DNA of 64,000 bases from Candidatus Aenigmatarchaeota archaeon (GCA_016187385.1 JACPJU010000001.1:268010-332009); one strand, 5' to 3'. Counted from the first letter of the stretch, positions 1 through 64,000 are shown. Notes: generated from the sequence alone by a model not told the origin. Made by a program: numbers and translations.

Positions 1-518
1 CCATCTCTAGAGAATTTCAATCTATATTTCCGTTCAGATTTTTCTATAGCTATTCTGAGCAATTCTGTTCTGTCTGAAGTTTCATTACTCCCGCAACTCC
101 TCATGTCTTCGGGAAAATAATTGTTTAATCCAACCTTCTTCAATAATGCGTCCAAGGTCCTAAACGAATCACCAGTATAGACACCAAAAGGCACTTTGTT
201 CTCTCTCAAATACTCTATCAGATCCGAGACTCCAGATAATGTCACAACTTTTCCTTCGTTCAAGCATCTCTCGAAAATATTTTCATATGTTGGGAGTATG
301 CGATTATTGCTTATTTCTATATCTTCCTTGGAGATGCCCTTCTTTCCAGCTATTTGAGAAACTACTGACTGTATAGTTGTTGATGTTGGATCTGCATCAG
401 TTCTTCCTCCATCGACATCATAAAGAGCTTTAACTGTTTCTATGTAAGCATTATCCGCTATATTTTCTGCTTCAATTAGAGTTCTGTACAAATCGAAAAT
501 TACAAGTCTGTCTTTCAT
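1..518 (-). CDS. HAD-superfamily hydrolase (partial, runs off window start)
   Basis: Reverse-strand reading MKDRLVIFDLYRTLIEAEN... with HAD motif I (DxxxT) and ...GVYTGDSFRTLDALLKKVGL...; frame open to the window edge; not in the ORF track. Confidence 0.7.
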   Translation of the reverse strand, partial: MKDRLVIFDLYRTLIEAENIADNAYIETVKALYDVDGGRTDADPTSTTIQSVVSQIAGKKGISKEDIEISNNRILPTYENIFERCLNEGKVVTLSGVSDLIEYLRENKVPFGVYTGDSFRTLDALLKKVGLNNYFPEDMRSCGSNETSDRTELLRIAIEKSERKYRLKFSRD

Positions 519-521
519 ATA

Positions 522-1742
522 TCAATCACCGACTATGTGAGGTTCTGGGTTAGGTACAATAATCTTTCCGTTATACCCCTTCTGCCTGAGTTTAGGTATG
601 ATGTCGTCTTTTATGTTCCATGGTAGTAATAATGCGTATTCGGGTTGTTCGTCTACCAACCTAGACTCTTCCACTATTTTGATATGCATACCTGGTGAGT
701 ACTTTCCAATTTTCAATTCATTAGTTTCGACCAAATAGTCAAGTATACTGGAATCTATTTTGCAGAAGTTTAGAAGTGTAGTTCCTTTTGCCGGCGCTCC
801 AATTCCGACAATTCTGTGACCTTTAGACTTGATATCATTCAACATGCGTTTGAGATGTTCTCTATTGCTATTTACACGGTTTCTGAAATTGTCAAAATTC
901 TCGCGCGAATTTAGATTGGATTGTTTCTCCTGATTGAGAAGAGACTTGACAGAATCCGAAATAGGATATGTTCCTTTATTGCATGCTAGGATACGGATAG
1001 ATCCACCATGGGTTGGAATGCGTTCCGCATGAAAGACATCCATATTAAATCTGTTGAAAAGATTGACGAGAGCCGTAACAGAATAGTATCTCAGATGCTC
1101 GTGATAAATTGCATCGTATTGAAGTTTTTCTATCATGTCGACTATGTAGTGTGATTCTGTCAAGAAAACTCCAGAATCTTCAAGGAGCAATTTGACACCA
1201 TCTATTATCGAGGTTAATTCTTTTGCATGCGGAATAAGGCTCAATCCTGTTATCAACTTTGCTTTTCCGTATTTGCTTGAAATTGTCTCGGCCAAACTTT
1301 CATTGAAAAAGTCTTTGATTGTGGGTATACCATTCTTTATTGCTATGTCGGCCACACTTGCCGGATCGACCCCGAGAATTCTTACGTTCTGTTTTGCAAA
1401 CTCTTGTAATAATGCGCCGTCGTTAGACGCTATATCAATAACCAAATCTTTTTCTGTCAGATTAAAATCTTTTACAAAACGTTCTGCTAATGATTTCATA
1501 TGCGCCAAAAGAGGTTTGTTGGAAGCCGATGTATATATGTAATTGTCAGTGAACAAAACTTTCGGGTCTACAGCATAATTCAACTGGACTAGTTTACAGT
1601 CTTCGCAAAAGAATACATTAAGGGGATAGAATGTTTCACTTTTACCAAGTTGTTCTTCCGATAGGAAAGCATCGCTTGGTGGTTGATGGCTCAAATCAAT
1701 GACATTGTACAATTTTTCGCTAGAGCATATTTCGCATTTCAT
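522..1742 (-). CDS. SAM-dependent NDP-sugar C-methyltransferase-like protein
   Basis: N-terminal CxxC..CxxC zinc site (CEICSS...CEDCKLVQL), Rossmann VIDIASNDGALLQEF, EHLRYYS motif, C-terminal GIGAPAKGTTLLNF typical of the TylCIII/NovU type. Confidence 0.85.
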   Translation of the reverse strand: MKCEICSSEKLYNVIDLSHQPPSDAFLSEEQLGKSETFYPLNVFFCEDCKLVQLNYAVDPKVLFTDNYIYTSASNKPLLAHMKSLAERFVKDFNLTEKDLVIDIASNDGALLQEFAKQNVRILGVDPASVADIAIKNGIPTIKDFFNESLAETISSKYGKAKLITGLSLIPHAKELTSIIDGVKLLLEDSGVFLTESHYIVDMIEKLQYDAIYHEHLRYYSVTALVNLFNRFNMDVFHAERIPTHGGSIRILACNKGTYPISDSVKSLLNQEKQSNLNSRENFDNFRNRVNSNREHLKRMLNDIKSKGHRIVGIGAPAKGTTLLNFCKIDSSILDYLVETNELKIGKYSPGMHIKIVEESRLVDEQPEYALLLPWNIKDDIIPKLRQKGYNGKIIVPNPEPHIVGD

Positions 1743-1788
1743 AGTATAAGTTACAAATGATAAATTTTTAAATTCGAGAATCTCGACA

Positions 1789-2721
1789 TCAGCTGTTATT
1801 TTTCTTGAACCAGTCTATCGTTTGATCAAGACCTTCTTCGAAGTTTACTTTCGGCTCCCATCTTAGTATTTTTTTGGCTAGTGAATTGTCACCACACAAC
1901 CTAGTAGACCCCGGCACCTGCTTGTTCAATACAGACAATGTCGAATCAAACCTGTCTGCTATTTGCTTGGCTATGTCAATTACTTTTATCTCACGCCCCA
2001 ATCCTATATTGATGGGACCGCCGATAAAATCGGTTTCAGCTGCCTTTATAATGGCATCAACAGTATCGTGTATGAATACGAAATCCCGTGTAGGTTTGTC
2101 TGTCCATATCTCGACTTTCTTGTCATTCATCGCTTGGGTTATGACTTTCGGTATGAAAAATTCAGAGTCCTGTCTCGGACCGAATGTATTGAACAACCTG
2201 AGAAAAACAATCGGCATGTTGTACTCTCTTATGAATGTGGTACACATATCCTCCCCCAGTTTTTTGGAAACCCTGTAAATGTCACCTGTCTTGTATATGT
2301 CGACAACTTGTGTTGGGTGCTTTTCGTCAATAGGTAAATATTTAGGCTCGCCATAAATCAGGGCAGTGGAAGTGAAGACAAGTTTTTTAAGATTTTCTAT
2401 CTTCAGTGCAGACTTGAGTACATTGTAGGTCCCCAATACATTAACTTTGAATGCAGTATCGTATTTCTCATTACTAATGGACGGAGATGTATAAGCCGCC
2501 AAATGGAATATGTACTCTAAACTGTCTGGAAGTGCAAAGTTATACTCGGTTATATCCTGCTTGATAAAAGTCACTTGGCCGTCTAGGTGTTGGATATTTT
2601 TGCCGAACTTTATATCAAGTACACTGACATTAGCGCCGAGCTCAACCAATTTCTCAGCGATGTGCGACCCTATGAAACCTGACCCGCCTGTTATTAATAC
2701 TTTCTTGTTTTTCCAGTCCAT
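1789..2721 (-). CDS. NAD-dependent epimerase/dehydratase (extended SDR)
   Basis: ITGGSGFIGSHIAEKL and YRVSKKLGED (YxxxK). Confidence 0.88.
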   Translation of the reverse strand: MDWKNKKVLITGGSGFIGSHIAEKLVELGANVSVLDIKFGKNIQHLDGQVTFIKQDITEYNFALPDSLEYIFHLAAYTSPSISNEKYDTAFKVNVLGTYNVLKSALKIENLKKLVFTSTALIYGEPKYLPIDEKHPTQVVDIYKTGDIYRVSKKLGEDMCTTFIREYNMPIVFLRLFNTFGPRQDSEFFIPKVITQAMNDKKVEIWTDKPTRDFVFIHDTVDAIIKAAETDFIGGPINIGLGREIKVIDIAKQIADRFDSTLSVLNKQVPGSTRLCGDNSLAKKILRWEPKVNFEEGLDQTIDWFKKNNS

Positions 2722-2743
2722 ATTTAACTCTCGCTCTTTCGGT

Positions 2744-3835
2744 TTAAACTTTTATTATAGAATGTTCTCCTACAACAAGTTGGATTGCCGTTGAAGGAGT
2801 CCCTAAAAATTCAGAGATATTTACATTTCCTCCAATTAGACTATCGACAATCCTTTGTCGACAATTTATTTTTGAATTTCCTATAACTATGCTAGACTCG
2901 ATTTCAGCATTCTCGATTATTGTATTGTCCCCTATCGATGTGTAGGGACCCAGACATGCATTATCCCCAATCACGCAATTCTTGCCTATAACAACAGGCC
3001 CTTTTACAGAAGCTCCTTTCTTGATTATTGTTCCTGTGTCGATATTCACCTTGCCCACAATAGTTGCACCATCTTCAACCAAACCTTTGTTGGATGGTTT
3101 TAATTCGTCCAACAAAAGTCTGTTAGCTTCTAAAATACCTACTGGGTCTCCAGGGTCTTTCCACCATTCTGCATCGACAATCTCATGATGGACATTTTTG
3201 CCGCTGTCTATAATACCCTGCACCGCTTCTGTAATCTCGTATTCGTTTCTTGAGGATGGTTTCAATCTTTCTATGGAATCGAAGATGTGTCTATTCAACA
3301 TATAAATGCCGACCATGGCCAAATCGCTCGGAGGAATTTTAGGTTTCTCGACTAGCCTTATTAATTTTCCGTCCTTTATTTCAGCAACGCCGAATCTACT
3401 CGGATTCTGTATGTTCTTCAGCAAAATTAGACCGTCTATATCAGAATCCATGAATTTTTCGACATATTTCTTTATACCGCCTTTCAAAATGTTGTCACCA
3501 AGATGAACTACAAATTTTCCATCTTTATTATTGGTTGTAAGAAAATCCTTTGCAACCTTGACTGCATGAGCCAAACCTCTTGGAGCGTCTTGTTCTATAT
3601 AAGTAACTTTTATACCTAGTTTTGACCCGTCTCCAACAGCGTCTTTTATTTCTTGTATCCTTTGGGGGGTATGGCCAACTATTATTCCTACGTCGGTAAT
3701 ACCAGCATCTTTTAACGTTTCTATTGAATAGAACAGCATAGGTTTGTTGGCTAGGGGGATTAGATGTTTATTGCTCGTGTGAGTTATTGGCCTTAAGCGT
3801 GTCCCATGACCACCTGCCAAAATCAGACCTTTCAT
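2744..3835 (-). CDS. Glucose-1-phosphate thymidylyltransferase-like nucleotidyltransferase, long form with LbH C-terminus
   Basis: MKGLILAGGHGTRLRPITHTSNKHLIPLANKPM; C-terminal hexapeptide-type repeats (GPVVIGKNCVIGDNACLGPYTSIG). Confidence 0.87.
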   Translation of the reverse strand: MKGLILAGGHGTRLRPITHTSNKHLIPLANKPMLFYSIETLKDAGITDVGIIVGHTPQRIQEIKDAVGDGSKLGIKVTYIEQDAPRGLAHAVKVAKDFLTTNNKDGKFVVHLGDNILKGGIKKYVEKFMDSDIDGLILLKNIQNPSRFGVAEIKDGKLIRLVEKPKIPPSDLAMVGIYMLNRHIFDSIERLKPSSRNEYEITEAVQGIIDSGKNVHHEIVDAEWWKDPGDPVGILEANRLLLDELKPSNKGLVEDGATIVGKVNIDTGTIIKKGASVKGPVVIGKNCVIGDNACLGPYTSIGDNTIIENAEIESSIVIGNSKINCRQRIVDSLIGGNVNISEFLGTPSTAIQLVVGEHSIIKV

Positions 3836-3903
3836 GACATCATCTATTTAAGTTTTACACTTAACATATAAGCGTTAATTTATTAAAGCTAATTGTTGAT
3901 TCG

Positions 3904-5034
3904 ATGATCCCGTTGTTTAAACCTTGGGTTGGTAAAGAAGAGATAGAAGCAGTAGCCGAAGTTATCAATTCTGGCTGGCTAGGAGTAGGTCCTAAGACTC
4001 AAGAATTCGAAGAAAAATTTGCTGAATATGTGGGAGCAGATTATGCAATAGCTGTCAATTCTGGGACTGCCGCTTTAGATATTGCCATCAAAGCACTTGG
4101 AATAAAATCTGGTGAAATACTAGTACCCTCACTGACATTCGCTGCTACGGCTAATGTCGCATTATATAACAACGCCAAGCCTGTTTTTGTGGATATTGAC
4201 GAAGATACTAACTGTATGAGCATAGAAGATGCAAAAAGGAAATTCACTGAAGATACAAAAGCTATCATACCCGTCCACTATGGCGGTCACCCGTGCGACA
4301 TGGATGAATTTATCGAATTTGCCCAACGAAAAGAGATTCCGATAATAGAAGACGCGGCACATGCCGCCGGGGCTGAATACAATGGGAAAAAGATCGGTTC
4401 TGTATCTGATATCACCTGTTTCAGCTTTCATCCTGTAAAAAACATGGCAACTGGAGACGGTGGCATGGTAACTACAAACGACGAAAAGGTTTATCAGGCT
4501 GTTAAAAAGTTGAGATGGTTCTGCATCAACAAATCGACTTTCGAAAGAGCTGAAAACAAAAAATACTCATGGTATTACGAAATAGACGGGTTAGGATACA
4601 AATATCATATGAATGACATAACAGCTGCTATCGGACTTGTACAATTAAAGAAATTGGATAAAGCGAATGAATTGAGAAGAAACATTTCTAGCCGCTATAT
4701 GAAAGCATTTTCAGACTTGGGATGGGTGAAATTACCTGTAGAAAAACCAAATGTCAAGAGCTCATGGCATATGTTTGTCCCGAAGGTAAAAAATAGAGAC
4801 GGGTTAATAGAACACTTGGGTAACAATGGTATATCTGCAGGTGTTCATTATTTACCTGTTCATATGCACCCTTATTTTGAGGGTTTAATAAAAGAAGGTC
4901 GTATAAATAGACCAGACACACCTGTAACAGATACTGTATGGAAAAATATAATAACACTGCCTCTATTTCCTGGGCTGGCTGATGCTGAATTGGAGAAAAT
5001 CGTAGCATCTGTAAGGGAATTCAAACCAGAATGA
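3904..5034 (+). CDS. DegT/DnrJ/EryC1 sugar aminotransferase
   Basis: VNSGTAALDIAIKALGI, IEDAAHAAGAEYNGKKIG, SFHPVKNMATGDGGM (PLP Lys). Confidence 0.92.
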   Translation: MIPLFKPWVGKEEIEAVAEVINSGWLGVGPKTQEFEEKFAEYVGADYAIAVNSGTAALDIAIKALGIKSGEILVPSLTFAATANVALYNNAKPVFVDIDEDTNCMSIEDAKRKFTEDTKAIIPVHYGGHPCDMDEFIEFAQRKEIPIIEDAAHAAGAEYNGKKIGSVSDITCFSFHPVKNMATGDGGMVTTNDEKVYQAVKKLRWFCINKSTFERAENKKYSWYYEIDGLGYKYHMNDITAAIGLVQLKKLDKANELRRNISSRYMKAFSDLGWVKLPVEKPNVKSSWHMFVPKVKNRDGLIEHLGNNGISAGVHYLPVHMHPYFEGLIKEGRINRPDTPVTDTVWKNIITLPLFPGLADAELEKIVASVREFKPE

Positions 5035-5080
5035 CACATTCCTTTAAATTATTATCGGGATTACTCTATTTAGTGATTGT

Positions 5081-6097
5081 TTGAATCGTCCAATGGTCTC
5101 TGTTATTGTATTGAACTACAATGGTGGTAGATTTATCCAGGATTGCTTAGATTCATTGAAGAAAATAGACCATGGCAAGTATACGTATGAAGTGGTTGTT
5201 GTAGATAATGCGTCATCTGATAATTCTGTAGAGATAATAAAAAAATATCTACCATGGATAAAATTTATTGAAACTGGAAAGAATTTGGGGTATGCCGGTG
5301 GTAACAATGTTGGTGTTAGTGTAGCGAAGGGTAAGTATCTGATATTTTTGAACCCGGACACTGTTGTAGACAAAAATTTTCTTAAAGAACTGGTGGATTC
5401 TATCGAAAAAGATAAAAGTGTCGGTGCATTCTCTTCAAAGGTTCTCTACAAGAATCGGAAGGATAAAATAAACACTGTAGGTGGTTTCTGGAGTATTTTA
5501 GGTATATCAGGATCCGTTGGCGAAGGCAAGAGAGATGATGATGTAGGTAGTACAATTTACACATTCTATCCAACAGGGTGTTCAATGATAATCGACAAAA
5601 AATTGTATACTTCGATAGGAAAATTTGATGATGATTACTTTCTTTATTGCGAAGATCCTGACATTGGTTGGAGGTTATGGGATAATGGGTATAAAGTAGC
5701 ACTTGCCCCGAAATCTAAAGTTTATCATTCAGTGAGCGGGTCCCTAAAGGGGCTTGGTAAGAAAGCGTACAGCGACACATTCTACTATTACAACGCAAGG
5801 AACGGATTGATAACAATTGCGAAGAATGCCGCGATGTTGGATTTGTTTTGGATGATACCTGTATACATATTTTCATGGTCGGCTCTTTCCATTCTTTTTC
5901 TAATTAGGGGGAACCTAAGAGCTGCTAAATCGGTGATAAAAGGCGTTGTATGGCCAGTATCAAACATTGGTTGGATACTTGAGAAAAGAAGAAAATCTTA
6001 TAGAAAGAAAACAGGTAAAGCCAAAACGATGATGATGGGTTTCATTGATACGGTGAGAATATTTCTTGGTTCAAAAGTAGAGAAACATTTTGCATAG
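5081..6097 (+). CDS. Glycosyltransferase family 2
   Basis: VSVIVLNYNGGRFIQDCLDSL, FLNPDTVVD, C-terminal TM segment. Confidence 0.9.
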   Translation: MNRPMVSVIVLNYNGGRFIQDCLDSLKKIDHGKYTYEVVVVDNASSDNSVEIIKKYLPWIKFIETGKNLGYAGGNNVGVSVAKGKYLIFLNPDTVVDKNFLKELVDSIEKDKSVGAFSSKVLYKNRKDKINTVGGFWSILGISGSVGEGKRDDDVGSTIYTFYPTGCSMIIDKKLYTSIGKFDDDYFLYCEDPDIGWRLWDNGYKVALAPKSKVYHSVSGSLKGLGKKAYSDTFYYYNARNGLITIAKNAAMLDLFWMIPVYIFSWSALSILFLIRGNLRAAKSVIKGVVWPVSNIGWILEKRRKSYRKKTGKAKTMMMGFIDTVRIFLGSKVEKHFA

Positions 6098-7088
6098 ATG
6101 GTTTCACATGAAAATAGAGATAGTTGAAAATGATGAAAAGAAATGGCGCGATTTGTATAAACATGACTTTACACCGGTATTCAGAACTTTCGAGTGGGCA
6201 AAAGTGGCATTGGATAATCCGAAATACATTATAGCTAGGGACGGAGAAGAATTGATAGGCTGGATGGCTTTCCAAGAAAAAAGGTTAACATTCATAAAAA
6301 TACGCACTTCTTGTTCTATGCCGATCGGCACAAACGACGAGGTTAAATTAAATATTCTGAGATTTTTCAAGAGCCTTTCTGGTGTAAATATAGTGAATAC
6401 AACCTATCAGGATCACAGACTCAGCAATCTAGCTTTCAAAACAGGATTTAATCCGACTGAAAAGGCTACTGTAATTGTCGATTTGACTAAACATGAAAGT
6501 ACTATGGAGTTTTTGGATAAAGATAGCAGATATGATGTTAACAAGGCGAAGAAACAAGGTGTAACAGTTGTAGATGCTACAATTGATGAAAATGCATGGG
6601 AAGAATTCTTCGAAATTTACGATGATGTTGGTAAAACTTGGGGTGTAGGAACTTTAAATAAAGAAGATTTCATGAGATTCAAGTCACTCATACCGCATAA
6701 TCTCGTAAAATTATTTGTTGCGAAATCAGGTGATAAAATAGCATCGGGTGCTATAATACTCAATTCCGAGGATACTGTGATTTTTTACATAAACGCATCT
6801 AACCAAGATATCAAACATATACAAGCGAATAGCATATTGATTTACGAAATCATGGATTATGCGAAAAGGAACGGATTTCAATATTTTGATTTGTTTGGAT
6901 ATGATTTGTTTGCTAAGAAAAATGAGAAAACTTATGGGATAAACAAATTCAAAATGAGTTTTGGTGGAGAGGTTAAGAAATTTTATAAATTTACAAATTC
7001 CACCTTGTTTGTAATAGCCAGAAAATTATATAACAAAATAAGAATTTTGAAAAACTTCTATTTTTTCATTCAAAGAACTAGAGGATAA
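6090..7088 (+). CDS. GNAT/FemAB-like acyltransferase
   Basis: FEWAKVALDNPKYIIAR...; C-terminal GNAT-like YFDLFGYD...INKFKMSFGGEVKKF typical of FemAB/BioF2-like proteins. Confidence 0.65.
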   Translation: MHRWFHMKIEIVENDEKKWRDLYKHDFTPVFRTFEWAKVALDNPKYIIARDGEELIGWMAFQEKRLTFIKIRTSCSMPIGTNDEVKLNILRFFKSLSGVNIVNTTYQDHRLSNLAFKTGFNPTEKATVIVDLTKHESTMEFLDKDSRYDVNKAKKQGVTVVDATIDENAWEEFFEIYDDVGKTWGVGTLNKEDFMRFKSLIPHNLVKLFVAKSGDKIASGAIILNSEDTVIFYINASNQDIKHIQANSILIYEIMDYAKRNGFQYFDLFGYDLFAKKNEKTYGINKFKMSFGGEVKKFYKFTNSTLFVIARKLYNKIRILKNFYFFIQRTRG

Positions 7089-7102
7089 CTCGGATAATTA
7101 TT

Positions 7103-7882
7103 ATGACCAAGAAACTTCGTATTGTACTTGCAACTAGTTCTTACCCGAGTGCTATGTATTTTGTAGAGAGCGTATGTAGAGAAAAAAATGTGGCTGGAAT
7201 AATATTCGAAGAAAAACGCGGAAGAAAAGAATCTATATTAAGAGTACTAAAACGCACTAGAAAATTGGGATTACTGAAAGCAATCGATGAACTTATATTT
7301 TATTTTTCCAAGAGATTTTTACTTGGCAAAGGAAAAGCTTTCTCGAAAACAAATGATGCGTATATAGATAATATACCGATATGTTATGTTAAAAACATAA
7401 ATGATACCGAAGCCAAAAATTTTATAAGGAAATTAAAAGCTGATGTTTTGGTGGTTTATGGAGTAAGTATCTTAAAAGATGAGATAATCTCTATTTTACC
7501 CAAAGGTGTTTTGAACATGCATCCTGGCATAACTCCAGAATATCGCGGACTCGATCCTTTATTTTGGTCTATCATTAACAAAGATTTTGATAAAATAGGT
7601 GCTACAATTCACTTTATTGATAAAGGTGTAGATACTGGTCCTGTAATAGTTCAGAATACTATAGATGTCAGACGAAATGATTCTTACGCAACTCTCTTCG
7701 AGAAAGTTTTGAAAGAAGGTATCAATTCGATGATAGCTGCATTGACGCTCGTCGAAAACGACGCTGTCAAAATAATTAACAGGCAGAAATCTTCCAGTCG
7801 TTTGTATACGCGTCCTGGGATTTCTAATTATTTGGCGTATAGGAAAGGAATGAAAACTCTCAGAGAATCAAGGAACTTGTAA
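7103..7882 (+). CDS. Formyltransferase family protein (putative sugar N-formyltransferase)
   Basis: GVLNMHPGITPEYRGLDPLFWSI and GVDTGPVI give the Asn-His-Asp catalytic set of the methionyl-tRNA/sugar formyltransferase fold; genomic context is glycan synthesis. Confidence 0.8.
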   Translation: MTKKLRIVLATSSYPSAMYFVESVCREKNVAGIIFEEKRGRKESILRVLKRTRKLGLLKAIDELIFYFSKRFLLGKGKAFSKTNDAYIDNIPICYVKNINDTEAKNFIRKLKADVLVVYGVSILKDEIISILPKGVLNMHPGITPEYRGLDPLFWSIINKDFDKIGATIHFIDKGVDTGPVIVQNTIDVRRNDSYATLFEKVLKEGINSMIAALTLVENDAVKIINRQKSSSRLYTRPGISNYLAYRKGMKTLRESRNL

Positions 7883-8306
7883 ACAAATAATTCAAAAAAA
7901 TATTTGTTATAGAATTAAGGAAAATGAATATGAAATATCTTGCGCCAATACCCCCCAGAAATCTTACAATAACTGTAGTTAAAAAATAATATCCGATTAG
8001 AGTAAACCAGAATCCTTCAAATCCAAAGAAATGTCCTGAAAATACAACTATTATTTGAGCGGGAAATGAAAATAATACAAAACGTTGCAATCGAAGATAT
8101 ATGAAACTGTGTGAAACGGATAGAATTATAGCCAGTAGAAGACCTTCATAAATACCGAATCTTATGCCAGTTAACCATGGTGCAAAAAATAAAAAATCTA
8201 CTCCGCTTGAATGTAAAAATCTTTTTGAAAATGCGTCGAATGCAAGATTCAATAGAACAAAAATGAATGAAAATATTAAAAAATCAGATGTTAATTCTAA
8301 TGGCAT
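7860..8306 (-). CDS. Small integral membrane protein of unknown function
   Basis: Several hydrophobic segments; overlaps the 3' end of the convergent formyltransferase gene. Confidence 0.5.
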   Translation of the reverse strand: MPLELTSDFLIFSFIFVLLNLAFDAFSKRFLHSSGVDFLFFAPWLTGIRFGIYEGLLLAIILSVSHSFIYLRLQRFVLFSFPAQIIVVFSGHFFGFEGFWFTLIGYYFLTTVIVRFLGGIGARYFIFIFLNSITNIFLNYLFTSSLIL

Positions 8307-8318
8307 AGTTGAATCATT

Positions 8319-9668
8319 CTATAGATTTGTGTATAATGGAAATTGTTTACATAGGTTTTCTACAGAATTCTTAACGTTCTTTACAACTTGATTGTTTTTC
8401 ATATCTGATTTAAATTTTTTGAGATATTCTTGCCTTTTTTCTTTGTTGCTTGGTAATTGGTGACCTTTAACTTCGTTAATAATCTGAGACATTAAATTTC
8501 CTATGACTTTCATTTCGTTTTCCTTCATACTTCTGGTTGTAATTGCGGGTGTACCTAATCTAATTCCACTTGGGTAAAAGGGAGATGATGGGTCATTAGG
8601 AATGGTGTTTTTATTAACTATAATACCACAAAGTTCCAATGTTTCCTGTACCAATATTCCATTACCTTCACCAAGGTCTGTAAGATCTATTAGTATCATA
8701 TGATTGTCAGTACCACTTGTTACAAGTTTTAATCCATTATTCATCAGTTCTTCGGCAAGTGCTTTAGCATTTTTTACAATTTGCAGACTATATTCTTTGA
8801 ATTCTGGTTTCATTGATTCGTGTAATGCAACTGCTATGCCGGCAGTTGTATTATCATGCGGTCCTCCCTGCAACCCCGGGAATACTGATTTGTCTATTTT
8901 ATCTGCAAGTTCTGGGTCTTTTTCCAATCCTTTCCTAGTAACCATTATCATAGCTCCTCTCGGACCTCTGAGTGTCTTGTGCGTTGTGGTCATAATAACA
9001 TGGACATAAGACGCCGGGCTTTTATGTACACCTGCAGCAACCAATCCGGCTATATGGGATATATCAGCAGCTAAATATGACCCTGTTTCATCGGCTATTC
9101 TTGAAAACTCTTCGAATGGAAATTCCCTTGTATATGCAGTCGCTCCTACCCAAATAATTTTAGGTTTGTTCTCTGCAGCCAGTTTCCTTACTTCTTCCAA
9201 GTCTATATAACCATCCGGCTTGACGTGATAAGGCACACTTTTAAAATATTGACCGGTAATACTTGTTTTCCATCCATGTGTTAAATGACCGCCATCAGTC
9301 AAATTCTGACCCATTATTACATCACCGGGCTTACAGATTGCAAAATAAATAGCAATATTGGCTGGTGAACCCGAATACGCTTGAACATTTGCATGAGGGA
9401 CATTGAAAAGGGTTTTAGCTCTTTCTATAGCTAGTTTTTCCACAGTGTCGATAAACTCATTGCCTGCATAATATCTTTTCCCGGGATAGCCCTCTGAATA
9501 TTTGTTTGTCAATACCGATCCTATAGCCTGCAATACGGCTACACTGGTGAAATTTTCCGATGGTATAAGATCCAGAGTATTTCTCTGTCTATCAAGTTCG
9601 TTGGTTATGGCCTCAAAAGTTTGAGGGTCTGTATTTTTTAAAATTTGTAGCCATTCCATCGTATTCAC
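8319..9668 (-). CDS. glyA: Serine hydroxymethyltransferase
   Basis: LIPSENFTSVAVLQAIGSVLTNKYSEGYPGKRYYAGNEFID; VIMTTTHKTLRGPRGAMI (PLP Lys). Confidence 0.96.
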   Translation of the reverse strand: MNTMEWLQILKNTDPQTFEAITNELDRQRNTLDLIPSENFTSVAVLQAIGSVLTNKYSEGYPGKRYYAGNEFIDTVEKLAIERAKTLFNVPHANVQAYSGSPANIAIYFAICKPGDVIMGQNLTDGGHLTHGWKTSITGQYFKSVPYHVKPDGYIDLEEVRKLAAENKPKIIWVGATAYTREFPFEEFSRIADETGSYLAADISHIAGLVAAGVHKSPASYVHVIMTTTHKTLRGPRGAMIMVTRKGLEKDPELADKIDKSVFPGLQGGPHDNTTAGIAVALHESMKPEFKEYSLQIVKNAKALAEELMNNGLKLVTSGTDNHMILIDLTDLGEGNGILVQETLELCGIIVNKNTIPNDPSSPFYPSGIRLGTPAITTRSMKENEMKVIGNLMSQIINEVKGHQLPSNKEKRQEYLKKFKSDMKNNQVVKNVKNSVENLCKQFPLYTNL

Positions 9669-9757
9669 AATTCATTTAAAATGGAGTTAACTATAAATAG
9701 GTGACAGTAAACATATACAACACTAACATTCTAAAACCTTGAGTAATATTAAAAATT

Positions 9758-10297
9758 ATGAAAAGACACGATCTTAGAAATGAATTGATTTTGAAAAGAA
9801 ATGCACTAAATAGGAATCTTGTGATTGAGACAAGCAAAGTCATAGTAGACAAAGTAAGAAATTACGAGCCTTTCAAAAAGTCTACTAGAATTATGTTATA
9901 TTTTGAAATTGGGAACGAAGTTAAAATAAGTCCGTTGCTTGATGATAGCAAAGAATTCTATTTGCCGAAATTGTTGAATAATAGTATAGTGCCTATAAGA
10001 TTTACAGGATTTGATAGGTTAGAAACCAATAATTTTGGTGTAAAAGAACCTTCTGGTTCTGAGATAGACAAAAACAGATTGGAAATATGCATTGTTCCTG
10101 GAGTTTGTTTCGATGTGGAAGGAAATAGAATGGGTTATGGTAAAGGTTTCTACGACAGGTTTTTAGGCGACTTTAACGGATTGAAGATTGGTATATGTTA
10201 TGAATTTCAACTTGTAGAAAAAGTCCATGAGAAAAAACATGATATAACAATGGATGTAATAATAACTGAGAAAGATATCTATGAGAACAAATGGTAA
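9758..10297 (+). CDS. 5-formyltetrahydrofolate cyclo-ligase
   Basis: MKRHDLRNELILKRNAL...; VPGVCFDVEGNRMGYGKGFYDRFL motif. Confidence 0.9.
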   Translation: MKRHDLRNELILKRNALNRNLVIETSKVIVDKVRNYEPFKKSTRIMLYFEIGNEVKISPLLDDSKEFYLPKLLNNSIVPIRFTGFDRLETNNFGVKEPSGSEIDKNRLEICIVPGVCFDVEGNRMGYGKGFYDRFLGDFNGLKIGICYEFQLVEKVHEKKHDITMDVIITEKDIYENKW

Positions 10298-11117
10298 AGA
10301 GATTGCATCGGAAATTAGAAAATCTTTAGATAAAAAGTTAGACGAATTGAAAATTAGGTATAACAGAGTGCCTAAGCTTTGCACTATATTAGTAGGAAAT
10401 AATGCAAGTTCGAAAATATTTGTTAGAAGAAAGGAGATTGCGGCAAAGGAATTAGGTATTGATTTTCAAAAATATGAGATTTATGGAAGTGCAAGCACGG
10501 AAGATGTTATAAAAATTATTGGAAATTTAAATGAAGATGTAAATTGTAACTCTATATTAATCCAGCTTCCGCTTCCAAATCAAAATACAGAAGAGATATT
10601 GCGATCAATACATCCGAGTAAAGATGTAGATTGTTTACATCCCTTAAATTTAGGGAACTTGATGAGTAAAAAAGATGACATACTGTTACCGCCAGTTGTT
10701 TCGGCTATTATGGAATTCATAGGAAATGATTTGAAAGGTAAAAAAATAACAGTTGTTGGTAGTGGAAGATTAGTTGGATCACCATTGAGTATATATTTAA
10801 TGAATAAAGGTGCTACTGTTTTCGTTTGTAATGAATATACAAAAAACATTGAAATGTATACAAAAGAATCGGACATAGTTGTGAGTTGTGCAGGAGTCCC
10901 AAAATTAATTAAAACTGATATGGTAAAACAGGGCGCAAAAATTATAGATGCGGGTATAAGTCAAGTTGATGGTATCATAACGGGAGACGTTGATTATGAG
11001 AATGTGAGCAAGAAGGCAGAAGTCACACCTGTTCCTGGAGGGGTGGGACCGGTGACTGTGGAGATGCTTCTGAAAAATACTTTGTACTTATTCGAAGAGC
11101 AGATGAAAATCATATAA
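10281..11117 (+). CDS. folD: Bifunctional methylenetetrahydrofolate dehydrogenase/cyclohydrolase
   Basis: ILIQLPLPNQNTEEILRSIHPSKDVDCLHPLN; VVGSGRLVGSPLSIYL; VTPVPGGVGPVTVEMLLKNTL. Confidence 0.95.
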   Translation: MRTNGKEIASEIRKSLDKKLDELKIRYNRVPKLCTILVGNNASSKIFVRRKEIAAKELGIDFQKYEIYGSASTEDVIKIIGNLNEDVNCNSILIQLPLPNQNTEEILRSIHPSKDVDCLHPLNLGNLMSKKDDILLPPVVSAIMEFIGNDLKGKKITVVGSGRLVGSPLSIYLMNKGATVFVCNEYTKNIEMYTKESDIVVSCAGVPKLIKTDMVKQGAKIIDAGISQVDGIITGDVDYENVSKKAEVTPVPGGVGPVTVEMLLKNTLYLFEEQMKII

Positions 11118-11127
11118 TATTGAAATT

Positions 11128-12213
11128 CTATAACAAACCTTCACTTTGAAGGAATTTATAAACTTCTTCGGCTGCTAGTTCATTTCCATTAACATTGAGA
11201 TGCGTGTCTATTGAATAGAAAAGTTGGGTATTTTCAGAATGTTTTCTAAATGAATGTGTTAGATCTATGCATGTTAATGCGTTTTCTTGACAAATTTGAT
11301 AAATTGTATTTGTGTAATAATCTAGATTTATCTCGTTAAAACCTGGTATTTTGTCTGAAATCAAATGACCGTATACCTGTTCCTTGCTTGGCATTATAAC
11401 CACTATCATTTTGGCATTTATGGAATCGGATAAATTTTTAATTCGAATCAAAGAATCCTCTGTTATCACCAGACCTTTTTTAACTGACTCACTCTCTATA
11501 GTTTCTTTGCGTGGAAGGAGTTCAGGTTGAAATGTGAAATTGAACTTGTCATCGTTGTAAGTTATGCTTGTCGAACTTGGTGAATCCAGCACTTGGTATT
11601 TGAAATATCTCACGAGACTATATGTTTTGGTGTTCCATAAAAGCCAATTTCTAACCTCTCTCATTTTAGGTGTAAGAAGATAATTACCGTCTATGTCATT
11701 GAAATAAAACTGGACAACAACTAATTCTGGCTTGAGTTCTGTCCCGTATTTTTCCATTTGTTTCTCTGATTGTAATGTAGAATATCCGGAAACCCCCATA
11801 TTTATAAAATCTTTTCCTGTTTTTGATTCAAGTTTTTCCACCCAAGTATCAGTCATATTTACGGCGCCAAAAGTGAAAGAGTCTCCAAGCACAATAGCAT
11901 AAACAGAATCATTGGTTCCATCGTCTCTGAATCCAACATCATCTAAACCCAAATCATTGGTTTGGACACTTATCGTATCCCCGTCAGATAGTATGATGCT
12001 AGCATCGACATCCGGCTTTAACTTCCACAATGTGAAAGAGTCGTACTCCATTATTCGTAACGGATTTGGTCCTTGTTTATATATATTTGATTCAGGGAAA
12101 ATCCATGACGCTATTTGGAATATTATTTCTATGGCTATGACAGATAATACAGCTACGAGAATTATGCCAATTGTAGTATAAACTATTTTTTTGCGCGTAT
12201 TGATTTTTTCCAT
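11128..12213 (-). CDS. Membrane-anchored SGNH/GDSL-type hydrolase
   Basis: N-terminal TM; VLGDSFTFGAVN, YFNDIDGNYLL, STDTHLN-type DxxH near C-terminus (YSIDTHLNVNGNELAAEEV). Confidence 0.75.
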   Translation of the reverse strand: MEKINTRKKIVYTTIGIILVAVLSVIAIEIIFQIASWIFPESNIYKQGPNPLRIMEYDSFTLWKLKPDVDASIILSDGDTISVQTNDLGLDDVGFRDDGTNDSVYAIVLGDSFTFGAVNMTDTWVEKLESKTGKDFINMGVSGYSTLQSEKQMEKYGTELKPELVVVQFYFNDIDGNYLLTPKMREVRNWLLWNTKTYSLVRYFKYQVLDSPSSTSITYNDDKFNFTFQPELLPRKETIESESVKKGLVITEDSLIRIKNLSDSINAKMIVVIMPSKEQVYGHLISDKIPGFNEINLDYYTNTIYQICQENALTCIDLTHSFRKHSENTQLFYSIDTHLNVNGNELAAEEVYKFLQSEGLL

Positions 12214-12295
12214 TTTGACACTTAATATTTCATTAGTTGACTATTTAAGATGATAAATTCCGTACGAAAATAAAACTTAAATTGTTATAAGTTAA

Positions 12296-13192
12296 GTGGG
12301 TGTTATGACTGTACCAAAAGTGTCAATAGTAATACCGAGCTATAATGGAAAGAACCTTACGGTAAACTTGCTGAATTCGATAAAGGAAACCGTATACAAA
12401 GATTACGAAGTGATCGTAGTTGACAATGGTTCTGATGATGGGTGTTATGAATATGTGAAAGAACATTTTCCGGATGCGAAAGCCGTAAAAATTAAAATAA
12501 ACCGAGGTGTTACGGGAGCTTGGAATGAAGGGATAAAAAACAGTAGAGGCAGGTACATAGTTGTAATGAATAATGATATGATTGTAGATCCGAACTGGCT
12601 GACAGAACTTGTTAAAGTCGCCGAGTCTGACAATAAGATTGGGATTGTCGGCAGTGTTCTGATGGATTTCAATTCGGCAAAGACTGACGTTATTCAGAGA
12701 CTTGGATATGTGGAAATCGACAAAGTAATTTTGAAATTCGTACCTGTAGCGAAGGATGAAATATATAGGAACCAGTTTCCGGATGTTTTAAAAGTTGACC
12801 ATACGTTCGGTCTAGTTAAAAGAGAAGTAATTGATAAGATCGTAGAGTTTGATGAGAAGAATTTCATGTCATGGGACGAGGTAGACTTTTGTTATCGAGC
12901 TAAGAAGTTTGGTTACACGACTGTAACAGCCACTAAATCAAAAATATATCATATTGGAAGTGTGACAGTGAAAAAAGAACCGTACATAAGAGTTTTCCAT
13001 TATCATAAAAATAGGATTAGATTCATGCTCAAAAACCTTTCTTTGTTTAGGAAACTCGTGAATGTACCTCTGACATTGGTATACTATATGTTTGAGATTA
13101 TGTTTCGTTTGGTAAGGGGGGATTCTCAATATAGTAGAGCAGTTTTGAATGGAATTTTTTGGAACATAAAAAACGTTAGGGATTATATTTGA
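12296..13192 (+). CDS. Glycosyltransferase family 2
   Basis: VSIVIPSYNGKNLTVNLLNSI, VVMNNDMIVDPNW. Confidence 0.9.
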   Translation: MGVMTVPKVSIVIPSYNGKNLTVNLLNSIKETVYKDYEVIVVDNGSDDGCYEYVKEHFPDAKAVKIKINRGVTGAWNEGIKNSRGRYIVVMNNDMIVDPNWLTELVKVAESDNKIGIVGSVLMDFNSAKTDVIQRLGYVEIDKVILKFVPVAKDEIYRNQFPDVLKVDHTFGLVKREVIDKIVEFDEKNFMSWDEVDFCYRAKKFGYTTVTATKSKIYHIGSVTVKKEPYIRVFHYHKNRIRFMLKNLSLFRKLVNVPLTLVYYMFEIMFRLVRGDSQYSRAVLNGIFWNIKNVRDYI

Positions 13193-14316
13193 TTGTTGAA
13201 GAACTGTTTTATTTTGTCTACTACAAATCTAATTTGTTCCTCTGTCAACTCGGGATACATGGGCATGCTTAAAATATCTTGACACACTTCCTCGGTAACA
13301 GGAAAATCACCCCGTTTATATCCTAAATTCTTGTACGCGGGTTGAAGATGCAATGGTATGGGATAGTAAATTTGTGTAGTTATTTCGTTCTGCTTCAAAA
13401 ATTCGGCCAGATCGTCCCTTTTTTTGTTCCTTACCATTATCGTGTAAACATAAAACACATGCTTCGAATATTCCGCCACAAATGGTACTACAACACTGTC
13501 TTTCAATTCTGCCAATAAGTCATTGTACAGTTTTGCATTTTCTATTCTCTTTTTGTTAAAGTCTTCTAAGAATTTCAACTTTACATTAAGAACAGCCGCT
13601 TGTATATCAGACATCCTGTAATTAAAACCTACAACATTGTATTCGTATTTCTTGTTTTTCCCCCTTCCATGATCTAGTAGCATGGTTGATATTGAAGCTA
13701 TTTTTTCATTGTTGGTTACAATGCAACCTGCGTCGCCAAATGACCCCAAATTCTTTGCTGGATAAAAACTGAAACATCCTACATCGCTTATAGGCACTCG
13801 TTTACCATCATATTCAGAACCGTGTGCTTGTGCACAATCTTCAACAACAATCAGATTATGTTTTTCAGCAATTTCCATTATAGGTTTCATGTCAGATGGT
13901 TGACCATACAAATGCACAGGTAAAATAACTTTGGTCTTCTGAGAGATGTGACTTTCTATTTTATTGACATCCATGTTGAACGTATTTCCATCTATATCTA
14001 CAAACTTTGGAGTCAGACCGACGTTAACAATAGATTCTGCTGTTGCAGTAAAAGTATTCGATACAGTGATAACTTCGTCATTGTGGTTTAGATTTAAACT
14101 ACGAAGAGCAAGTTCCAATGCCGTTGTGCCTGAACTACATCCAACACAAAAATTAGCCCCGCAAAATTTCGCGAAATCTTTTTCAAACACACCCAAAGTA
14201 CTTCCTCTCAAGAATTCTGAAGTGTCTATAATGTTTTCTATAGATTTGATAATCTCATTCTTCAACAACGAATGTTGTATCTTCAAGTCAACTAGTGGGA
14301 CTTTCATTTCAATCAT
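13183..14316 (-). CDS. DegT/DnrJ/EryC1 sugar aminotransferase (WbpE-like)
   Basis: GCSSGTTALELALRSL, VEDCAQAHGSEYDGKRV, SFYPAKNLGSFGDAG. Confidence 0.92.
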   Translation of the reverse strand: MIEMKVPLVDLKIQHSLLKNEIIKSIENIIDTSEFLRGSTLGVFEKDFAKFCGANFCVGCSSGTTALELALRSLNLNHNDEVITVSNTFTATAESIVNVGLTPKFVDIDGNTFNMDVNKIESHISQKTKVILPVHLYGQPSDMKPIMEIAEKHNLIVVEDCAQAHGSEYDGKRVPISDVGCFSFYPAKNLGSFGDAGCIVTNNEKIASISTMLLDHGRGKNKKYEYNVVGFNYRMSDIQAAVLNVKLKFLEDFNKKRIENAKLYNDLLAELKDSVVVPFVAEYSKHVFYVYTIMVRNKKRDDLAEFLKQNEITTQIYYPIPLHLQPAYKNLGYKRGDFPVTEEVCQDILSMPMYPELTEEQIRFVVDKIKQFFNNQI

Positions 14317-14943
14317 TTAGATATTGTAAACGGGTCTCCCGTCAGGGAAATTTATTTCTCGTATATCTTTTATGACTTTTCCTGGTCTTCCTATAACCAC
14401 TTTGAAAGGTGGAACGTCTTTTGTTACTAAAGAACCGGCTCCTATTAACGAATTTTCACCAATTGTAACACCCGGCATTATTATTGCCCTCGCTGCAATT
14501 ATTGCTCCTTTTTTTATGACAGACCCCCTTAACCTTTCTTTTTCACCGGGAGAATACGGATATTTAGAATTCAAAAAATAAACTCCTGGACTAATTCTGC
14601 AATCGTCTTCTATGACTGTATTCTCGAATATATGAACATCTGAATGAAGCTTTACGTTGTTTCCTATTTTTACATTGAATGCAACTTCGCTGCCTATGCC
14701 TATGCTCACATCATTTCCTATCTCGTTCGATTGGCGTATAACTACAGAGTGGCCGGTTTTGAAGTTGTTTCCTATCTTGTTTCCAGAGTAAATCACGCTA
14801 AAGGAACGTATTGTAGAATTGTCGCCTATAATAGTTTCAAGTTCACCGGACTTCTTACCGACAGGTGGTTTGCCTATTATAACGAACTCCTCCAATTCAA
14901 CGTCCTTTCCAAGTTTTACGTTTTCATATACTATTTTGTTCAT
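14317..14943 (-). CDS. Left-handed beta-helix acyltransferase (WbpD-like)
   Basis: Hexapeptide repeats throughout; [34 protein letters not shown]. Confidence 0.88.
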
Positions 14944-15884
14944 ATTTCCAATTCCCGGCCCAATTTGGCTGAATCAAGAGCACGCTCACATATGCGAGTT
15001 GTATATATCTCTTCCTCTCCAAGTTTTCTCATTTCAGAATTTTCACTCGAATTCAAAAAGTTCTTTATCATCTCTTTCAAAGGTTCTTTCTTCTCCAAAT
15101 TTATAGTCTCGCTAATCCATTCATTTCCGGAAAGTTTGTATTTTGTTAACATCTGTTCCTTAAAGTCTGCATAAATTGCACCTTTTGTTCCCAAGATAAA
15201 CATATCGCGTTTCTTTTCAGGATGAAGGCAGCTCAATTCCAGTGTAGCATGAAATTTCTCGTATCCGAGAGTGATGGTTGCAGAGTCCTCGAGATTCGGA
15301 TCTAGCTGGTTTGTTTTTTTACATAAAACTGTTAGAGGTCGCTCGCCTAGAATGAAATTCAAAATATCTATCAAGTGAACGGACAGATTGAATATGACAC
15401 CGGAATCACTACGTGGTGGGTTGGGTTGTATGTATCTAGAATTTATAGCCCTCAACTCTCCCAATTCTGGTAATAATTTCTTGAGTTCGGTTGTGACTGG
15501 GTTGAAACGGAAAAGGTATCCTATATGGAGAATTAAATTCTTGTCTTTTGCCAGTTTCACCAATTCCTCGGCTTCCCTTGAATACAGAACAAATGGCTTC
15601 TCGACTAAAACGTTTATGTTCTCCAACAGGCACGATTTAACAATCTGATAGTGAAAATTGGTCGGGACGACTATACTGACATTATCCACGTTTTTAATGA
15701 GCTCTGTATAATCACTAAAAAAATTTACACCAAATTCTTCGGCTATGCTCCTTCTTGAGACATCCTTATCTGAAATTCCTACAAAATCCGCGTGCTCTGG
15801 GCGAAGCTCGCTATATATTCTGGCATGGTTAACCCCCCATTTACCGGTTCCGATAACTCCAACCTTTTTTACCATCTTCTTCAT
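14940..15884 (-). CDS. Gfo/Idh/MocA oxidoreductase (WbpB-like)
   Basis: [29 protein letters not shown] (EKP motif). Confidence 0.9.
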
Positions 15885-15961
15885 ATTTGATTACTATTTA
15901 AAATTTTATAAGTCTATTATTCTTAGGTTACATCTGAGATAGGATTTAATTCGCGATAAAC

Positions 15962-16408
15962 ATGAAAATGTTAATACCGGTCAGCCCTGGCGGGCATTTG
16001 ACACAAAGTGTGTTTTTGGCAGAAAAACTGAAGGGTTACGACTTGACTTTTGTTACAGCATATTCTGCAAAATTCAGGAGTCCTACTAAAAAATGGAAAT
16101 TTCGATTTGTTATAAATCCAGATAGATATTTGCTCAAATTCATGGTCCTAATTTTCCAGTCATTATGGATTTTGTTAAGGGAGAACCCGAAGGTTATAGT
16201 CTCAACGGGTTCAAACATCCCGATACCGTTTTTTATTATAGGCAAATTGATGGGTAAAAAATTGATCTATATAGAGAGTTTTTCCAGAGTTAAAACACCG
16301 TCTTTGTCTGGGAGAATTCTTTACCGATTTTCGGACTTGTTTTTTGTACAATGGGAAACAATGAAGAAGAGTTATCCTAATGCTATATACGCGGGGAGGT
16401 TAGCATGA
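15962..16408 (+). CDS. Alg14/PssD-like glycosyltransferase membrane subunit
   Basis: MLIPVSPGGHLTQSVFLAEKL; IVSTGSNIPIPFFIIGKLMGKKLIYIESFSRV; adjacent to Alg13-like gene. Confidence 0.85.
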   Translation: MKMLIPVSPGGHLTQSVFLAEKLKGYDLTFVTAYSAKFRSPTKKWKFRFVINPDRYLLKFMVLIFQSLWILLRENPKVIVSTGSNIPIPFFIIGKLMGKKLIYIESFSRVKTPSLSGRILYRFSDLFFVQWETMKKSYPNAIYAGRLA

Positions 16409-16851
16409 TTTTTGTAATTTCTGGTTGGTTTTTCGACGACTTGCTGGAAGAAATGGATAGGATAGCACCGAAATTGAAGGAGCATGTTATTGCACAAATA
16501 GGCAACAGTAAATACATACCTAAAAATATGAAATGGTTCAGATTCCATGATTCATTCTATACATACTACAAAAAGTCGGATGTTGTCATATCGCATTATG
16601 GTGCCGGCACGATATTCGAAGTGTTAAGATTGGGAAAAAAACTGATTTGCATAGAAAACCCAGAAATGATACGAAATCCAGACATTGTCGACGAATTAAG
16701 CAGACTTGGTTACCTGATGAAGTGCAAAAACGTTAGAGATTTGGAAGCCTGCATTAAGAAATCGAAGAATTTCAAATTCAAGAAATACGAGTCTCCTGAA
16801 TGTAAAATACCAGAAAAGATTGATGAATTTGTGAAAAATTCCGGTATTTAG
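16405..16851 (+). CDS. Alg13/PssE-like glycosyltransferase catalytic subunit (GT28 C-terminal type)
   Basis: DVVISHYGAGTIFEVLRLGKKLICI; 4-nt overlap with Alg14-like gene. Confidence 0.85.
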   Translation: MIFVISGWFFDDLLEEMDRIAPKLKEHVIAQIGNSKYIPKNMKWFRFHDSFYTYYKKSDVVISHYGAGTIFEVLRLGKKLICIENPEMIRNPDIVDELSRLGYLMKCKNVRDLEACIKKSKNFKFKKYESPECKIPEKIDEFVKNSGI

Positions 16852-16856
16852 ACAAA

Positions 16857-18119
16857 TCAACTGTATATTGAATTCATCACCTGTTCGATAGAAGTCATTA
16901 AAGCACCTTCAGATTTTCCTTTTTTCAGTATCCATTCATATACTTTGAGGTTTAGATCATCATATTTTTCGATGTTAAATCTACTGGGGTGATAATTAAC
17001 CACGAAAACTGAGTGCGTTGATTTTAAAATTTTGAAAGTATCTTCCAGGTATTTTGTAACAGTCTTGAAGTCTTTCACCTGAGTGTCCATTAGGGTCTGA
17101 GGTATTTCCTTAATCCCTAGAATTCTGTCACCTGCTATGACGTTAAACGGGTAAGATGTACCGAACCTGAATCCATATTGGTCTATATATCCGAACGTTG
17201 AATCATATGAAAACCCAGATTTTTCCAATTCAACAAGTGTTTCGGGAAATCCGCCTCTTAAATAATGCGTCCTAACGCCATTTATTTCTGCATGCCTGCT
17301 CAGAATAGATTTTTCCATCTGTATATGATTTTGATCCAATGGTATGAAGGACGGGTGTAATCCTATTTCTTGACCTTTCAACAATTGAAACGTAGCTTTA
17401 GCAAGTTGTCCATTGATGTCAAAATCGGAATCTTTTCTACTCACTAGAAAAAACCAACTAGAATCTGCATTGTATTTTCTTTCCAGATCAAGAACACTTT
17501 GAATCTGATAGTCATTGTTTTTTCCCGAAAATACGCCCTTAATCAATCCTAAAGCTTTTTTTATTTTGAGGTGTGGAATATTTCTAAGGGACTGGTATGC
17601 ATACGTTTTCGAGCGTAACAATCTATCTTCACCAAGCCTGTCAATATCATGGGTCAAGCAGATTGCAAATTCCTTGTTTTTGAATTTCTTTTTTTCAAGT
17701 TTGATGCCGCTTTCTTTCAGTACGGTATACACATTTTCTATGAGTATGTCTATTGAAGGTTCTGCAATCTTTGAATTCACATGTTTGTGTCTAATTCTAC
17801 CATGTTTGTCTTTTCTCGCATTTTTCTCATGTTGAAGGGTTAAATGGTCATAAAGCTCTCTTGGAAGATCGAAATTAAACTCTACAATACTTTTACCATT
17901 TACTTTCTTTTTTGAAAAATTTGGTTCTCCGTATTTTATCTGACATTTTCTGTAGCCAAAATCAATATCTTGCGGTTTGGAACTTGAATGTACGTCCTTA
18001 AACTTAACTATACAGTCATCTAATATTATTTCATTGTTTTTAATTTTGAACTTGGTTGAAAAGCGCTGAAATGCCCACTGTAGTAAAAATTTGCTAATGT
18101 CTGGATTCAAACGGACCAC
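16857..18119 (-). CDS. Polysaccharide deacetylase-like protein
   Basis: ICLTHDIDRLGED, EIGLHPSF, RGGFPETLVELEKSGFSYDSTFGY. Confidence 0.75.
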   Translation of the reverse strand: MVRLNPDISKFLLQWAFQRFSTKFKIKNNEIILDDCIVKFKDVHSSSKPQDIDFGYRKCQIKYGEPNFSKKKVNGKSIVEFNFDLPRELYDHLTLQHEKNARKDKHGRIRHKHVNSKIAEPSIDILIENVYTVLKESGIKLEKKKFKNKEFAICLTHDIDRLGEDRLLRSKTYAYQSLRNIPHLKIKKALGLIKGVFSGKNNDYQIQSVLDLERKYNADSSWFFLVSRKDSDFDINGQLAKATFQLLKGQEIGLHPSFIPLDQNHIQMEKSILSRHAEINGVRTHYLRGGFPETLVELEKSGFSYDSTFGYIDQYGFRFGTSYPFNVIAGDRILGIKEIPQTLMDTQVKDFKTVTKYLEDTFKILKSTHSVFVVNYHPSRFNIEKYDDLNLKVYEWILKKGKSEGALMTSIEQVMNSIYS

Positions 18120-18169
18120 TTTTTAATAGTTATTATGCGATGATTTTAAATAATTTGTGATAGTTGAGA

Positions 18170-19111
18170 TCACTGAACTCTTTTTGACATCGGGTTTATT
18201 CCCGGTATGCATGGTAGGATACCGCACATAATGAGATATTTGTTTACTGCCTTCGTGTCTGAAATCTTAGAAGAATGAACACAAAACCAGTTTTTGACCT
18301 TTGTATAATCATGGGTTGATTTAATTCTAGCGAGCCCTAGACTCGATATTTCGAAAACGTGATAGTTCAAGCTTCTTATTGTGGTGTATAAATCATGAAC
18401 CGTAAACCCCGCTCTCGCTAGAAAAGCTGGGTAACATTCAAGCACAATGCTCGGCATGTACTTGTTTATGTAATTTTTTCCACCGAGTAAAATATTCAGG
18501 TCAGAACCTTCGGCATCTATGAAAATCACCTTTGCATCTTTGATAGAATCTGTTATAGAATCTAGTGTAATGCAATCAGTCTCAATTGTTTGGAATGGCT
18601 GTTCACCATCTGCCATAATGTGAGCCAGTCCCGTAGACTCGTTCAAAGGAACCACAAATTTCACTTTTCCCGACTTCTCGCCTAATGCGAGAGGTGAAAT
18701 CATCACATTATTGTACTGGCTGTTGTCAAAAGTTTCCTTCAGCGAATTCAAGTTGGATGGCAATGGTTCGAAAGCGTAAACTTTACCTTCAGCCCCAAGT
18801 ATATCAGAAAATCCGACGGTCTCTGTTCCTATGTGAGCACCTATTTCGACTATGGTATCACCAGGAGAGCATAATGCGACGGCAACAGCCAGGTTTCTCC
18901 ATTCGTTATATCCGTGTGTGCTGAATCTGTAGGCGTGCGGGTCATTTAGACTGTTTGTCAACGGGGAACCAGTTTGTGACCTGACGGTAAATGCATATTT
19001 GTCATACACTGATAATACACGTGGGTATAGAAAATCTCGTACTTTTTGGGATATTATAGGAGGCAAAATCCTACATAAATGCCGGGCTATAACGAAACGT
19101 AACCTTTTCAT
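18170..19111 (-). CDS. FkbM-family methyltransferase
   Basis: DTIVEIGAHIGTETVGFSD, VYAFEPLPSNLNSLKE, IFIDAEGSDLNILLGG. Confidence 0.87.
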   Translation of the reverse strand: MKRLRFVIARHLCRILPPIISQKVRDFLYPRVLSVYDKYAFTVRSQTGSPLTNSLNDPHAYRFSTHGYNEWRNLAVAVALCSPGDTIVEIGAHIGTETVGFSDILGAEGKVYAFEPLPSNLNSLKETFDNSQYNNVMISPLALGEKSGKVKFVVPLNESTGLAHIMADGEQPFQTIETDCITLDSITDSIKDAKVIFIDAEGSDLNILLGGKNYINKYMPSIVLECYPAFLARAGFTVHDLYTTIRSLNYHVFEISSLGLARIKSTHDYTKVKNWFCVHSSKISDTKAVNKYLIMCGILPCIPGINPMSKRVQ

Positions 19112-19246
19112 GGATTCACATTTATGTGTATGATTTTAATCTTATAATCTTAAAAGTACCTCTGTAATGCGTATTTAAATTTTCGTTCGATAATCATAAT
19201 GTGACAAAATTGAGATGTCTGAAGACATGGTAACAAGTGGTAGAAA

Positions 19247-20119
19247 ATGAAAATTCATGTTACAGGAGCAAATGGTCTTTTGGCCAAGTACGTCATTGAT
19301 GCGTGTAAGATATTTGGCACGGTTGACGGAACCGATGTCGACACTATGGACATAACAAATTTCGAAAATGTGCTTTCACATCTAAAAAATAACACACCAG
19401 ATGTTATAGTGCATTTGGCCGCACTTCAGGGCAGGACAGCCAGTCGCGAAAATCCGTCCAAATTTTTCACTGTAAACGTGTCAGGAACTCTGAACTTGAT
19501 GGAAGCGTGTCGCCAACTTGGTATCAAAAAATTCGTCCTCATGTCTTCTTTAACAGTACATGGAAAGAGTGAAATTCCTGTCGACGAAAACTCTCCGATA
19601 TTACCACTCCATCCTTATGGTGCCAGCAAGGCCGCTGCCGAATTGGTTGTCAGGTCATATTCAAAGTCATTCGGTATACATGCCTTCATAATGAGACCAA
19701 ATTACATTTCAGGTAAAATATATGATAGCTATAAGGAAAATATAATTTACAATTTTGTCGACAACATCGAAACCAATGGTCTTGTTGAATTGGCTGGTGA
19801 CGGACGCTTTCAAAGGGAATGGGTACATGCGAGTGATATAGCAGAAGCGATAAAGCTTGCTTTGTTATCTGAAATTGATGGGTGCGAGACATTTATCTTG
19901 TCCGAGACTGAGAATAGGATAAGCATGATGGAATTGACAAATAAAATTATCAAACTTGCTGGAAAGGGGCGAATTGCCACCAAACCTGAAATAGAAGGGT
20001 TTAGCTTGATATCGTCCAACAAAAAGGCGAAAGAGATGTTGAATTGGAAACCAAAAGTGGGCATAGACGAAATAATTGAGGAAGTTTTTAATGGCTACCG
20101 AGAAAACCACCAGAGATAA
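19247..20119 (+). CDS. NAD-dependent epimerase/dehydratase (SDR)
   Basis: MKIHVTGANGLLAKYVID; YGASKAAAEL. Confidence 0.85.
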   Translation: MKIHVTGANGLLAKYVIDACKIFGTVDGTDVDTMDITNFENVLSHLKNNTPDVIVHLAALQGRTASRENPSKFFTVNVSGTLNLMEACRQLGIKKFVLMSSLTVHGKSEIPVDENSPILPLHPYGASKAAAELVVRSYSKSFGIHAFIMRPNYISGKIYDSYKENIIYNFVDNIETNGLVELAGDGRFQREWVHASDIAEAIKLALLSEIDGCETFILSETENRISMMELTNKIIKLAGKGRIATKPEIEGFSLISSNKKAKEMLNWKPKVGIDEIIEEVFNGYRENHQR

Positions 20120-20849
20120 AGTCATTATAATCACTGGATCCAGCCGCGGAATAGGATACCACTTGGCGAACCGTTTCATAGAATCCGGGTTCAAGGTAAT
20201 TGGGGTAAGCAGGTCTGGAACTAGCATAAAGCACAATAATTTCCAGGATGTGATAATGGACGTCAGCAATTTATCTGAGATAGAAAATCTGGGAAATGAA
20301 ATTGATTTATCATCCGTTCATGGAATAATAAACAATGCTGGTATGCATGGCCCGCTTGGACCATTTGAAAAGAACGACATGACAAAATGGGTGGAAACGT
20401 TTTATGTTAATCTCTTTGGCGGGGCTGCCTTGACGCAGATGTGCATACCGAGCTTGAAGAAAAATAATGGTTTTGTGATTTTCCTTTCTGGCGGTGGATC
20501 AGGATTTGCCAAGCCCAATTTTAGTGCATATAGTGTGAGTAAAACTGCGGTGGTTCGTTTAGCTGAAAATCTGGCAAAAGAATTGAATCCAGATGTTTTC
20601 GTTTACTGCGTCGCACCTGGCTCGAATAGAACAGAAATGCTGGAGGTGGCTATTAAAGCTGGTGACGATGTCAAAGAGAAGGATGTAGTTGATTTTAAAG
20701 AACCTGAGGATTTATGTTTGTTTCTCGCCGATAACAAGGACTTGAGATATTCTGGGAAATTCATACACGTCAAAGACAATTACAAGAACTGGGGAGAAAA
20801 GGAATTTTCTGACGAGATGTACAAATTGCGCAGGTTAAAAGTCTTATGA
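20091..20849 (+). CDS. Short-chain dehydrogenase/reductase
   Basis: IITGSSRGIGYHLANRF, NNAGMHGPLG, YSVSKTAVVRLAENLA; ATG at 20091 preferred over the ORF-track start 20076. Confidence 0.88.
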   Translation: MATEKTTRDKVIIITGSSRGIGYHLANRFIESGFKVIGVSRSGTSIKHNNFQDVIMDVSNLSEIENLGNEIDLSSVHGIINNAGMHGPLGPFEKNDMTKWVETFYVNLFGGAALTQMCIPSLKKNNGFVIFLSGGGSGFAKPNFSAYSVSKTAVVRLAENLAKELNPDVFVYCVAPGSNRTEMLEVAIKAGDDVKEKDVVDFKEPEDLCLFLADNKDLRYSGKFIHVKDNYKNWGEKEFSDEMYKLRRLKVL

Positions 20850-21866
20850 AGGAATATTGTTCAACCATCTCAAGTTTGTGTCTAGCCTCGAAGTTTCTAT
20901 TAGGTACTTTATCTGCTTCAACCTGTTATATTTTCGCGAATCAAATTCTGAATGATTAAGACCCAGTTCGGTCAGATTTTTTACAAGTTCTTTGACGCTC
21001 TTCTCGAGAGGCCACTTTATTTTAAAGTTCAAATCATTTTTAATCTTGTCGCAGTTGACCCTGTAACTTCGGCTGTCGGGATCTTGGTTTTGGAATTCGA
21101 CATCACAGTCTACATTATCTCTGATTACTTCTGCGATGTCTTTTATTTGATAATTTTCGTCGGTCGAGCCTATGTTGTATAATCTGCTGGGTATGCTTTC
21201 CGCTTCAAGTGCAAGCAAAAACGCTGAACAGTTGTCCTCTACATGCACTGTCGGCCGCCACGGGGTTCCGTCTGATTTGATTGATATTTTCCCTGTAGTC
21301 AATGCTAGACCTGTCAGGTTATTGACGACGAGGTCAAAACGCAATCTAGGTGCCAAACCATTAACAGTGGCACTTCTGAATAATACTATGTTAAAGTCGT
21401 TTGACGCTAGTTTAAGAATTTCATGTTCCGCCAGGGCTTTTGATTGTGCGTATGCTGTTATTGGGTTTAATTTGGAATTTTCGTCGACTATGCCCGTATT
21501 ATTTATCCCGTAACTGCTGCAGGAAGATGCGAATATAAATTTCCCTATGTTTGCTTTTTTGGCCAGCGCTGCTAAATTCAAAGAGGCCTTAAAATTTATG
21601 TCCATTGTTATTTCTGGGTTGAAAAAACTAAGCGGATCGTTCGACATTGCCGCGAGATGGAGTATGGCATCGACATTCTGCAAATCAATGCTGGAAATGT
21701 CCCGTACATCTTTTCTGATTATGGGTATCTCGATGTTAGGATCGACTATGTTGCAATCTCCGTAGTATCCTGTATCCAAGCCTGTTACGTCGTAACCCTT
21801 TTCGACGAGTTGCCTTACGAGAACTGTTCCTACATATCCTTCACTGCCTGTAACCAAGACTTTCAT
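20844..21866 (-). CDS. NAD-dependent epimerase/dehydratase (SDR)
   Basis: MKVLVTGSEGYVGTVLVRQL; YAQSKALAEHE. Confidence 0.87.
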   Translation of the reverse strand: MKVLVTGSEGYVGTVLVRQLVEKGYDVTGLDTGYYGDCNIVDPNIEIPIIRKDVRDISSIDLQNVDAILHLAAMSNDPLSFFNPEITMDINFKASLNLAALAKKANIGKFIFASSCSSYGINNTGIVDENSKLNPITAYAQSKALAEHEILKLASNDFNIVLFRSATVNGLAPRLRFDLVVNNLTGLALTTGKISIKSDGTPWRPTVHVEDNCSAFLLALEAESIPSRLYNIGSTDENYQIKDIAEVIRDNVDCDVEFQNQDPDSRSYRVNCDKIKNDLNFKIKWPLEKSVKELVKNLTELGLNHSEFDSRKYNRLKQIKYLIETSRLDTNLRWLNNIPS

Positions 21867-21892
21867 TGGACCTACTTCCCATAATCAAACAT

Positions 21893-22351
21893 CTAACCGT
21901 GTTTTACGTCCCAATTATATGGAATGCTTTTATCGAACGGGTCGATTCTTTTTATTTCGGTTGGGTCGTGGGGTATTGTCGCACAGTTTGCCAGAATAGT
22001 TCTTTCGTTCCCAACAGCCTTAAACCCGTTTGCGACACCAGGAGGTATCTGAACCAGGACATAATTATCATCGCCCAAAAAGATTTCCATCAGCTCGCCT
22101 TTAGTTGGAGAGTCTTCTCTCATATCGTACAAAACGAGCTTTGCCCTGCCGGAAACTACTGCGTTGTTTACAACCATTTTAGTGTGAACATGCCATCCCT
22201 TTATGACGCCTGGATAAATTGTGGAAAAGTAAATCTCTCCGAATTGTATGAAATGGGGATCGGTCGATTTCAGCATGTGCATGACAGTACCTCTTTCGTC
22301 CGGAATCTTCTTTAAAGGCACTATTTTCACGTCTTTTATCATGAAATTCAC
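21893..22351 (-). CDS. dTDP-4-dehydrorhamnose 3,5-epimerase-like cupin
   Basis: DERGTVMHML...GVIKGWHVHTK...VQIPPGVANGFKAVG. Confidence 0.8.
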   Translation of the reverse strand: MNFMIKDVKIVPLKKIPDERGTVMHMLKSTDPHFIQFGEIYFSTIYPGVIKGWHVHTKMVVNNAVVSGRAKLVLYDMREDSPTKGELMEIFLGDDNYVLVQIPPGVANGFKAVGNERTILANCATIPHDPTEIKRIDPFDKSIPYNWDVKHG

Positions 22352-22417
22352 TCTAAGTCAAATATTCTTCAGTTACATTTAAATCTTTAATATCGCCGAT
22401 ACAATTTACGAGGTTAT

Positions 22418-23614
22418 ATGAGCTCTATAAAACAAGCGGTTATTCTAGCTGGTGGTTTGGGGACAAGGTTAAGACCATTGACGTACGATACTCCAAAACC
22501 GATGGTGAATGTGAACGACAGGCCTTTCCTAGAGTACCTGATAGAATTGTTAAGAGATAATGACATTAAAGATATTGTTCTGTGTCTAGGGTATCTGCCG
22601 GAAAAGGTGATGCAACATTTCGGGGATGGCTCCAAGTTCGGAGTAAAAATCACGTATTCGATAGGAGATGTCTCGTTTGATACTGGAAAAAGATTGAAAT
22701 TGGTAGAACCATTCTTGGACAAGACGTTCCTTCTTATGTATTGCGACAATTACTGGCCTATGCAGATTGAAAAGATGCTCGATGTTTACCAAACCAAGAA
22801 ATCTTCCGCCCTTATTACGGTCTACACAAACAAATACGGTATAACGAAAAATAATGTCTTGGTCGACGATGACGGTTATGTGATTAAATATGACAAAAAC
22901 AGGGAAGATCCGGGATTGAACGGCGTTGAAATAGGATTCATGATAGTCGACAAATCTGTTTTAGGGATGATAGGGGATGAAAATTGTAATTTTGAAGAAA
23001 AGATCTTTCCACTATTAGCCGGCACTAGAATGATGGCGTCCTATAAAACAGATCATAGATACTACAGCATAAGTACGCAAGAAAAACTCAAGATAACCGA
23101 AGAATTTTTCAAACCCCAAAAAATAATGTTTCTTGACAGGGATGGTATTATCAATAAAAGACCTCCAAAAGCAGACTATGTAAAAAAGTGGTCTGAATTT
23201 ACGTTCATGCCTGACGCGATTGAAGCGTTAAAAATACTGAAGGATAATGATTTCAAAATAATTGTTGTTACTAACCAACCTGGAATATCACGGGGTCTTA
23301 TGACAAAAAGTGATTTGGATGAAATACACGAAAATTTACATCTTCATCTGGAAAGGAATAACACAAGCGTAGATGCGATATACACTTGCCAACACGGATG
23401 GGACGAGAATTGTGAATGTAGAAAACCAAATGCTGGCTTGTTTTTCCAAGCGGCTAACGATTTTAATATTGACTTGACGAAAGCGTTTATGATAGGCGAC
23501 GACGAGAGGGATTTGGAAGCGGGATCAAAGGCGGGTTGCAAATCGTTTCTAGTCTCTGATGATAACAGTCTTTTGAAAATAGTTAAATCTTTAATTTCAA
23601 CCAATATGGAGTAG
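22418..23614 (+). CDS. Fusion: sugar-phosphate nucleotidyltransferase (HddC-like) + HAD D,D-heptose bisphosphate phosphatase (GmhB-like)
   Basis: N-terminal AVILAGGLGTRLRPLTYDTPKPM; C-terminal IMFLDRDGIINKRP...VVTNQPGISRGLM...CQHGWDENCECRKPNAGLF...FMIGDDERDLEAG. Confidence 0.9.
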   Translation: MSSIKQAVILAGGLGTRLRPLTYDTPKPMVNVNDRPFLEYLIELLRDNDIKDIVLCLGYLPEKVMQHFGDGSKFGVKITYSIGDVSFDTGKRLKLVEPFLDKTFLLMYCDNYWPMQIEKMLDVYQTKKSSALITVYTNKYGITKNNVLVDDDGYVIKYDKNREDPGLNGVEIGFMIVDKSVLGMIGDENCNFEEKIFPLLAGTRMMASYKTDHRYYSISTQEKLKITEEFFKPQKIMFLDRDGIINKRPPKADYVKKWSEFTFMPDAIEALKILKDNDFKIIVVTNQPGISRGLMTKSDLDEIHENLHLHLERNNTSVDAIYTCQHGWDENCECRKPNAGLFFQAANDFNIDLTKAFMIGDDERDLEAGSKAGCKSFLVSDDNSLLKIVKSLISTNME

Positions 23615-23620
23615 ATAAGA

Positions 23621-24604
23621 TTGATAATAGCTAGAGCACCGTTCAGAATAAGTTTTGTAGGCGGGGGTACTGATATAGCGGAATTTTACAGAAATGAACC
23701 TGGAGCTGTCGTCAGCACTGCGATAAACAAATATGTCTACATAACAGTCAACCCCAATCCTGGTATACACCCGTTCAAATTCAGAGTAGCGTATTCTGTA
23801 ACTGAAAATGTCAATGAAATCGAGGCCATCCAGCATCCGATAGTAAAGGAGGCGCTCAGATTGCTGGACTACAACAAACCAATTGAAATAACAAATGTTG
23901 CGGATTTCCCGGCTAAATCCGGTTTGGGGTCGTCAAGTACATTTGCTGTTTGTTTGTTGCACGCTTTGCATGCATTGAAAGGCGAACATGTCACAAGCGA
24001 ACAGCTCGCACGAGAGGCTCATCAGATAGAAGTTGATATTTTAAAACGTCCTATAGGAAAGCAGGATCACTACGCATCTGCGTATGGTGGTTTGAATCAC
24101 ATTCAGTTCATGCCAGATGAAACAGTTAAAATAAATCCGATAATATGTAGCAAGAAAGTTAGGTCTGAATTGTTTGACAACCTTATGATGTTTTTCACTG
24201 GGATAACCAGGGATGCTGGGTCTGTATTGAAAGAACAGGTTCAAAATACGCCTCAAAGGCTGGAAATCTTAAGATATATGCGCGACATGACTGGTAAGGT
24301 AATAAATATCATGCAGGACGGTAATGACTTGAGTGAAATCGGAAGGATTTTACACGATGGGTGGATTGCGAAAAAGAAGCTCGCCAGCACAATATCAAAT
24401 GATATTATAGATTCGTACTACGAAGCCGCTAGATTGGCCGGTGCACTAGGCGGTAAGATTCTTGGTGCCGGCGGGGGTGGGTGTCTGTTGTTGTTCGTAG
24501 AAAAGGAAAATCAAGATAATGTAAGAAATGCTTTGAAAAGTTTGACTGAATTGGAGTTCAATTTCGAACCTGAGGGAAGTAAAGTAGTTTACATTAGCGA
24601 CTAG
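23621..24604 (+). CDS. GHMP kinase, D-glycero-alpha-D-manno-heptose 7-phosphate kinase-like (HddA)
   Basis: IIARAPFRISFVGGGTDIAEFYR; PAKSGLGSSSTFAVCLLHAL; GALGGKILGAGGGGCLLLF. Confidence 0.9.
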   Translation: MIIARAPFRISFVGGGTDIAEFYRNEPGAVVSTAINKYVYITVNPNPGIHPFKFRVAYSVTENVNEIEAIQHPIVKEALRLLDYNKPIEITNVADFPAKSGLGSSSTFAVCLLHALHALKGEHVTSEQLAREAHQIEVDILKRPIGKQDHYASAYGGLNHIQFMPDETVKINPIICSKKVRSELFDNLMMFFTGITRDAGSVLKEQVQNTPQRLEILRYMRDMTGKVINIMQDGNDLSEIGRILHDGWIAKKKLASTISNDIIDSYYEAARLAGALGGKILGAGGGGCLLLFVEKENQDNVRNALKSLTELEFNFEPEGSKVVYISD

Positions 24605-24616
24605 TGAGTTGATGTT

Positions 24617-25219
24617 ATGCAGAATGAGACAGATACAAAACTGATAGCAAAAGGGTACTTGGATGATTTAAAAAGGATAGCCGATTTAGTATCATTGGAT
24701 GACATACAGAACGTTGTTAACGTCTTGGTTAATGCATATAAAAATGACAAGCGGATTTTCATTTTTGGAAATGGAGGAAGTGCGGCAACTTCATCCCATA
24801 TGGCGTGTGATATTGGAAAGGGAACTTTGAAAGACGTTCGAGATAGAAACGAAAAAAGGTTTCATGTGATTTCACTGAATGACAATATACCACTGATGAC
24901 TGCTATCGCAAATGACATTTCTTATGACGAGGTATTTGCGCAGCAATTAAGAAACCACTTGCAGGAGGGAGATATTGTAATAGGTATATCTGCGAGTGGA
25001 AACAGCCCTAATGTATTAAAAGCATTTTCATATGCAAATGAAACAAGAGCCGTAACTATTGGTCTTTTGGGATTTATGACTGGCGGTAAGGCGAAAGATT
25101 TGGTGAACCATTCGATTATAATAAAATCAAACAGTTATGGAATAGTTGAGGATTTTCACATGGTTTTGAACCACATATTTACTGCGTGTCTATCCAATAT
25201 GAAAAAAAACGGATTATAA
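24617..25219 (+). CDS. gmhA: SIS-domain phosphoheptose isomerase-like (GmhA)
   Basis: RIFIFGNGGSAATSSHMACDIGKGT; IGISASGNSPNVLKA. Confidence 0.85.
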   Translation: MQNETDTKLIAKGYLDDLKRIADLVSLDDIQNVVNVLVNAYKNDKRIFIFGNGGSAATSSHMACDIGKGTLKDVRDRNEKRFHVISLNDNIPLMTAIANDISYDEVFAQQLRNHLQEGDIVIGISASGNSPNVLKAFSYANETRAVTIGLLGFMTGGKAKDLVNHSIIIKSNSYGIVEDFHMVLNHIFTACLSNMKKNGL

Positions 25220-25222
25220 TTT

Positions 25223-25675
25223 TCATTCAGTTATCTTCCATACGTCACCATAGTAATCGGGTGGTACTCTAACATAATCTGGGTTGTCCTTATCGTACGG
25301 TTTGCTCGCAAGACCAACGAATTTTGTATCGTCCACCATAGTTATATGACCATGTTGGACATTCGGCGGGACTATTAAAAGTTTCGGCTCCTTCTCAGAC
25401 AATATAATCTCATCTATTTTTTTATAAGTTGTGCTGTCAGGCCTTTCGTCGACCAAGACAAACTTGACTTTACCTTGGAGCACGAAAAAACTATCCCACA
25501 TTTTCATGTGCTTGTGGAATGCACGTATTGTTCCTTTCTTCGGGCTATACACCAAATAAGTCTCCTTCACTGTTGCATCTGGAACATCGGGCCTTCCGAG
25601 ACTTGCAAAAACTATAAGATATCCCCTTTCGTCCGTGTTAGTTTTCAACGATTTTAATTCAACGTCATTTATCAT
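25223..25675 (-). CDS. dTDP-4-dehydrorhamnose 3,5-epimerase-like cupin
   Basis: DERGYLIVFAS...GTIRAFHKHMKMWDSFFVLQGKVKFVLVDERPDS. Confidence 0.78.
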   Translation of the reverse strand: MINDVELKSLKTNTDERGYLIVFASLGRPDVPDATVKETYLVYSPKKGTIRAFHKHMKMWDSFFVLQGKVKFVLVDERPDSTTYKKIDEIILSEKEPKLLIVPPNVQHGHITMVDDTKFVGLASKPYDKDNPDYVRVPPDYYGDVWKITE

Positions 25676-26575
25676 TCAATCATCTTTGTTTATTTGCTTG
25701 CGCATGAATTTTAATCCTTCGTCGACACTCAAAAGCTTTACGCCACCGTCTATCTGGGCCTTTTTGTTGGATAGATTGGCATTCGGCCGTTTTGCAGGCA
25801 GGTTTAATTTTTCCGAATTTTTGGATTTTATCAGGTTTTTATCAAACCCGAATATTTCAGCTGTCTTTATACCCCACTCAACTCTGTTCATAAAGTCGGA
25901 ACCTACAACATGGTAAATTCCGTTTCTACTTTTATTGATTAGGGCTGCAATAACTTCTGCCGCGTTATCGGCTAATGTAGGATTGTTGTACCAGTCTGAT
26001 ATCTCTTCTACATTTTCGCCCATTTCTAGTTTCCTCAGATTCTTCGTGACAGTATTTCCTTCCTGCCCAGACAGAGTCCATCCATATAGCTGATCCACCC
26101 GTGTTATCATAAAAGGCAGATTCGAACTCATAACCATTTTTTCTACAGCAAATTTGCTTTCTCCGTAATAATTTATCGGATTAGGATTATCGTCTTCCGT
26201 GAATATATTCTTCTTACCGTCGAATACAAACGCGCTTGATATGTACACGATAAATGGTTTTGCGATTTTACATGCTTCTAATATATTCCTCGTACCGTCA
26301 ATATTTATTTTATCGGCGAAATCCCTGTTTGTTTCGTATATGTCAGTACCCTTGAGAGATATTGTATGTATCACGACATCTGGCATTACATCCTTAACAG
26401 CCCCGATCAAAGATTGGACATCGGACACATCCACTTTATAACCCTTGAAATCACCCAATTTTATACGATGCTCATTGAAGGTGTAACTGACATCGTGACC
26501 CAACTTGCCAACGGCTGCAACTAATTTGCTGCCCAAAAGACCGCTGCCCCCAAGTATCAATACTTTCATAAACAT
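25676..26575 (-). CDS. dTDP-4-dehydrorhamnose reductase-like
   Basis: VLILGGSGLLGSKLVAAVGKLGHDV; DVVIHTISLKGTDI; YYGESKFAVE. Confidence 0.85.
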   Translation of the reverse strand: MFMKVLILGGSGLLGSKLVAAVGKLGHDVSYTFNEHRIKLGDFKGYKVDVSDVQSLIGAVKDVMPDVVIHTISLKGTDIYETNRDFADKINIDGTRNILEACKIAKPFIVYISSAFVFDGKKNIFTEDDNPNPINYYGESKFAVEKMVMSSNLPFMITRVDQLYGWTLSGQEGNTVTKNLRKLEMGENVEEISDWYNNPTLADNAAEVIAALINKSRNGIYHVVGSDFMNRVEWGIKTAEIFGFDKNLIKSKNSEKLNLPAKRPNANLSNKKAQIDGGVKLLSVDEGLKFMRKQINKDD

Positions 26576-26581
26576 CGCTGA

Positions 26582-27484
26582 TTATTCTCGTGTGCCGTAT
26601 TTTTCGGCAAAATAGTTATTCGTATATAATATGGCCTCTAGTATTTTCGGGTCAATATTATTTTTCTTGACGAAATTGACAAAAGCTTCTAAATCCTTAG
26701 GCAGACAATCACCACCGAATGCTTTTCCATGAACAGTACCGTACTTGCCTATCCTGTTATCCGTGCTGACTATGTTCGCAACCGTTTTCGAATCGACGCC
26801 AAGAGCATTACAAATTAAGGACATTTCATTCCAGTAGGATATTCTACTGGCAAGGACAAGATTGTGTGCGTATTTTATCACTTCTGCAGTCTTTATATCG
26901 GTTCTGAAAATTGGTATGTTCAACTGTGTGAAAAGTTGTTCCAGCATGTCACCGGATTTCTTGTCATAGCTGCCGATAACTGCCTTATCCTCGAAAGTCT
27001 TTATCCCAGTTGGATTGGAATCGTACCAAGCCTTTAATTCTGGGTCTTTTGTTGTGTTGTGAACCTGTGTCAGGAACTCTGGGTTGGCACATAATCCAAA
27101 ATCTTCACCGCATTTTTTGCCGGATACGTTTTCCAAAATCGGTTTCATGAAATTTTCCGTCGTTGTCGGCACTGCTGTACTTTTCAATACGATAAGATGA
27201 TAGCCCGACTTGGTTTTGATTTCATTGGCGACTGATTCTACGGCAGACTTTACATAGCTCAAATCTATTTCACCGTTTCTTGTCGGCGTCGGAACACAAA
27301 TAAAGGATATGTCTGTATCTCTAATTGCTCGTTTGATGTTCAGAGTTGCGTCGTAACCTTTTTTGATTAAACTCTCCACGACTTCATTTTTTATATCGCA
27401 GAATACAACCTGATTTCCAGCTTTCACTAATCCCTTGCCCAATAGGGAACCTGTATACCCAGAACCAATTATACTGACTTTCAA
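26582..27484 (-). CDS. Compact UDP-glucose/GDP-mannose dehydrogenase family protein lacking the C-terminal nucleotide-sugar-binding domain
   Basis: MKVSIIGSGYTGSLLGKGL; FICVPTPTRNGEIDLSYV; GKAFGGDCLPKDLEAF; ends shortly after the catalytic Cys (300 aa). Confidence 0.85.
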   Translation of the reverse strand: MKVSIIGSGYTGSLLGKGLVKAGNQVVFCDIKNEVVESLIKKGYDATLNIKRAIRDTDISFICVPTPTRNGEIDLSYVKSAVESVANEIKTKSGYHLIVLKSTAVPTTTENFMKPILENVSGKKCGEDFGLCANPEFLTQVHNTTKDPELKAWYDSNPTGIKTFEDKAVIGSYDKKSGDMLEQLFTQLNIPIFRTDIKTAEVIKYAHNLVLASRISYWNEMSLICNALGVDSKTVANIVSTDNRIGKYGTVHGKAFGGDCLPKDLEAFVNFVKKNNIDPKILEAILYTNNYFAEKYGTRE

Positions 27485-27539
27485 GCTATCACGTACTAAC
27501 CATATACTCCCAAAATTATTAAACCTTTGTAAGAAAAGG

Positions 27540-28490
27540 TCAACTTCTCCACCACGACTCGTTTTCCTTGTACCACTGTATTGTTCTTTTTATCCCGTCT
27601 TCGAATGCGACCTTAGATGACCACCCAAGTTCATTCCTGATTTTCGTATCGTCGAGGGAGTATCTCTTGTCATGACCCAATCTGTCGTTTGTAAAGGATA
27701 TAAGACTCTCTGGTCTTCCAAGAGCATTCAAGACATGTTTTGCGAGATCCAGATTTGTTTTTTCGTTCCCGCCTTTTATGTTGTATATGTCGCCAGGTTT
27801 TCCTTTATGCAAAACCATGTCTATAGCATCACAATTGTCCAAGACATAAATCCAGTCCCTGACCTGTTCTCCATTCCCGTAGATGGGTATTGGCTTGCCG
27901 TTCAATGCGCTTATGATGGCTTTCGGGAGGAATTTTTCTTGATTCTGAAATGGACCGTAGTTGTTTGTTGTTCTGGTTATCACTACCGGCGTATTGAATG
28001 TTTCGAAATAGCTTTTGGCGAGAAGTTCCGCCCCGGCTTTGCATGCGGCATAAGGGTTTCTTGGGTTTAATATGTCGGTCTCCTTGAACGACCCCTTTTC
28101 TATGCTCCCGTAAACTTCGTCGGTTGATATCTGGACGAACTTTTTAACATTGAATTTCTTGGTAGCTTCCAATAGCCTACCCACACCCAAGACTTCTGTA
28201 AGAACAAAGGGTTCTGAATCGTCTATACTCCTATCAACATGTGTCTCGGCTGCAAAATTCACAACAAAATCACAATCTTTCGTGGCTTTTTCCACAGATG
28301 TCTTATCGCATATATCACCGTGTACAAATTCTATCTGGTCTTTCAGCATGTCCAGATTTTCCTTTTTGCCGGCATATGTCAACTTATCCAAAACAACTAT
28401 TTTGTAGTCGGGATATTTCTGTCTGATATAGTAAACGAAATTAGTTCCTATAAATCCGCATCCACCTGTGATCAAAATGCGCTTGGTCAT
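27540..28490 (-). CDS. rmlB: dTDP-glucose 4,6-dehydratase-like
   Basis: ILITGGCGFIGTNFVYYIRQKYPDYKIVVLDKLTYAG; FAAETHVDRSI; YAACKAGAELLAKSY; TRTTNNYGPFQNQEKFLPKAI. Confidence 0.92.
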   Translation of the reverse strand: MTKRILITGGCGFIGTNFVYYIRQKYPDYKIVVLDKLTYAGKKENLDMLKDQIEFVHGDICDKTSVEKATKDCDFVVNFAAETHVDRSIDDSEPFVLTEVLGVGRLLEATKKFNVKKFVQISTDEVYGSIEKGSFKETDILNPRNPYAACKAGAELLAKSYFETFNTPVVITRTTNNYGPFQNQEKFLPKAIISALNGKPIPIYGNGEQVRDWIYVLDNCDAIDMVLHKGKPGDIYNIKGGNEKTNLDLAKHVLNALGRPESLISFTNDRLGHDKRYSLDDTKIRNELGWSSKVAFEDGIKRTIQWYKENESWWRS

Positions 28491-29038
28491 TCTGTCACCA
28501 TTTTATATTTGGCTAGCTTCTCCTGAATCTGTGGTATGTCTTTTGGTTCAATTCTTTCATAATCATCCTTATCATAAGGTTCCGATGCTATTGCCAAAAC
28601 TGTTACTGGTGTGTCAGTCAATTGCCAATAAACGTGATACACACCTATCGGAACTAACACCTGCAACATTCCGGACGTGTCTATAGTATAGACTGGATCT
28701 TGGGGTATGAACGTTGGTTTTTCGGTACCTAGTACCACTGCGAACAATTTATTGTATGTCGGTGAATCTTTTCTCATATCTACGAACATCCACAATGCTG
28801 TCCCAGATAAAGTAAAAAAGTTTTCTATGTTCTTGTGATGGAAATGTCCTGCTCGAGAAACATTTTTTTTAGTGCTGGTTGAGACATAAATGTTTTTGAC
28901 TCCTGCTTTGAAAAATTCATTCTGTACTCCGGTAGGAGACAATTCTGCCAAAAATCCTCTTGAATCGTGTATTACATTGCCTTGTTTAATCCTTAATCCG
29001 TCTATTGTAGTTTCTACATTCTTCTCTGACATAATCAC
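28487..29038 (-). CDS. RmlC-like cupin / sugar epimerase-like
   Basis: DSRGFLAEL...RAGHFHHKNIENFFTLSGTALWMFVDMRKDSPTYNKL. Confidence 0.75.
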   Translation of the reverse strand: MIMSEKNVETTIDGLRIKQGNVIHDSRGFLAELSPTGVQNEFFKAGVKNIYVSTSTKKNVSRAGHFHHKNIENFFTLSGTALWMFVDMRKDSPTYNKLFAVVLGTEKPTFIPQDPVYTIDTSGMLQVLVPIGVYHVYWQLTDTPVTVLAIASEPYDKDDYERIEPKDIPQIQEKLAKYKMVTE

Positions 29039-29065
29039 TAAATAAGGGTGTAGTTAAACGTTTAA

Positions 29066-31765
29066 TTACTTTACGCTCAGAACCAAATTCTTGAATTTTT
29101 CGCCAGAATGCGAGAACAATATTTCACCTTGACAGTCAGAACATTTGCCTATCATGGGTATTCTCCTGTAGAACTTGTTGCATGAATTGCATATAAAACC
29201 GTCGAAACTGGTTATTTCGGATTTTACACCATCAGAAGCGTGATTATTATTTTTGAACAAATCCTTCAATAGCGTTTGCTTACCCATTCCCATTAGCTCA
29301 TTCTTGCTGATTCCAATAACCTCGAAAACTCTTTCCAATGGTGGGAGGATTTGGTTTTCTATGTAGTATTTGGAATCTATCGGGATGTTGTTCTGTTTGA
29401 CGTAATCGGGATCCTCTGATCTTTCTGAGAGTAGCTGCATTCCCTTAACTATTACAAAACCGACTCGATCACCGACGCCAGGTGCGGTACCATTTCTTTT
29501 CTTTATCTTCTTGACCAGCTCAACATGCGGCTGGATTCCTTTATATGATGACAATGATTTTGATATGCTTTTTGTTATTACGAGCTCGTCTATGGGGACT
29601 TCATTCTTCTCCAATTTTAAGAGAATTTCCTTAGCGTATGCGAATGCCTTTTTGGTGTTCTGTTCCTTTAGAAGGATGTTCAAAACTTCAAACAAAGTTT
29701 TTGTGGCAGCATCGCACCAGTCCCTTCTCACAGTTTCGATACCTTTCATCACCATTTTTTCTTTCCATTCGTCGTCTACTTTTTCATAGCTCAGACCTGC
29801 ATATCTTTTCTTTGAAAGGATCAGTATTGTTTTAAAGACGCTTTCGATTTTCATCTGGACGATTCCGGAAAGTTCTGTGTTGACAAGAGCTTCGACGTTC
29901 TTGCCTATTTTCGACGCATCATCGAGATCCGTATTGTTGATCTTGACCATTATGGAATCTGTGTCGCCGTAAACAACTTCGTACGGCGTGTTTTTTTCAA
30001 CGACTTCTTTCGTCCTGTTTATGAGATACCTGCCACATCCTGTAATTGTTGCTGCTATTTCGATTATGTAAAGTCGTGCGCGTAGGTATCCTGTATAACC
30101 GTAAAATGCGTTCGTCATTATCTTCAGTGCAAGCTGTTTTGCTTCCAGAATTCTTTTCGCCTCCTGGTTTCGTGTTTTCCTAGATTCCGATCTCACATTG
30201 TCTCTTTCATCTATCAACTTTTTGAGAATTGTTGGTAGGATGCCTTCTTTGACTTTGCTTGAAACGAATTTTGTTCCGTGTGGAGTAGTTATTGTTTCCA
30301 CGTCGACATCTTCCTTCACAAAAGTTGTTGGACATATGTTGTACGCTATGAAAATTGAAGGGTACATGGACTTGAAGTCCAGATATATAACGGGATCTGT
30401 ATGCAGCCCAGTCTTTGGATCCAAGACAAGCGCTCCCTTCAGTTCCTGGGATTCGTCCGTGCTAGAGTATTTGTCATCACTCGGTTTGTCCGGTAGAACG
30501 TATCCTTGCTTGTTGAATTCCTTGAGAAGTAAAATCTCAACTCTCTGTGCCTCGCCGCCGTCAAGACAATCCTGGAGAAGGATTCCCGATACCTTACTGA
30601 GCTCGAAGAATTTGTCCAAAAGATTGTTTTGCAGGACCAATCTCAATGATAGATCAGCATCCTTTCTCGCGTATTCTACAAGTTTCGATAATTGCTGGCC
30701 GTCGCCGTTCCAATGAGAATATATTTCACTGTGTGGTATGTCAAGTTTTTCGTCGTTCAAAAGTGCGCGTGAAACGTCGCCCAGTCCGAGTCGTTTCAGT
30801 CTTAGGTTACCTTTCTGAATCGATTCTTTTATGAGAGCGTAACCGTCAACTATTACCCTTGATATCATGGAATTCCTGAACTGAACCCCGAATTTCCTGG
30901 AGATTGCGGGTTTTTGGTTGCACCGTCCGAGTGTCTGCATCAGTCTGTTCTCCTTCAGTCTATCCAACAAATAAGGAAAATCAAAACCGTTTATGTTATA
31001 TCCGATCATTATATCTGGGTCGTACGTTTCAAGCACTTTCAGAAATTCGGCCAGCATTTCTTTTTCGTTCTGGAATGTTTTTGTGTCGCTGTTCATTTTC
31101 TGCGTGGCTCTCTTTGAGACGAGTGTCATGAATTTCATTCCATTGAACTCAGGCTCGAAAGCTAGACTGATTATTCCTATTATGTCCTTTCTCGCATCTG
31201 GCAGTCCTTCTCGTGAGATTGTTTCGATGTCTACCGAAAGGTATCTCAGTTTTATATTTTCTGTCCTGTCAAAATCTTTGATTTCGTCAACTTCTAGGCA
31301 TACATCGGTTTTCACTGTGTTTGTCTTGGACGCTGAGCCTATGAGCTTGATCCATTTGAATCCTGATAGACCCATGTCACACATAAACCGGTATTTGAAT
31401 AGTATGTCAGCCTCGTAAATTCCGTCTGCAAGCTTTTCTTTCTTTATCCTTTCCCGGACTTCTGGGACTTTGGAAGGGTCTGTCAGAACAACCTTCAACA
31501 TCTCCGCTTTCTTTGACTGATAATTTATCGGTTTGTATTTTTCCACTGGGATTATGTTTTTTATGATGCTTGAGAAGTTCTTTCTGATAAATTCTATAAC
31601 TTCATCCTCGTTGGTTTTCTTGGGCAGGACATAGAAGTACGGATAATAGCCGCGATAAAAGCCGCAGACTGTCTTTCCTTCTTTGGTTTTCCCGAAAAGA
31701 CGTACTATTGGTGTATTATCCAACACGACATAGTCGCAATCAAGAAGCTGAGCCTCGATTTCCAT
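29066..31765 (-). CDS. B-family DNA polymerase, catalytically intact, with C-terminal CxxC...CxxC zinc finger
   Basis: Exo I SVDIETIS, Exo II YNINGFDFPYL, Exo III YARKDADLSL; motif A YLDFKSMYPSIFIAYNICP, motif B KIMTNAFYGYTG, motif C VYGDTDSIMV; C-term ICNSCNKFYRRIPMIGKCSDCQGEILF. Confidence 0.97.
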   Translation of the reverse strand: MEIEAQLLDCDYVVLDNTPIVRLFGKTKEGKTVCGFYRGYYPYFYVLPKKTNEDEVIEFIRKNFSSIIKNIIPVEKYKPINYQSKKAEMLKVVLTDPSKVPEVRERIKKEKLADGIYEADILFKYRFMCDMGLSGFKWIKLIGSASKTNTVKTDVCLEVDEIKDFDRTENIKLRYLSVDIETISREGLPDARKDIIGIISLAFEPEFNGMKFMTLVSKRATQKMNSDTKTFQNEKEMLAEFLKVLETYDPDIMIGYNINGFDFPYLLDRLKENRLMQTLGRCNQKPAISRKFGVQFRNSMISRVIVDGYALIKESIQKGNLRLKRLGLGDVSRALLNDEKLDIPHSEIYSHWNGDGQQLSKLVEYARKDADLSLRLVLQNNLLDKFFELSKVSGILLQDCLDGGEAQRVEILLLKEFNKQGYVLPDKPSDDKYSSTDESQELKGALVLDPKTGLHTDPVIYLDFKSMYPSIFIAYNICPTTFVKEDVDVETITTPHGTKFVSSKVKEGILPTILKKLIDERDNVRSESRKTRNQEAKRILEAKQLALKIMTNAFYGYTGYLRARLYIIEIAATITGCGRYLINRTKEVVEKNTPYEVVYGDTDSIMVKINNTDLDDASKIGKNVEALVNTELSGIVQMKIESVFKTILILSKKRYAGLSYEKVDDEWKEKMVMKGIETVRRDWCDAATKTLFEVLNILLKEQNTKKAFAYAKEILLKLEKNEVPIDELVITKSISKSLSSYKGIQPHVELVKKIKKRNGTAPGVGDRVGFVIVKGMQLLSERSEDPDYVKQNNIPIDSKYYIENQILPPLERVFEVIGISKNELMGMGKQTLLKDLFKNNNHASDGVKSEITSFDGFICNSCNKFYRRIPMIGKCSDCQGEILFSHSGEKFKNLVLSVK

Positions 31766-31772
31766 AAACCTT

Positions 31773-32906
31773 TTATGAGAAATCTATTTTAAATGTTTCG
31801 CGTGTCCCCAAGTTTATCATCCGGTATACGGGCTCTGATGTGAAGTTTCCGCTGAAGATTATGGTTGTTCCTTTGTAATTCGTCGCTGAAGGTTTTCCGA
31901 TATTTCCAAATGCCAGTATATCAGGTAGTGTTTTCAAGAAGAACGAGTCCTCGTTTAGTATATCTGTTGGATTAAGATGTCGTTTTTTAAGCAGATTAAT
32001 GACGGCCTCGTCATGTTGCATTGACCATCGATTTATGTATGGTGTAAGGAAGTTTCCCTCAGACGCGAATATTTTTATGCCTTCTGTTTCGTATACTAAT
32101 GGGTCGCGATGTCCTTTTGTCCCCTCTGGAAGATTATCGTGACCGATGAATATAATCGAATGTTTTGAAACATCTTTTATGAATTTTTCTATGTCGCTTG
32201 GTTCTTGCGAAACGTTGCCGAGCACAAAAATCGTCATGGGTATCTGTTCGTTCACCCAGTTAAGAAATTTCTGATAAAATTCTAGATTGAATTTCTCCGA
32301 GTCCATATGAATATCCGATATAAAGAAACATAGGTGGTCGTTTTTCGTTTTAGCCACGTCTTTTTTTACTGGCGTATCGGGAAAGATTAATTTCACCGCT
32401 TTATGGGTGTTCCCTGTTTTTTCACAAACAACACCAATCACCTCGTCTTCAGTCAACGTCCTGGATAAGCCATTATCAATCGATAGACGTGCTGTCCCTG
32501 TAGTATCTTCTATTGTTAATGTGTCGTAATCGACTGATGTAACAATTCCTATCAGGGAAAATTTCTGCATTCTGGCCGACATCTTGTTGACAGATACCAA
32601 ATTTGACAGGTCCGGTTTGTTTATGAGAATTTGCTTTATTGCATCGTAGCGTTTTATATAATACTGGAGATAATCTTTTGATGACAGTTTAAGTTCTTTT
32701 TCAGATAGAGGCATCGCTCTTTCTTGTAGCTTTGCGATAAAATCTGCTGTTATAAAATGCGGCAGATCTTTTCGATCAAGTGATTTGAGGCGTTCAAACA
32801 ACTCATCGTTGTTGTAGATAATATCGAGCACTGTTTTATCCACATGTGCGCCTCTTTCCATGAAAAACTTTACGATTTTGGATTTGTCCATAAGATTTGT
32901 ATACAT
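31773..32906 (-). CDS. PolD small subunit (DP1)/B-subunit homologue with degraded phosphoesterase active site
   Basis: OB-fold region FSLIGIVTSVDYDTLTIEDTTGTARLSI; FISDIHMDSEKFNLEFYQKFLNWVNEQ; INLLKKRHLNPTD characteristic of DP1; catalytic motifs altered (see findings). Confidence 0.88.
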   Translation of the reverse strand: MYTNLMDKSKIVKFFMERGAHVDKTVLDIIYNNDELFERLKSLDRKDLPHFITADFIAKLQERAMPLSEKELKLSSKDYLQYYIKRYDAIKQILINKPDLSNLVSVNKMSARMQKFSLIGIVTSVDYDTLTIEDTTGTARLSIDNGLSRTLTEDEVIGVVCEKTGNTHKAVKLIFPDTPVKKDVAKTKNDHLCFFISDIHMDSEKFNLEFYQKFLNWVNEQIPMTIFVLGNVSQEPSDIEKFIKDVSKHSIIFIGHDNLPEGTKGHRDPLVYETEGIKIFASEGNFLTPYINRWSMQHDEAVINLLKKRHLNPTDILNEDSFFLKTLPDILAFGNIGKPSATNYKGTTIIFSGNFTSEPVYRMINLGTRETFKIDFS

Positions 32907-33176
32907 TTATTTTTTTAAAGTATATACCGTTAGTCCGCTTTTCTGGTCGTCCTTCGAGTGTGGGAGTTCGATCGGTTGCACCCTACCAACCTGTACGAGC
33001 TCTTGTACGTATTTATCCACCGTGTTCCAACTTAGTCTCTTGTTAAGGACCTGAGATAATTCCTTGGTCAGAACCGACGTCGTCTTGGGGGTGTCCCCGT
33101 CGGAGAGGATTCTAATGACCTCTTTATGAATATCGTGTCTCATGGGTGGACGGCCGCGCTTCATCTTATCTACCAT
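32907..33176 (-). CDS. Small winged-helix DNA-binding protein
   Basis: HKEVIRILSDGDTPKTTSVLTKELSQVLNKRLSWNTVDKYVQELVQVGRVQPI; directly abuts the DP1-like gene. Confidence 0.65.
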   Translation of the reverse strand: MVDKMKRGRPPMRHDIHKEVIRILSDGDTPKTTSVLTKELSQVLNKRLSWNTVDKYVQELVQVGRVQPIELPHSKDDQKSGLTVYTLKK

Positions 33177-33538
33177 ACTTATGTGGGCGTTATTTATAAA
33201 CTTTCATCCGTTTTTTGGGATATTTCTATGTTTGTTTGGGTTAGGTGATATAAAAATAAATCGGTAAACATAATAAAAAACAATTATTATATTATTATAT
33301 TATAACTATGTTATATAATAATATAGTTTATCTGTTTTTAGTTTTTAGATAGTCGTGAGTGATCTCTACTGCCTAATTGGATTTTGTTTTGCAAGAATTA
33401 ACTAAATTTGTTAATAGTCCACACTAATTTATTTGAACAGTCATAGAATTCTATACAATACATCATAAAATAGAGTCAGACGTTTCACATTTTTTATTAT
33501 GAATCTTCATAAATATTCTAATAACGGCACACGCAATC

Positions 33539-33931
33539 CTATAGAAACTTTATTAGGCCATTTATCACAAAAAACTTTGATATAATACCTTTAACAAACG
33601 GCACCTTATCTCTCATAGGACCGTAATTAGTTGGGTTTGAATGTGTTATCTTCTCCAACAATCCCAAAACAACTAAATTATTCAACCGCTTCCTCAAAGC
33701 CTCCATTCCAATCTTCAGTTTGTGTGAAGTTTTCATCTCCTTATATAAGATAGGAAAACAGTGCGGTTGACAGTCAAACGGATGTTCCTTTCCCGTCATG
33801 TAAAACTTCCTTAGAAGCTGAATATCAAGAAAATCCAACCTCTCAGCCAAAGAGATAATATCCTCGATGCTACGTGCGCTGATGCCTGTTGCCAGTTCAT
33901 TTTGCGAGAAAATCAGATCAACATCGGTCAT
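33539..33931 (-). CDS. Putative winged-helix protein
   Basis: KIGMEALRKRLNNLVVLGLLEKI resembles a wHTH recognition segment. Confidence 0.5.
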   Translation of the reverse strand: MTDVDLIFSQNELATGISARSIEDIISLAERLDFLDIQLLRKFYMTGKEHPFDCQPHCFPILYKEMKTSHKLKIGMEALRKRLNNLVVLGLLEKITHSNPTNYGPMRDKVPFVKGIISKFFVINGLIKFL

Positions 33932-34004
33932 GAATCAACCTCATCGAAGTTTGTAAGAATGTAATGATGAAGGCCCTTTAAAGCTGATTTGTATCCTTCA
34001 GTAA

Positions 34005-34691
34005 CTATATCAGACTAGTTAATTTTGCTGTCACTTCTGAATCGTCAATTGAGATTATGCCTAGATGGCCTTCTGGAAATCGGCCGGAGTTTACAATTTT
34101 CGTGTTACCAAGCTCATCTACACACCTGCTTTCATGTATGTGAGCACATACAGCTGATTCGGGCTGCTCTTTTTCAATAAATTTACGCACGGAATCAGAA
34201 CCAACGTGTGCACCGCTAGCTATTACATCCGCCTTCGTGTTAAAAGGAGGCGCATGCGTAACTTGAATCTTCACATCTGCTTTTCTGACATCTCTATACG
34301 CCTTTTCCAATCCTGATGCCATCTCACTCTCGGACGGTTCGAACGGTGTGTTGAATGGTGTCTTCGCCCCGCCGTAGCCATAAAAACCAACGCCGTCTAT
34401 AATCTTACCTTCACCATGGCAACTAATGGTCTCCTTTTTCAACAGGGTTATCAATTCCTTGTCCCAGCTGCCTGGAACAGTAACCAGCGGCTTATCCAAA
34501 CTTTTCAGCTCTTCCAGAATTATCCTTCCGATGTCAATCCTGTTAAATCCCCTTGGAATCGCGTAATCGGTAAAGTCGCCGTTGCAGACTATAATGTCTA
34601 TGTTCAGCAATGAAATTTTGTCCATGAATTTCATCATGTTTTCTATGTCGCCATGTATGCAGCTTACAGTCGCTATCTTCACGATTATCAA
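34005..34691 (-). CDS. Calcineurin-like metallophosphoesterase
   Basis: VSCIHGDIENM, VCNGDFTDYA, VPGSWD, VTHAPPF, CAHIHESR. Confidence 0.85.
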   Translation of the reverse strand: MIIVKIATVSCIHGDIENMMKFMDKISLLNIDIIVCNGDFTDYAIPRGFNRIDIGRIILEELKSLDKPLVTVPGSWDKELITLLKKETISCHGEGKIIDGVGFYGYGGAKTPFNTPFEPSESEMASGLEKAYRDVRKADVKIQVTHAPPFNTKADVIASGAHVGSDSVRKFIEKEQPESAVCAHIHESRCVDELGNTKIVNSGRFPEGHLGIISIDDSEVTAKLTSLI

Positions 34692-34719
34692 TTTTATCTT
34701 GTACGTAAAATATTAAATA

Positions 34720-35049
34720 GTGTCATCAAAGCAAAAAGGATATCGAACAGAGAGAAAAATTAAGCTTCTGTTTCAAAAACACGGGTGGACTGTTGTGAGA
34801 GCCGGTGCCAGCCTCGGCATCGCAGATCTCATATGCATCAAAAACAAAAGGTGCATTCTACTGCAAATCAAGTCAACGAATAAAAAAACATTTTACTATT
34901 ACGGATATACAATGCCAGATTACGAAGGATTTGGTTTTTACCTTGTTGTTGATTTTGGCTATGGAAAGATAAGGGTGTTGTATCCGAAACAGAAAGTAAC
35001 TATCCATGACGGTAATGATATAGAGGATTTCTTACAGAAACACCAATAA
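34720..35049 (+). CDS. hjc: Hjc-type Holliday junction resolvase
   Basis: SKQKGYRTERKIKLLFQKHGWTVVRAGASLGIADLICIKNKRCILLQIKST; GTG start. Confidence 0.8.
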   Translation: MSSKQKGYRTERKIKLLFQKHGWTVVRAGASLGIADLICIKNKRCILLQIKSTNKKTFYYYGYTMPDYEGFGFYLVVDFGYGKIRVLYPKQKVTIHDGNDIEDFLQKHQ

Positions 35050-35053
35050 AGAA

Positions 35054-35854
35054 GTGAGTGAGATTGCCATGAAATTGGATTGGTTGGGCATCGATAAAGA
35101 AATGAAAGTAACGGCTATTTCTATTCCTTCTCCTGTTTATGGAGACGAGTCGGACAGCGTGAAGACAATTGTCAAAAGAATGGTGGACTCTGGTCACAGA
35201 CTGTTGCCGATAATTAAAGGCAATTCAGAATTGGTAGGCGTAGTGACATATACAGATATTTTAAGCGCTTTGTTGAGGGGAATGACGAGAAACACTCAAG
35301 TATCAATATTCATGACTCGAGATGTCATTGCATGTGATCATGACGACACTATAAAAGATGCCTTGCAAAAAATGGTATTCTCGAGGCGTGGGACACTTCC
35401 AATAAGGTCAGGAAAAATCCTCAGAGGGATTGTGAGCGAGCGTGATTTCACCAAGATTATTTTCGGCAAGCATTTATCGATACCTGTGTCAGAAGTGATG
35501 ACAAGAAAGCCATTTTACATAACGCCAGGCACAACAATTCTAAACTGTATGAAGTCAATAATAAATACGCACTACAGAAGACTGCCGGTGGTTGAAAATA
35601 AAGAAATTGTGGGAATTGTAACTGCCCTGGATGTTTTGAATTATTTGGACGAAACAGGTTTCAATACTCTGAAGCTGGATGACGCTACAAGTTCAATTAT
35701 GAAAGCTCCCGTTTTTTCAGTTTCTCAGCATGATGATCTATCCGATGCTATAAAGATAATGATAGGGAATCACATAGGAGGACTGCCTGTTATAGAAGAA
35801 GGTCTTTTGGCAGGCATTATAACAGAGAGGGATGTAGTTGAGCTGATGGAATGA
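35054..35854 (+). CDS. CBS-domain protein (four CBS motifs)
   Basis: Repeated LPI/VV/IxG-x-LxGIVTxxDxxx pattern. Confidence 0.9.
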   Translation: MSEIAMKLDWLGIDKEMKVTAISIPSPVYGDESDSVKTIVKRMVDSGHRLLPIIKGNSELVGVVTYTDILSALLRGMTRNTQVSIFMTRDVIACDHDDTIKDALQKMVFSRRGTLPIRSGKILRGIVSERDFTKIIFGKHLSIPVSEVMTRKPFYITPGTTILNCMKSIINTHYRRLPVVENKEIVGIVTALDVLNYLDETGFNTLKLDDATSSIMKAPVFSVSQHDDLSDAIKIMIGNHIGGLPVIEEGLLAGIITERDVVELME

Positions 35855-36237
35855 TTATGAGGACAATTGAGCAAATCAAATTTTTAGAAAAAATGAAAGA
35901 GACAGATAAAAAAGTGATAGTGGAAGGAATGAATGATAAGAACGCTTTGAAGAAATTGGGCGTGAATAATTTGTTGGACATATCAGGAAAAGCTACATAT
36001 TCCGTAATAGAGAAACTGATGACTGACAATACATCAGAGGTCATTATTCTCACAGATTTTGACCGAGAGGGCGTGAAGAAATTCAAGGAATTGGCCAAGC
36101 TATTGAATCATAACGGCATAAAAACCGATGACAACATGCGAAAAAGATTCAGACAAATTTTCAGGATAATCAAGATTGAGGAGTTGAATTATTTCATTAA
36201 GAATCAGATGCCGCTAGGAAACTTTCATGTAATTTAG
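35851..36237 (+). CDS. Small Toprim-domain protein
   Basis: KVIVEGMNDKNALKKLG...VIILTDFDREGVKKFKEL (Toprim E and DxD-like). Confidence 0.75.
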   Translation: MIMRTIEQIKFLEKMKETDKKVIVEGMNDKNALKKLGVNNLLDISGKATYSVIEKLMTDNTSEVIILTDFDREGVKKFKELAKLLNHNGIKTDDNMRKRFRQIFRIIKIEELNYFIKNQMPLGNFHVI

Positions 36238-36739
36238 TGTAAACTGGTCCGCCTTTCTGCAAAACGCTTTTGAACAAAACAATGCTCTCTACTTCAAACT
36301 CCTCGTTTTTCGTTTTCAGATCCAAAATTTTTTGAATTGTCTCGTTTTTATTGTCAATTTCCTTTACTCTACATAATGTCAAATGTGCTGGATGACTCTC
36401 GCCACCAATCATCTTCACAATATCTTGTCTTAGTTTCTCCAATTCAGAACTTTCTACACCTAAAGATATGACTCTTATGAAATCTTTGTTCGGTATTAAC
36501 TCAATCACGCTCATGTTTGCTGTAAACCTGCTATACCCTTCGACTATTTCGTCCATCTTGCCTGACATAACTTCAATATCTTCGTCATGGACATCCCCTA
36601 AAAACGACAGGCTGATGTGCAAGTTTTCGGGTTCGACCATTTTGCACATTATGGGCAGTTCCCTTAATTTGCTCTGGTAGGAGATTACATTGGTTTTTAT
36701 GCTTTTGGGTGGGTCCAAGCCGATAAAACAACGAACCAT
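36197..36739 (-). CDS. thpR: 2'-5' RNA ligase/cyclic phosphodiesterase family
   Basis: MVRCFIGLDPP; two HxS/T motifs (LHISLSFL, HPAHLTLCRV). Confidence 0.88.
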   Translation of the reverse strand: MVRCFIGLDPPKSIKTNVISYQSKLRELPIMCKMVEPENLHISLSFLGDVHDEDIEVMSGKMDEIVEGYSRFTANMSVIELIPNKDFIRVISLGVESSELEKLRQDIVKMIGGESHPAHLTLCRVKEIDNKNETIQKILDLKTKNEEFEVESIVLFKSVLQKGGPVYTKLHESFLAASDS

Positions 36740-36775
36740 AATCTTTATTAAATTAACCAGCTAAATAAATTCTAA

Positions 36776-37048
36776 TTGAATTCTATGGGAGAAGCAAAAA
36801 TAAGAGCTGGGGACATTGTCGGCAAGGGTATTGTAAGCGAAGAGACTGGACGAAAGTTCGGGGTTGTTACGAATGTGGATTTTGTGACAGAAAGCGGCGA
36901 ATTGATGAACATTGTTGTTGACCAGCCGACAAAACATCTGACTGATTTAAACCTGAAATCTGACGAAAAAGGACGATTTTTAATTCCTTTCAGCGCAGTC
37001 AAATCTGTTGGAGATTTTGTAATAATAAGCGAAAGCGAGCTAATTTAA
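36776..37048 (+). CDS. PRC-barrel domain protein
   Basis: GKGIVSEETGRKFGVVTNVDFVTESGELMNIVV...IPFSAVKSVGDFVII. Confidence 0.75.
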   Translation: MNSMGEAKIRAGDIVGKGIVSEETGRKFGVVTNVDFVTESGELMNIVVDQPTKHLTDLNLKSDEKGRFLIPFSAVKSVGDFVIISESELI

Positions 37049-37250
37049 GCGTCTAATTGTTGAATGGCCAACCGAATGTGAGTATTTTGCATAAATCTGT
37101 GTTAGACGACTTCGATAGAACCAACTTCTTTCAGAAGTTGGTTGCCAGCAACAAAATAAAGAAAAGGAGTCGGCGAGGAACGTGAGAATTGTTTGGTCTA
37201 TACCAAATAAAACCTATGGTATTTATAAAGACTATTTATAAATTTAATTT

Positions 37251-37724
37251 ATGAAGCTATCATTAATAATACTGGCAATAGTAGCAGTAGTTGCAATCGT
37301 TTTTGCTTTGGTAAATACGCAAATGACCAAACAACCAAACATACCAATAGTAGCTTCACCCGACGGACCTCTTGATACTGCTTTGGCTGAAATTACAATC
37401 TTATCTGCACAAGATGAAATAGCAAATATACGAATAGAAAAAATCAAAGATTATAAACGTTATCCCAACGCAGGTTATCCACAGTTAAAAGTTAGTGATG
37501 AAATCAGTGTTAAGGTTTATTATCTTGCTCTAGAAAGCAGTACAGAGAATGAAACTACCGGGCAAGGTGAACAACCTCCTGAATCATCTCCTATCAGCTC
37601 CCAACTAAAACCTACTATCGGTAAAAAATATTTGGCTGATATGACATTATGTATCCCAGATTATATTGGTGAACTATCTTGCACATACAATGGTTGGTCG
37701 GTTGGTTTATATCCTTTAAGTTGA
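37251..37724 (+). CDS. Secreted or membrane-anchored hypothetical protein
   Basis: N-terminal hydrophobic segment MKLSLIILAIVAVVAIVFALVNTQ; upstream tttataaag. Confidence 0.55.
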   Translation: MKLSLIILAIVAVVAIVFALVNTQMTKQPNIPIVASPDGPLDTALAEITILSAQDEIANIRIEKIKDYKRYPNAGYPQLKVSDEISVKVYYLALESSTENETTGQGEQPPESSPISSQLKPTIGKKYLADMTLCIPDYIGELSCTYNGWSVGLYPLS

Positions 37725-37962
37725 GTAATCTTTGACACGCCGAGCCGACCCCCTTGTAATAATTCTGTGCCGACAATTGAGCATAATAGGCTTTTAACGA
37801 ATATGACTGTATTTATGGGATTTGGGTCCTGGAACGCTGAATTTGGATAACGACTCGAAAAACCTAAGCATGTTATTTTACAAGCTCGTCTTACAGCGAC
37901 GCTTCTAAACTTTTAGTCGACCACCAACCATCTACTTTGCTTCAATTAAGTAAGCTAGATCT

Positions 37963-38961
37963 TCATTCAACTCGAGCTTCGGACCAATGTATTTCCACGT
38001 CATCTGTTCGCCACTTACTATCCACTTTACTTTCTAAAATATCCAAACTCTTACCTTTCGATTTGTAGTCAAGAATACCTACCCAAGCGATATTTGCACC
38101 GTTATCAGATGCATACTCTTGAGGCACAACATAAAGCTTTGCATTTCTCTCATTACACATAATCTTCATCATATCCTGTAATCTTTTATTGGCAGCAACG
38201 CCGCCTACTAACAAAACCTCCTTTTTTCCTGTGTGTGCAAGTGCCCTTTCTGTCACTTCTGTGAGCATTGAAAAGCACACTTCTTGCATTGAATATGCCA
38301 CGTCCTCTTCCTTATGGTCGTTCTTGAATCTCTCAATAGCGGCTGTCATTATCCCAGTGAAGGACACGTCCATCCCTTTGACAACATAAGGTAAATCAAC
38401 ATATGTACCGTTTTTAGCCAACCTTTCAATTTCAGGTCCTCCGGGCATCGGAAGTTTCATTTCGCGCACAAGGACGTCAAAAGCGTTTCCGATAGGAATG
38501 TCCATTGTCTCGCCAAACACACGATACACACCATCTACATAAGCCAATATTTGCGAATTGCCCCCAGAAAGATAGACTATTACAGGATCCACTGAACCGG
38601 TTTTGATTTTACCAATCTCTATGTGAGCTGTGCCATGGTTCACGCCGACCAGATGTTTTTTGTATTTTACTGCCAAATATCTTGCCAATGCCGCTCCAAC
38701 CTTCAATGCATTTGGAATGCCCATGCCCCTTGAAAATGATATGACATCTACGTCCCCCATCTTAATATCCGCTTCTGACAATGCGTCATCAAGGACCTTC
38801 TTGCAAACAACATAATGATGATCCGCGAGTTCGGTTGGAGTAAACCCTCTACCTAGCTCGGGCTTGAACGTGTTCTTTTCATTCGACAGTATTTCACATC
38901 TATCATTCACTATCCCCACCCCAAATGTATGGGCAGTCGACTCTATACCCAGAGATATCAT
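37963..38961 (-). CDS. kae1: KEOPS subunit Kae1 (tRNA t6A synthesis), not fused to Bud32
   Basis: GIESTAHTFGVGIV; GVNHGTAHIEIG; VYLSGGNSQILAY; VGGVAANKRLQDMM. Confidence 0.96.
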   Translation of the reverse strand: MISLGIESTAHTFGVGIVNDRCEILSNEKNTFKPELGRGFTPTELADHHYVVCKKVLDDALSEADIKMGDVDVISFSRGMGIPNALKVGAALARYLAVKYKKHLVGVNHGTAHIEIGKIKTGSVDPVIVYLSGGNSQILAYVDGVYRVFGETMDIPIGNAFDVLVREMKLPMPGGPEIERLAKNGTYVDLPYVVKGMDVSFTGIMTAAIERFKNDHKEEDVAYSMQEVCFSMLTEVTERALAHTGKKEVLLVGGVAANKRLQDMMKIMCNERNAKLYVVPQEYASDNGANIAWVGILDYKSKGKSLDILESKVDSKWRTDDVEIHWSEARVE

Positions 38962-39012
38962 AAAATCACTATCTGTATAAAAACAGAAATATTATAAATA
39001 GCTATTCTATTC

Positions 39013-41214
39013 ATGCAAGTCGAGGAACTGTCCAAGTTTGGGATAGGGAAAAAAGACATAACAAAGTTGAAAGACGAAAAGATATCAAAGCTGTATCCTC
39101 CCCAGGAAGACATAATCAGGAAAGGACTGTTCAAAGACAAGAATCTTATTTTGTCGTTGCCGACAGCAAGCGGTAAAACTCTCATAGCGACTTTGTCGAT
39201 GTTGCATAATCTTTCGGAAAAAAGGAACTCCAAGGTTGTCTACATAGCCCCGCTTGTGGCATTGGCATATGAAAAGTACGAGTATTTCAAGAAATTTTTC
39301 GACGCCCGGAAGGTTGCGATAAGCGTCGGTGATCTCGACTCATCCGACCATTGGTTGGCGAATTATGATGTAATCTGCGTGACAACAGAAAAGTTGGACA
39401 GCCTCTTGCGGCACAATGTGGAATGGGTTAATAGAATCAGTTTGTTGATTGTGGACGAGATTCACCTACTAAACGACAAATCCAGAGGACCTACATTGGA
39501 GATTCTACTGGTTAAGCTCATGAAGATGGTCCCAAACGCGCAGATTCTCGGATTATCCGCAACAATAAGCAATGCAGCAGAGCTTGCAAAATGGCTCAAT
39601 TCCAATCTTGTCATAAGTGATTTCAGGCCTGTGAAATTGTATGAAGGTGTTTCTTTTGCCTCAAAAATCCATTTCGATGAAAAGGATGGCTATGAACTCG
39701 ACGAATCAGAAGAAACGGAAAATTCCATCGTCCGGAATACTATAGGACTAAACAAGCAGGCTTTGATATTTACATCCACACGGAGGAATGCAGAGAGTCT
39801 TGCCGAAAGATTGTCTGATACAGTCAGACCTATGTTAAAGAAAGGAGAACATGTTCAACTCGAAACTTTGTCAAATGATATAGAAAATGTTCTTGAATAC
39901 CCTACAAAACAATGCGAAAAACTTTCTGAGTGTATTAAATCTGGAGTCGCTTTTCATCATGCCGGCTTGTTGGGAACACAGAAGAGATTAATTGAAGAAA
40001 ATTTCAGGAATGGTATGATAAAAACTATAGTTGCAACACCTACCCTCGCTCTCGGAGTTAATCTTCCTGCGTTCAGGGTTGTCATAAGGGATACCAAGCG
40101 ATATTATCCAGGCGTTGGTGCTGTACACATACCAGTATTGGAATACAAGCAATTCATCGGCAGAGCAGGAAGACCTCAATACGACACTTTTGGCGAATCG
40201 ATTCTGCTGGCCAAAACAGAAGATGAAGCTAGAGATTTGATACAACATTTCATTTACGGCGAACCTGAGAATATCACGTCGAAGCTGGCTGCTGAGCCGG
40301 CTCTAAGAATGCATGTGCTTGCTTTGATTGCGAGCGACTTCTGCAGGTCAGAAGATTCTTTGTTGAAGTTCTTTGACAGGACATTTTACGCATTTCATTA
40401 TGGCGATACATCAGCGATTGACGAAAAAATAATCGAGATATTGGAACCTCTGATTTCATGGAAGTTTGTCATTAAGAAGGGAAATGAGTTGACTGCGACA
40501 AGAATCGGTAAAAGAGTTTCTGAACTTTACATAGATCCTTTGACAGCTCACCAGTTTATAGATGGTTTGTCTAGAGCCAATAAAATTAAATTGAACGAAT
40601 TGAATATTCTGCAATTGTTGTCGAACAGCATAGAGATGAAACCTTTGTTATCTGTTAGGTCGTCTGAGATTGTGGAATTGCAGGAAATGTTGGTGAGAAA
40701 CACCAGTGTATTTCTTCAGGATGTGCCAGAAGAATATGATTTGGAGTTCGAGGACTTTACTAAATCTCTGAAGCTGACATCAATGTTTTTGAGATGGACG
40801 GACGAAGCCACCGAAGACCAGATATTGACCAAGTTCAAGGTGGCGCCAGGTGAGTTGAGAGGCAGGCTTGAGCTCATAGACTGGTTGATCTACGCTTTCA
40901 ATGAAATTGCCCTGTTGGAAGGGCATAAAGATTTCTTAAATCAGATAAGAAAGTTGAGAGTTAGATTGCGATACGGGATAAAGGAAGAATTGACTCCCCT
41001 TGTAAGATTGAAGAATGTCGGAAGAGTCAGGGCAAGGAAACTTTACGATGCTGGTCTTGTATCGTTGGACAAATTGAAGAAAGTTCCGACAGACAGCCTG
41101 ACACGGATAGTCGGATTGAAAGTAGCGAATGATATCAAAAAGCAGTTGGGAGAGAAAAACGAGGAAATAAAGGACGAAAAGCAGATCACTTTAAATTTTA
41201 ACTTGGACAAATAG
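39013..41214 (+). CDS. hel308: Hel308-type Ski2-like helicase
   Basis: SLPTASGKTLIATLSML, VDEIHLL, GLSATISNAAELAKWL, FTSTRRNAESLAERL, QFIGRAGRPQYD; C-terminal HhH-like GRVRARKLYDAGL. Confidence 0.93.
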   Translation: MQVEELSKFGIGKKDITKLKDEKISKLYPPQEDIIRKGLFKDKNLILSLPTASGKTLIATLSMLHNLSEKRNSKVVYIAPLVALAYEKYEYFKKFFDARKVAISVGDLDSSDHWLANYDVICVTTEKLDSLLRHNVEWVNRISLLIVDEIHLLNDKSRGPTLEILLVKLMKMVPNAQILGLSATISNAAELAKWLNSNLVISDFRPVKLYEGVSFASKIHFDEKDGYELDESEETENSIVRNTIGLNKQALIFTSTRRNAESLAERLSDTVRPMLKKGEHVQLETLSNDIENVLEYPTKQCEKLSECIKSGVAFHHAGLLGTQKRLIEENFRNGMIKTIVATPTLALGVNLPAFRVVIRDTKRYYPGVGAVHIPVLEYKQFIGRAGRPQYDTFGESILLAKTEDEARDLIQHFIYGEPENITSKLAAEPALRMHVLALIASDFCRSEDSLLKFFDRTFYAFHYGDTSAIDEKIIEILEPLISWKFVIKKGNELTATRIGKRVSELYIDPLTAHQFIDGLSRANKIKLNELNILQLLSNSIEMKPLLSVRSSEIVELQEMLVRNTSVFLQDVPEEYDLEFEDFTKSLKLTSMFLRWTDEATEDQILTKFKVAPGELRGRLELIDWLIYAFNEIALLEGHKDFLNQIRKLRVRLRYGIKEELTPLVRLKNVGRVRARKLYDAGLVSLDKLKKVPTDSLTRIVGLKVANDIKKQLGEKNEEIKDEKQITLNFNLDK

Positions 41215-41221
41215 TCTTATC

Positions 41222-42070
41222 ATGTTCAGACAGTACGGGATATCGGGGTTGTTGTTGATTATTTTCGCTGAAGTCACTATGTTCTTGAGATTACAACCCT
41301 TTGTTACATGGTTTACTCCTATGGTTTGGATCGGATACATATTGTTAATTGACAGCTTCGTGTACATGCTGAAGAAAAGTTCTTATCTTATGAACAAGCG
41401 ATTCAAGCTTTTTATGTTATCTTTATTATCGATTAATTTCTGGTTTCTTTTTGAAATAGTCAATAAATTTTCGCAATTTCAGGGGTGGTATTATGTTAAC
41501 CTTCCAGAGTCTCGTATTACGACATTCATAATGGGCACTTTATCTTTCGCAACTATCGTGCCTGCAGTTTTGGAGACCTCTGAACTTGTCGGAGCTTTAC
41601 ACCTTTTTAGAAAAAAGTTGAATATACGCCTACCGATCAACGGCTTTATAGTTGCCATTTTATTTTCAATAGGAATTATTTTCGTTTTATTGCCTTTTGT
41701 AATTACATCACCGTGGATATGGGCATTTGTCTGGACAGGATTTATTTTATTGATCGATCCCATCCTCTACATCTTTCATGACAAAAAATCAATTTTATAC
41801 CAGTTAAAGAACAGGAAATTTAATGTTATACTGTCCCTATTCTTGGCTGGTTACATATGTGGATTTCTTTGGGAATTTTGGAATTACTGGGCTTATACAA
41901 AGTGGTATTATTCTATACCGGTAATAGAGAGTATCAAAATTTTTGAAATACCAGCTGTTGGATTTTTGGCTTACGGTCCGTTTGCCTTAGAACTTTATGT
42001 CATGTACGAATTTGTAAAAATCCTAGTTTCAAGAAAAATGTTTGGTAGAATCGGTCAATTGAAGGTCTAA
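41222..42070 (+). CDS. Polytopic membrane protein
   Basis: Multiple hydrophobic segments; internally repeated WxGYILLID / WTGFILLIDPxLY pattern. Confidence 0.6.
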   Translation: MFRQYGISGLLLIIFAEVTMFLRLQPFVTWFTPMVWIGYILLIDSFVYMLKKSSYLMNKRFKLFMLSLLSINFWFLFEIVNKFSQFQGWYYVNLPESRITTFIMGTLSFATIVPAVLETSELVGALHLFRKKLNIRLPINGFIVAILFSIGIIFVLLPFVITSPWIWAFVWTGFILLIDPILYIFHDKKSILYQLKNRKFNVILSLFLAGYICGFLWEFWNYWAYTKWYYSIPVIESIKIFEIPAVGFLAYGPFALELYVMYEFVKILVSRKMFGRIGQLKV

Positions 42071-42098
42071 TTTAAATTCTGAAATTCAATGAATTATT

Positions 42099-42401
42099 AT
42101 GGTATCAAGCGAAACCTTACTGCTTATTATTTCTGTTATTTTCGTTTCTTTCCTGCCATGGATTTCAAAAGCTTCCGATATGTGGACTAAAATAAAGAGA
42201 TGGTACCCGTTACTTTTGGCGGGGCTTTTTATGGGTATCGGAGCGGTAGGACTCAGAATTTTCGCCAGAGGTGTAGCTTCGTCCATCGTCTCTAACTTTC
42301 AATTTTATACTTTGGTGGAATTGTTTTTTGAAAGTGGTGCCGCGTTACTTGGTGCTATAGCTATACTCGGAATAATGAAAAATATTTTGTTAAACAAGTA
42401 G
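42099..42401 (+). CDS. Small membrane protein
   Basis: Hydrophobic segments. Confidence 0.45.
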   Translation: MVSSETLLLIISVIFVSFLPWISKASDMWTKIKRWYPLLLAGLFMGIGAVGLRIFARGVASSIVSNFQFYTLVELFFESGAALLGAIAILGIMKNILLNK

Positions 42402-42409
42402 TCAGTCCA

Positions 42410-43276
42410 TTATCCTACAAAATGTCCCATCAAGAAACTCCCCCGGCTAACATATTGTTCATGCCTTTCGAATCTTTTATTTTTAATATGGTCTTTCAAT
42501 GCCTCAAATGAGATATTGGTCTCTGGAACATAGATACCAGAACACTTTACCTGTTCCAGTCTTGAATGTGCGTCCGAAGCGGCAGTTCCCTTAAAACCAT
42601 ATTCTGTCGCCAATTCTTTCGCTAGCTCATTCGCTAGTCGCATATCTAATCTGATTCCCCCGACAGAAAAATATGGGATCAGTCCTATATTCTGTGCGTT
42701 GAACACTTCTATCTCATCGACCATCCTACAAAGTTCTTCTACTACCTTTCTTTCTTCAGGTTTTATCATCCTGTATTTCACCGGCCAATTTCCCGTGGGT
42801 GTAACAAGAGGATGATTTATGGTAGCAATTCCACCTTGTTTGTGTATGTCTTCTACTATCTTTCTAGGATCCTGATCATCGTCAATCAACTTCATGCAGC
42901 CAACAGCCAAAATATGGGGACCTACATTTCTTTCCGAACATTCCTGAGATTTGACAACATAACCTTTCCCTCCATTATAGTTCACCTCTGCAAAAATACC
43001 ACGCTCTATTTCTTTTGCGCCGTATTCATTAACAACATCATTATAAGTCAATCCATTGTAGACGTTCGTCTCTGTTAATCCAGTCACCCCCCAGTTGAGC
43101 ATCTCTAAAATTCCTTCCCGCGACTTGTTCCTACCTGGATGAGCGTGGAGATCTGCCAGGATCATACCTTCCTTTTTTGGAGGCTTTTCCATTTTCTGGT
43201 CGTTTAGGTAAAGATAACCTCCAGCTACTGCAAGTGTAGTTATTCCCAACGCTGCTAAAAATTCTCTTCTTTTCAT
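42410..43276 (-). CDS. PHP-domain metallophosphoesterase with Tat-like signal
   Basis: MKRREFLAALGITTLAVAGGYLYL; ILADLHAHPGRNKSREGILEML; GTAASDAHSRLEQV. Confidence 0.8.
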   Translation of the reverse strand: MKRREFLAALGITTLAVAGGYLYLNDQKMEKPPKKEGMILADLHAHPGRNKSREGILEMLNWGVTGLTETNVYNGLTYNDVVNEYGAKEIERGIFAEVNYNGGKGYVVKSQECSERNVGPHILAVGCMKLIDDDQDPRKIVEDIHKQGGIATINHPLVTPTGNWPVKYRMIKPEERKVVEELCRMVDEIEVFNAQNIGLIPYFSVGGIRLDMRLANELAKELATEYGFKGTAASDAHSRLEQVKCSGIYVPETNISFEALKDHIKNKRFERHEQYVSRGSFLMGHFVG

Positions 43277-43282
43277 GAAAAT

Positions 43283-44044
43283 CTACAACCTATCTTCAAC
43301 ACGCCATTTCTGACCCTTATAGAACTGCCCTATAACACCGCGTAAAAATACTTTAAAACCACCTTGTTTCTTCCATCTTCTAGTAGAAGTCGTAGCAGTC
43401 GCGTCATTTAAAAAAATAGTTTCTCCATAGTTTACTAACTCCTTTTGGAATACTAGTTCCTCCCCCATTTCAACATGCTGGTTAAACAAATATCCACGTT
43501 CTCCAAATCTGGTTTTTATGTAATCGGAATCTGCCAATAAAACAGGCGAATACCCTGGAAAAGGAAACGGCAAGACGTTATGATACCACATCGAGAATAA
43601 ATTATTGATAGTTTCCTGCATTTTCACATCGTAATACTCTAAACGATTTTCGCAAAGACTAGGATCGTAAATCACTCTCGGTACACCACCAACATGTTTT
43701 CCGAGGATAGTATTATAGGCGATTTCCAAGAAATCCGGCGATAACACGGTATCAGCATCACAAAATACAACTAAATCCGGATTAAATTTCTCCAAAGCCA
43801 TTTTTGATCCCAAGTCTCTAGCTCTAGACGCACCCATTCTAAACTTCCGCTTTTCAATCACTGTTTCATAATTGCTCATATAGTTTTCCACTATTCTTAG
43901 TGTGTCATCTGAGCTACCATTTTCTATTATTACGCATCCAACTTCAGATAAATTCATAGTCTGAGAACTAATCGAGTCAAGACACTTGCCTATATACACC
44001 TCTTCCTGACAAGCTGGAACAACTACCGCTACTTTCTTTTTCAT
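43283..44044 (-). CDS. Glycosyltransferase family 2
   Basis: VAVVVPACQEEVYIGKCLDSI, VIIENGSSDDTL, VVFCDADTVLS. Confidence 0.87.
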   Translation of the reverse strand: MKKKVAVVVPACQEEVYIGKCLDSISSQTMNLSEVGCVIIENGSSDDTLRIVENYMSNYETVIEKRKFRMGASRARDLGSKMALEKFNPDLVVFCDADTVLSPDFLEIAYNTILGKHVGGVPRVIYDPSLCENRLEYYDVKMQETINNLFSMWYHNVLPFPFPGYSPVLLADSDYIKTRFGERGYLFNQHVEMGEELVFQKELVNYGETIFLNDATATTSTRRWKKQGGFKVFLRGVIGQFYKGQKWRVEDRL

Positions 44045-44081
44045 ATCTTAGAGAGAAATAATGAACTTTAAATCTTTTAAG

Positions 44082-44182
44082 TGGGGTCGCTGGGATTTGA
44101 ACCCAGGTTTTAGCCTTTCTCTCCAATACCCGAAGGCTAAGTCATAGACCATTCTAGTTTCCAATAACTAGACCACAGCCCC
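44082..44182 (-). tRNA. Probable tRNA-Pro(CGG) with 14-nt D-arm insertion and about 12-nt anticodon-loop intron
   Basis: Manual fold: acceptor GGGGCTG/CGACCCC (C5-A68 mismatch), D arm GTC...GAC, anticodon stem TAGCC/GGCTA with T33 CGG G37, T arm CTGGG-TTCAAAT-CCCAG, discriminator A. Confidence 0.75.
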
Positions 44183-44919
44183 TACCCAACTTTCCTAGCG
44201 AACGTCAACCATCCTGTATGCATCATTCCCATTGTCTTTGGCCTAGTTGTTCTTTCAGTTTGCCATTCCCTTACTATATTCTCAACAATTCTTATTTCGG
44301 GAAACCATTTTTTAATACCTTTTGTAACCTTAATCACTTCTTCCATCGTCGGAGAGTAGACAACTAACCACCCGCCTATTTTCAGGGAATTATAGGCATG
44401 CCCGATAACCTTTTCAGGATATTGCAAGTCCAACGTCACCAAGTCAACGTTTTTCTCATCTATACCTTTCGACACATCTTTATTTTTTAACTTCAGATTC
44501 TTCAGTCCGGATAATTTTATATTCCTCTTAACTATTTCAACAAATCTCTTATCCTTTTCATAAGTAACGACTTTTCCCAGTGACAGATAATTGGCGAGAA
44601 ATGCGGCAAGATAACCACTTCCAGCACCAGCGTCTACAACCAGACTATCTGGCCGGACACCTGTATAAGCCAAAATCAGACCTATATCCTTCGGTAAAAT
44701 CACCTGTGCGCCCCGTTTGAATTTTTTTATCAAATCGTTTATCGTAGGCTTTGTAATTAAGAATTCTTTGCCCATGTGCGTTTTTATTTTATGTCCGAAT
44801 TTCTTACTGAGAATATCCTTACGTTTTATGATTCCGCTTCTTGTATTAAAGTCTTTCCCAATTTTGACTATATATGATTCGTCTTTATTCAACAGCAGAA
44901 CAACTTCACCATTCTTCAT
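44182..44919 (-). CDS. trmI: tRNA (adenine-N1)-methyltransferase TrmI-like
   Basis: RGAQVILPKDIGLILAYTGVRPDSLVVDAGAGSGYLAAFLA; VDLVTLDLQYPEKVIGHAYNSLKIGG. Confidence 0.88.
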   Translation of the reverse strand: MKNGEVVLLLNKDESYIVKIGKDFNTRSGIIKRKDILSKKFGHKIKTHMGKEFLITKPTINDLIKKFKRGAQVILPKDIGLILAYTGVRPDSLVVDAGAGSGYLAAFLANYLSLGKVVTYEKDKRFVEIVKRNIKLSGLKNLKLKNKDVSKGIDEKNVDLVTLDLQYPEKVIGHAYNSLKIGGWLVVYSPTMEEVIKVTKGIKKWFPEIRIVENIVREWQTERTTRPKTMGMMHTGWLTFARKVG

Positions 44920-44938
44920 AATCTACAATTCTTTTATG

Positions 44939-46135
44939 TTATCTTAATTCCTTTTCCATTTCCATTAATGCACGAACGCGCTTGAAGGTTAATGGATGCG
45001 TACGGAATAGTTCACCTATTCTAATTAAAACATTCTTTTTCTCCCATTCCATGGCTTTCTTCGCTTCTTCATTGGTTACATGCAAGTCTGAATATTCGGA
45101 TGAAAAGTGGGAAACTTCGAAGGTGGATGTTATGGGATCGGCTATGTAAAATGACCTCAAAGCATCACGTGACGCTTCCTTGTTTCCGCTAAGACCATAT
45201 GTGATCTTGGTTAGTGCCGATGCCAAAAGACTCGGCTTGTATATCCTACCGCCAAAATTATCCGCATAATACTCTCTGTATCTAGATAGTGCCAGAACAA
45301 GAAGATTCGAAATTATGTAGACAAGATAGGCTCCTATGCCAATCAGTACAGCCGCTCCAACACTTTTTCTATCGCCAGAGCTGAAAAGAATGTTCAGAGC
45401 AACATAATACGCTATCAATGGTATCACACTTGCGAAGGTCATCACAATCATGTCGCGGTGTTTTATGTGTCCCAATTCATGTGCAATGACGGCTTTGACT
45501 TCATCTTTCGACAATGTGTTCAATAGGCCTTGCGTTACAGCCAATGTTGCAGACCATGGAGTCCTACCGAATACAAACGCATTGGGTGCGCCGCTTCGTG
45601 CTAGGGCTATCTTTTGCGGAAACGGTACTTTATTTTTTTTGCAGAATCCGCTTACCGTTTCCCAAATCCAGGGATATTCCTTTTTCTCCAATGGCCTCAT
45701 ATTGGTAGTCATCCAGATTATCGACGGACCTACCAACCACTGGACGAATACCAATACAATAGCAATGACAACCATTGTTATGGTCGAGAAATTGAGATAG
45801 AAACCGACAGCCGCAAGCAAACCAAACAATAGACCGAAGAGTAACAGGACAGTCAGATTCATCATTAGGAACAGTTTGAACGCCATAGTAAATCTTCTCA
45901 TTTTCCTATTTTTAAGCGTTTCTCCCCAAACTAGAAACGCTATTATCAGAATAGCAGAAACAATCATCAAGGCGTAGAACATGTCCTTGTTTGTCGCAAA
46001 TCCTGCTATTGGTACAGGTCCGATAAAAACAATTCCACCACACTCAACCTTCGCTTTACCAGATTTCGCTTGAGAAAAAATGCCGATAGCTAGAACCACA
46101 ATGCCGATCAGAATAATGGCAATGCCAAGAGACAC
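44939..46135 (-). CDS. htpX: M48 zinc metalloprotease HtpX-like
   Basis: AVIAHELGHIKHRDMIVM (HExxH); multiple TM; REYYADNFG. Confidence 0.93.
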   Translation of the reverse strand: MSLGIAIILIGIVVLAIGIFSQAKSGKAKVECGGIVFIGPVPIAGFATNKDMFYALMIVSAILIIAFLVWGETLKNRKMRRFTMAFKLFLMMNLTVLLLFGLLFGLLAAVGFYLNFSTITMVVIAIVLVFVQWLVGPSIIWMTTNMRPLEKKEYPWIWETVSGFCKKNKVPFPQKIALARSGAPNAFVFGRTPWSATLAVTQGLLNTLSKDEVKAVIAHELGHIKHRDMIVMTFASVIPLIAYYVALNILFSSGDRKSVGAAVLIGIGAYLVYIISNLLVLALSRYREYYADNFGGRIYKPSLLASALTKITYGLSGNKEASRDALRSFYIADPITSTFEVSHFSSEYSDLHVTNEEAKKAMEWEKKNVLIRIGELFRTHPLTFKRVRALMEMEKELR

Positions 46136-46142
46136 AAATTGC

Positions 46143-47030
46143 TCAGCCGCCTTTGATCACATTTGGAATCTCTTCTATCAAATCTGTCGGTAGCACTCCT
46201 TCACCATATTTTTTAGATGCTAATTCACCAGCCTTGCCGTTTATGTAAGTGGCAACACATCCTGCAGTAAATGTGCCAATTTTTCTCGCAAGCAAAGCGC
46301 CTGCAATGCCTGTTAAAGTGTCACCGCATCCCCCTTTTGTAAGGGTTGGTACCCCAGTATCATTCAAAACAATTTCTTTCCCATTCGATATAACATCTAC
46401 ATTTCCTTTGAGCGCAATTGTTATAGATGGATACAACGGGCATGTGTTGTCTTTACCGCAGTTCAAGTCATATGCTTCTTTCCTTGCAGTGTTGATCCTA
46501 TCTTTGATGTTTTCTGAAACTTGTTTGCCTGTCAGTTCTAGAAATTCGTTCGCGTGCGGAATGATCAAGAGTTTTTTGTTTTTTAGCTTGTCTTTGATAG
46601 CAGTAACAGATCTTATAGCATCAGCATCAATCACCATCGGCAAATCGATTCTTTCAACAATCATGTTAATCGCCTTTCTGGTTTTATCAATCCTCCATAA
46701 CCCGGGTCCGATTACAACTGCTGTCGCTTTGGAATTTTCAATAAACGACAATACCTTATCCACATGTTTTTCCTCCAAGTAGTCTCCTTCCAGAGGTTTC
46801 GTTATCAGTGAAGGAGAATAATTCGCAGCAACATCCATCGCCCTCTGAGGACCAGTCATATACACCAAATCACATCCTGCACGGTATGCGGACATCCCGA
46901 CAAAAATAGGCGAACCTGTGTGTATTTTGCTGCCTGCGATGACAGCCAATCTTCCAAACTGTCCCTTGTGAACCCACGGCTCTCTTTTCTTGTAAACCTG
47001 CTTCAGGATAGTCTTCGAGACGTACCTCAT
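46143..47030 (-). CDS. nnrD: ADP/ATP-dependent NAD(P)H-hydrate dehydratase
   Basis: HKGQFGRLAVIAGSKIHTGSPIFVG; VVIGPGL; LTKGGCGDTLTGIAGALLARK. Confidence 0.92.
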   Translation of the reverse strand: MRYVSKTILKQVYKKREPWVHKGQFGRLAVIAGSKIHTGSPIFVGMSAYRAGCDLVYMTGPQRAMDVAANYSPSLITKPLEGDYLEEKHVDKVLSFIENSKATAVVIGPGLWRIDKTRKAINMIVERIDLPMVIDADAIRSVTAIKDKLKNKKLLIIPHANEFLELTGKQVSENIKDRINTARKEAYDLNCGKDNTCPLYPSITIALKGNVDVISNGKEIVLNDTGVPTLTKGGCGDTLTGIAGALLARKIGTFTAGCVATYINGKAGELASKKYGEGVLPTDLIEEIPNVIKGG

Positions 47031-47064
47031 AATCTAATAAAGGTTGTTATTTTAAATTAAGACT

Positions 47065-48102
47065 ATGCAAGCCTATCTGGTAAAGACTTTCATAGGAATA
47101 TTTGCTTTGGACGAGAACAGGAAAGTTGTTTCGTTTAGACCATTCCCTAAAGACGGCAGTGATGTAGCTAGCAGACTGGACGAGAAAGAACCAAAAGAAT
47201 ACAAAGAAATCAAAATCGAACTCAAGCAGAAAGGATTCAAGACATTTGTAGACGACGATGAAAAATCCAAGGAATTAGTAAATCAGAATCTGCGAAAGTA
47301 TGCTATAGAATACAAATTCTCGAAAGATGTTCTGGAATTCAACCAGTTCCTTTCAAAAGTTAATCAGGAGGTTTCAAAAAGGAAAATTAAATCTCAAGTC
47401 AGCAGGGATAGTCTGGTGATTAACACCAACAACGCTATTGATGAACTTGATAAATCTATAAATATTTTTGTCGAGCGTATGCGAGAGTTTTACGGCCTCC
47501 ATTTTCCTGAAATGGACAGACTTGTCAGCGACCACGAAAAATATGCCGAGATAATCAAGAAATATGGAACTAGGGAGAAAATTTCAGATAGTGAATTGAA
47601 AAAGTTCGCTGAAGACAGTATGGGAATTGAATTTACTGGTGAGGATGTAGGTATAGCCAGCATACTCGCGGATAACGTGATAGAATTGTACAATCTGCGT
47701 AAGAAATTATCGGATTATCTAGGCAATTTGTTGAAAGAAGTCGCACCGAACTTTTCGGCATTGGGCGGAGATTTGATAGCAGCTAAATTAATTTCAAGAG
47801 CGGGGGGAATGGATAGATTGTCAAAAATGCCGTCTTCAACAATACAGTTGCTGGGCAGCGAAAAGGCTTTGTTCAGATTTTTAAGGTCGAAAGGAAGATC
47901 CAAATCCCCAAAGTACGGTCTCATCTACAATCACCCACTGATACAAAATTCACCTGCGGATAAACAGGGAAAGATTGCGCGATTGTTGGCGTCCAAGTTG
48001 TCAATAGCGGCTCGTATAGATTATTATTCTGGAGAATACAGGGGAGATGAAATGAAAAAAGAACTCCATGAAAAAGTGAAAGAAATTCTGAAAGAAAAGT
48101 AG
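47065..48102 (+). CDS. Nop5/Nop56-related C/D sRNP protein
   Basis: NOP-domain SRAGGMDRLSKMPSSTIQLLGSEKALFRFLRSKGRSKSPKYGLIYNHPLIQ. Confidence 0.95.
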   Translation: MQAYLVKTFIGIFALDENRKVVSFRPFPKDGSDVASRLDEKEPKEYKEIKIELKQKGFKTFVDDDEKSKELVNQNLRKYAIEYKFSKDVLEFNQFLSKVNQEVSKRKIKSQVSRDSLVINTNNAIDELDKSINIFVERMREFYGLHFPEMDRLVSDHEKYAEIIKKYGTREKISDSELKKFAEDSMGIEFTGEDVGIASILADNVIELYNLRKKLSDYLGNLLKEVAPNFSALGGDLIAAKLISRAGGMDRLSKMPSSTIQLLGSEKALFRFLRSKGRSKSPKYGLIYNHPLIQNSPADKQGKIARLLASKLSIAARIDYYSGEYRGDEMKKELHEKVKEILKEK

Positions 48103-48115
48103 ATCCAATGATTCG

Positions 48116-48787
48116 ATGCCAGTAGAAAAGACAAAATCCGCAAAGATTTTCAAAATAAGGGGAAGGGTAGTTACTGTCAATCTAATTCCTGGCACGAAAG
48201 TTTATGGGGAAGAACTGATAAAGGAAAAGGCTGTCGAATACAGGGTATGGGATTCTTGGAGAAGCAAGCCTTCCGCCGCTATTAAAAATGGTTTGAAAAA
48301 TTTTCCTTTGCAAGAAAACATGATTGTCTTGTATCTTGGGATAGCGAACGGAACCACAGCTTCGCATTTTTCAGATGTGGTAGGAAAAAATGGTTTGATA
48401 TATGGGGTTGAGATTAGTGGAAGACCTTTCAGGGAACTGTTGCCTTTGGCGGAAAAAAGAGGTAATATTGTTCCGATTCTCGCAAATGCGAGAAAGCCGG
48501 AAGATTATGAGCATACGATAATAGACAAAGTCGATCTTGTTTATCAGGACGTTGCGACTGACGACCAAATAACTGTATTAATCAGAAACTGTGAGAAGTT
48601 CCTGAAATCTGGAGGGTATGCCGTGCTTGCAATAAAATCCCAGTCAATTGATGTAGTCAAGCCACCGAAGCAAGTTTACAAAGAATGTCTGCAGGAATTG
48701 GAAAAATACTTTGAAATATTGGATAAGGTCGAACTCGACCCTTATGAGAAATTCCATTTGTTTGTCGTTATGAAATGGAAAAAATAA
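48116..48787 (+). CDS. flpA: Fibrillarin-like rRNA/tRNA 2'-O-methyltransferase
   Basis: YRVWDSWRSKPSAAIKNGLKNFPLQENMIVLYLGIANGTTASHFSDVVG; adjacent to Nop5. Confidence 0.95.
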   Translation: MPVEKTKSAKIFKIRGRVVTVNLIPGTKVYGEELIKEKAVEYRVWDSWRSKPSAAIKNGLKNFPLQENMIVLYLGIANGTTASHFSDVVGKNGLIYGVEISGRPFRELLPLAEKRGNIVPILANARKPEDYEHTIIDKVDLVYQDVATDDQITVLIRNCEKFLKSGGYAVLAIKSQSIDVVKPPKQVYKECLQELEKYFEILDKVELDPYEKFHLFVVMKWKK

Positions 48788-48917
48788 TCAAACTGTTCTA
48801 GTGTCCCTGTCGTAGTTTCTCTGCTTTAATTTTGTCAATACAAGTCTCAGCCATGTTTTAGTTTTCACCTTTCCCACCTGCAGATAACTGTTAACAAACC
48901 TCACATAGCATTTCTGG

Positions 48918-49082
48918 TTACTTACAGTATCTCATGCAATTTACGCAGCCTATCGAACCTTTGCGTTCGACTACTTCGTTTAAAGAAATTTCACCTGAGC
49001 ACGCTGGACATATTAGCGATACTTGTCTTGGTTTCATTTGTGGACGAGGTCGAATTAACAATTCATGGGAAAGATGTTTCAT
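48918..49082 (-). CDS. Zinc-ribbon microprotein (54 aa)
   Basis: Manual translation MKHLSHELLIRPRPQMKPRQVSLICPACSGEISLNEVVERKGSIGCVNCMRYCK*. Confidence 0.55.
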   Translation of the reverse strand: MKHLSHELLIRPRPQMKPRQVSLICPACSGEISLNEVVERKGSIGCVNCMRYCK

Positions 49083-49145
49083 GGTGTCACTAATTCAGGC
49101 TATCTATTTGACGTATAAATACCTTTCTATCCAATTATTATACAA

Positions 49146-49670
49146 ATGTTACCTAAAAACTTAAAAAGATATACGTTTGTAAAGACCTCTTTAAGATTGC
49201 TTAAGAATACAAGTGAACATCTGTCGATTGACGAAACCGACAAGAAAATACTCAGGCTTGTCACTGCTGATTCTAGGCTTTCGTACCGCGAGATATCACG
49301 TCATCTGGGACTTTCTACTAATACAGTCATCCAAAGGATAGGCAAATTGACAGCAAATGGCGTGATTAAAAGTTATTCCGCAGATATAGACATGAAAAAA
49401 TTGGGATATGAATTGACCGCCATAATAGAACTCATTGCACCTAAATTTATTGCACGCAAGGTGCTGGACGAGTTGTCGGCTTCCCCGAATGTGTTCGGCA
49501 TATACTACACAACCGGCAACATCGACATGGTTATTATCGCGAAATTCAGAAACATCGATGAAATGAACACGTTTCTTAATGGTTTGCATGCGAAATTGGG
49601 CGACATACGTACTGAGACGAAAATAGTGTTCAATACAGTCAAGGAAGACTTCAAACCAACCATTGTCTAA
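49146..49670 (+). CDS. Lrp/AsnC family transcriptional regulator
   Basis: IDETDKKILRLVTADSRLSYREISRHLGLSTNTVIQRIGKLTANGVIKSY. Confidence 0.92.
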   Translation: MLPKNLKRYTFVKTSLRLLKNTSEHLSIDETDKKILRLVTADSRLSYREISRHLGLSTNTVIQRIGKLTANGVIKSYSADIDMKKLGYELTAIIELIAPKFIARKVLDELSASPNVFGIYYTTGNIDMVIIAKFRNIDEMNTFLNGLHAKLGDIRTETKIVFNTVKEDFKPTIV

Positions 49671-49801
49671 TATCCAATTTCATACTCCTGCGGAGTTACC
49701 CATTCTTCTGTAATTTTCTCTAACGGACCTTTGCACTTGGAACAAATATTAAAATCATCCGTATACTGCAGACTGCATATCCCGCATACTTTCATGTACA
49801 T
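49667..49801 (-). CDS. Zinc-ribbon microprotein (44 aa)
   Basis: Manual translation MYMKVCGICSLQYTDDFNICSKCKGPLEKITEEWVTPQEYEIGY*. Confidence 0.45.
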   Translation of the reverse strand: MYMKVCGICSLQYTDDFNICSKCKGPLEKITEEWVTPQEYEIGY

Positions 49802-49821
49802 CCCAAAAAGAAAGAAGGAAG

Positions 49822-49877
49822 AGAAGTTGGAGAATTTTCGGTATGGAAACCTCCAAGGGGTTAATTCTCCAACTTCT
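49822..49877. repeat. Inverted repeat, 15-bp perfect arms with 26-nt loop
   Basis: agaagttggagaatt (49822-49836) and aattctccaacttct (49863-49877). Confidence 0.9.
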
Positions 49878-49895
49878 GTTGATCGGCCAAAAGGA

Positions 49896-50069
49896 CTATA
49901 TGCAATTTACACACCTTACCTTGCCATTATCTTCAAAGATTTCCTGCAAGTTAACCTCATTGCTACATGTAGGACACACTAAAGCAACAGTCGGTCCTGG
50001 CTGTTCTATTTCATATGACATTGATGATATTGGTAATTTTCTGAGATTCATTTGTATCTGATATGACAT
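49896..50069 (-). CDS. Zinc-ribbon microprotein (57 aa), similar to 48918-49082 product
   Basis: Manual translation ...VCPTCSNEVNLQEIFEDNGKVRCVNCI*. Confidence 0.5.
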   Translation of the reverse strand: MSYQIQMNLRKLPISSMSYEIEQPGPTVALVCPTCSNEVNLQEIFEDNGKVRCVNCI

Positions 50070-50237
50070 TAGAAGGGCTGCTTATAAAGCACAATTATAA
50101 CGGAATTGATAGAATCCGTCGTATCTACTGGAAAACCATAAAGTATTTATAAGCTTTATTATAAGAATTTTCATAATAGTTTAGAAATTTTTATAGTATT
50201 TAAGGCTATGTTATCAAGATTTTAATAAAAGGATTGT

Positions 50238-51170
50238 ATGTCCGCAACGCTGATCGAGAACAATGGGAATGGAAGGATGGCTTATGATTCTTTGATTCTG
50301 AATGATCCTAAAGCGTTTTCTGTACTTGACAATAAAGTAGCGTTGAAAATAGTCAAAACATTGGCCGAATCACCTGCTTCTCCCATAGATGTTTCCAGGA
50401 AATTGAAGATGCATGAGCAGAAAGTTTATTATCACATAAGAAAGCTGGAAAGATCTGGTATAATTTACCCGATTTCCAATGAAAAAAGACACGGGATGAC
50501 AGCAAAGATTTTCAGCGTTGTTTCGCCTGTTATTGCCACAAAGTTATATGATAAAGGTGTTGAAGTTAAAGAAAATTCGTCAAATGTCATACCGAACGAA
50601 CTAAAAATTTTGTTAACACCTTTCCTTCACAATAATACATTGAACGTGAAAATAATTGTGGGTGATCCAGGCCCACATGGAAAATTTGAAGAATATGGTC
50701 GAGACGGTATTCATATAATTGATTTTGCCGTCCTTCTAGGAACTTTGACGAATAATATAAATTTTCCAATTTACAGAACCGATGTCGAAGTACGTGAAGC
50801 GGACTTGAAGAATAACCTGATTCTCATAGGTACGCCCAAAACAAATACTATTATAGATAAAATTATTCACAATTTACCATTTACGTTTGATGTTGATAAA
50901 TGGCAATTGAATACGCATTCTAACATTAATTATAATGATTCTCAGATTGGGATAATTTCTATATTTTCAAACCCGTTCGAAAAGAATAAGAAGGTATTAT
51001 TACTAAGTGGTTTAAGTTCAAGAGGTATAAAATCAGGTGTGGTTGCAATTACTAAATACATGAAAGATGTTGTAAAAAACTGGAATGGGAATGGCAACTT
51101 CGTAAGGGTTATCCGAGGTCTAGATAAAGACGGTGATGGTATCATAGACGATGTTAAATTTTTAGAGTGA
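50238..51170 (+). CDS. Winged-helix protein with S-layer-like / EF-hand-like C-terminal region
   Basis: ALKIVKTLAESPASPIDVSRKLKMHEQKVYYHIRKLERSGII; GDPGPHGKFEEYGRDGIHIIDFAVLLGTL; C-terminal DKDGDGIIDDVKF. Confidence 0.65.
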   Translation: MSATLIENNGNGRMAYDSLILNDPKAFSVLDNKVALKIVKTLAESPASPIDVSRKLKMHEQKVYYHIRKLERSGIIYPISNEKRHGMTAKIFSVVSPVIATKLYDKGVEVKENSSNVIPNELKILLTPFLHNNTLNVKIIVGDPGPHGKFEEYGRDGIHIIDFAVLLGTLTNNINFPIYRTDVEVREADLKNNLILIGTPKTNTIIDKIIHNLPFTFDVDKWQLNTHSNINYNDSQIGIISIFSNPFEKNKKVLLLSGLSSRGIKSGVVAITKYMKDVVKNWNGNGNFVRVIRGLDKDGDGIIDDVKFLE

Positions 51171-51174
51171 GATT

Positions 51175-51882
51175 ATGATAATGGTAGGCGGAAAAAATCT
51201 GAGCATAGTTGATTTGAATGGGTATAGAGAAAAGCTAGCTTCTGAAACCAAAAGAATTGTTGGTGACAGATTGGCGAATATAGTAGCTGTCGACCACGGT
51301 GGCTTTAAACAACTTAGGATAAATCAAACCTTTTTAGGTTTCCCTGACAGAGATTTGAAACCCGGTGATGAGTATGAAAATTTCAGATACGCTGGTGTTA
51401 TTTGGCCATATCCCTTACCTGATAAAAATTTATTTGACGGTCTTAGAAAGGTTAGAGGTTATGATATAAAATTAGATCCTCGACCGATATTAATTATCGC
51501 AGATGATGTCGCTACATCACCTAGACCGACTACGGTAATGTCCGCTTTAAAATATACCCTCGAAAATCTTCGGAATTATTTCGAAACGGCGTATGTTTCA
51601 GTAACTATTGACGAGTCTGGATTTCCAAATATGTCCGCTGTTAGATTAGCAGAGCCATTAGGACCAATAGATTACATGAAAGCAAATGAAAGAGAATTAT
51701 ACGATTATCTAAAAACAAACGAGTATCTGAAACATATTGGAAGTGAAACATCATCCTATAATGACTCGTATGTTCCAACTGAACTTCATGAAAAAGGATA
51801 CACATCTTTAATTTCACTACATGTACAAAGAGTAACTGACCGCGCACCACGTATAAAAGGTCTCGCTGGACTAGTGGTTTAA
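51175..51882 (+). CDS. Divergent phosphoribosyltransferase-like protein (tentative)
   Basis: PILIIADDVATSPRPTTVMSAL resembles a PRPP-binding loop; rest unrecognised. Confidence 0.35.
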   Translation: MIMVGGKNLSIVDLNGYREKLASETKRIVGDRLANIVAVDHGGFKQLRINQTFLGFPDRDLKPGDEYENFRYAGVIWPYPLPDKNLFDGLRKVRGYDIKLDPRPILIIADDVATSPRPTTVMSALKYTLENLRNYFETAYVSVTIDESGFPNMSAVRLAEPLGPIDYMKANERELYDYLKTNEYLKHIGSETSSYNDSYVPTELHEKGYTSLISLHVQRVTDRAPRIKGLAGLVV

Positions 51883-52413
51883 GTGTTAGAAAGATTAAAA
51901 AACGGCCTTTACATTGTAGAATTCGGTCTTCCCGATGACGATATAGAACAAGTTGCACAATTTCTAAAAGGAGACCCTAGTTGCATTAGACTTGATACAA
52001 TAGTTTCACCTTTTCAGAAACTTTTAATTTTTTCTTGGGGCAGTTCTACCAGCCAAAAGGCATCTGGCGTATATAGTCATATTTCCGAAAAGGTAACAAT
52101 GCATCGTATACCCCATCCAGAATATGGTGATTCATTGGACGGTAAATTAAAAACAATTGACGATTACACTGGATTAGGCGGATCACTCAATTGGATAAGA
52201 GTTAAATGTCCAAAAGCAGCCATCCAAAATGTTAGAAATTCCATACAATCCGATAGAAGAATAGGTCAGACATATGCAACAGATACAAATCGATTATACT
52301 CTAAAGTTCGAATACCTGAGCCTGCCGCATCTTACGAACTACAAAAATTTTATGCGTTAATTACAGGCGATAATGATTTTAAATATCTTCCCGTTATTAG
52401 AGAATGGAAATAA
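51883..52413 (+). CDS. Hypothetical protein in operon
   Basis: GTG start directly abutting the upstream stop; no motif recognised. Confidence 0.55.
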   Translation: MLERLKNGLYIVEFGLPDDDIEQVAQFLKGDPSCIRLDTIVSPFQKLLIFSWGSSTSQKASGVYSHISEKVTMHRIPHPEYGDSLDGKLKTIDDYTGLGGSLNWIRVKCPKAAIQNVRNSIQSDRRIGQTYATDTNRLYSKVRIPEPAASYELQKFYALITGDNDFKYLPVIREWK

Positions 52414-52426
52414 TCTAACGGATTAA

Positions 52427-52885
52427 ATGAAAGCATACATAACCGCGCCATACACAAACAAATCCGTCATCAAAGGTAGTAATGTCTATGGTGAAATAAA
52501 GGACCAATCGTTTATGAATTTTCTTGATGCCATTGAAAGTGTTTTAAAAGAATTAGGATTTTCTACATTTTTGCCGCATAGAGACATACATCAATGGGGA
52601 AAGATATATATAAAACCGGAAGATGTGATGAAACAAACATTCGAAGCAATAAGAGAATGTGATTTGTTCGTTACATGCCCAGAATACAGCAAGGGACCGA
52701 ATGTCGAATTGGGCATGGCTGTTGCGCTAGGGAAGAAATCAATAATAATCCAAAATGAAAATGAAACTCTTAGTCTAGTTCACGCTGGATTGAATGGAAT
52801 CGCACCAACCTCTATAATAAGATTCCGAGATATAATGGATATGAAAACTAAACTAAGACAAAATCTATCTAATTCAACTCTCTAA
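52427..52885 (+). CDS. Nucleoside 2-deoxyribosyltransferase-like protein
   Basis: MKAYITAPYTN...AIRECDLFVTCPEYSKGPNVELGMAVALGKKSIII. Confidence 0.7.
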   Translation: MKAYITAPYTNKSVIKGSNVYGEIKDQSFMNFLDAIESVLKELGFSTFLPHRDIHQWGKIYIKPEDVMKQTFEAIRECDLFVTCPEYSKGPNVELGMAVALGKKSIIIQNENETLSLVHAGLNGIAPTSIIRFRDIMDMKTKLRQNLSNSTL

Positions 52886-52887
52886 TG

Positions 52888-53985
52888 TTAGGTTGCTTTC
52901 TTCACTTTCCTAATTACATTAAGGCCTTTTTCATTTTCTGCAGATGTTCCAATAGTCATCCTTACTTTATCTTCTAATCTTCTTCTACCTTTAAAGTATC
53001 TTAATAGAACATTTTCATATTCTGCTGTTGTGAATATTCTTTCGGCTTCTTCTGGTGAATCACATTGCATTAATATGAAATTTGCTTGCGATGGAAATAC
53101 ATAAAGTCCTAAATCAGTTAACTCGTGAGTTAAACGACTTCTCCATTCTTTTATTTCTCTAACCTTCTCTTTTTTATACACAAGCGATTCGTCTTCCAAT
53201 GCGGCTAATCCGGCAACGTATGCAACTATGTTGACATTATAAGGATAGCGAATGGCTTCGAGTCTTTCAATTATCTTCTCATGTCCTATAGTATAACCAA
53301 GTCTTAAACCAGCCAAGCCATCTGCTTTTGAAAATGTTCTAGTTAGTAATAAATTTGGATATTCTTGAAGCAAATCTAAACAATCGTCTCCAGCAAAATC
53401 AGAGTATGCTTCATCAACAGCAACTATCCTGGGATGAGACTTCTCACATAATTCCACTATATTTTCTTTCGGTGTAGAAATACCACTAGGCGAGTTAGGT
53501 CTTGACAAATACGCCAATACAGGTTTACCATCTATAAAAGCTTCTACATTTATTGTAAAGTCATCATTCAGGTCTATTTCTTTTTTATCAACACCTTGCA
53601 GTTCAGCATAGTTTGGAAACATTGAATACTCGGGGTAAGAAAAACTTATTGGGTATGGATATACAAGACTATTACCATCCCCTACAAAAGCGATAGCTAT
53701 ATTTCCCAAGTTCTCATCAGATCCGTCACCAAAACTTATCTGAGTTGGTCGCACATGCAGGTATCCCGCCAATCTCTCTTTCAATTCTTTATGATCGCCT
53801 GGTGGATATCGATTAATAGGATACCTCTTATTTTCTGGAAGAGTTCTAATTGCTTCTAAAACTCTCGGAGATGGAGGATACGGAAACTCGTTTTGATTTA
53901 ACTTAGCCCACAAATCATAATTTTCTATTTGTGCACCACCAACGTATGGATGAAGTCCTTTTATGTTAGGTCTTACAAGTTCCAA
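52888..53985 (-). CDS. Class I/II PLP aminotransferase, HisC-like
   Basis: GDGSDENLGNIAIAF, AVDEAYSDFAG, TRTFSKADGLAGLRLGYTIG. Confidence 0.88.
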   Translation of the reverse strand: MELVRPNIKGLHPYVGGAQIENYDLWAKLNQNEFPYPPSPRVLEAIRTLPENKRYPINRYPPGDHKELKERLAGYLHVRPTQISFGDGSDENLGNIAIAFVGDGNSLVYPYPISFSYPEYSMFPNYAELQGVDKKEIDLNDDFTINVEAFIDGKPVLAYLSRPNSPSGISTPKENIVELCEKSHPRIVAVDEAYSDFAGDDCLDLLQEYPNLLLTRTFSKADGLAGLRLGYTIGHEKIIERLEAIRYPYNVNIVAYVAGLAALEDESLVYKKEKVREIKEWRSRLTHELTDLGLYVFPSQANFILMQCDSPEEAERIFTTAEYENVLLRYFKGRRRLEDKVRMTIGTSAENEKGLNVIRKVKKAT

Positions 53986-54074
53986 TACGGATTCTATATC
54001 CCTTTCAGTCAGATTCCCACCTATTTCAGTTTAGAATAGTCTTTAGACCTTTAAATAAATATACTAGCGACACG

Positions 54075-54962
54075 TTAAGCAACTTTTAAATAAGGCAAAA
54101 TTCTATCCCTTAATTCTGATGTTGCTGTAGCCAAGATCGCTGGAACACTTTCCTTCCTTTTTAATTTTTGCGGTTCAAAATGATACTCTTCAAATTCACC
54201 GTTATCACCGACAATAACAATTTGCCATCCTGCATTTTTTGCTATAGGATAGCCTGGATCTATTTCTTCTCTCGGCTCATTTACCATTAAGTAGGCATCC
54301 AGACTACCTGCAGCCAAATCCCCGTATATATTGGATCCACCATTAGCGTAAACCAATGTTCTTGTATTCTGGAAATATCTGAATAACCTCTCACACCTTT
54401 CAAATAAAGGTATAAAATATTTCATACTCATTGTGTACGATGCCAATCTGAAATGATTATCTATTTCTATCTTCTTGGACGATTCTATTTTTCTCTCTTT
54501 TTTCCTAGAAACACCCAATTCGTAATTTTCGTTACCACGAGTAAACCGTATGCTATTATTTAAAATATCTCCTATCATCGTAAATTTCGGTTCCAATGTT
54601 TTTGCATCGTATGCGGAAAAAACAGTGTACCACATGTGCTTTAAACCTTCCATAAAAAGTCTGGTATTATCTTTAGGATCCAAAGCCCACAACTCATCAG
54701 CTATATTCTCGTCGACACCAAATTCACTATGTTCAGAATAAACATGAACGGGTTTTCCAATTAATAATTTATTACAGATTATTTCACCTATCGAATCAAC
54801 TGCGATTTCAATATCTTCGTCTCTGCCAGCATAAGCTCTACCCAAAATACCGCTAACCCGCACCTTACCTTTTCCGGTATTGTGAGCTTTCAAAATGCCG
54901 CGTCGAGTTCTTTTAAAATATTCAACAGAAAACTCTTCGTATTCTTTTTGGTTAAGTGTCAT
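54075..54962 (-). CDS. Inositol monophosphatase/FBPase-fold protein, divergent
   Basis: EHSEFG, LWALDPKDNTRLF (cf. WxxDPxDGT), DLAAGSLDAYLM...AKNAGWQIVI. Confidence 0.65.
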   Translation of the reverse strand: MTLNQKEYEEFSVEYFKRTRRGILKAHNTGKGKVRVSGILGRAYAGRDEDIEIAVDSIGEIICNKLLIGKPVHVYSEHSEFGVDENIADELWALDPKDNTRLFMEGLKHMWYTVFSAYDAKTLEPKFTMIGDILNNSIRFTRGNENYELGVSRKKERKIESSKKIEIDNHFRLASYTMSMKYFIPLFERCERLFRYFQNTRTLVYANGGSNIYGDLAAGSLDAYLMVNEPREEIDPGYPIAKNAGWQIVIVGDNGEFEEYHFEPQKLKRKESVPAILATATSELRDRILPYLKVA

Positions 54963-55021
54963 TTAATTAAACAAGTGAAAATAAAAGATTTAAAGAAAAA
55001 GAAAGAGGAGGATAAGGACAA

Positions 55022-55126
55022 TTACGAACAAGCTCCTTCCTCAAAACCACAACTGAAACATTTACTTGAACATCTTCTCACCTCTATCATACCGTTACCG
55101 CATGCAATGCATTGATGGTATCCCAT
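55022..55126 (-). CDS. Zinc-ribbon microprotein (34 aa)
   Basis: Manual translation MGYHQCIACGNGMIEVRRCSSKCFSCGFEEGACS*. Confidence 0.4.
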   Translation of the reverse strand: MGYHQCIACGNGMIEVRRCSSKCFSCGFEEGACS

Positions 55127-55256
55127 ACCATCATCTCGTCAGACTGGGATAATGCACCCAGCCATATTGTTTTTGCGTATATAATTTATTCTTACCTTTC
55201 TCTGCCCCCTGTCCATCAAAAGGGTTTTGCTAACTGTAGCTATCTCGTCCATATCA

Positions 55257-55508
55257 TCACCTCCTGAACATTACGACAGCTCTTCTGTTATAGTACATAT
55301 GGTTAAAGTCTGGGAGTTTAGTCTGCTCAGGACCTGGAAATGAAATATCCAGGAAGCTTCCAGAACACACCCTGCAAAAAAGCCTTCTCTGACCAAAACC
55401 ATCTATAAACTTTACCATCCTGAAAGAGCCACACTTGCATTTCATACAATCACAGAAAGTAATTCGCTCTCTAAAGATAGGTGCCTTTCGGAGGGGTTCA
55501 TTTCCCAC
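55257..55508 (-). CDS. Small Cys-rich putative zinc-binding protein
   Basis: FCDCMKCKCGSFRMVKF...LFCRVCSGSFLDI; GTG start. Confidence 0.5.
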   Translation of the reverse strand: MGNEPLRKAPIFRERITFCDCMKCKCGSFRMVKFIDGFGQRRLFCRVCSGSFLDISFPGPEQTKLPDFNHMYYNRRAVVMFRR

Positions 55509-55518
55509 ATCTTTTCCA
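55485..55518. repeat. 34-nt direct repeat, copy 1 (33/34 identical to 61912-61945)
   Basis: ctttcggaggggttcatttcccacatcttttcca. Confidence 0.85.
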
Positions 55519-55594
55519 GAGGAGGTAAAACAAGCCTTATCGAGCTATGATGAAGTATTCTATGTCCCTATAGAGCTGTAATTTCTTTAGAATG

Positions 55595-56689
55595 TCATAT
55601 TCCTTTCAAACTGGCCAGAAACTTTCCTATATACCTCGCTGGAAACCTCGCCCCGGCGGCAACCGGATGCCCACCAGCATTGGAATCAGTCATACCTTTT
55701 ACAGAATTGTTAGAGATTTCATTCAAGTTAACCATGCTGGAGCCTCTCCTAAAGCTCACATCGATATATTTGCCGGACTTTTGGTAAATTACAATGACCC
55801 TGCTGTTCACGGTCTTCGACAGAACACTGGCTAAAAGCGATTTTATGTTGTATTTGGATTTTATTTCGTACACTGCAAGATTCTTGTCCTTCTTGCCTCT
55901 CTTTTCAAAATCTTTCAGCAGACGATTCAATTCCTTTACTACTAAACCTTGTAGACCAAGTATTTTTTTTGCTTCTGTAAAATTTCCATTCAAAACATCC
56001 TGATAACCATCTGCTTTTATCAGAGCATTCAATGCGGTCACAGAACCGTCTATTCCGCCCACAACCCTCGCGCTGTTGAACATATGCGACAATTTTCCAA
56101 GCAGTGATTTTTCAAACAATATCTCGTCCATATTTGCATTGTCGCCGACAAGTTCCTTGTTCATCTTTTTTATGTTGTCAAACAGATCATCGCAGTTCTT
56201 CATTCCCATGTCCGACAGCACGCCAATGCCTGCAATCCAAAGAATATTTCTCGGATCCAAGAATTTTTCATATATCTTGTACGCCAGATAAGTCGTCGGT
56301 ATGTAAATATTTTTGTCATAAACCCTCGGATTGACATAAGTTATCTTGACATAACCTTTCGGGACGTGGTGGTCGATAATCATTACTCTCCCGGTGTTTC
56401 TCAATTCTGTTAGAATCTCCACGTTGATATCTGATAAATCAACAGCAATTATATAATTGGGTTTCATTCTTCTGATGTCATCCAACACGCTTTCGGAAAT
56501 TGCGAAATTAAATTCCGATATAACCGTTTTCACGTCAGCTTTATTGTGGTCTTTCAGGAGTTTGTACATTATCGCAGCAGAGCAGATGCTGTCGTTGTCA
56601 TGACCGTGTATTATGGCGACTTTGCTCCCGCTCTTTATCCCTTTCACGAATTCCATGGCATGCTTGACAGATTCTTCTACGACAATCAT
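55595..56689 (-). CDS. DHH-family phosphoesterase
   Basis: VAIIHGHDNDSICSAAIMYKLL; IIAVDLSD; VMIIDHHVPKG; C-terminal DHHA1-like NAGGHPVAAGARFP. Confidence 0.9.
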   Translation of the reverse strand: MIVVEESVKHAMEFVKGIKSGSKVAIIHGHDNDSICSAAIMYKLLKDHNKADVKTVISEFNFAISESVLDDIRRMKPNYIIAVDLSDINVEILTELRNTGRVMIIDHHVPKGYVKITYVNPRVYDKNIYIPTTYLAYKIYEKFLDPRNILWIAGIGVLSDMGMKNCDDLFDNIKKMNKELVGDNANMDEILFEKSLLGKLSHMFNSARVVGGIDGSVTALNALIKADGYQDVLNGNFTEAKKILGLQGLVVKELNRLLKDFEKRGKKDKNLAVYEIKSKYNIKSLLASVLSKTVNSRVIVIYQKSGKYIDVSFRRGSSMVNLNEISNNSVKGMTDSNAGGHPVAAGARFPARYIGKFLASLKGI

Positions 56690-56762
56690 AACATCATATT
56701 ATGCAGTTGTGAATAGAAATCTTTATATGTCCCAGCTGGGACATTATTACCGGTGAATAAAA

Positions 56763-56969
56763 ATGGAGTTTATCCTGATATTTGATGTTCCATTCGGAAA
56801 AGAAGCAGAGAAAAGGCAAACACATAGACTTTTGGTTAGACATGGTGCCAGAATGATACAACAGTCCGTATGGAAGTCCGACAGCTTGCAAGATTTAATT
56901 TCTATTGCGTCACTAATCAAAAAATCAGGCGGAGACGCCAAAATCCTTGAAGAAAGATTTGTATTTTAG
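56763..56969 (+). CDS. Solitary Cas2-like small protein
   Basis: MEFILIFDVPFGKEAEKRQTHRLLVRHGARMIQQSVWKSDSLQDL; 68 aa ferredoxin-like pattern with early Asp. Confidence 0.55.
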   Translation: MEFILIFDVPFGKEAEKRQTHRLLVRHGARMIQQSVWKSDSLQDLISIASLIKKSGGDAKILEERFVF

Positions 56970-57433
56970 AGTAAACTTTTAAATTTGGTTTCCAACAAAT
57001 TTTTCAATTGCGCCAATGCATCTTCTTCATTTTCGTATCTGATAAAATCTATTTGACCAAGATGAACAGGACCCATAACCATACTGGTTACATCAGCGCT
57101 TTTGCGTGCCAAACAAATAACGGGCTTATTTAATTTTAATCCCCAACCAATTTCTATTCCAGTCCCAATCGAAGGGTTGGTTACTTCCGCAATAATCAAT
57201 TTAGCGTTATGGACAACATCCCAATTTCTTTGGTACACTTTAGAGCGTGTTTCTAAATCCAAGTCGGGATTATGTATAGTATCTTCATTTATTCCGACAT
57301 CACCAGTTGTGTTAATATGAGGCACATGAACTTTAAATCCAAAACCTTTCACAACCTTTCCGATATTTTCGTAAAACTTCCACCATTCCTTTGGCGTATG
57401 TCTCAATGAACCAGCTATATACACATCTGACAT
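56966..57433 (-). CDS. Nucleoside 2-deoxyribosyltransferase-like protein
   Basis: MSDVYIAGSLR...RNWDVVHNAKLIIAEVTNPSIGTGIEIGWGLKLNKPVICL. Confidence 0.72.
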   Translation of the reverse strand: MSDVYIAGSLRHTPKEWWKFYENIGKVVKGFGFKVHVPHINTTGDVGINEDTIHNPDLDLETRSKVYQRNWDVVHNAKLIIAEVTNPSIGTGIEIGWGLKLNKPVICLARKSADVTSMVMGPVHLGQIDFIRYENEEDALAQLKNLLETKFKSLL

Positions 57434-57465
57434 GAATTTACAATAATGCTGATAGTATAAATTTC

Positions 57466-57756
57466 TTAACCGAAAAGACTTGACAGGCCAGCACTTGCCG
57501 ATTCAGCAGCCTTAGCTTCCTCTTCCTCTGATTTCTCTTCCTTCTTCTCGACTGCAGCGGCTACAGGAGCGGCCGCAAAAGAAACAGCTTCCTTCAACGC
57601 CTCATCAATATTAACACCGTCAAGAGCAGCGACCAACGCCTTAACCTTCCCGTCATCAACATTTGCACCGGCGCTAGACAGAATCTTCTTCACACTTTCC
57701 TCAGTAACCTTCTGCCCATTTTCATGCAATATCAATGCAGCGTGAACTTCCATCAT
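57466..57756 (-). CDS. rpl12: Archaeal ribosomal stalk protein P1
   Basis: MEVHAALILHENGQKVTEESVKKILSSAGANVDDGKVKALVAAL...GLSSLFG. Confidence 0.96.
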   Translation of the reverse strand: MMEVHAALILHENGQKVTEESVKKILSSAGANVDDGKVKALVAALDGVNIDEALKEAVSFAAAPVAAAVEKKEEKSEEEEAKAAESASAGLSSLFG

Positions 57757-58499
57757 TTACCCACCTTGCTCTCCAAAGCTTTTCCCTGTTGATAAGCTTT
57801 CATTAACAAATATTTAACGTTTTCCTTTGTAGGATAATTAATGGCAACAGAAAGATTTAAAGCTTGATTGAATGCTTCCTTCAGCATCTGCGGATACGCT
57901 TCAACAAGTTCAAGTACGTCTTTAAGATACATATCACCGTCATTAACAGCAACAACACCCATCCTTATCTCGGCGGTCTGTATCTTCAGCTTCCTCAGAA
58001 CGCTCGCTATATCGCCAGATATGACAGCACCTTTCGTCAATATCTTCGACTGCTTCTTGACGGCTATCTTCCCTGCTTCAACACCAGCGATTATGCCAAC
58101 CTTCTGCAACTCGCTTATGGCAGGTCCAGGAAGCAGTTCTGTCGGCCCGGGCTGGACAACAACGTCCTCCAGAGACGTATCTCCATCTTTCGCATAAGTC
58201 TTGAAGCGAAGCCTGTTTATTTCCCTGAAAAGCGTGAACGAATCCAAGTTTGAAAACACAAGTCCAGGCTGCCTAGGCAAAATCTCGTTCATTTCCTTCA
58301 ATCTGTCCGAATCCTTGAAGGCCATCACGAGCAAATTCTTTTTGCTGATTTTGACCAAAATTTTGTCCTTCAATGTCTTTTTGATTTCCTGCATCTGTTT
58401 TGTGGGCATTCTCAGCATGTCCACAATGCCGACAGTCTTGTATGTCTTCATTAATTGCTTCAGATTCTCCAGTTCCTTGACTTTCTTCTCCTTTACCAT
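57753..58499 (-). CDS. rplP0: Ribosomal protein uL10 (P0), short form
   Basis: KVKELENLKQLMKTYKTVGIVDMLRMPTKQMQEIKK; VVQPGPTELLPGPAISELQKVGI; ends without the acidic P1-like tail. Confidence 0.94.
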   Translation of the reverse strand: MVKEKKVKELENLKQLMKTYKTVGIVDMLRMPTKQMQEIKKTLKDKILVKISKKNLLVMAFKDSDRLKEMNEILPRQPGLVFSNLDSFTLFREINRLRFKTYAKDGDTSLEDVVVQPGPTELLPGPAISELQKVGIIAGVEAGKIAVKKQSKILTKGAVISGDIASVLRKLKIQTAEIRMGVVAVNDGDMYLKDVLELVEAYPQMLKEAFNQALNLSVAINYPTKENVKYLLMKAYQQGKALESKVGK

Positions 58500-59119
58500 C
58501 AGCCCACCTCAATCTTTACAGGCTTGCTCATTGTGAATTTCAACAGAACCTTGTTCATGTTTTGCCTTCCTCTCGGGAGTTTACCTTCCAAAAACTTCAA
58601 TACGGTCTCGACATTATCGACAATCTCCCCATCATCCATCTTCTCCTTGCCCACTATGCACTGTATCGTAGGAGATGATTTGACAGCCAGCCTTACAGCT
58701 CTTTTGTAGTTTTCAACCATCTTTCTGACATCGCCCGCGATTATCTTTGGCATTTTGTTTTTCGGCGCAAGTGTCTGTCCGAATATCCTGCCTATCTGGG
58801 GCATTAAAGGAGCTTCTGCAAGAAAGAAGTCAGTCTCTGCTGAAAGTTTCTTGACATCGCTTTTCTTCGTGGCCAGCGTTTGTATATCAGAACCATTCAG
58901 AACCTTGCACCCGACTTCTGTCAGCGCATCGGAAAAAACAACAATGTCTGCATCATCCCCCCTCCCATTAGGCAAGAACAAGTCTTCGGAGAATTTGCTT
59001 TCGGGTTTCTTCAAGTCGAGCCCCTTGAAAGATACGATCAGGTCGATGCTCTGGGAGAATTTCCTCTTCTCGGTTTTGTTTCTCAGCTCTGTTAATGCCT
59101 TGAGTATTTTGTCTCTCAT
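58499..59119 (-). CDS. rpl1: Ribosomal protein uL1
   Basis: MRDKILKALTELRNKTEKRKFSQSIDLIVSFKGLDLKKPESKF; KIIAGDVRKMVENYKRAVRL; start MRDK preferred over 59146. Confidence 0.95.
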   Translation of the reverse strand: MRDKILKALTELRNKTEKRKFSQSIDLIVSFKGLDLKKPESKFSEDLFLPNGRGDDADIVVFSDALTEVGCKVLNGSDIQTLATKKSDVKKLSAETDFFLAEAPLMPQIGRIFGQTLAPKNKMPKIIAGDVRKMVENYKRAVRLAVKSSPTIQCIVGKEKMDDGEIVDNVETVLKFLEGKLPRGRQNMNKVLLKFTMSKPVKIEVG

Positions 59120-59149
59120 GAAAACCCTCCTGCCTAGGCAGTGCAACGG

Positions 59150-59195
59150 GATTCAATACTTTATAAGAATTAAATTTAAATAGATTTAACGCTGA
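59150..59195 (+). promoter_or_regulatory. Candidate TATA box/promoter between divergent uL1 and uS13 operons
   Basis: AT-rich tttataagaattaaatttaaatag upstream of the uS13 start. Confidence 0.4.
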
Positions 59196-59804
59196 GTGAT
59201 GGTAATGGGATCGCGGAAACCTAAAGCAAAAGAAGGAAAGGACCAGAAGGAAGAGAAGCCTAAAAAGGAAGAAAAGAAAAAGCCTGATGTAAGGCACAAT
59301 ATACCGCTTCAAATCATTCGAGTCGTTGGCACGGATTTAGACGGCGGCAAGCCTGTCTACAGGGCGCTGATGAAAATAAAGGGCATAAGCTTCCATATGA
59401 GCAATGCCATTTGCCTGGTTTCGAAGATTGACCCGCGTGCGAAACTGGGAGCTTTAAGCGAGTCTGACATAAAAGTTTTGGAGGATGTAATCAGGTCTCC
59501 GATAAAGTTCGGCATTCCTTCTTTTATGGTCAACAGGCAAAGAGATCCGGCGACAGGAGACAATGTCCATTTGACAAGCTCCGACTTGGATATTTCTAAA
59601 AGATTCGACGTGCAAAAGTACATAGACCTGAGAACTTACAGGGGATGGAGGCATATGTTCGGTCAGCCTGTCCGAGGACAGAGGACAAGAAGCACTTTCC
59701 GTACAGGCACGTCTGTTGGAGTTGTCAAGAAATCTGTAAAGCCACAAGCGGCAGGAGCAGTCGCTGCTCCAGCACCAGCGGCTAAAGCGCCTGAAAAAAA
59801 GTGA
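59196..59804 (+). CDS. rps13: Ribosomal protein uS13 with Lys/Glu-rich N-terminal extension
   Basis: IRVVGTDLDGGKPVYRALMKIKGISFHMSNAI; LRTYRGWRHMFGQPVRGQRTRSTFRTG. Confidence 0.96.
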   Translation: MMVMGSRKPKAKEGKDQKEEKPKKEEKKKPDVRHNIPLQIIRVVGTDLDGGKPVYRALMKIKGISFHMSNAICLVSKIDPRAKLGALSESDIKVLEDVIRSPIKFGIPSFMVNRQRDPATGDNVHLTSSDLDISKRFDVQKYIDLRTYRGWRHMFGQPVRGQRTRSTFRTGTSVGVVKKSVKPQAAGAVAAPAPAAKAPEKK

Positions 59805-59808
59805 TCAG

Positions 59809-60309
59809 ATGAAAAGACAAAGAAAAAAATACCAGACACCAAGCCGACCATGGGACAAGGAAAGGATCGAATACGAAAAGCAGCTTGTAAAGAATTTCGG
59901 CCTGAAGAACAAGCGGGAAATCTGGAAAGCATCTTCCTTATTGAGAAAATACAGAAGCCTGGCAAGAGGGCTGATAGCCAAGCAGGACAAGAACAAGGAA
60001 AAGATCCTGATAGAAAAGCTATCATCTCTTGGAATACTCGGAAAGGATGCGAATCTCGATAATATTTTGACGTTAACAGTTGAAGATTTTCTAAACAGGA
60101 GACTGCAGACTGTAGTCCACAAAAAGAATCTTGTCAATACGGTCAAGCAGGGCAGGCAGTTCATCGTCCACGGTCATGTGCTGATCGACAACAGGAAAGT
60201 GACTTATCCGAGTTATCTGGTTCCTGCCGAAAGGGAAGACAAGATAATTTTGAAGGTAAACCCTGTAAAGAAAATAATGGCGAGTGAAGAGAATGGAGAA
60301 GCAAGCTAA
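59809..60309 (+). CDS. rps4: Ribosomal protein uS4
   Basis: [76 protein letters not shown]. Confidence 0.96.
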
Positions 60310-60694
60310 AGAAGAAAAGTGGGGTGTAGCGCATGTCTATGCTAGTGCCAACAACACGATAATCCATATAACTGACATGACCGGCAGCGAGACCATAGCC
60401 CGGTATTCTGGAGGAATGATGACCGACAGGGACAGGGATAAAGGGATGCCATTTCCAAGTATGTTAGCTTCGCGAAAATGCGCTGAAGAAGCTAAAGAAA
60501 AAGGACTTACAGGTATTCATATAAGAATAAGGGCGAGAGGATCTCAGTACAGCAAAAATCCTGGAATGGGTGCGCAGCCTGCAATAAGAGCATTGACGAG
60601 AGCTGGTCTGAGGATAGGTGCTATAGAAGACGTGACGCCTGTAACTCATGGCACCTTAAGAAAAAAAGGTGGCAGGCTAGGGCGTCGTGTGTGA
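60293..60694 (+). CDS. rps11: Ribosomal protein uS11
   Basis: [54 protein letters not shown]; start MEKQ preferred. Confidence 0.96.
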
Positions 60695-61873
60695 CATCTT
60701 TTGTATAGAATCTGGAAGTTTTATTACTTCATCGCAAATTAAAAGCAGATCAGTATCTATTAATTCCATTTCAATTGACTTGCGCGCCAAATCTAAAATT
60801 ATCGGTCTCTTGAAATCTATGCACATGACAGTTTTCACATCAGGCATGGCTAATTTAATCATTCTAAATCTATGATCTATTTCTCTTATCTTTAGCAGCG
60901 AAGAGCCTACCGACTTGGTTTTTCCAGATGAAAAAACTTCAATTACGAATTTCGGAGCCGAAGGTTCGGGTAAAGCAAAATCAACGCTTAATATTTTTCT
61001 TTTACAATCAACCTCAGCGTGTACATCGAAATCTATTGACGCTTCTAAAAGAATTTTACTAATTCTCCTTTCAAATTCGGTTAAAGGTTGTTTTCTAGCA
61101 AGTCGTAGTCCTTGAACTACTCCAGAGGCTGTATCAAGATGCAAAAATCTACTAAAAGCAGAGAATGATCTGAGGATTTTATCGAATGTTATATCTTTTT
61201 TACTTTCAAATATATCCTCTAGTTTTCTTGCAAGCCTACAGGCACGTCTGAAGCCGATAGGAGTTCTACCACTACTTATTCCTCTTTGTGTCCATTGGTC
61301 TATTTCTAAGATTTGTGAGAACCTATCATGCGAAAGTTCTAACGCTAGTCTGAAAATAGTGAAAGCTTGAGGTAAACCCATTAGGAAATGCGGCTTGAAC
61401 GCAGTAAATCCCTCAGTTTCGCGCATTGTGATATCAAATAGTTGCTTTAATTCGTCTTGTGACATTTTGCTAATAGGTTTATGGAAAAATACAAGTTTTT
61501 GATCATGTCTTACTCTTTTGAATTGTGTAAGCCTTGCCAAACCTATATCCAATGACGGCTTTTGTGACATTAGCAAATCTTCTAACTTGGTTGTCCATCT
61601 TCTAGCTGGCCCTTTGTGAATTATTACTCTTCTACCAGCTTCCAAACTTCTGATAGAATCTCTATCTACTTCCAATATTCTTGAGAATTCTCTCTGAGTT
61701 ATACCTAGACCACATCTTACGACAAAGATAAGTCTGCTATCTTCAATCAAAAGTTCAGGAGTAAACTCAGTCCAATCTTTAGTTCTACCTCTAAGCATCT
61801 CAAAAGCTTCTACAAACTGTCCCTCGGACATTTCCCTGATGTCTTCAAGTTTTGGTAGTCCATCTAACCTCAC
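60677..61873 (-). CDS. HTH protein with a VSR/DUF559-like (PD-(D/E)XK-like) C-terminal region
   Basis: [28 protein letters not shown]; second HTH-like [25 protein letters not shown]-terminal [27 protein letters not shown]; antisense to the uS11 3' end. Confidence 0.6.
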
Positions 61874-61911
61874 CTTTTGTTTTTATAAATTTAGAACAGA
61901 TACATATCCGA

Positions 61912-61945
61912 CTTTCGTAGGGGTTCATTTCCCACATCTTTTCCA
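61912..61945. repeat. 34-nt direct repeat, copy 2
   Basis: ctttcgtaggggttcatttcccacatcttttcca, 33/34 identical to 55485-55518. Confidence 0.85.
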
Positions 61946-61977
61946 AAGAAGACAATCTAGAACCGATTTTAATTAAT

Positions 61978-62349
61978 ATGACTAATCTGAGACTTGTTTC
62001 TAATGGAAATTCTTTATTTTGTCGTTTTATATCGTGGACACGTGTTTACGATATGAGACATATGTCTCAAATTCGAAGAAATGTTGTTGCCATCAAAATT
62101 TCACTCAACGAAACTAATTTAAACCCCCAATTCATTACTCATTTAATGGAAACCTTCAGAAATCTGAGCACAATCGGTCTGTTTGTTAGTTCGGCAACCG
62201 ATTCTCTGTATTATATAACAGGGGTTAATGCGCTAAAATTCTTTTCTTTACTCACAAGAAACCTTTCCGTAGCAGTCCTTTCATCTCACATGGCAAAAGT
62301 CAAGCATATAAATCCAGAAAAGATTCTGCACATAAGGCTTCTGAAGTAA
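61978..62349 (+). CDS. Hypothetical protein
   Basis: Open frame between the HTH gene and rpoD; no motif recognised; N-terminus uncertain. Confidence 0.35.
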   Translation: MTNLRLVSNGNSLFCRFISWTRVYDMRHMSQIRRNVVAIKISLNETNLNPQFITHLMETFRNLSTIGLFVSSATDSLYYITGVNALKFFSLLTRNLSVAVLSSHMAKVKHINPEKILHIRLLK

Positions 62350-62398
62350 ACCTTAAATTGTTTCAAAAACAAAAATTTCATCTGTCAATTGTGGTATA

Positions 62399-63154
62399 AT
62401 GAAGATTCATATAGCGGCCAAAGAGAATTCTGAGATTAGGTTCATTGTCGAAGGCATAGAGCCTTCCTTTGCAAATGAATTCAGAAGGATAATGACGAGC
62501 GAGATTCCGACCATGGCTGTTGAATTTGTCGATTTTGTAAAGAACGATTCCGCATTGAATGACGAGATTGTCGCGAACAGACTGGGTCAAGTCCCGCTGA
62601 CATTCGACAAATCTTACAATCTTCCGAAGGAATGCAAGTGCGACGGCAAGGGATGCAGCCTGTGCCAGGTAAGGATGACTCTGAAGAAGAAGGGTCCTGC
62701 TGTTGTTTATTCAGGCGATTTAAAGTCTAGTGCAAAGGACGTCACTCCTGTATTCGACCGTTCACCCATTACAGAACTTTTCGAGAACCAGGAGATTGAA
62801 TTCGAGGCTATTGCAAGCCTGGGACTGGGAAAGGATCACACGAAATGGCAGGGAGCTATTGTTGGATACAGTAATTTGTTTGATGCCAAGTCGAAAGCAT
62901 CAGAGATGAAATTGTGCGATAACCACATGTTTCATGTTAAGGGTGTCAAAGGAACTAGAGTGGATCCTGTTGATTGCTCATTGTGCAAGTCATTGAACGA
63001 AGACGGCGACGAGTTCAAGCCTGTTGAGGACAGTTTTCTTTTTACTGTTGAAACCGCTTCCGGGTTGTCGCCAGAAGAGATTATAACAGAGTCTGTAGGA
63101 ATTCTTGAAGACAAGCTGAAGGATTTCGACAAGAGCTTGAAGAAGCTGAAGTGA
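62399..63154 (+). CDS. rpoD: RNA polymerase subunit D (Rpo3)
   Basis: IRFIVEGIEPSFANEFRRIMTSEIPTMAVEFV; LGQVPLTFD; Cys-rich CKCDGKGCSLCQVRMTL. Confidence 0.96.
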   Translation: MKIHIAAKENSEIRFIVEGIEPSFANEFRRIMTSEIPTMAVEFVDFVKNDSALNDEIVANRLGQVPLTFDKSYNLPKECKCDGKGCSLCQVRMTLKKKGPAVVYSGDLKSSAKDVTPVFDRSPITELFENQEIEFEAIASLGLGKDHTKWQGAIVGYSNLFDAKSKASEMKLCDNHMFHVKGVKGTRVDPVDCSLCKSLNEDGDEFKPVEDSFLFTVETASGLSPEEIITESVGILEDKLKDFDKSLKKLK

Positions 63155-63159
63155 AATAA

Positions 63160-63381
63160 ATGCAATCATTATTAAACGAATATTCACATGAAGCCAAAAG
63201 AAATGTAGATATGGCAACAGACTTTTATGATAAAGTCTACAATGTAGATGAAGATTTTCTTGGTCCTGGATTAGGTCTTGTTACATGGTTGTCAACTTTT
63301 ATACCTGTTACCACCTTTTGTTACTTGGAACCAATCCCAGAAACATTAGCCAGATCAGCCTACAAGTTGGTAAAGCGATAA
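63160..63381 (+). CDS. Hypothetical protein (73 aa)
   Basis: Open frame directly after rpoD. Confidence 0.4.
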   Translation: MQSLLNEYSHEAKRNVDMATDFYDKVYNVDEDFLGPGLGLVTWLSTFIPVTTFCYLEPIPETLARSAYKLVKR

Positions 63382-63428
63382 CATTATCAAATCTTATTAA
63401 AGTATTTCTATTAACATAACTTAATTAC

Positions 63429-63583
63429 GCAGGGGTCGCCTAGTCTGGTCAATGGCGCGAGAGGGGTATAAGTAACTGCTTTCCCTTTGCGACGCTTAAG
63501 CATCAGACTGTATTAAGCACTGATACAAGATGAAGAAACCTCGTCCCTTAGTGGGTTCGTGAGTTCAAATCTCACCCCCTGCA
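63429..63583 (+). tRNA. tRNA-Leu(UAA) with two introns (63462-63493 and 63501-63537)
   Basis: Acceptor GCAGGGG/CCCCTGC, Leu-type D arm GCCTAGTCTGGTCAATGGC, long variable arm TCCCTTAGTGGGT, T arm GTGAG-TTCAAAT-CTCAC; removing the introns gives anticodon arm CGAGG-CTTAAGA-CCTCG and an 86-nt mature tRNA. Confidence 0.85.
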
Positions 63584-63617
63584 TAAGTTTACTTACACAA
63601 CTTACAATATTCAAATT

Positions 63618-64000
63618 ATGAACAAATCAATTCAAAACTTGGTAAAAGGAACTTATGAAAAGATAGCAAAAGAATATACCGAAATTGCTTACAGCAATAA
63701 ATCTTATAAAAAACATTTGGATTTTTTGGCTTCTAAATTAGGGCCTAAAGCACACATATTGGATATTGGTTGTGGACCTGCAACTGCAACAAGATATTTA
63801 GCTGAAATGGGTTTCAAGTGTACAGGTATTGACTTCTCTAAAAAACAGATTAAAATTGCAGAAAAGAATGTGCCACAGGCAAATTTTGTAGTTAAAGATT
63901 TTACCAAAGAAAAAATCGAAGGTAAGTATGACGCAGTTATATCATATTTGTCTTTAGTTTATGTACCCAAAAATCAACTATCAAAATTACTGAAAAAGTT
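63618..64000 (+). CDS. Class I SAM-dependent methyltransferase (partial, runs off window end)
   Basis: Manual translation MNKSIQNLVKGTYEKIAKEYTEI...HILDIGCGPATATRYLAEMGFKCTGIDFSKKQIKIAEKN... Confidence 0.85.
   Translation, partial: MNKSIQNLVKGTYEKIAKEYTEIAYSNKSYKKHLDFLASKLGPKAHILDIGCGPATATRYLAEMGFKCTGIDFSKKQIKIAEKNVPQANFVVKDFTKEKIEGKYDAVISYLSLVYVPKNQLSKLLKK

Follow-up and report, generated by a model that had tools for sequence, protein, structure and literature searches.

The window, meaning the whole 64,000-nt stretch analysed here, contains a minus-strand operon that very likely encodes the main, and probably the only, replicative DNA polymerase of its host. The enzyme would be a two-subunit holoenzyme made of a B6 family-B polymerase (PolB) and a former DP1 retained as a structural B-subunit (DP1L). 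The PolB belongs to the published group B6-aenigma1: it falls in the Delta-like clade, has one DP2-like zinc motif and comes from an aenigmarchaeotal host without DP2. New here are a phylum-wide either/or pattern of DP2 and B6 PolB, a decay series of DP1 marked by loss of H451, the conservation of the operon, and the restricted range of a small winged helix-turn-helix (wHTH) gene. The features of the locus are as follows.

29066-31765, minus strand: PolB catalytic subunit of the B6-aenigma1 type, exonuclease and polymerase domains intact (899 aa)
29132-29191, minus strand: PolB C-terminal zinc module, C859-x2-C862-x12-C875-x2-C878 plus RRxP loop, homologous to DP2 Zn-III
29255-29278, minus strand: PolB PIP-box-like motif QTLLKDLF, between polymerase core and zinc tail; predicted to bind PCNA
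31773-32906, minus strand: DP1-like B-subunit (DP1L) with N-terminal domain (NTD), OB fold and decayed phosphoesterase (377 aa; start probably 32891)
31896-31904, minus strand: DP1L motif V, GNIG where active DP1 has GHxH (H560 and H562 lost)
32307-32315, minus strand: DP1L motif I, DIH (equivalents of D360 and H362), the sole metal-ligand motif retained
32907-33176, minus strand: small wHTH protein with AT-hook-like N-terminus, MKRGRP (89 aa; start probably 33164)
33191-33200, minus strand: TATA-box-like TTTATAAATA, about 27 nt upstream of the likely wHTH start

Locus, host genome and distribution across the phylum

The three genes are tightly packed, as the original prediction had described from the sequence of the window; its ORF coordinates hold, and the gap between DP1L and PolB measures the 7 nt that it gave. 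As called, no nucleotide separates the wHTH and DP1L ORFs. Relatives point to internal starts at 33164 for wHTH (MKRGRP) and at 32891 for DP1L (an invariant methionine, M6). These are probably the true starts and would leave 15 nt between the two genes. The element TTTATAAATA is the probable promoter of a joint wHTH-DP1L-PolB transcript, and its position ahead of the likely wHTH start makes a single leaderless-type transcript plausible.

Upstream of wHTH lies a very AT-rich intergenic stretch of 362 nt (33177-33538) with an imperfect 26-nt inverted repeat; the corresponding interval is longer (~1 kb) in genomes G023, G026 and G029. A block beside the operon (33539-36237), with gene order conserved across the family, encodes a second small HTH-like protein (33539-33931), a calcineurin-like phosphoesterase (34005-34691) and divergent Hjc resolvase, CBS and Toprim genes. 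Location at a replication origin was considered and rejected: Orc1/Cdc6 is ~137 kb distant, no clear GC-skew switch marks the locus, and the inverted repeats of the AT-rich stretch, examined for origin placement, consist of AT only.

The host, a member of the Aenigmatarchaeota, has one PolB in a genome of 876 kb (91% complete). DP2 had been noted as absent from the window, and across this genome the DP2 N-terminal domain (PF03833) gave no match, while the sole match of the full DP2 model (NF003103) was the 34-residue PolB tail. A DP2 encoded elsewhere, named beforehand as the possible true partner of DP1L, was thus not found in the genome. Three genus-mates yielded a PolB, each with one full B6 PolB; genus-mate G021 also has a weak match to a further PolB-like frame, divergent and 837 aa long (C4:76863-77000). 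In many other relatives there is an additional PolB of ~820 aa that lacks the zinc tail and groups with KOD, that is, B3 (100/100). Unlike these relatives, the genus of the host gave no B3 PolB match.

Across 156 Aenigmatarchaeota genomes, DP2 was found in only 10, all of family f32, and was not found in the other 146, among them 38 of the 39 genomes of good quality. Strong B6 PolB matches showed the complementary distribution, with none in f32 and presence in nearly all other families. DP1-family proteins were found in 134/156 genomes. Gene-pair conservation had been proposed as a check on the original prediction, and no comparable genome of the order departs from adjacency: wherever both genes were found, they share a strand, DP1L comes immediately upstream of PolB, and the gap is 3-82 nt in 27 of 28 fully delimited pairs and 612 nt in the remaining one. 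Conservation on the scale of an order means that this arrangement is not a product of chance. Families outside the order show either the same adjacent gene order or the two genes nearby on opposite strands; the latter arrangement (families f9, f11, f28, f30 and f31) means that the pair is not always an operon.

The polymerase, its zinc tail and the decayed DP1

Sequence and structure comparisons bore out the earlier description of a catalytically intact PolB beside an inactive DP1-like protein, and of a DP2-like tail on the PolB. The window PolB has the Pfam domains PF03104 and PF00136; none of its six exonuclease residues is missing, its polymerase carboxylates are in place, and the exonuclease and polymerase carboxylates are kept in 53/53 B6 PolBs sampled across the phylum. 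Its best PDB match is Pol delta, both by sequence and by model. A maximum-likelihood tree of 33 sequences, in which yeast and human Pol delta were the sole Pol delta references and Pol alpha was not included, put B6 and Pol delta on one side of a split (100/98) and B3, E. coli Pol II and halovirus B5 on the other; B6 itself was monophyletic (96/88). This phylogeny, also proposed at the outset, places B6 beside Pol delta, in agreement with Kazlauskas et al. 2020 (PMC7544198). With few references and some long branches, the tree supports membership of B6 and no specific eukaryote scenario. B6 PolB frames of ~1250-1400 aa were seen in class-mates G072 (L262, G072:C32, ORF 39-4205), G040, G044, G058, G060, G063 and G075; in G072 the polymerase domain is split by an intein-splicing and LAGLIDADG domain, and the other long frames show the same broken match.

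The C-terminal cysteines C859, C862, C875 and C878 are invariant in an alignment of 11 sequences, and 53/53 PolBs sampled across the phylum have a CxxC..CxC/CxxC module. Searched against all solved structures, the tail profile found DP2 first (E 1.2e-9), aligned on its third zinc module (Zn-III). DP2 models in turn match the PolB tail, and in family f32 the motif recurs close to the C-terminus of the DP2 proteins. In Pyrococcus abyssi, Zn-III and its RR loop are seated in the OB/PDE groove of DP1, and a 20-residue Zn-III peptide has nanomolar affinity for DP1 (PMC6355029). The window tail retains this docking loop as YRRIP. The RRxP docking arginines, searched in regular-expression form, occur in only 31/53 tails, so the interface has drifted, if one exists. 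A PIP-like pattern precedes the tail in 47/53 B6 PolBs, including the window protein.

DP1L matches five DP1 models (best the PRK04036 type, E 3.8e-33); its match to Pfam DNA_pol_E_B is weak because the phosphoesterase half of the protein has decayed. The AlphaFold2 model (mean pLDDT 86.8) has the NTD, OB fold and phosphoesterase fold of the DP1/B-subunit family, and its best match is P. abyssi DP1 (E 3e-22), followed by the B-subunits of Pol delta, zeta, epsilon and alpha. The active site of P. abyssi DP1 comprises D360, H362, D404, N450, H451 (catalytic), H497, H560 and H562, and H451A is an exo-dead mutant of PolD (PMC10721889). An active DP1 of PolD combines these eight residues with a DP2 partner; DP1L keeps two (D360 and H362), has lost D404, N450, H451, H497, H560 and H562, and has no DP2.

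The state of the active site follows the distribution of DP2. All eight residues are present in 7/7 DP1s checked from the DP2-bearing family f32, whereas H451 is kept in 0/64 DP1s from the other families (a raw count of 67 included three genomes entered twice). Among these, 7/8 residues remain in G079 and G080, 6/8 in several genomes of families f15-f18 and in G017 and G027, and 0-1/8 in most others. G080 (L118) and G079 (L119), genomes with a B6 PolB, hold the least decayed partner found: all metal ligands are kept and the catalytic GNHD has become GNMD. At the opposite extreme, the DP1-like protein of G005 (L091:6683-7240) has just 185 aa and has lost its phosphoesterase half, yet adjoins PolB; an in-frame TAG was reported at this locus. 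DP1L evolves much faster than PolB (33-42% vs. 65-70% identity between genus-mates). The OB and C-terminal signature residues of DP1L are invariant among relatives.

Proposed holoenzyme and alternative readings

We infer that PolB and DP1L form a physical complex that is tethered to PCNA and replicates the chromosome. The Delta-like PolB would polymerise DNA and proofread with its own DnaQ-type exonuclease; its Zn-III-like tail would plug into the OB/phosphoesterase groove of DP1L, as in PolD and in eukaryotic Pol alpha, delta and epsilon; and the PIP-like motif may supply the link to PCNA. Such a replicase would have replaced PolD, shifting proofreading to PolB. Under this proposal, the DP1 nuclease site became dispensable because DP2 was gone and PolB supplied its own exonuclease. 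Decay may then have run from the catalytic histidine to the metal ligands and on to parts of the domain, with the scaffold retained.

That DP1L diverges fast, decays in steps and has shrunk to 185 aa in G005 could also indicate that it is a relic being lost, and that PolB acts alone with a tail that binds DNA or nothing. We regard this as decidedly unlikely given that the ORF is kept beside PolB order-wide, that most genomes of the phylum encode a DP1-family protein, that the OB and C-terminal signature is invariant, that every sampled PolB has the zinc tail, and that the DP1L model is confident. It is also conceivable that DP1L retains some nuclease or phosphatase activity, weak or altered, that still aids editing, as the full set of metal ligands in G079 and G080 (minus H451) and the 6/8 residues in G027 and G017 might suggest. 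With 2/8 residues in the window protein, loss in all 64 DP1s of the histidine that is essential in PolD, and a full exonuclease site in PolB, residual activity appears highly improbable. Finally, the pair could be a repair or mobile-element enzyme, with the chromosome copied by something missed in a draft genome that is 91% complete; a mobile-element origin of B6 is suggested in the text of Kazlauskas et al. (PMC7544198). This is very unlikely when DP2 is missing from 146 genomes, good-quality ones included, when the host's own genus lacks a B3 match, and when the chromosomal surroundings of the locus are conserved. IMG/VR and phage records contain no close B6 and yielded only distant PolBs (~29% identity or less), and a viral or mobile source of the PolB was rejected. 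The two-subunit replicase of PolB and DP1L is the reading that we prefer.

The wHTH gene appears to stand apart from this holoenzyme. It gave no significant family match in Pfam, other domain models or solved structures, and its identification as an RPA or MCM winged helix was rejected for the same lack of a match. Linkage to the pair was seen only in families f1, f5 and f6 of the order, where wHTH lies directly upstream of DP1L in 18/18 genomes that have it on the same contig as the pair; the gene is absent from f2 and nearly all other pair-bearing families, and a few weak matches elsewhere are unlinked to the pair. Genome G027 has a second, diverged copy directly ahead of the main one (L078:901-1128). 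Being lineage-specific, wHTH is an add-on and no core subunit, and its inclusion in the core unit by the original prediction does not stand. Most likely it is an autoregulator of the operon, as its AT-hook-like MKRGRP and its place as first gene of the unit suggest. Its constant position in those 18 genomes, together with the binding of the RPA winged-helix domain to PolD in P. abyssi (PMC11686378), could instead point to a third polymerase subunit in f1, f5 and f6. We consider this unlikely, in view of its absence from nearly all other pair-bearing families, a KRGRP motif that points to DNA binding, and a sequence unlike any solved RPA winged helix. Equally doubtful is the broader combination of a third winged-helix subunit, acquired by the polymerase in this lineage alone, with a graded natural series, still present in the phylum, of the PolD-to-PolB subunit swap that gave rise to the eukaryotic replicases (8/8 residues alongside DP2, falling from 7/8 to 0/8 alongside PolB).

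Comparison with known polymerase systems

The original prediction had called the system undescribed, and in this it was mistaken. Kazlauskas et al. 2020 NAR (PMC7544198) define PolB group B6 and its subgroup aenigma1 with one DP2-like zinc motif (published accession OIN85950), describe an inactive DP1 and a missing DP2 in most Aenigmarchaeota, and propose that the eukaryotic polymerases came after such a step. Since the B6-aenigma1 pairing is already in that work, our finding is a member of a described kind: the same phylum, a Delta-like PolB with a DP2-like C-terminal zinc motif, an inactive DP1 and no DP2. The main text of that paper does not mention an operon, adjacency, a helix-turn-helix gene or stepwise residue losses, and contains no biochemistry. 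No experimental study of the PolB-DP1L pair was found in the literature searched, with most subscription journals outside its scope.

Archaeal PolD (DP1-DP2) shares with the window pair the DP1 fold, the Zn-III docking module and the retention of the gene as a replicase subunit. It differs in that DP2 rather than PolB is catalytic and the DP1 nuclease is alive; only Zn-III is common to DP2 and the window PolB. Crenarchaeal PolB1 with PBP1 and PBP2 is likewise an archaeal PolB holoenzyme with accessory subunits, and PBP1 and PBP2 are not known to be descendants of DP1. The Heimdallarchaeal B10 PolB with its DP1-like subunit resembles the present case in its C-terminal metal motif and in occurring in archaea without an active DP2; B10 belongs to an EpsilonN-like clade, and in clustering its C-terminal domain (CTD) stays apart from DP2 (Kazlauskas et al. 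2020, PMC7544198).

Eukaryotic Pol delta, alpha and epsilon combine a B-family core, a C-terminal zinc module and an inactive DP1-derived B-subunit, and the window has both a PolB with a CTD zinc module and the gene for an inactive B-subunit; the PolB model is nearest to Pol delta. The eukaryote-like holoenzyme of the original prediction has good support from sequence, fold, synteny and phylum-wide complementarity with PolD, though not as an undescribed system or with wHTH in its core. The CTD of the window PolB has one metal site (no CysA) where the eukaryote-type holoenzyme has two (CysA and CysB); no further subunits are known, and there is one polymerase rather than several. The eukaryotic replicative polymerases join a B-family core to the docking module and the dead nuclease of PolD. 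Aenigmatarchaeota contain both ends of such a swap: PolD is intact in one family, and the other families pair PolB with a DP1 at every stage of inactivation, so that the proposed sequence of events is directly testable with small recombinant proteins.
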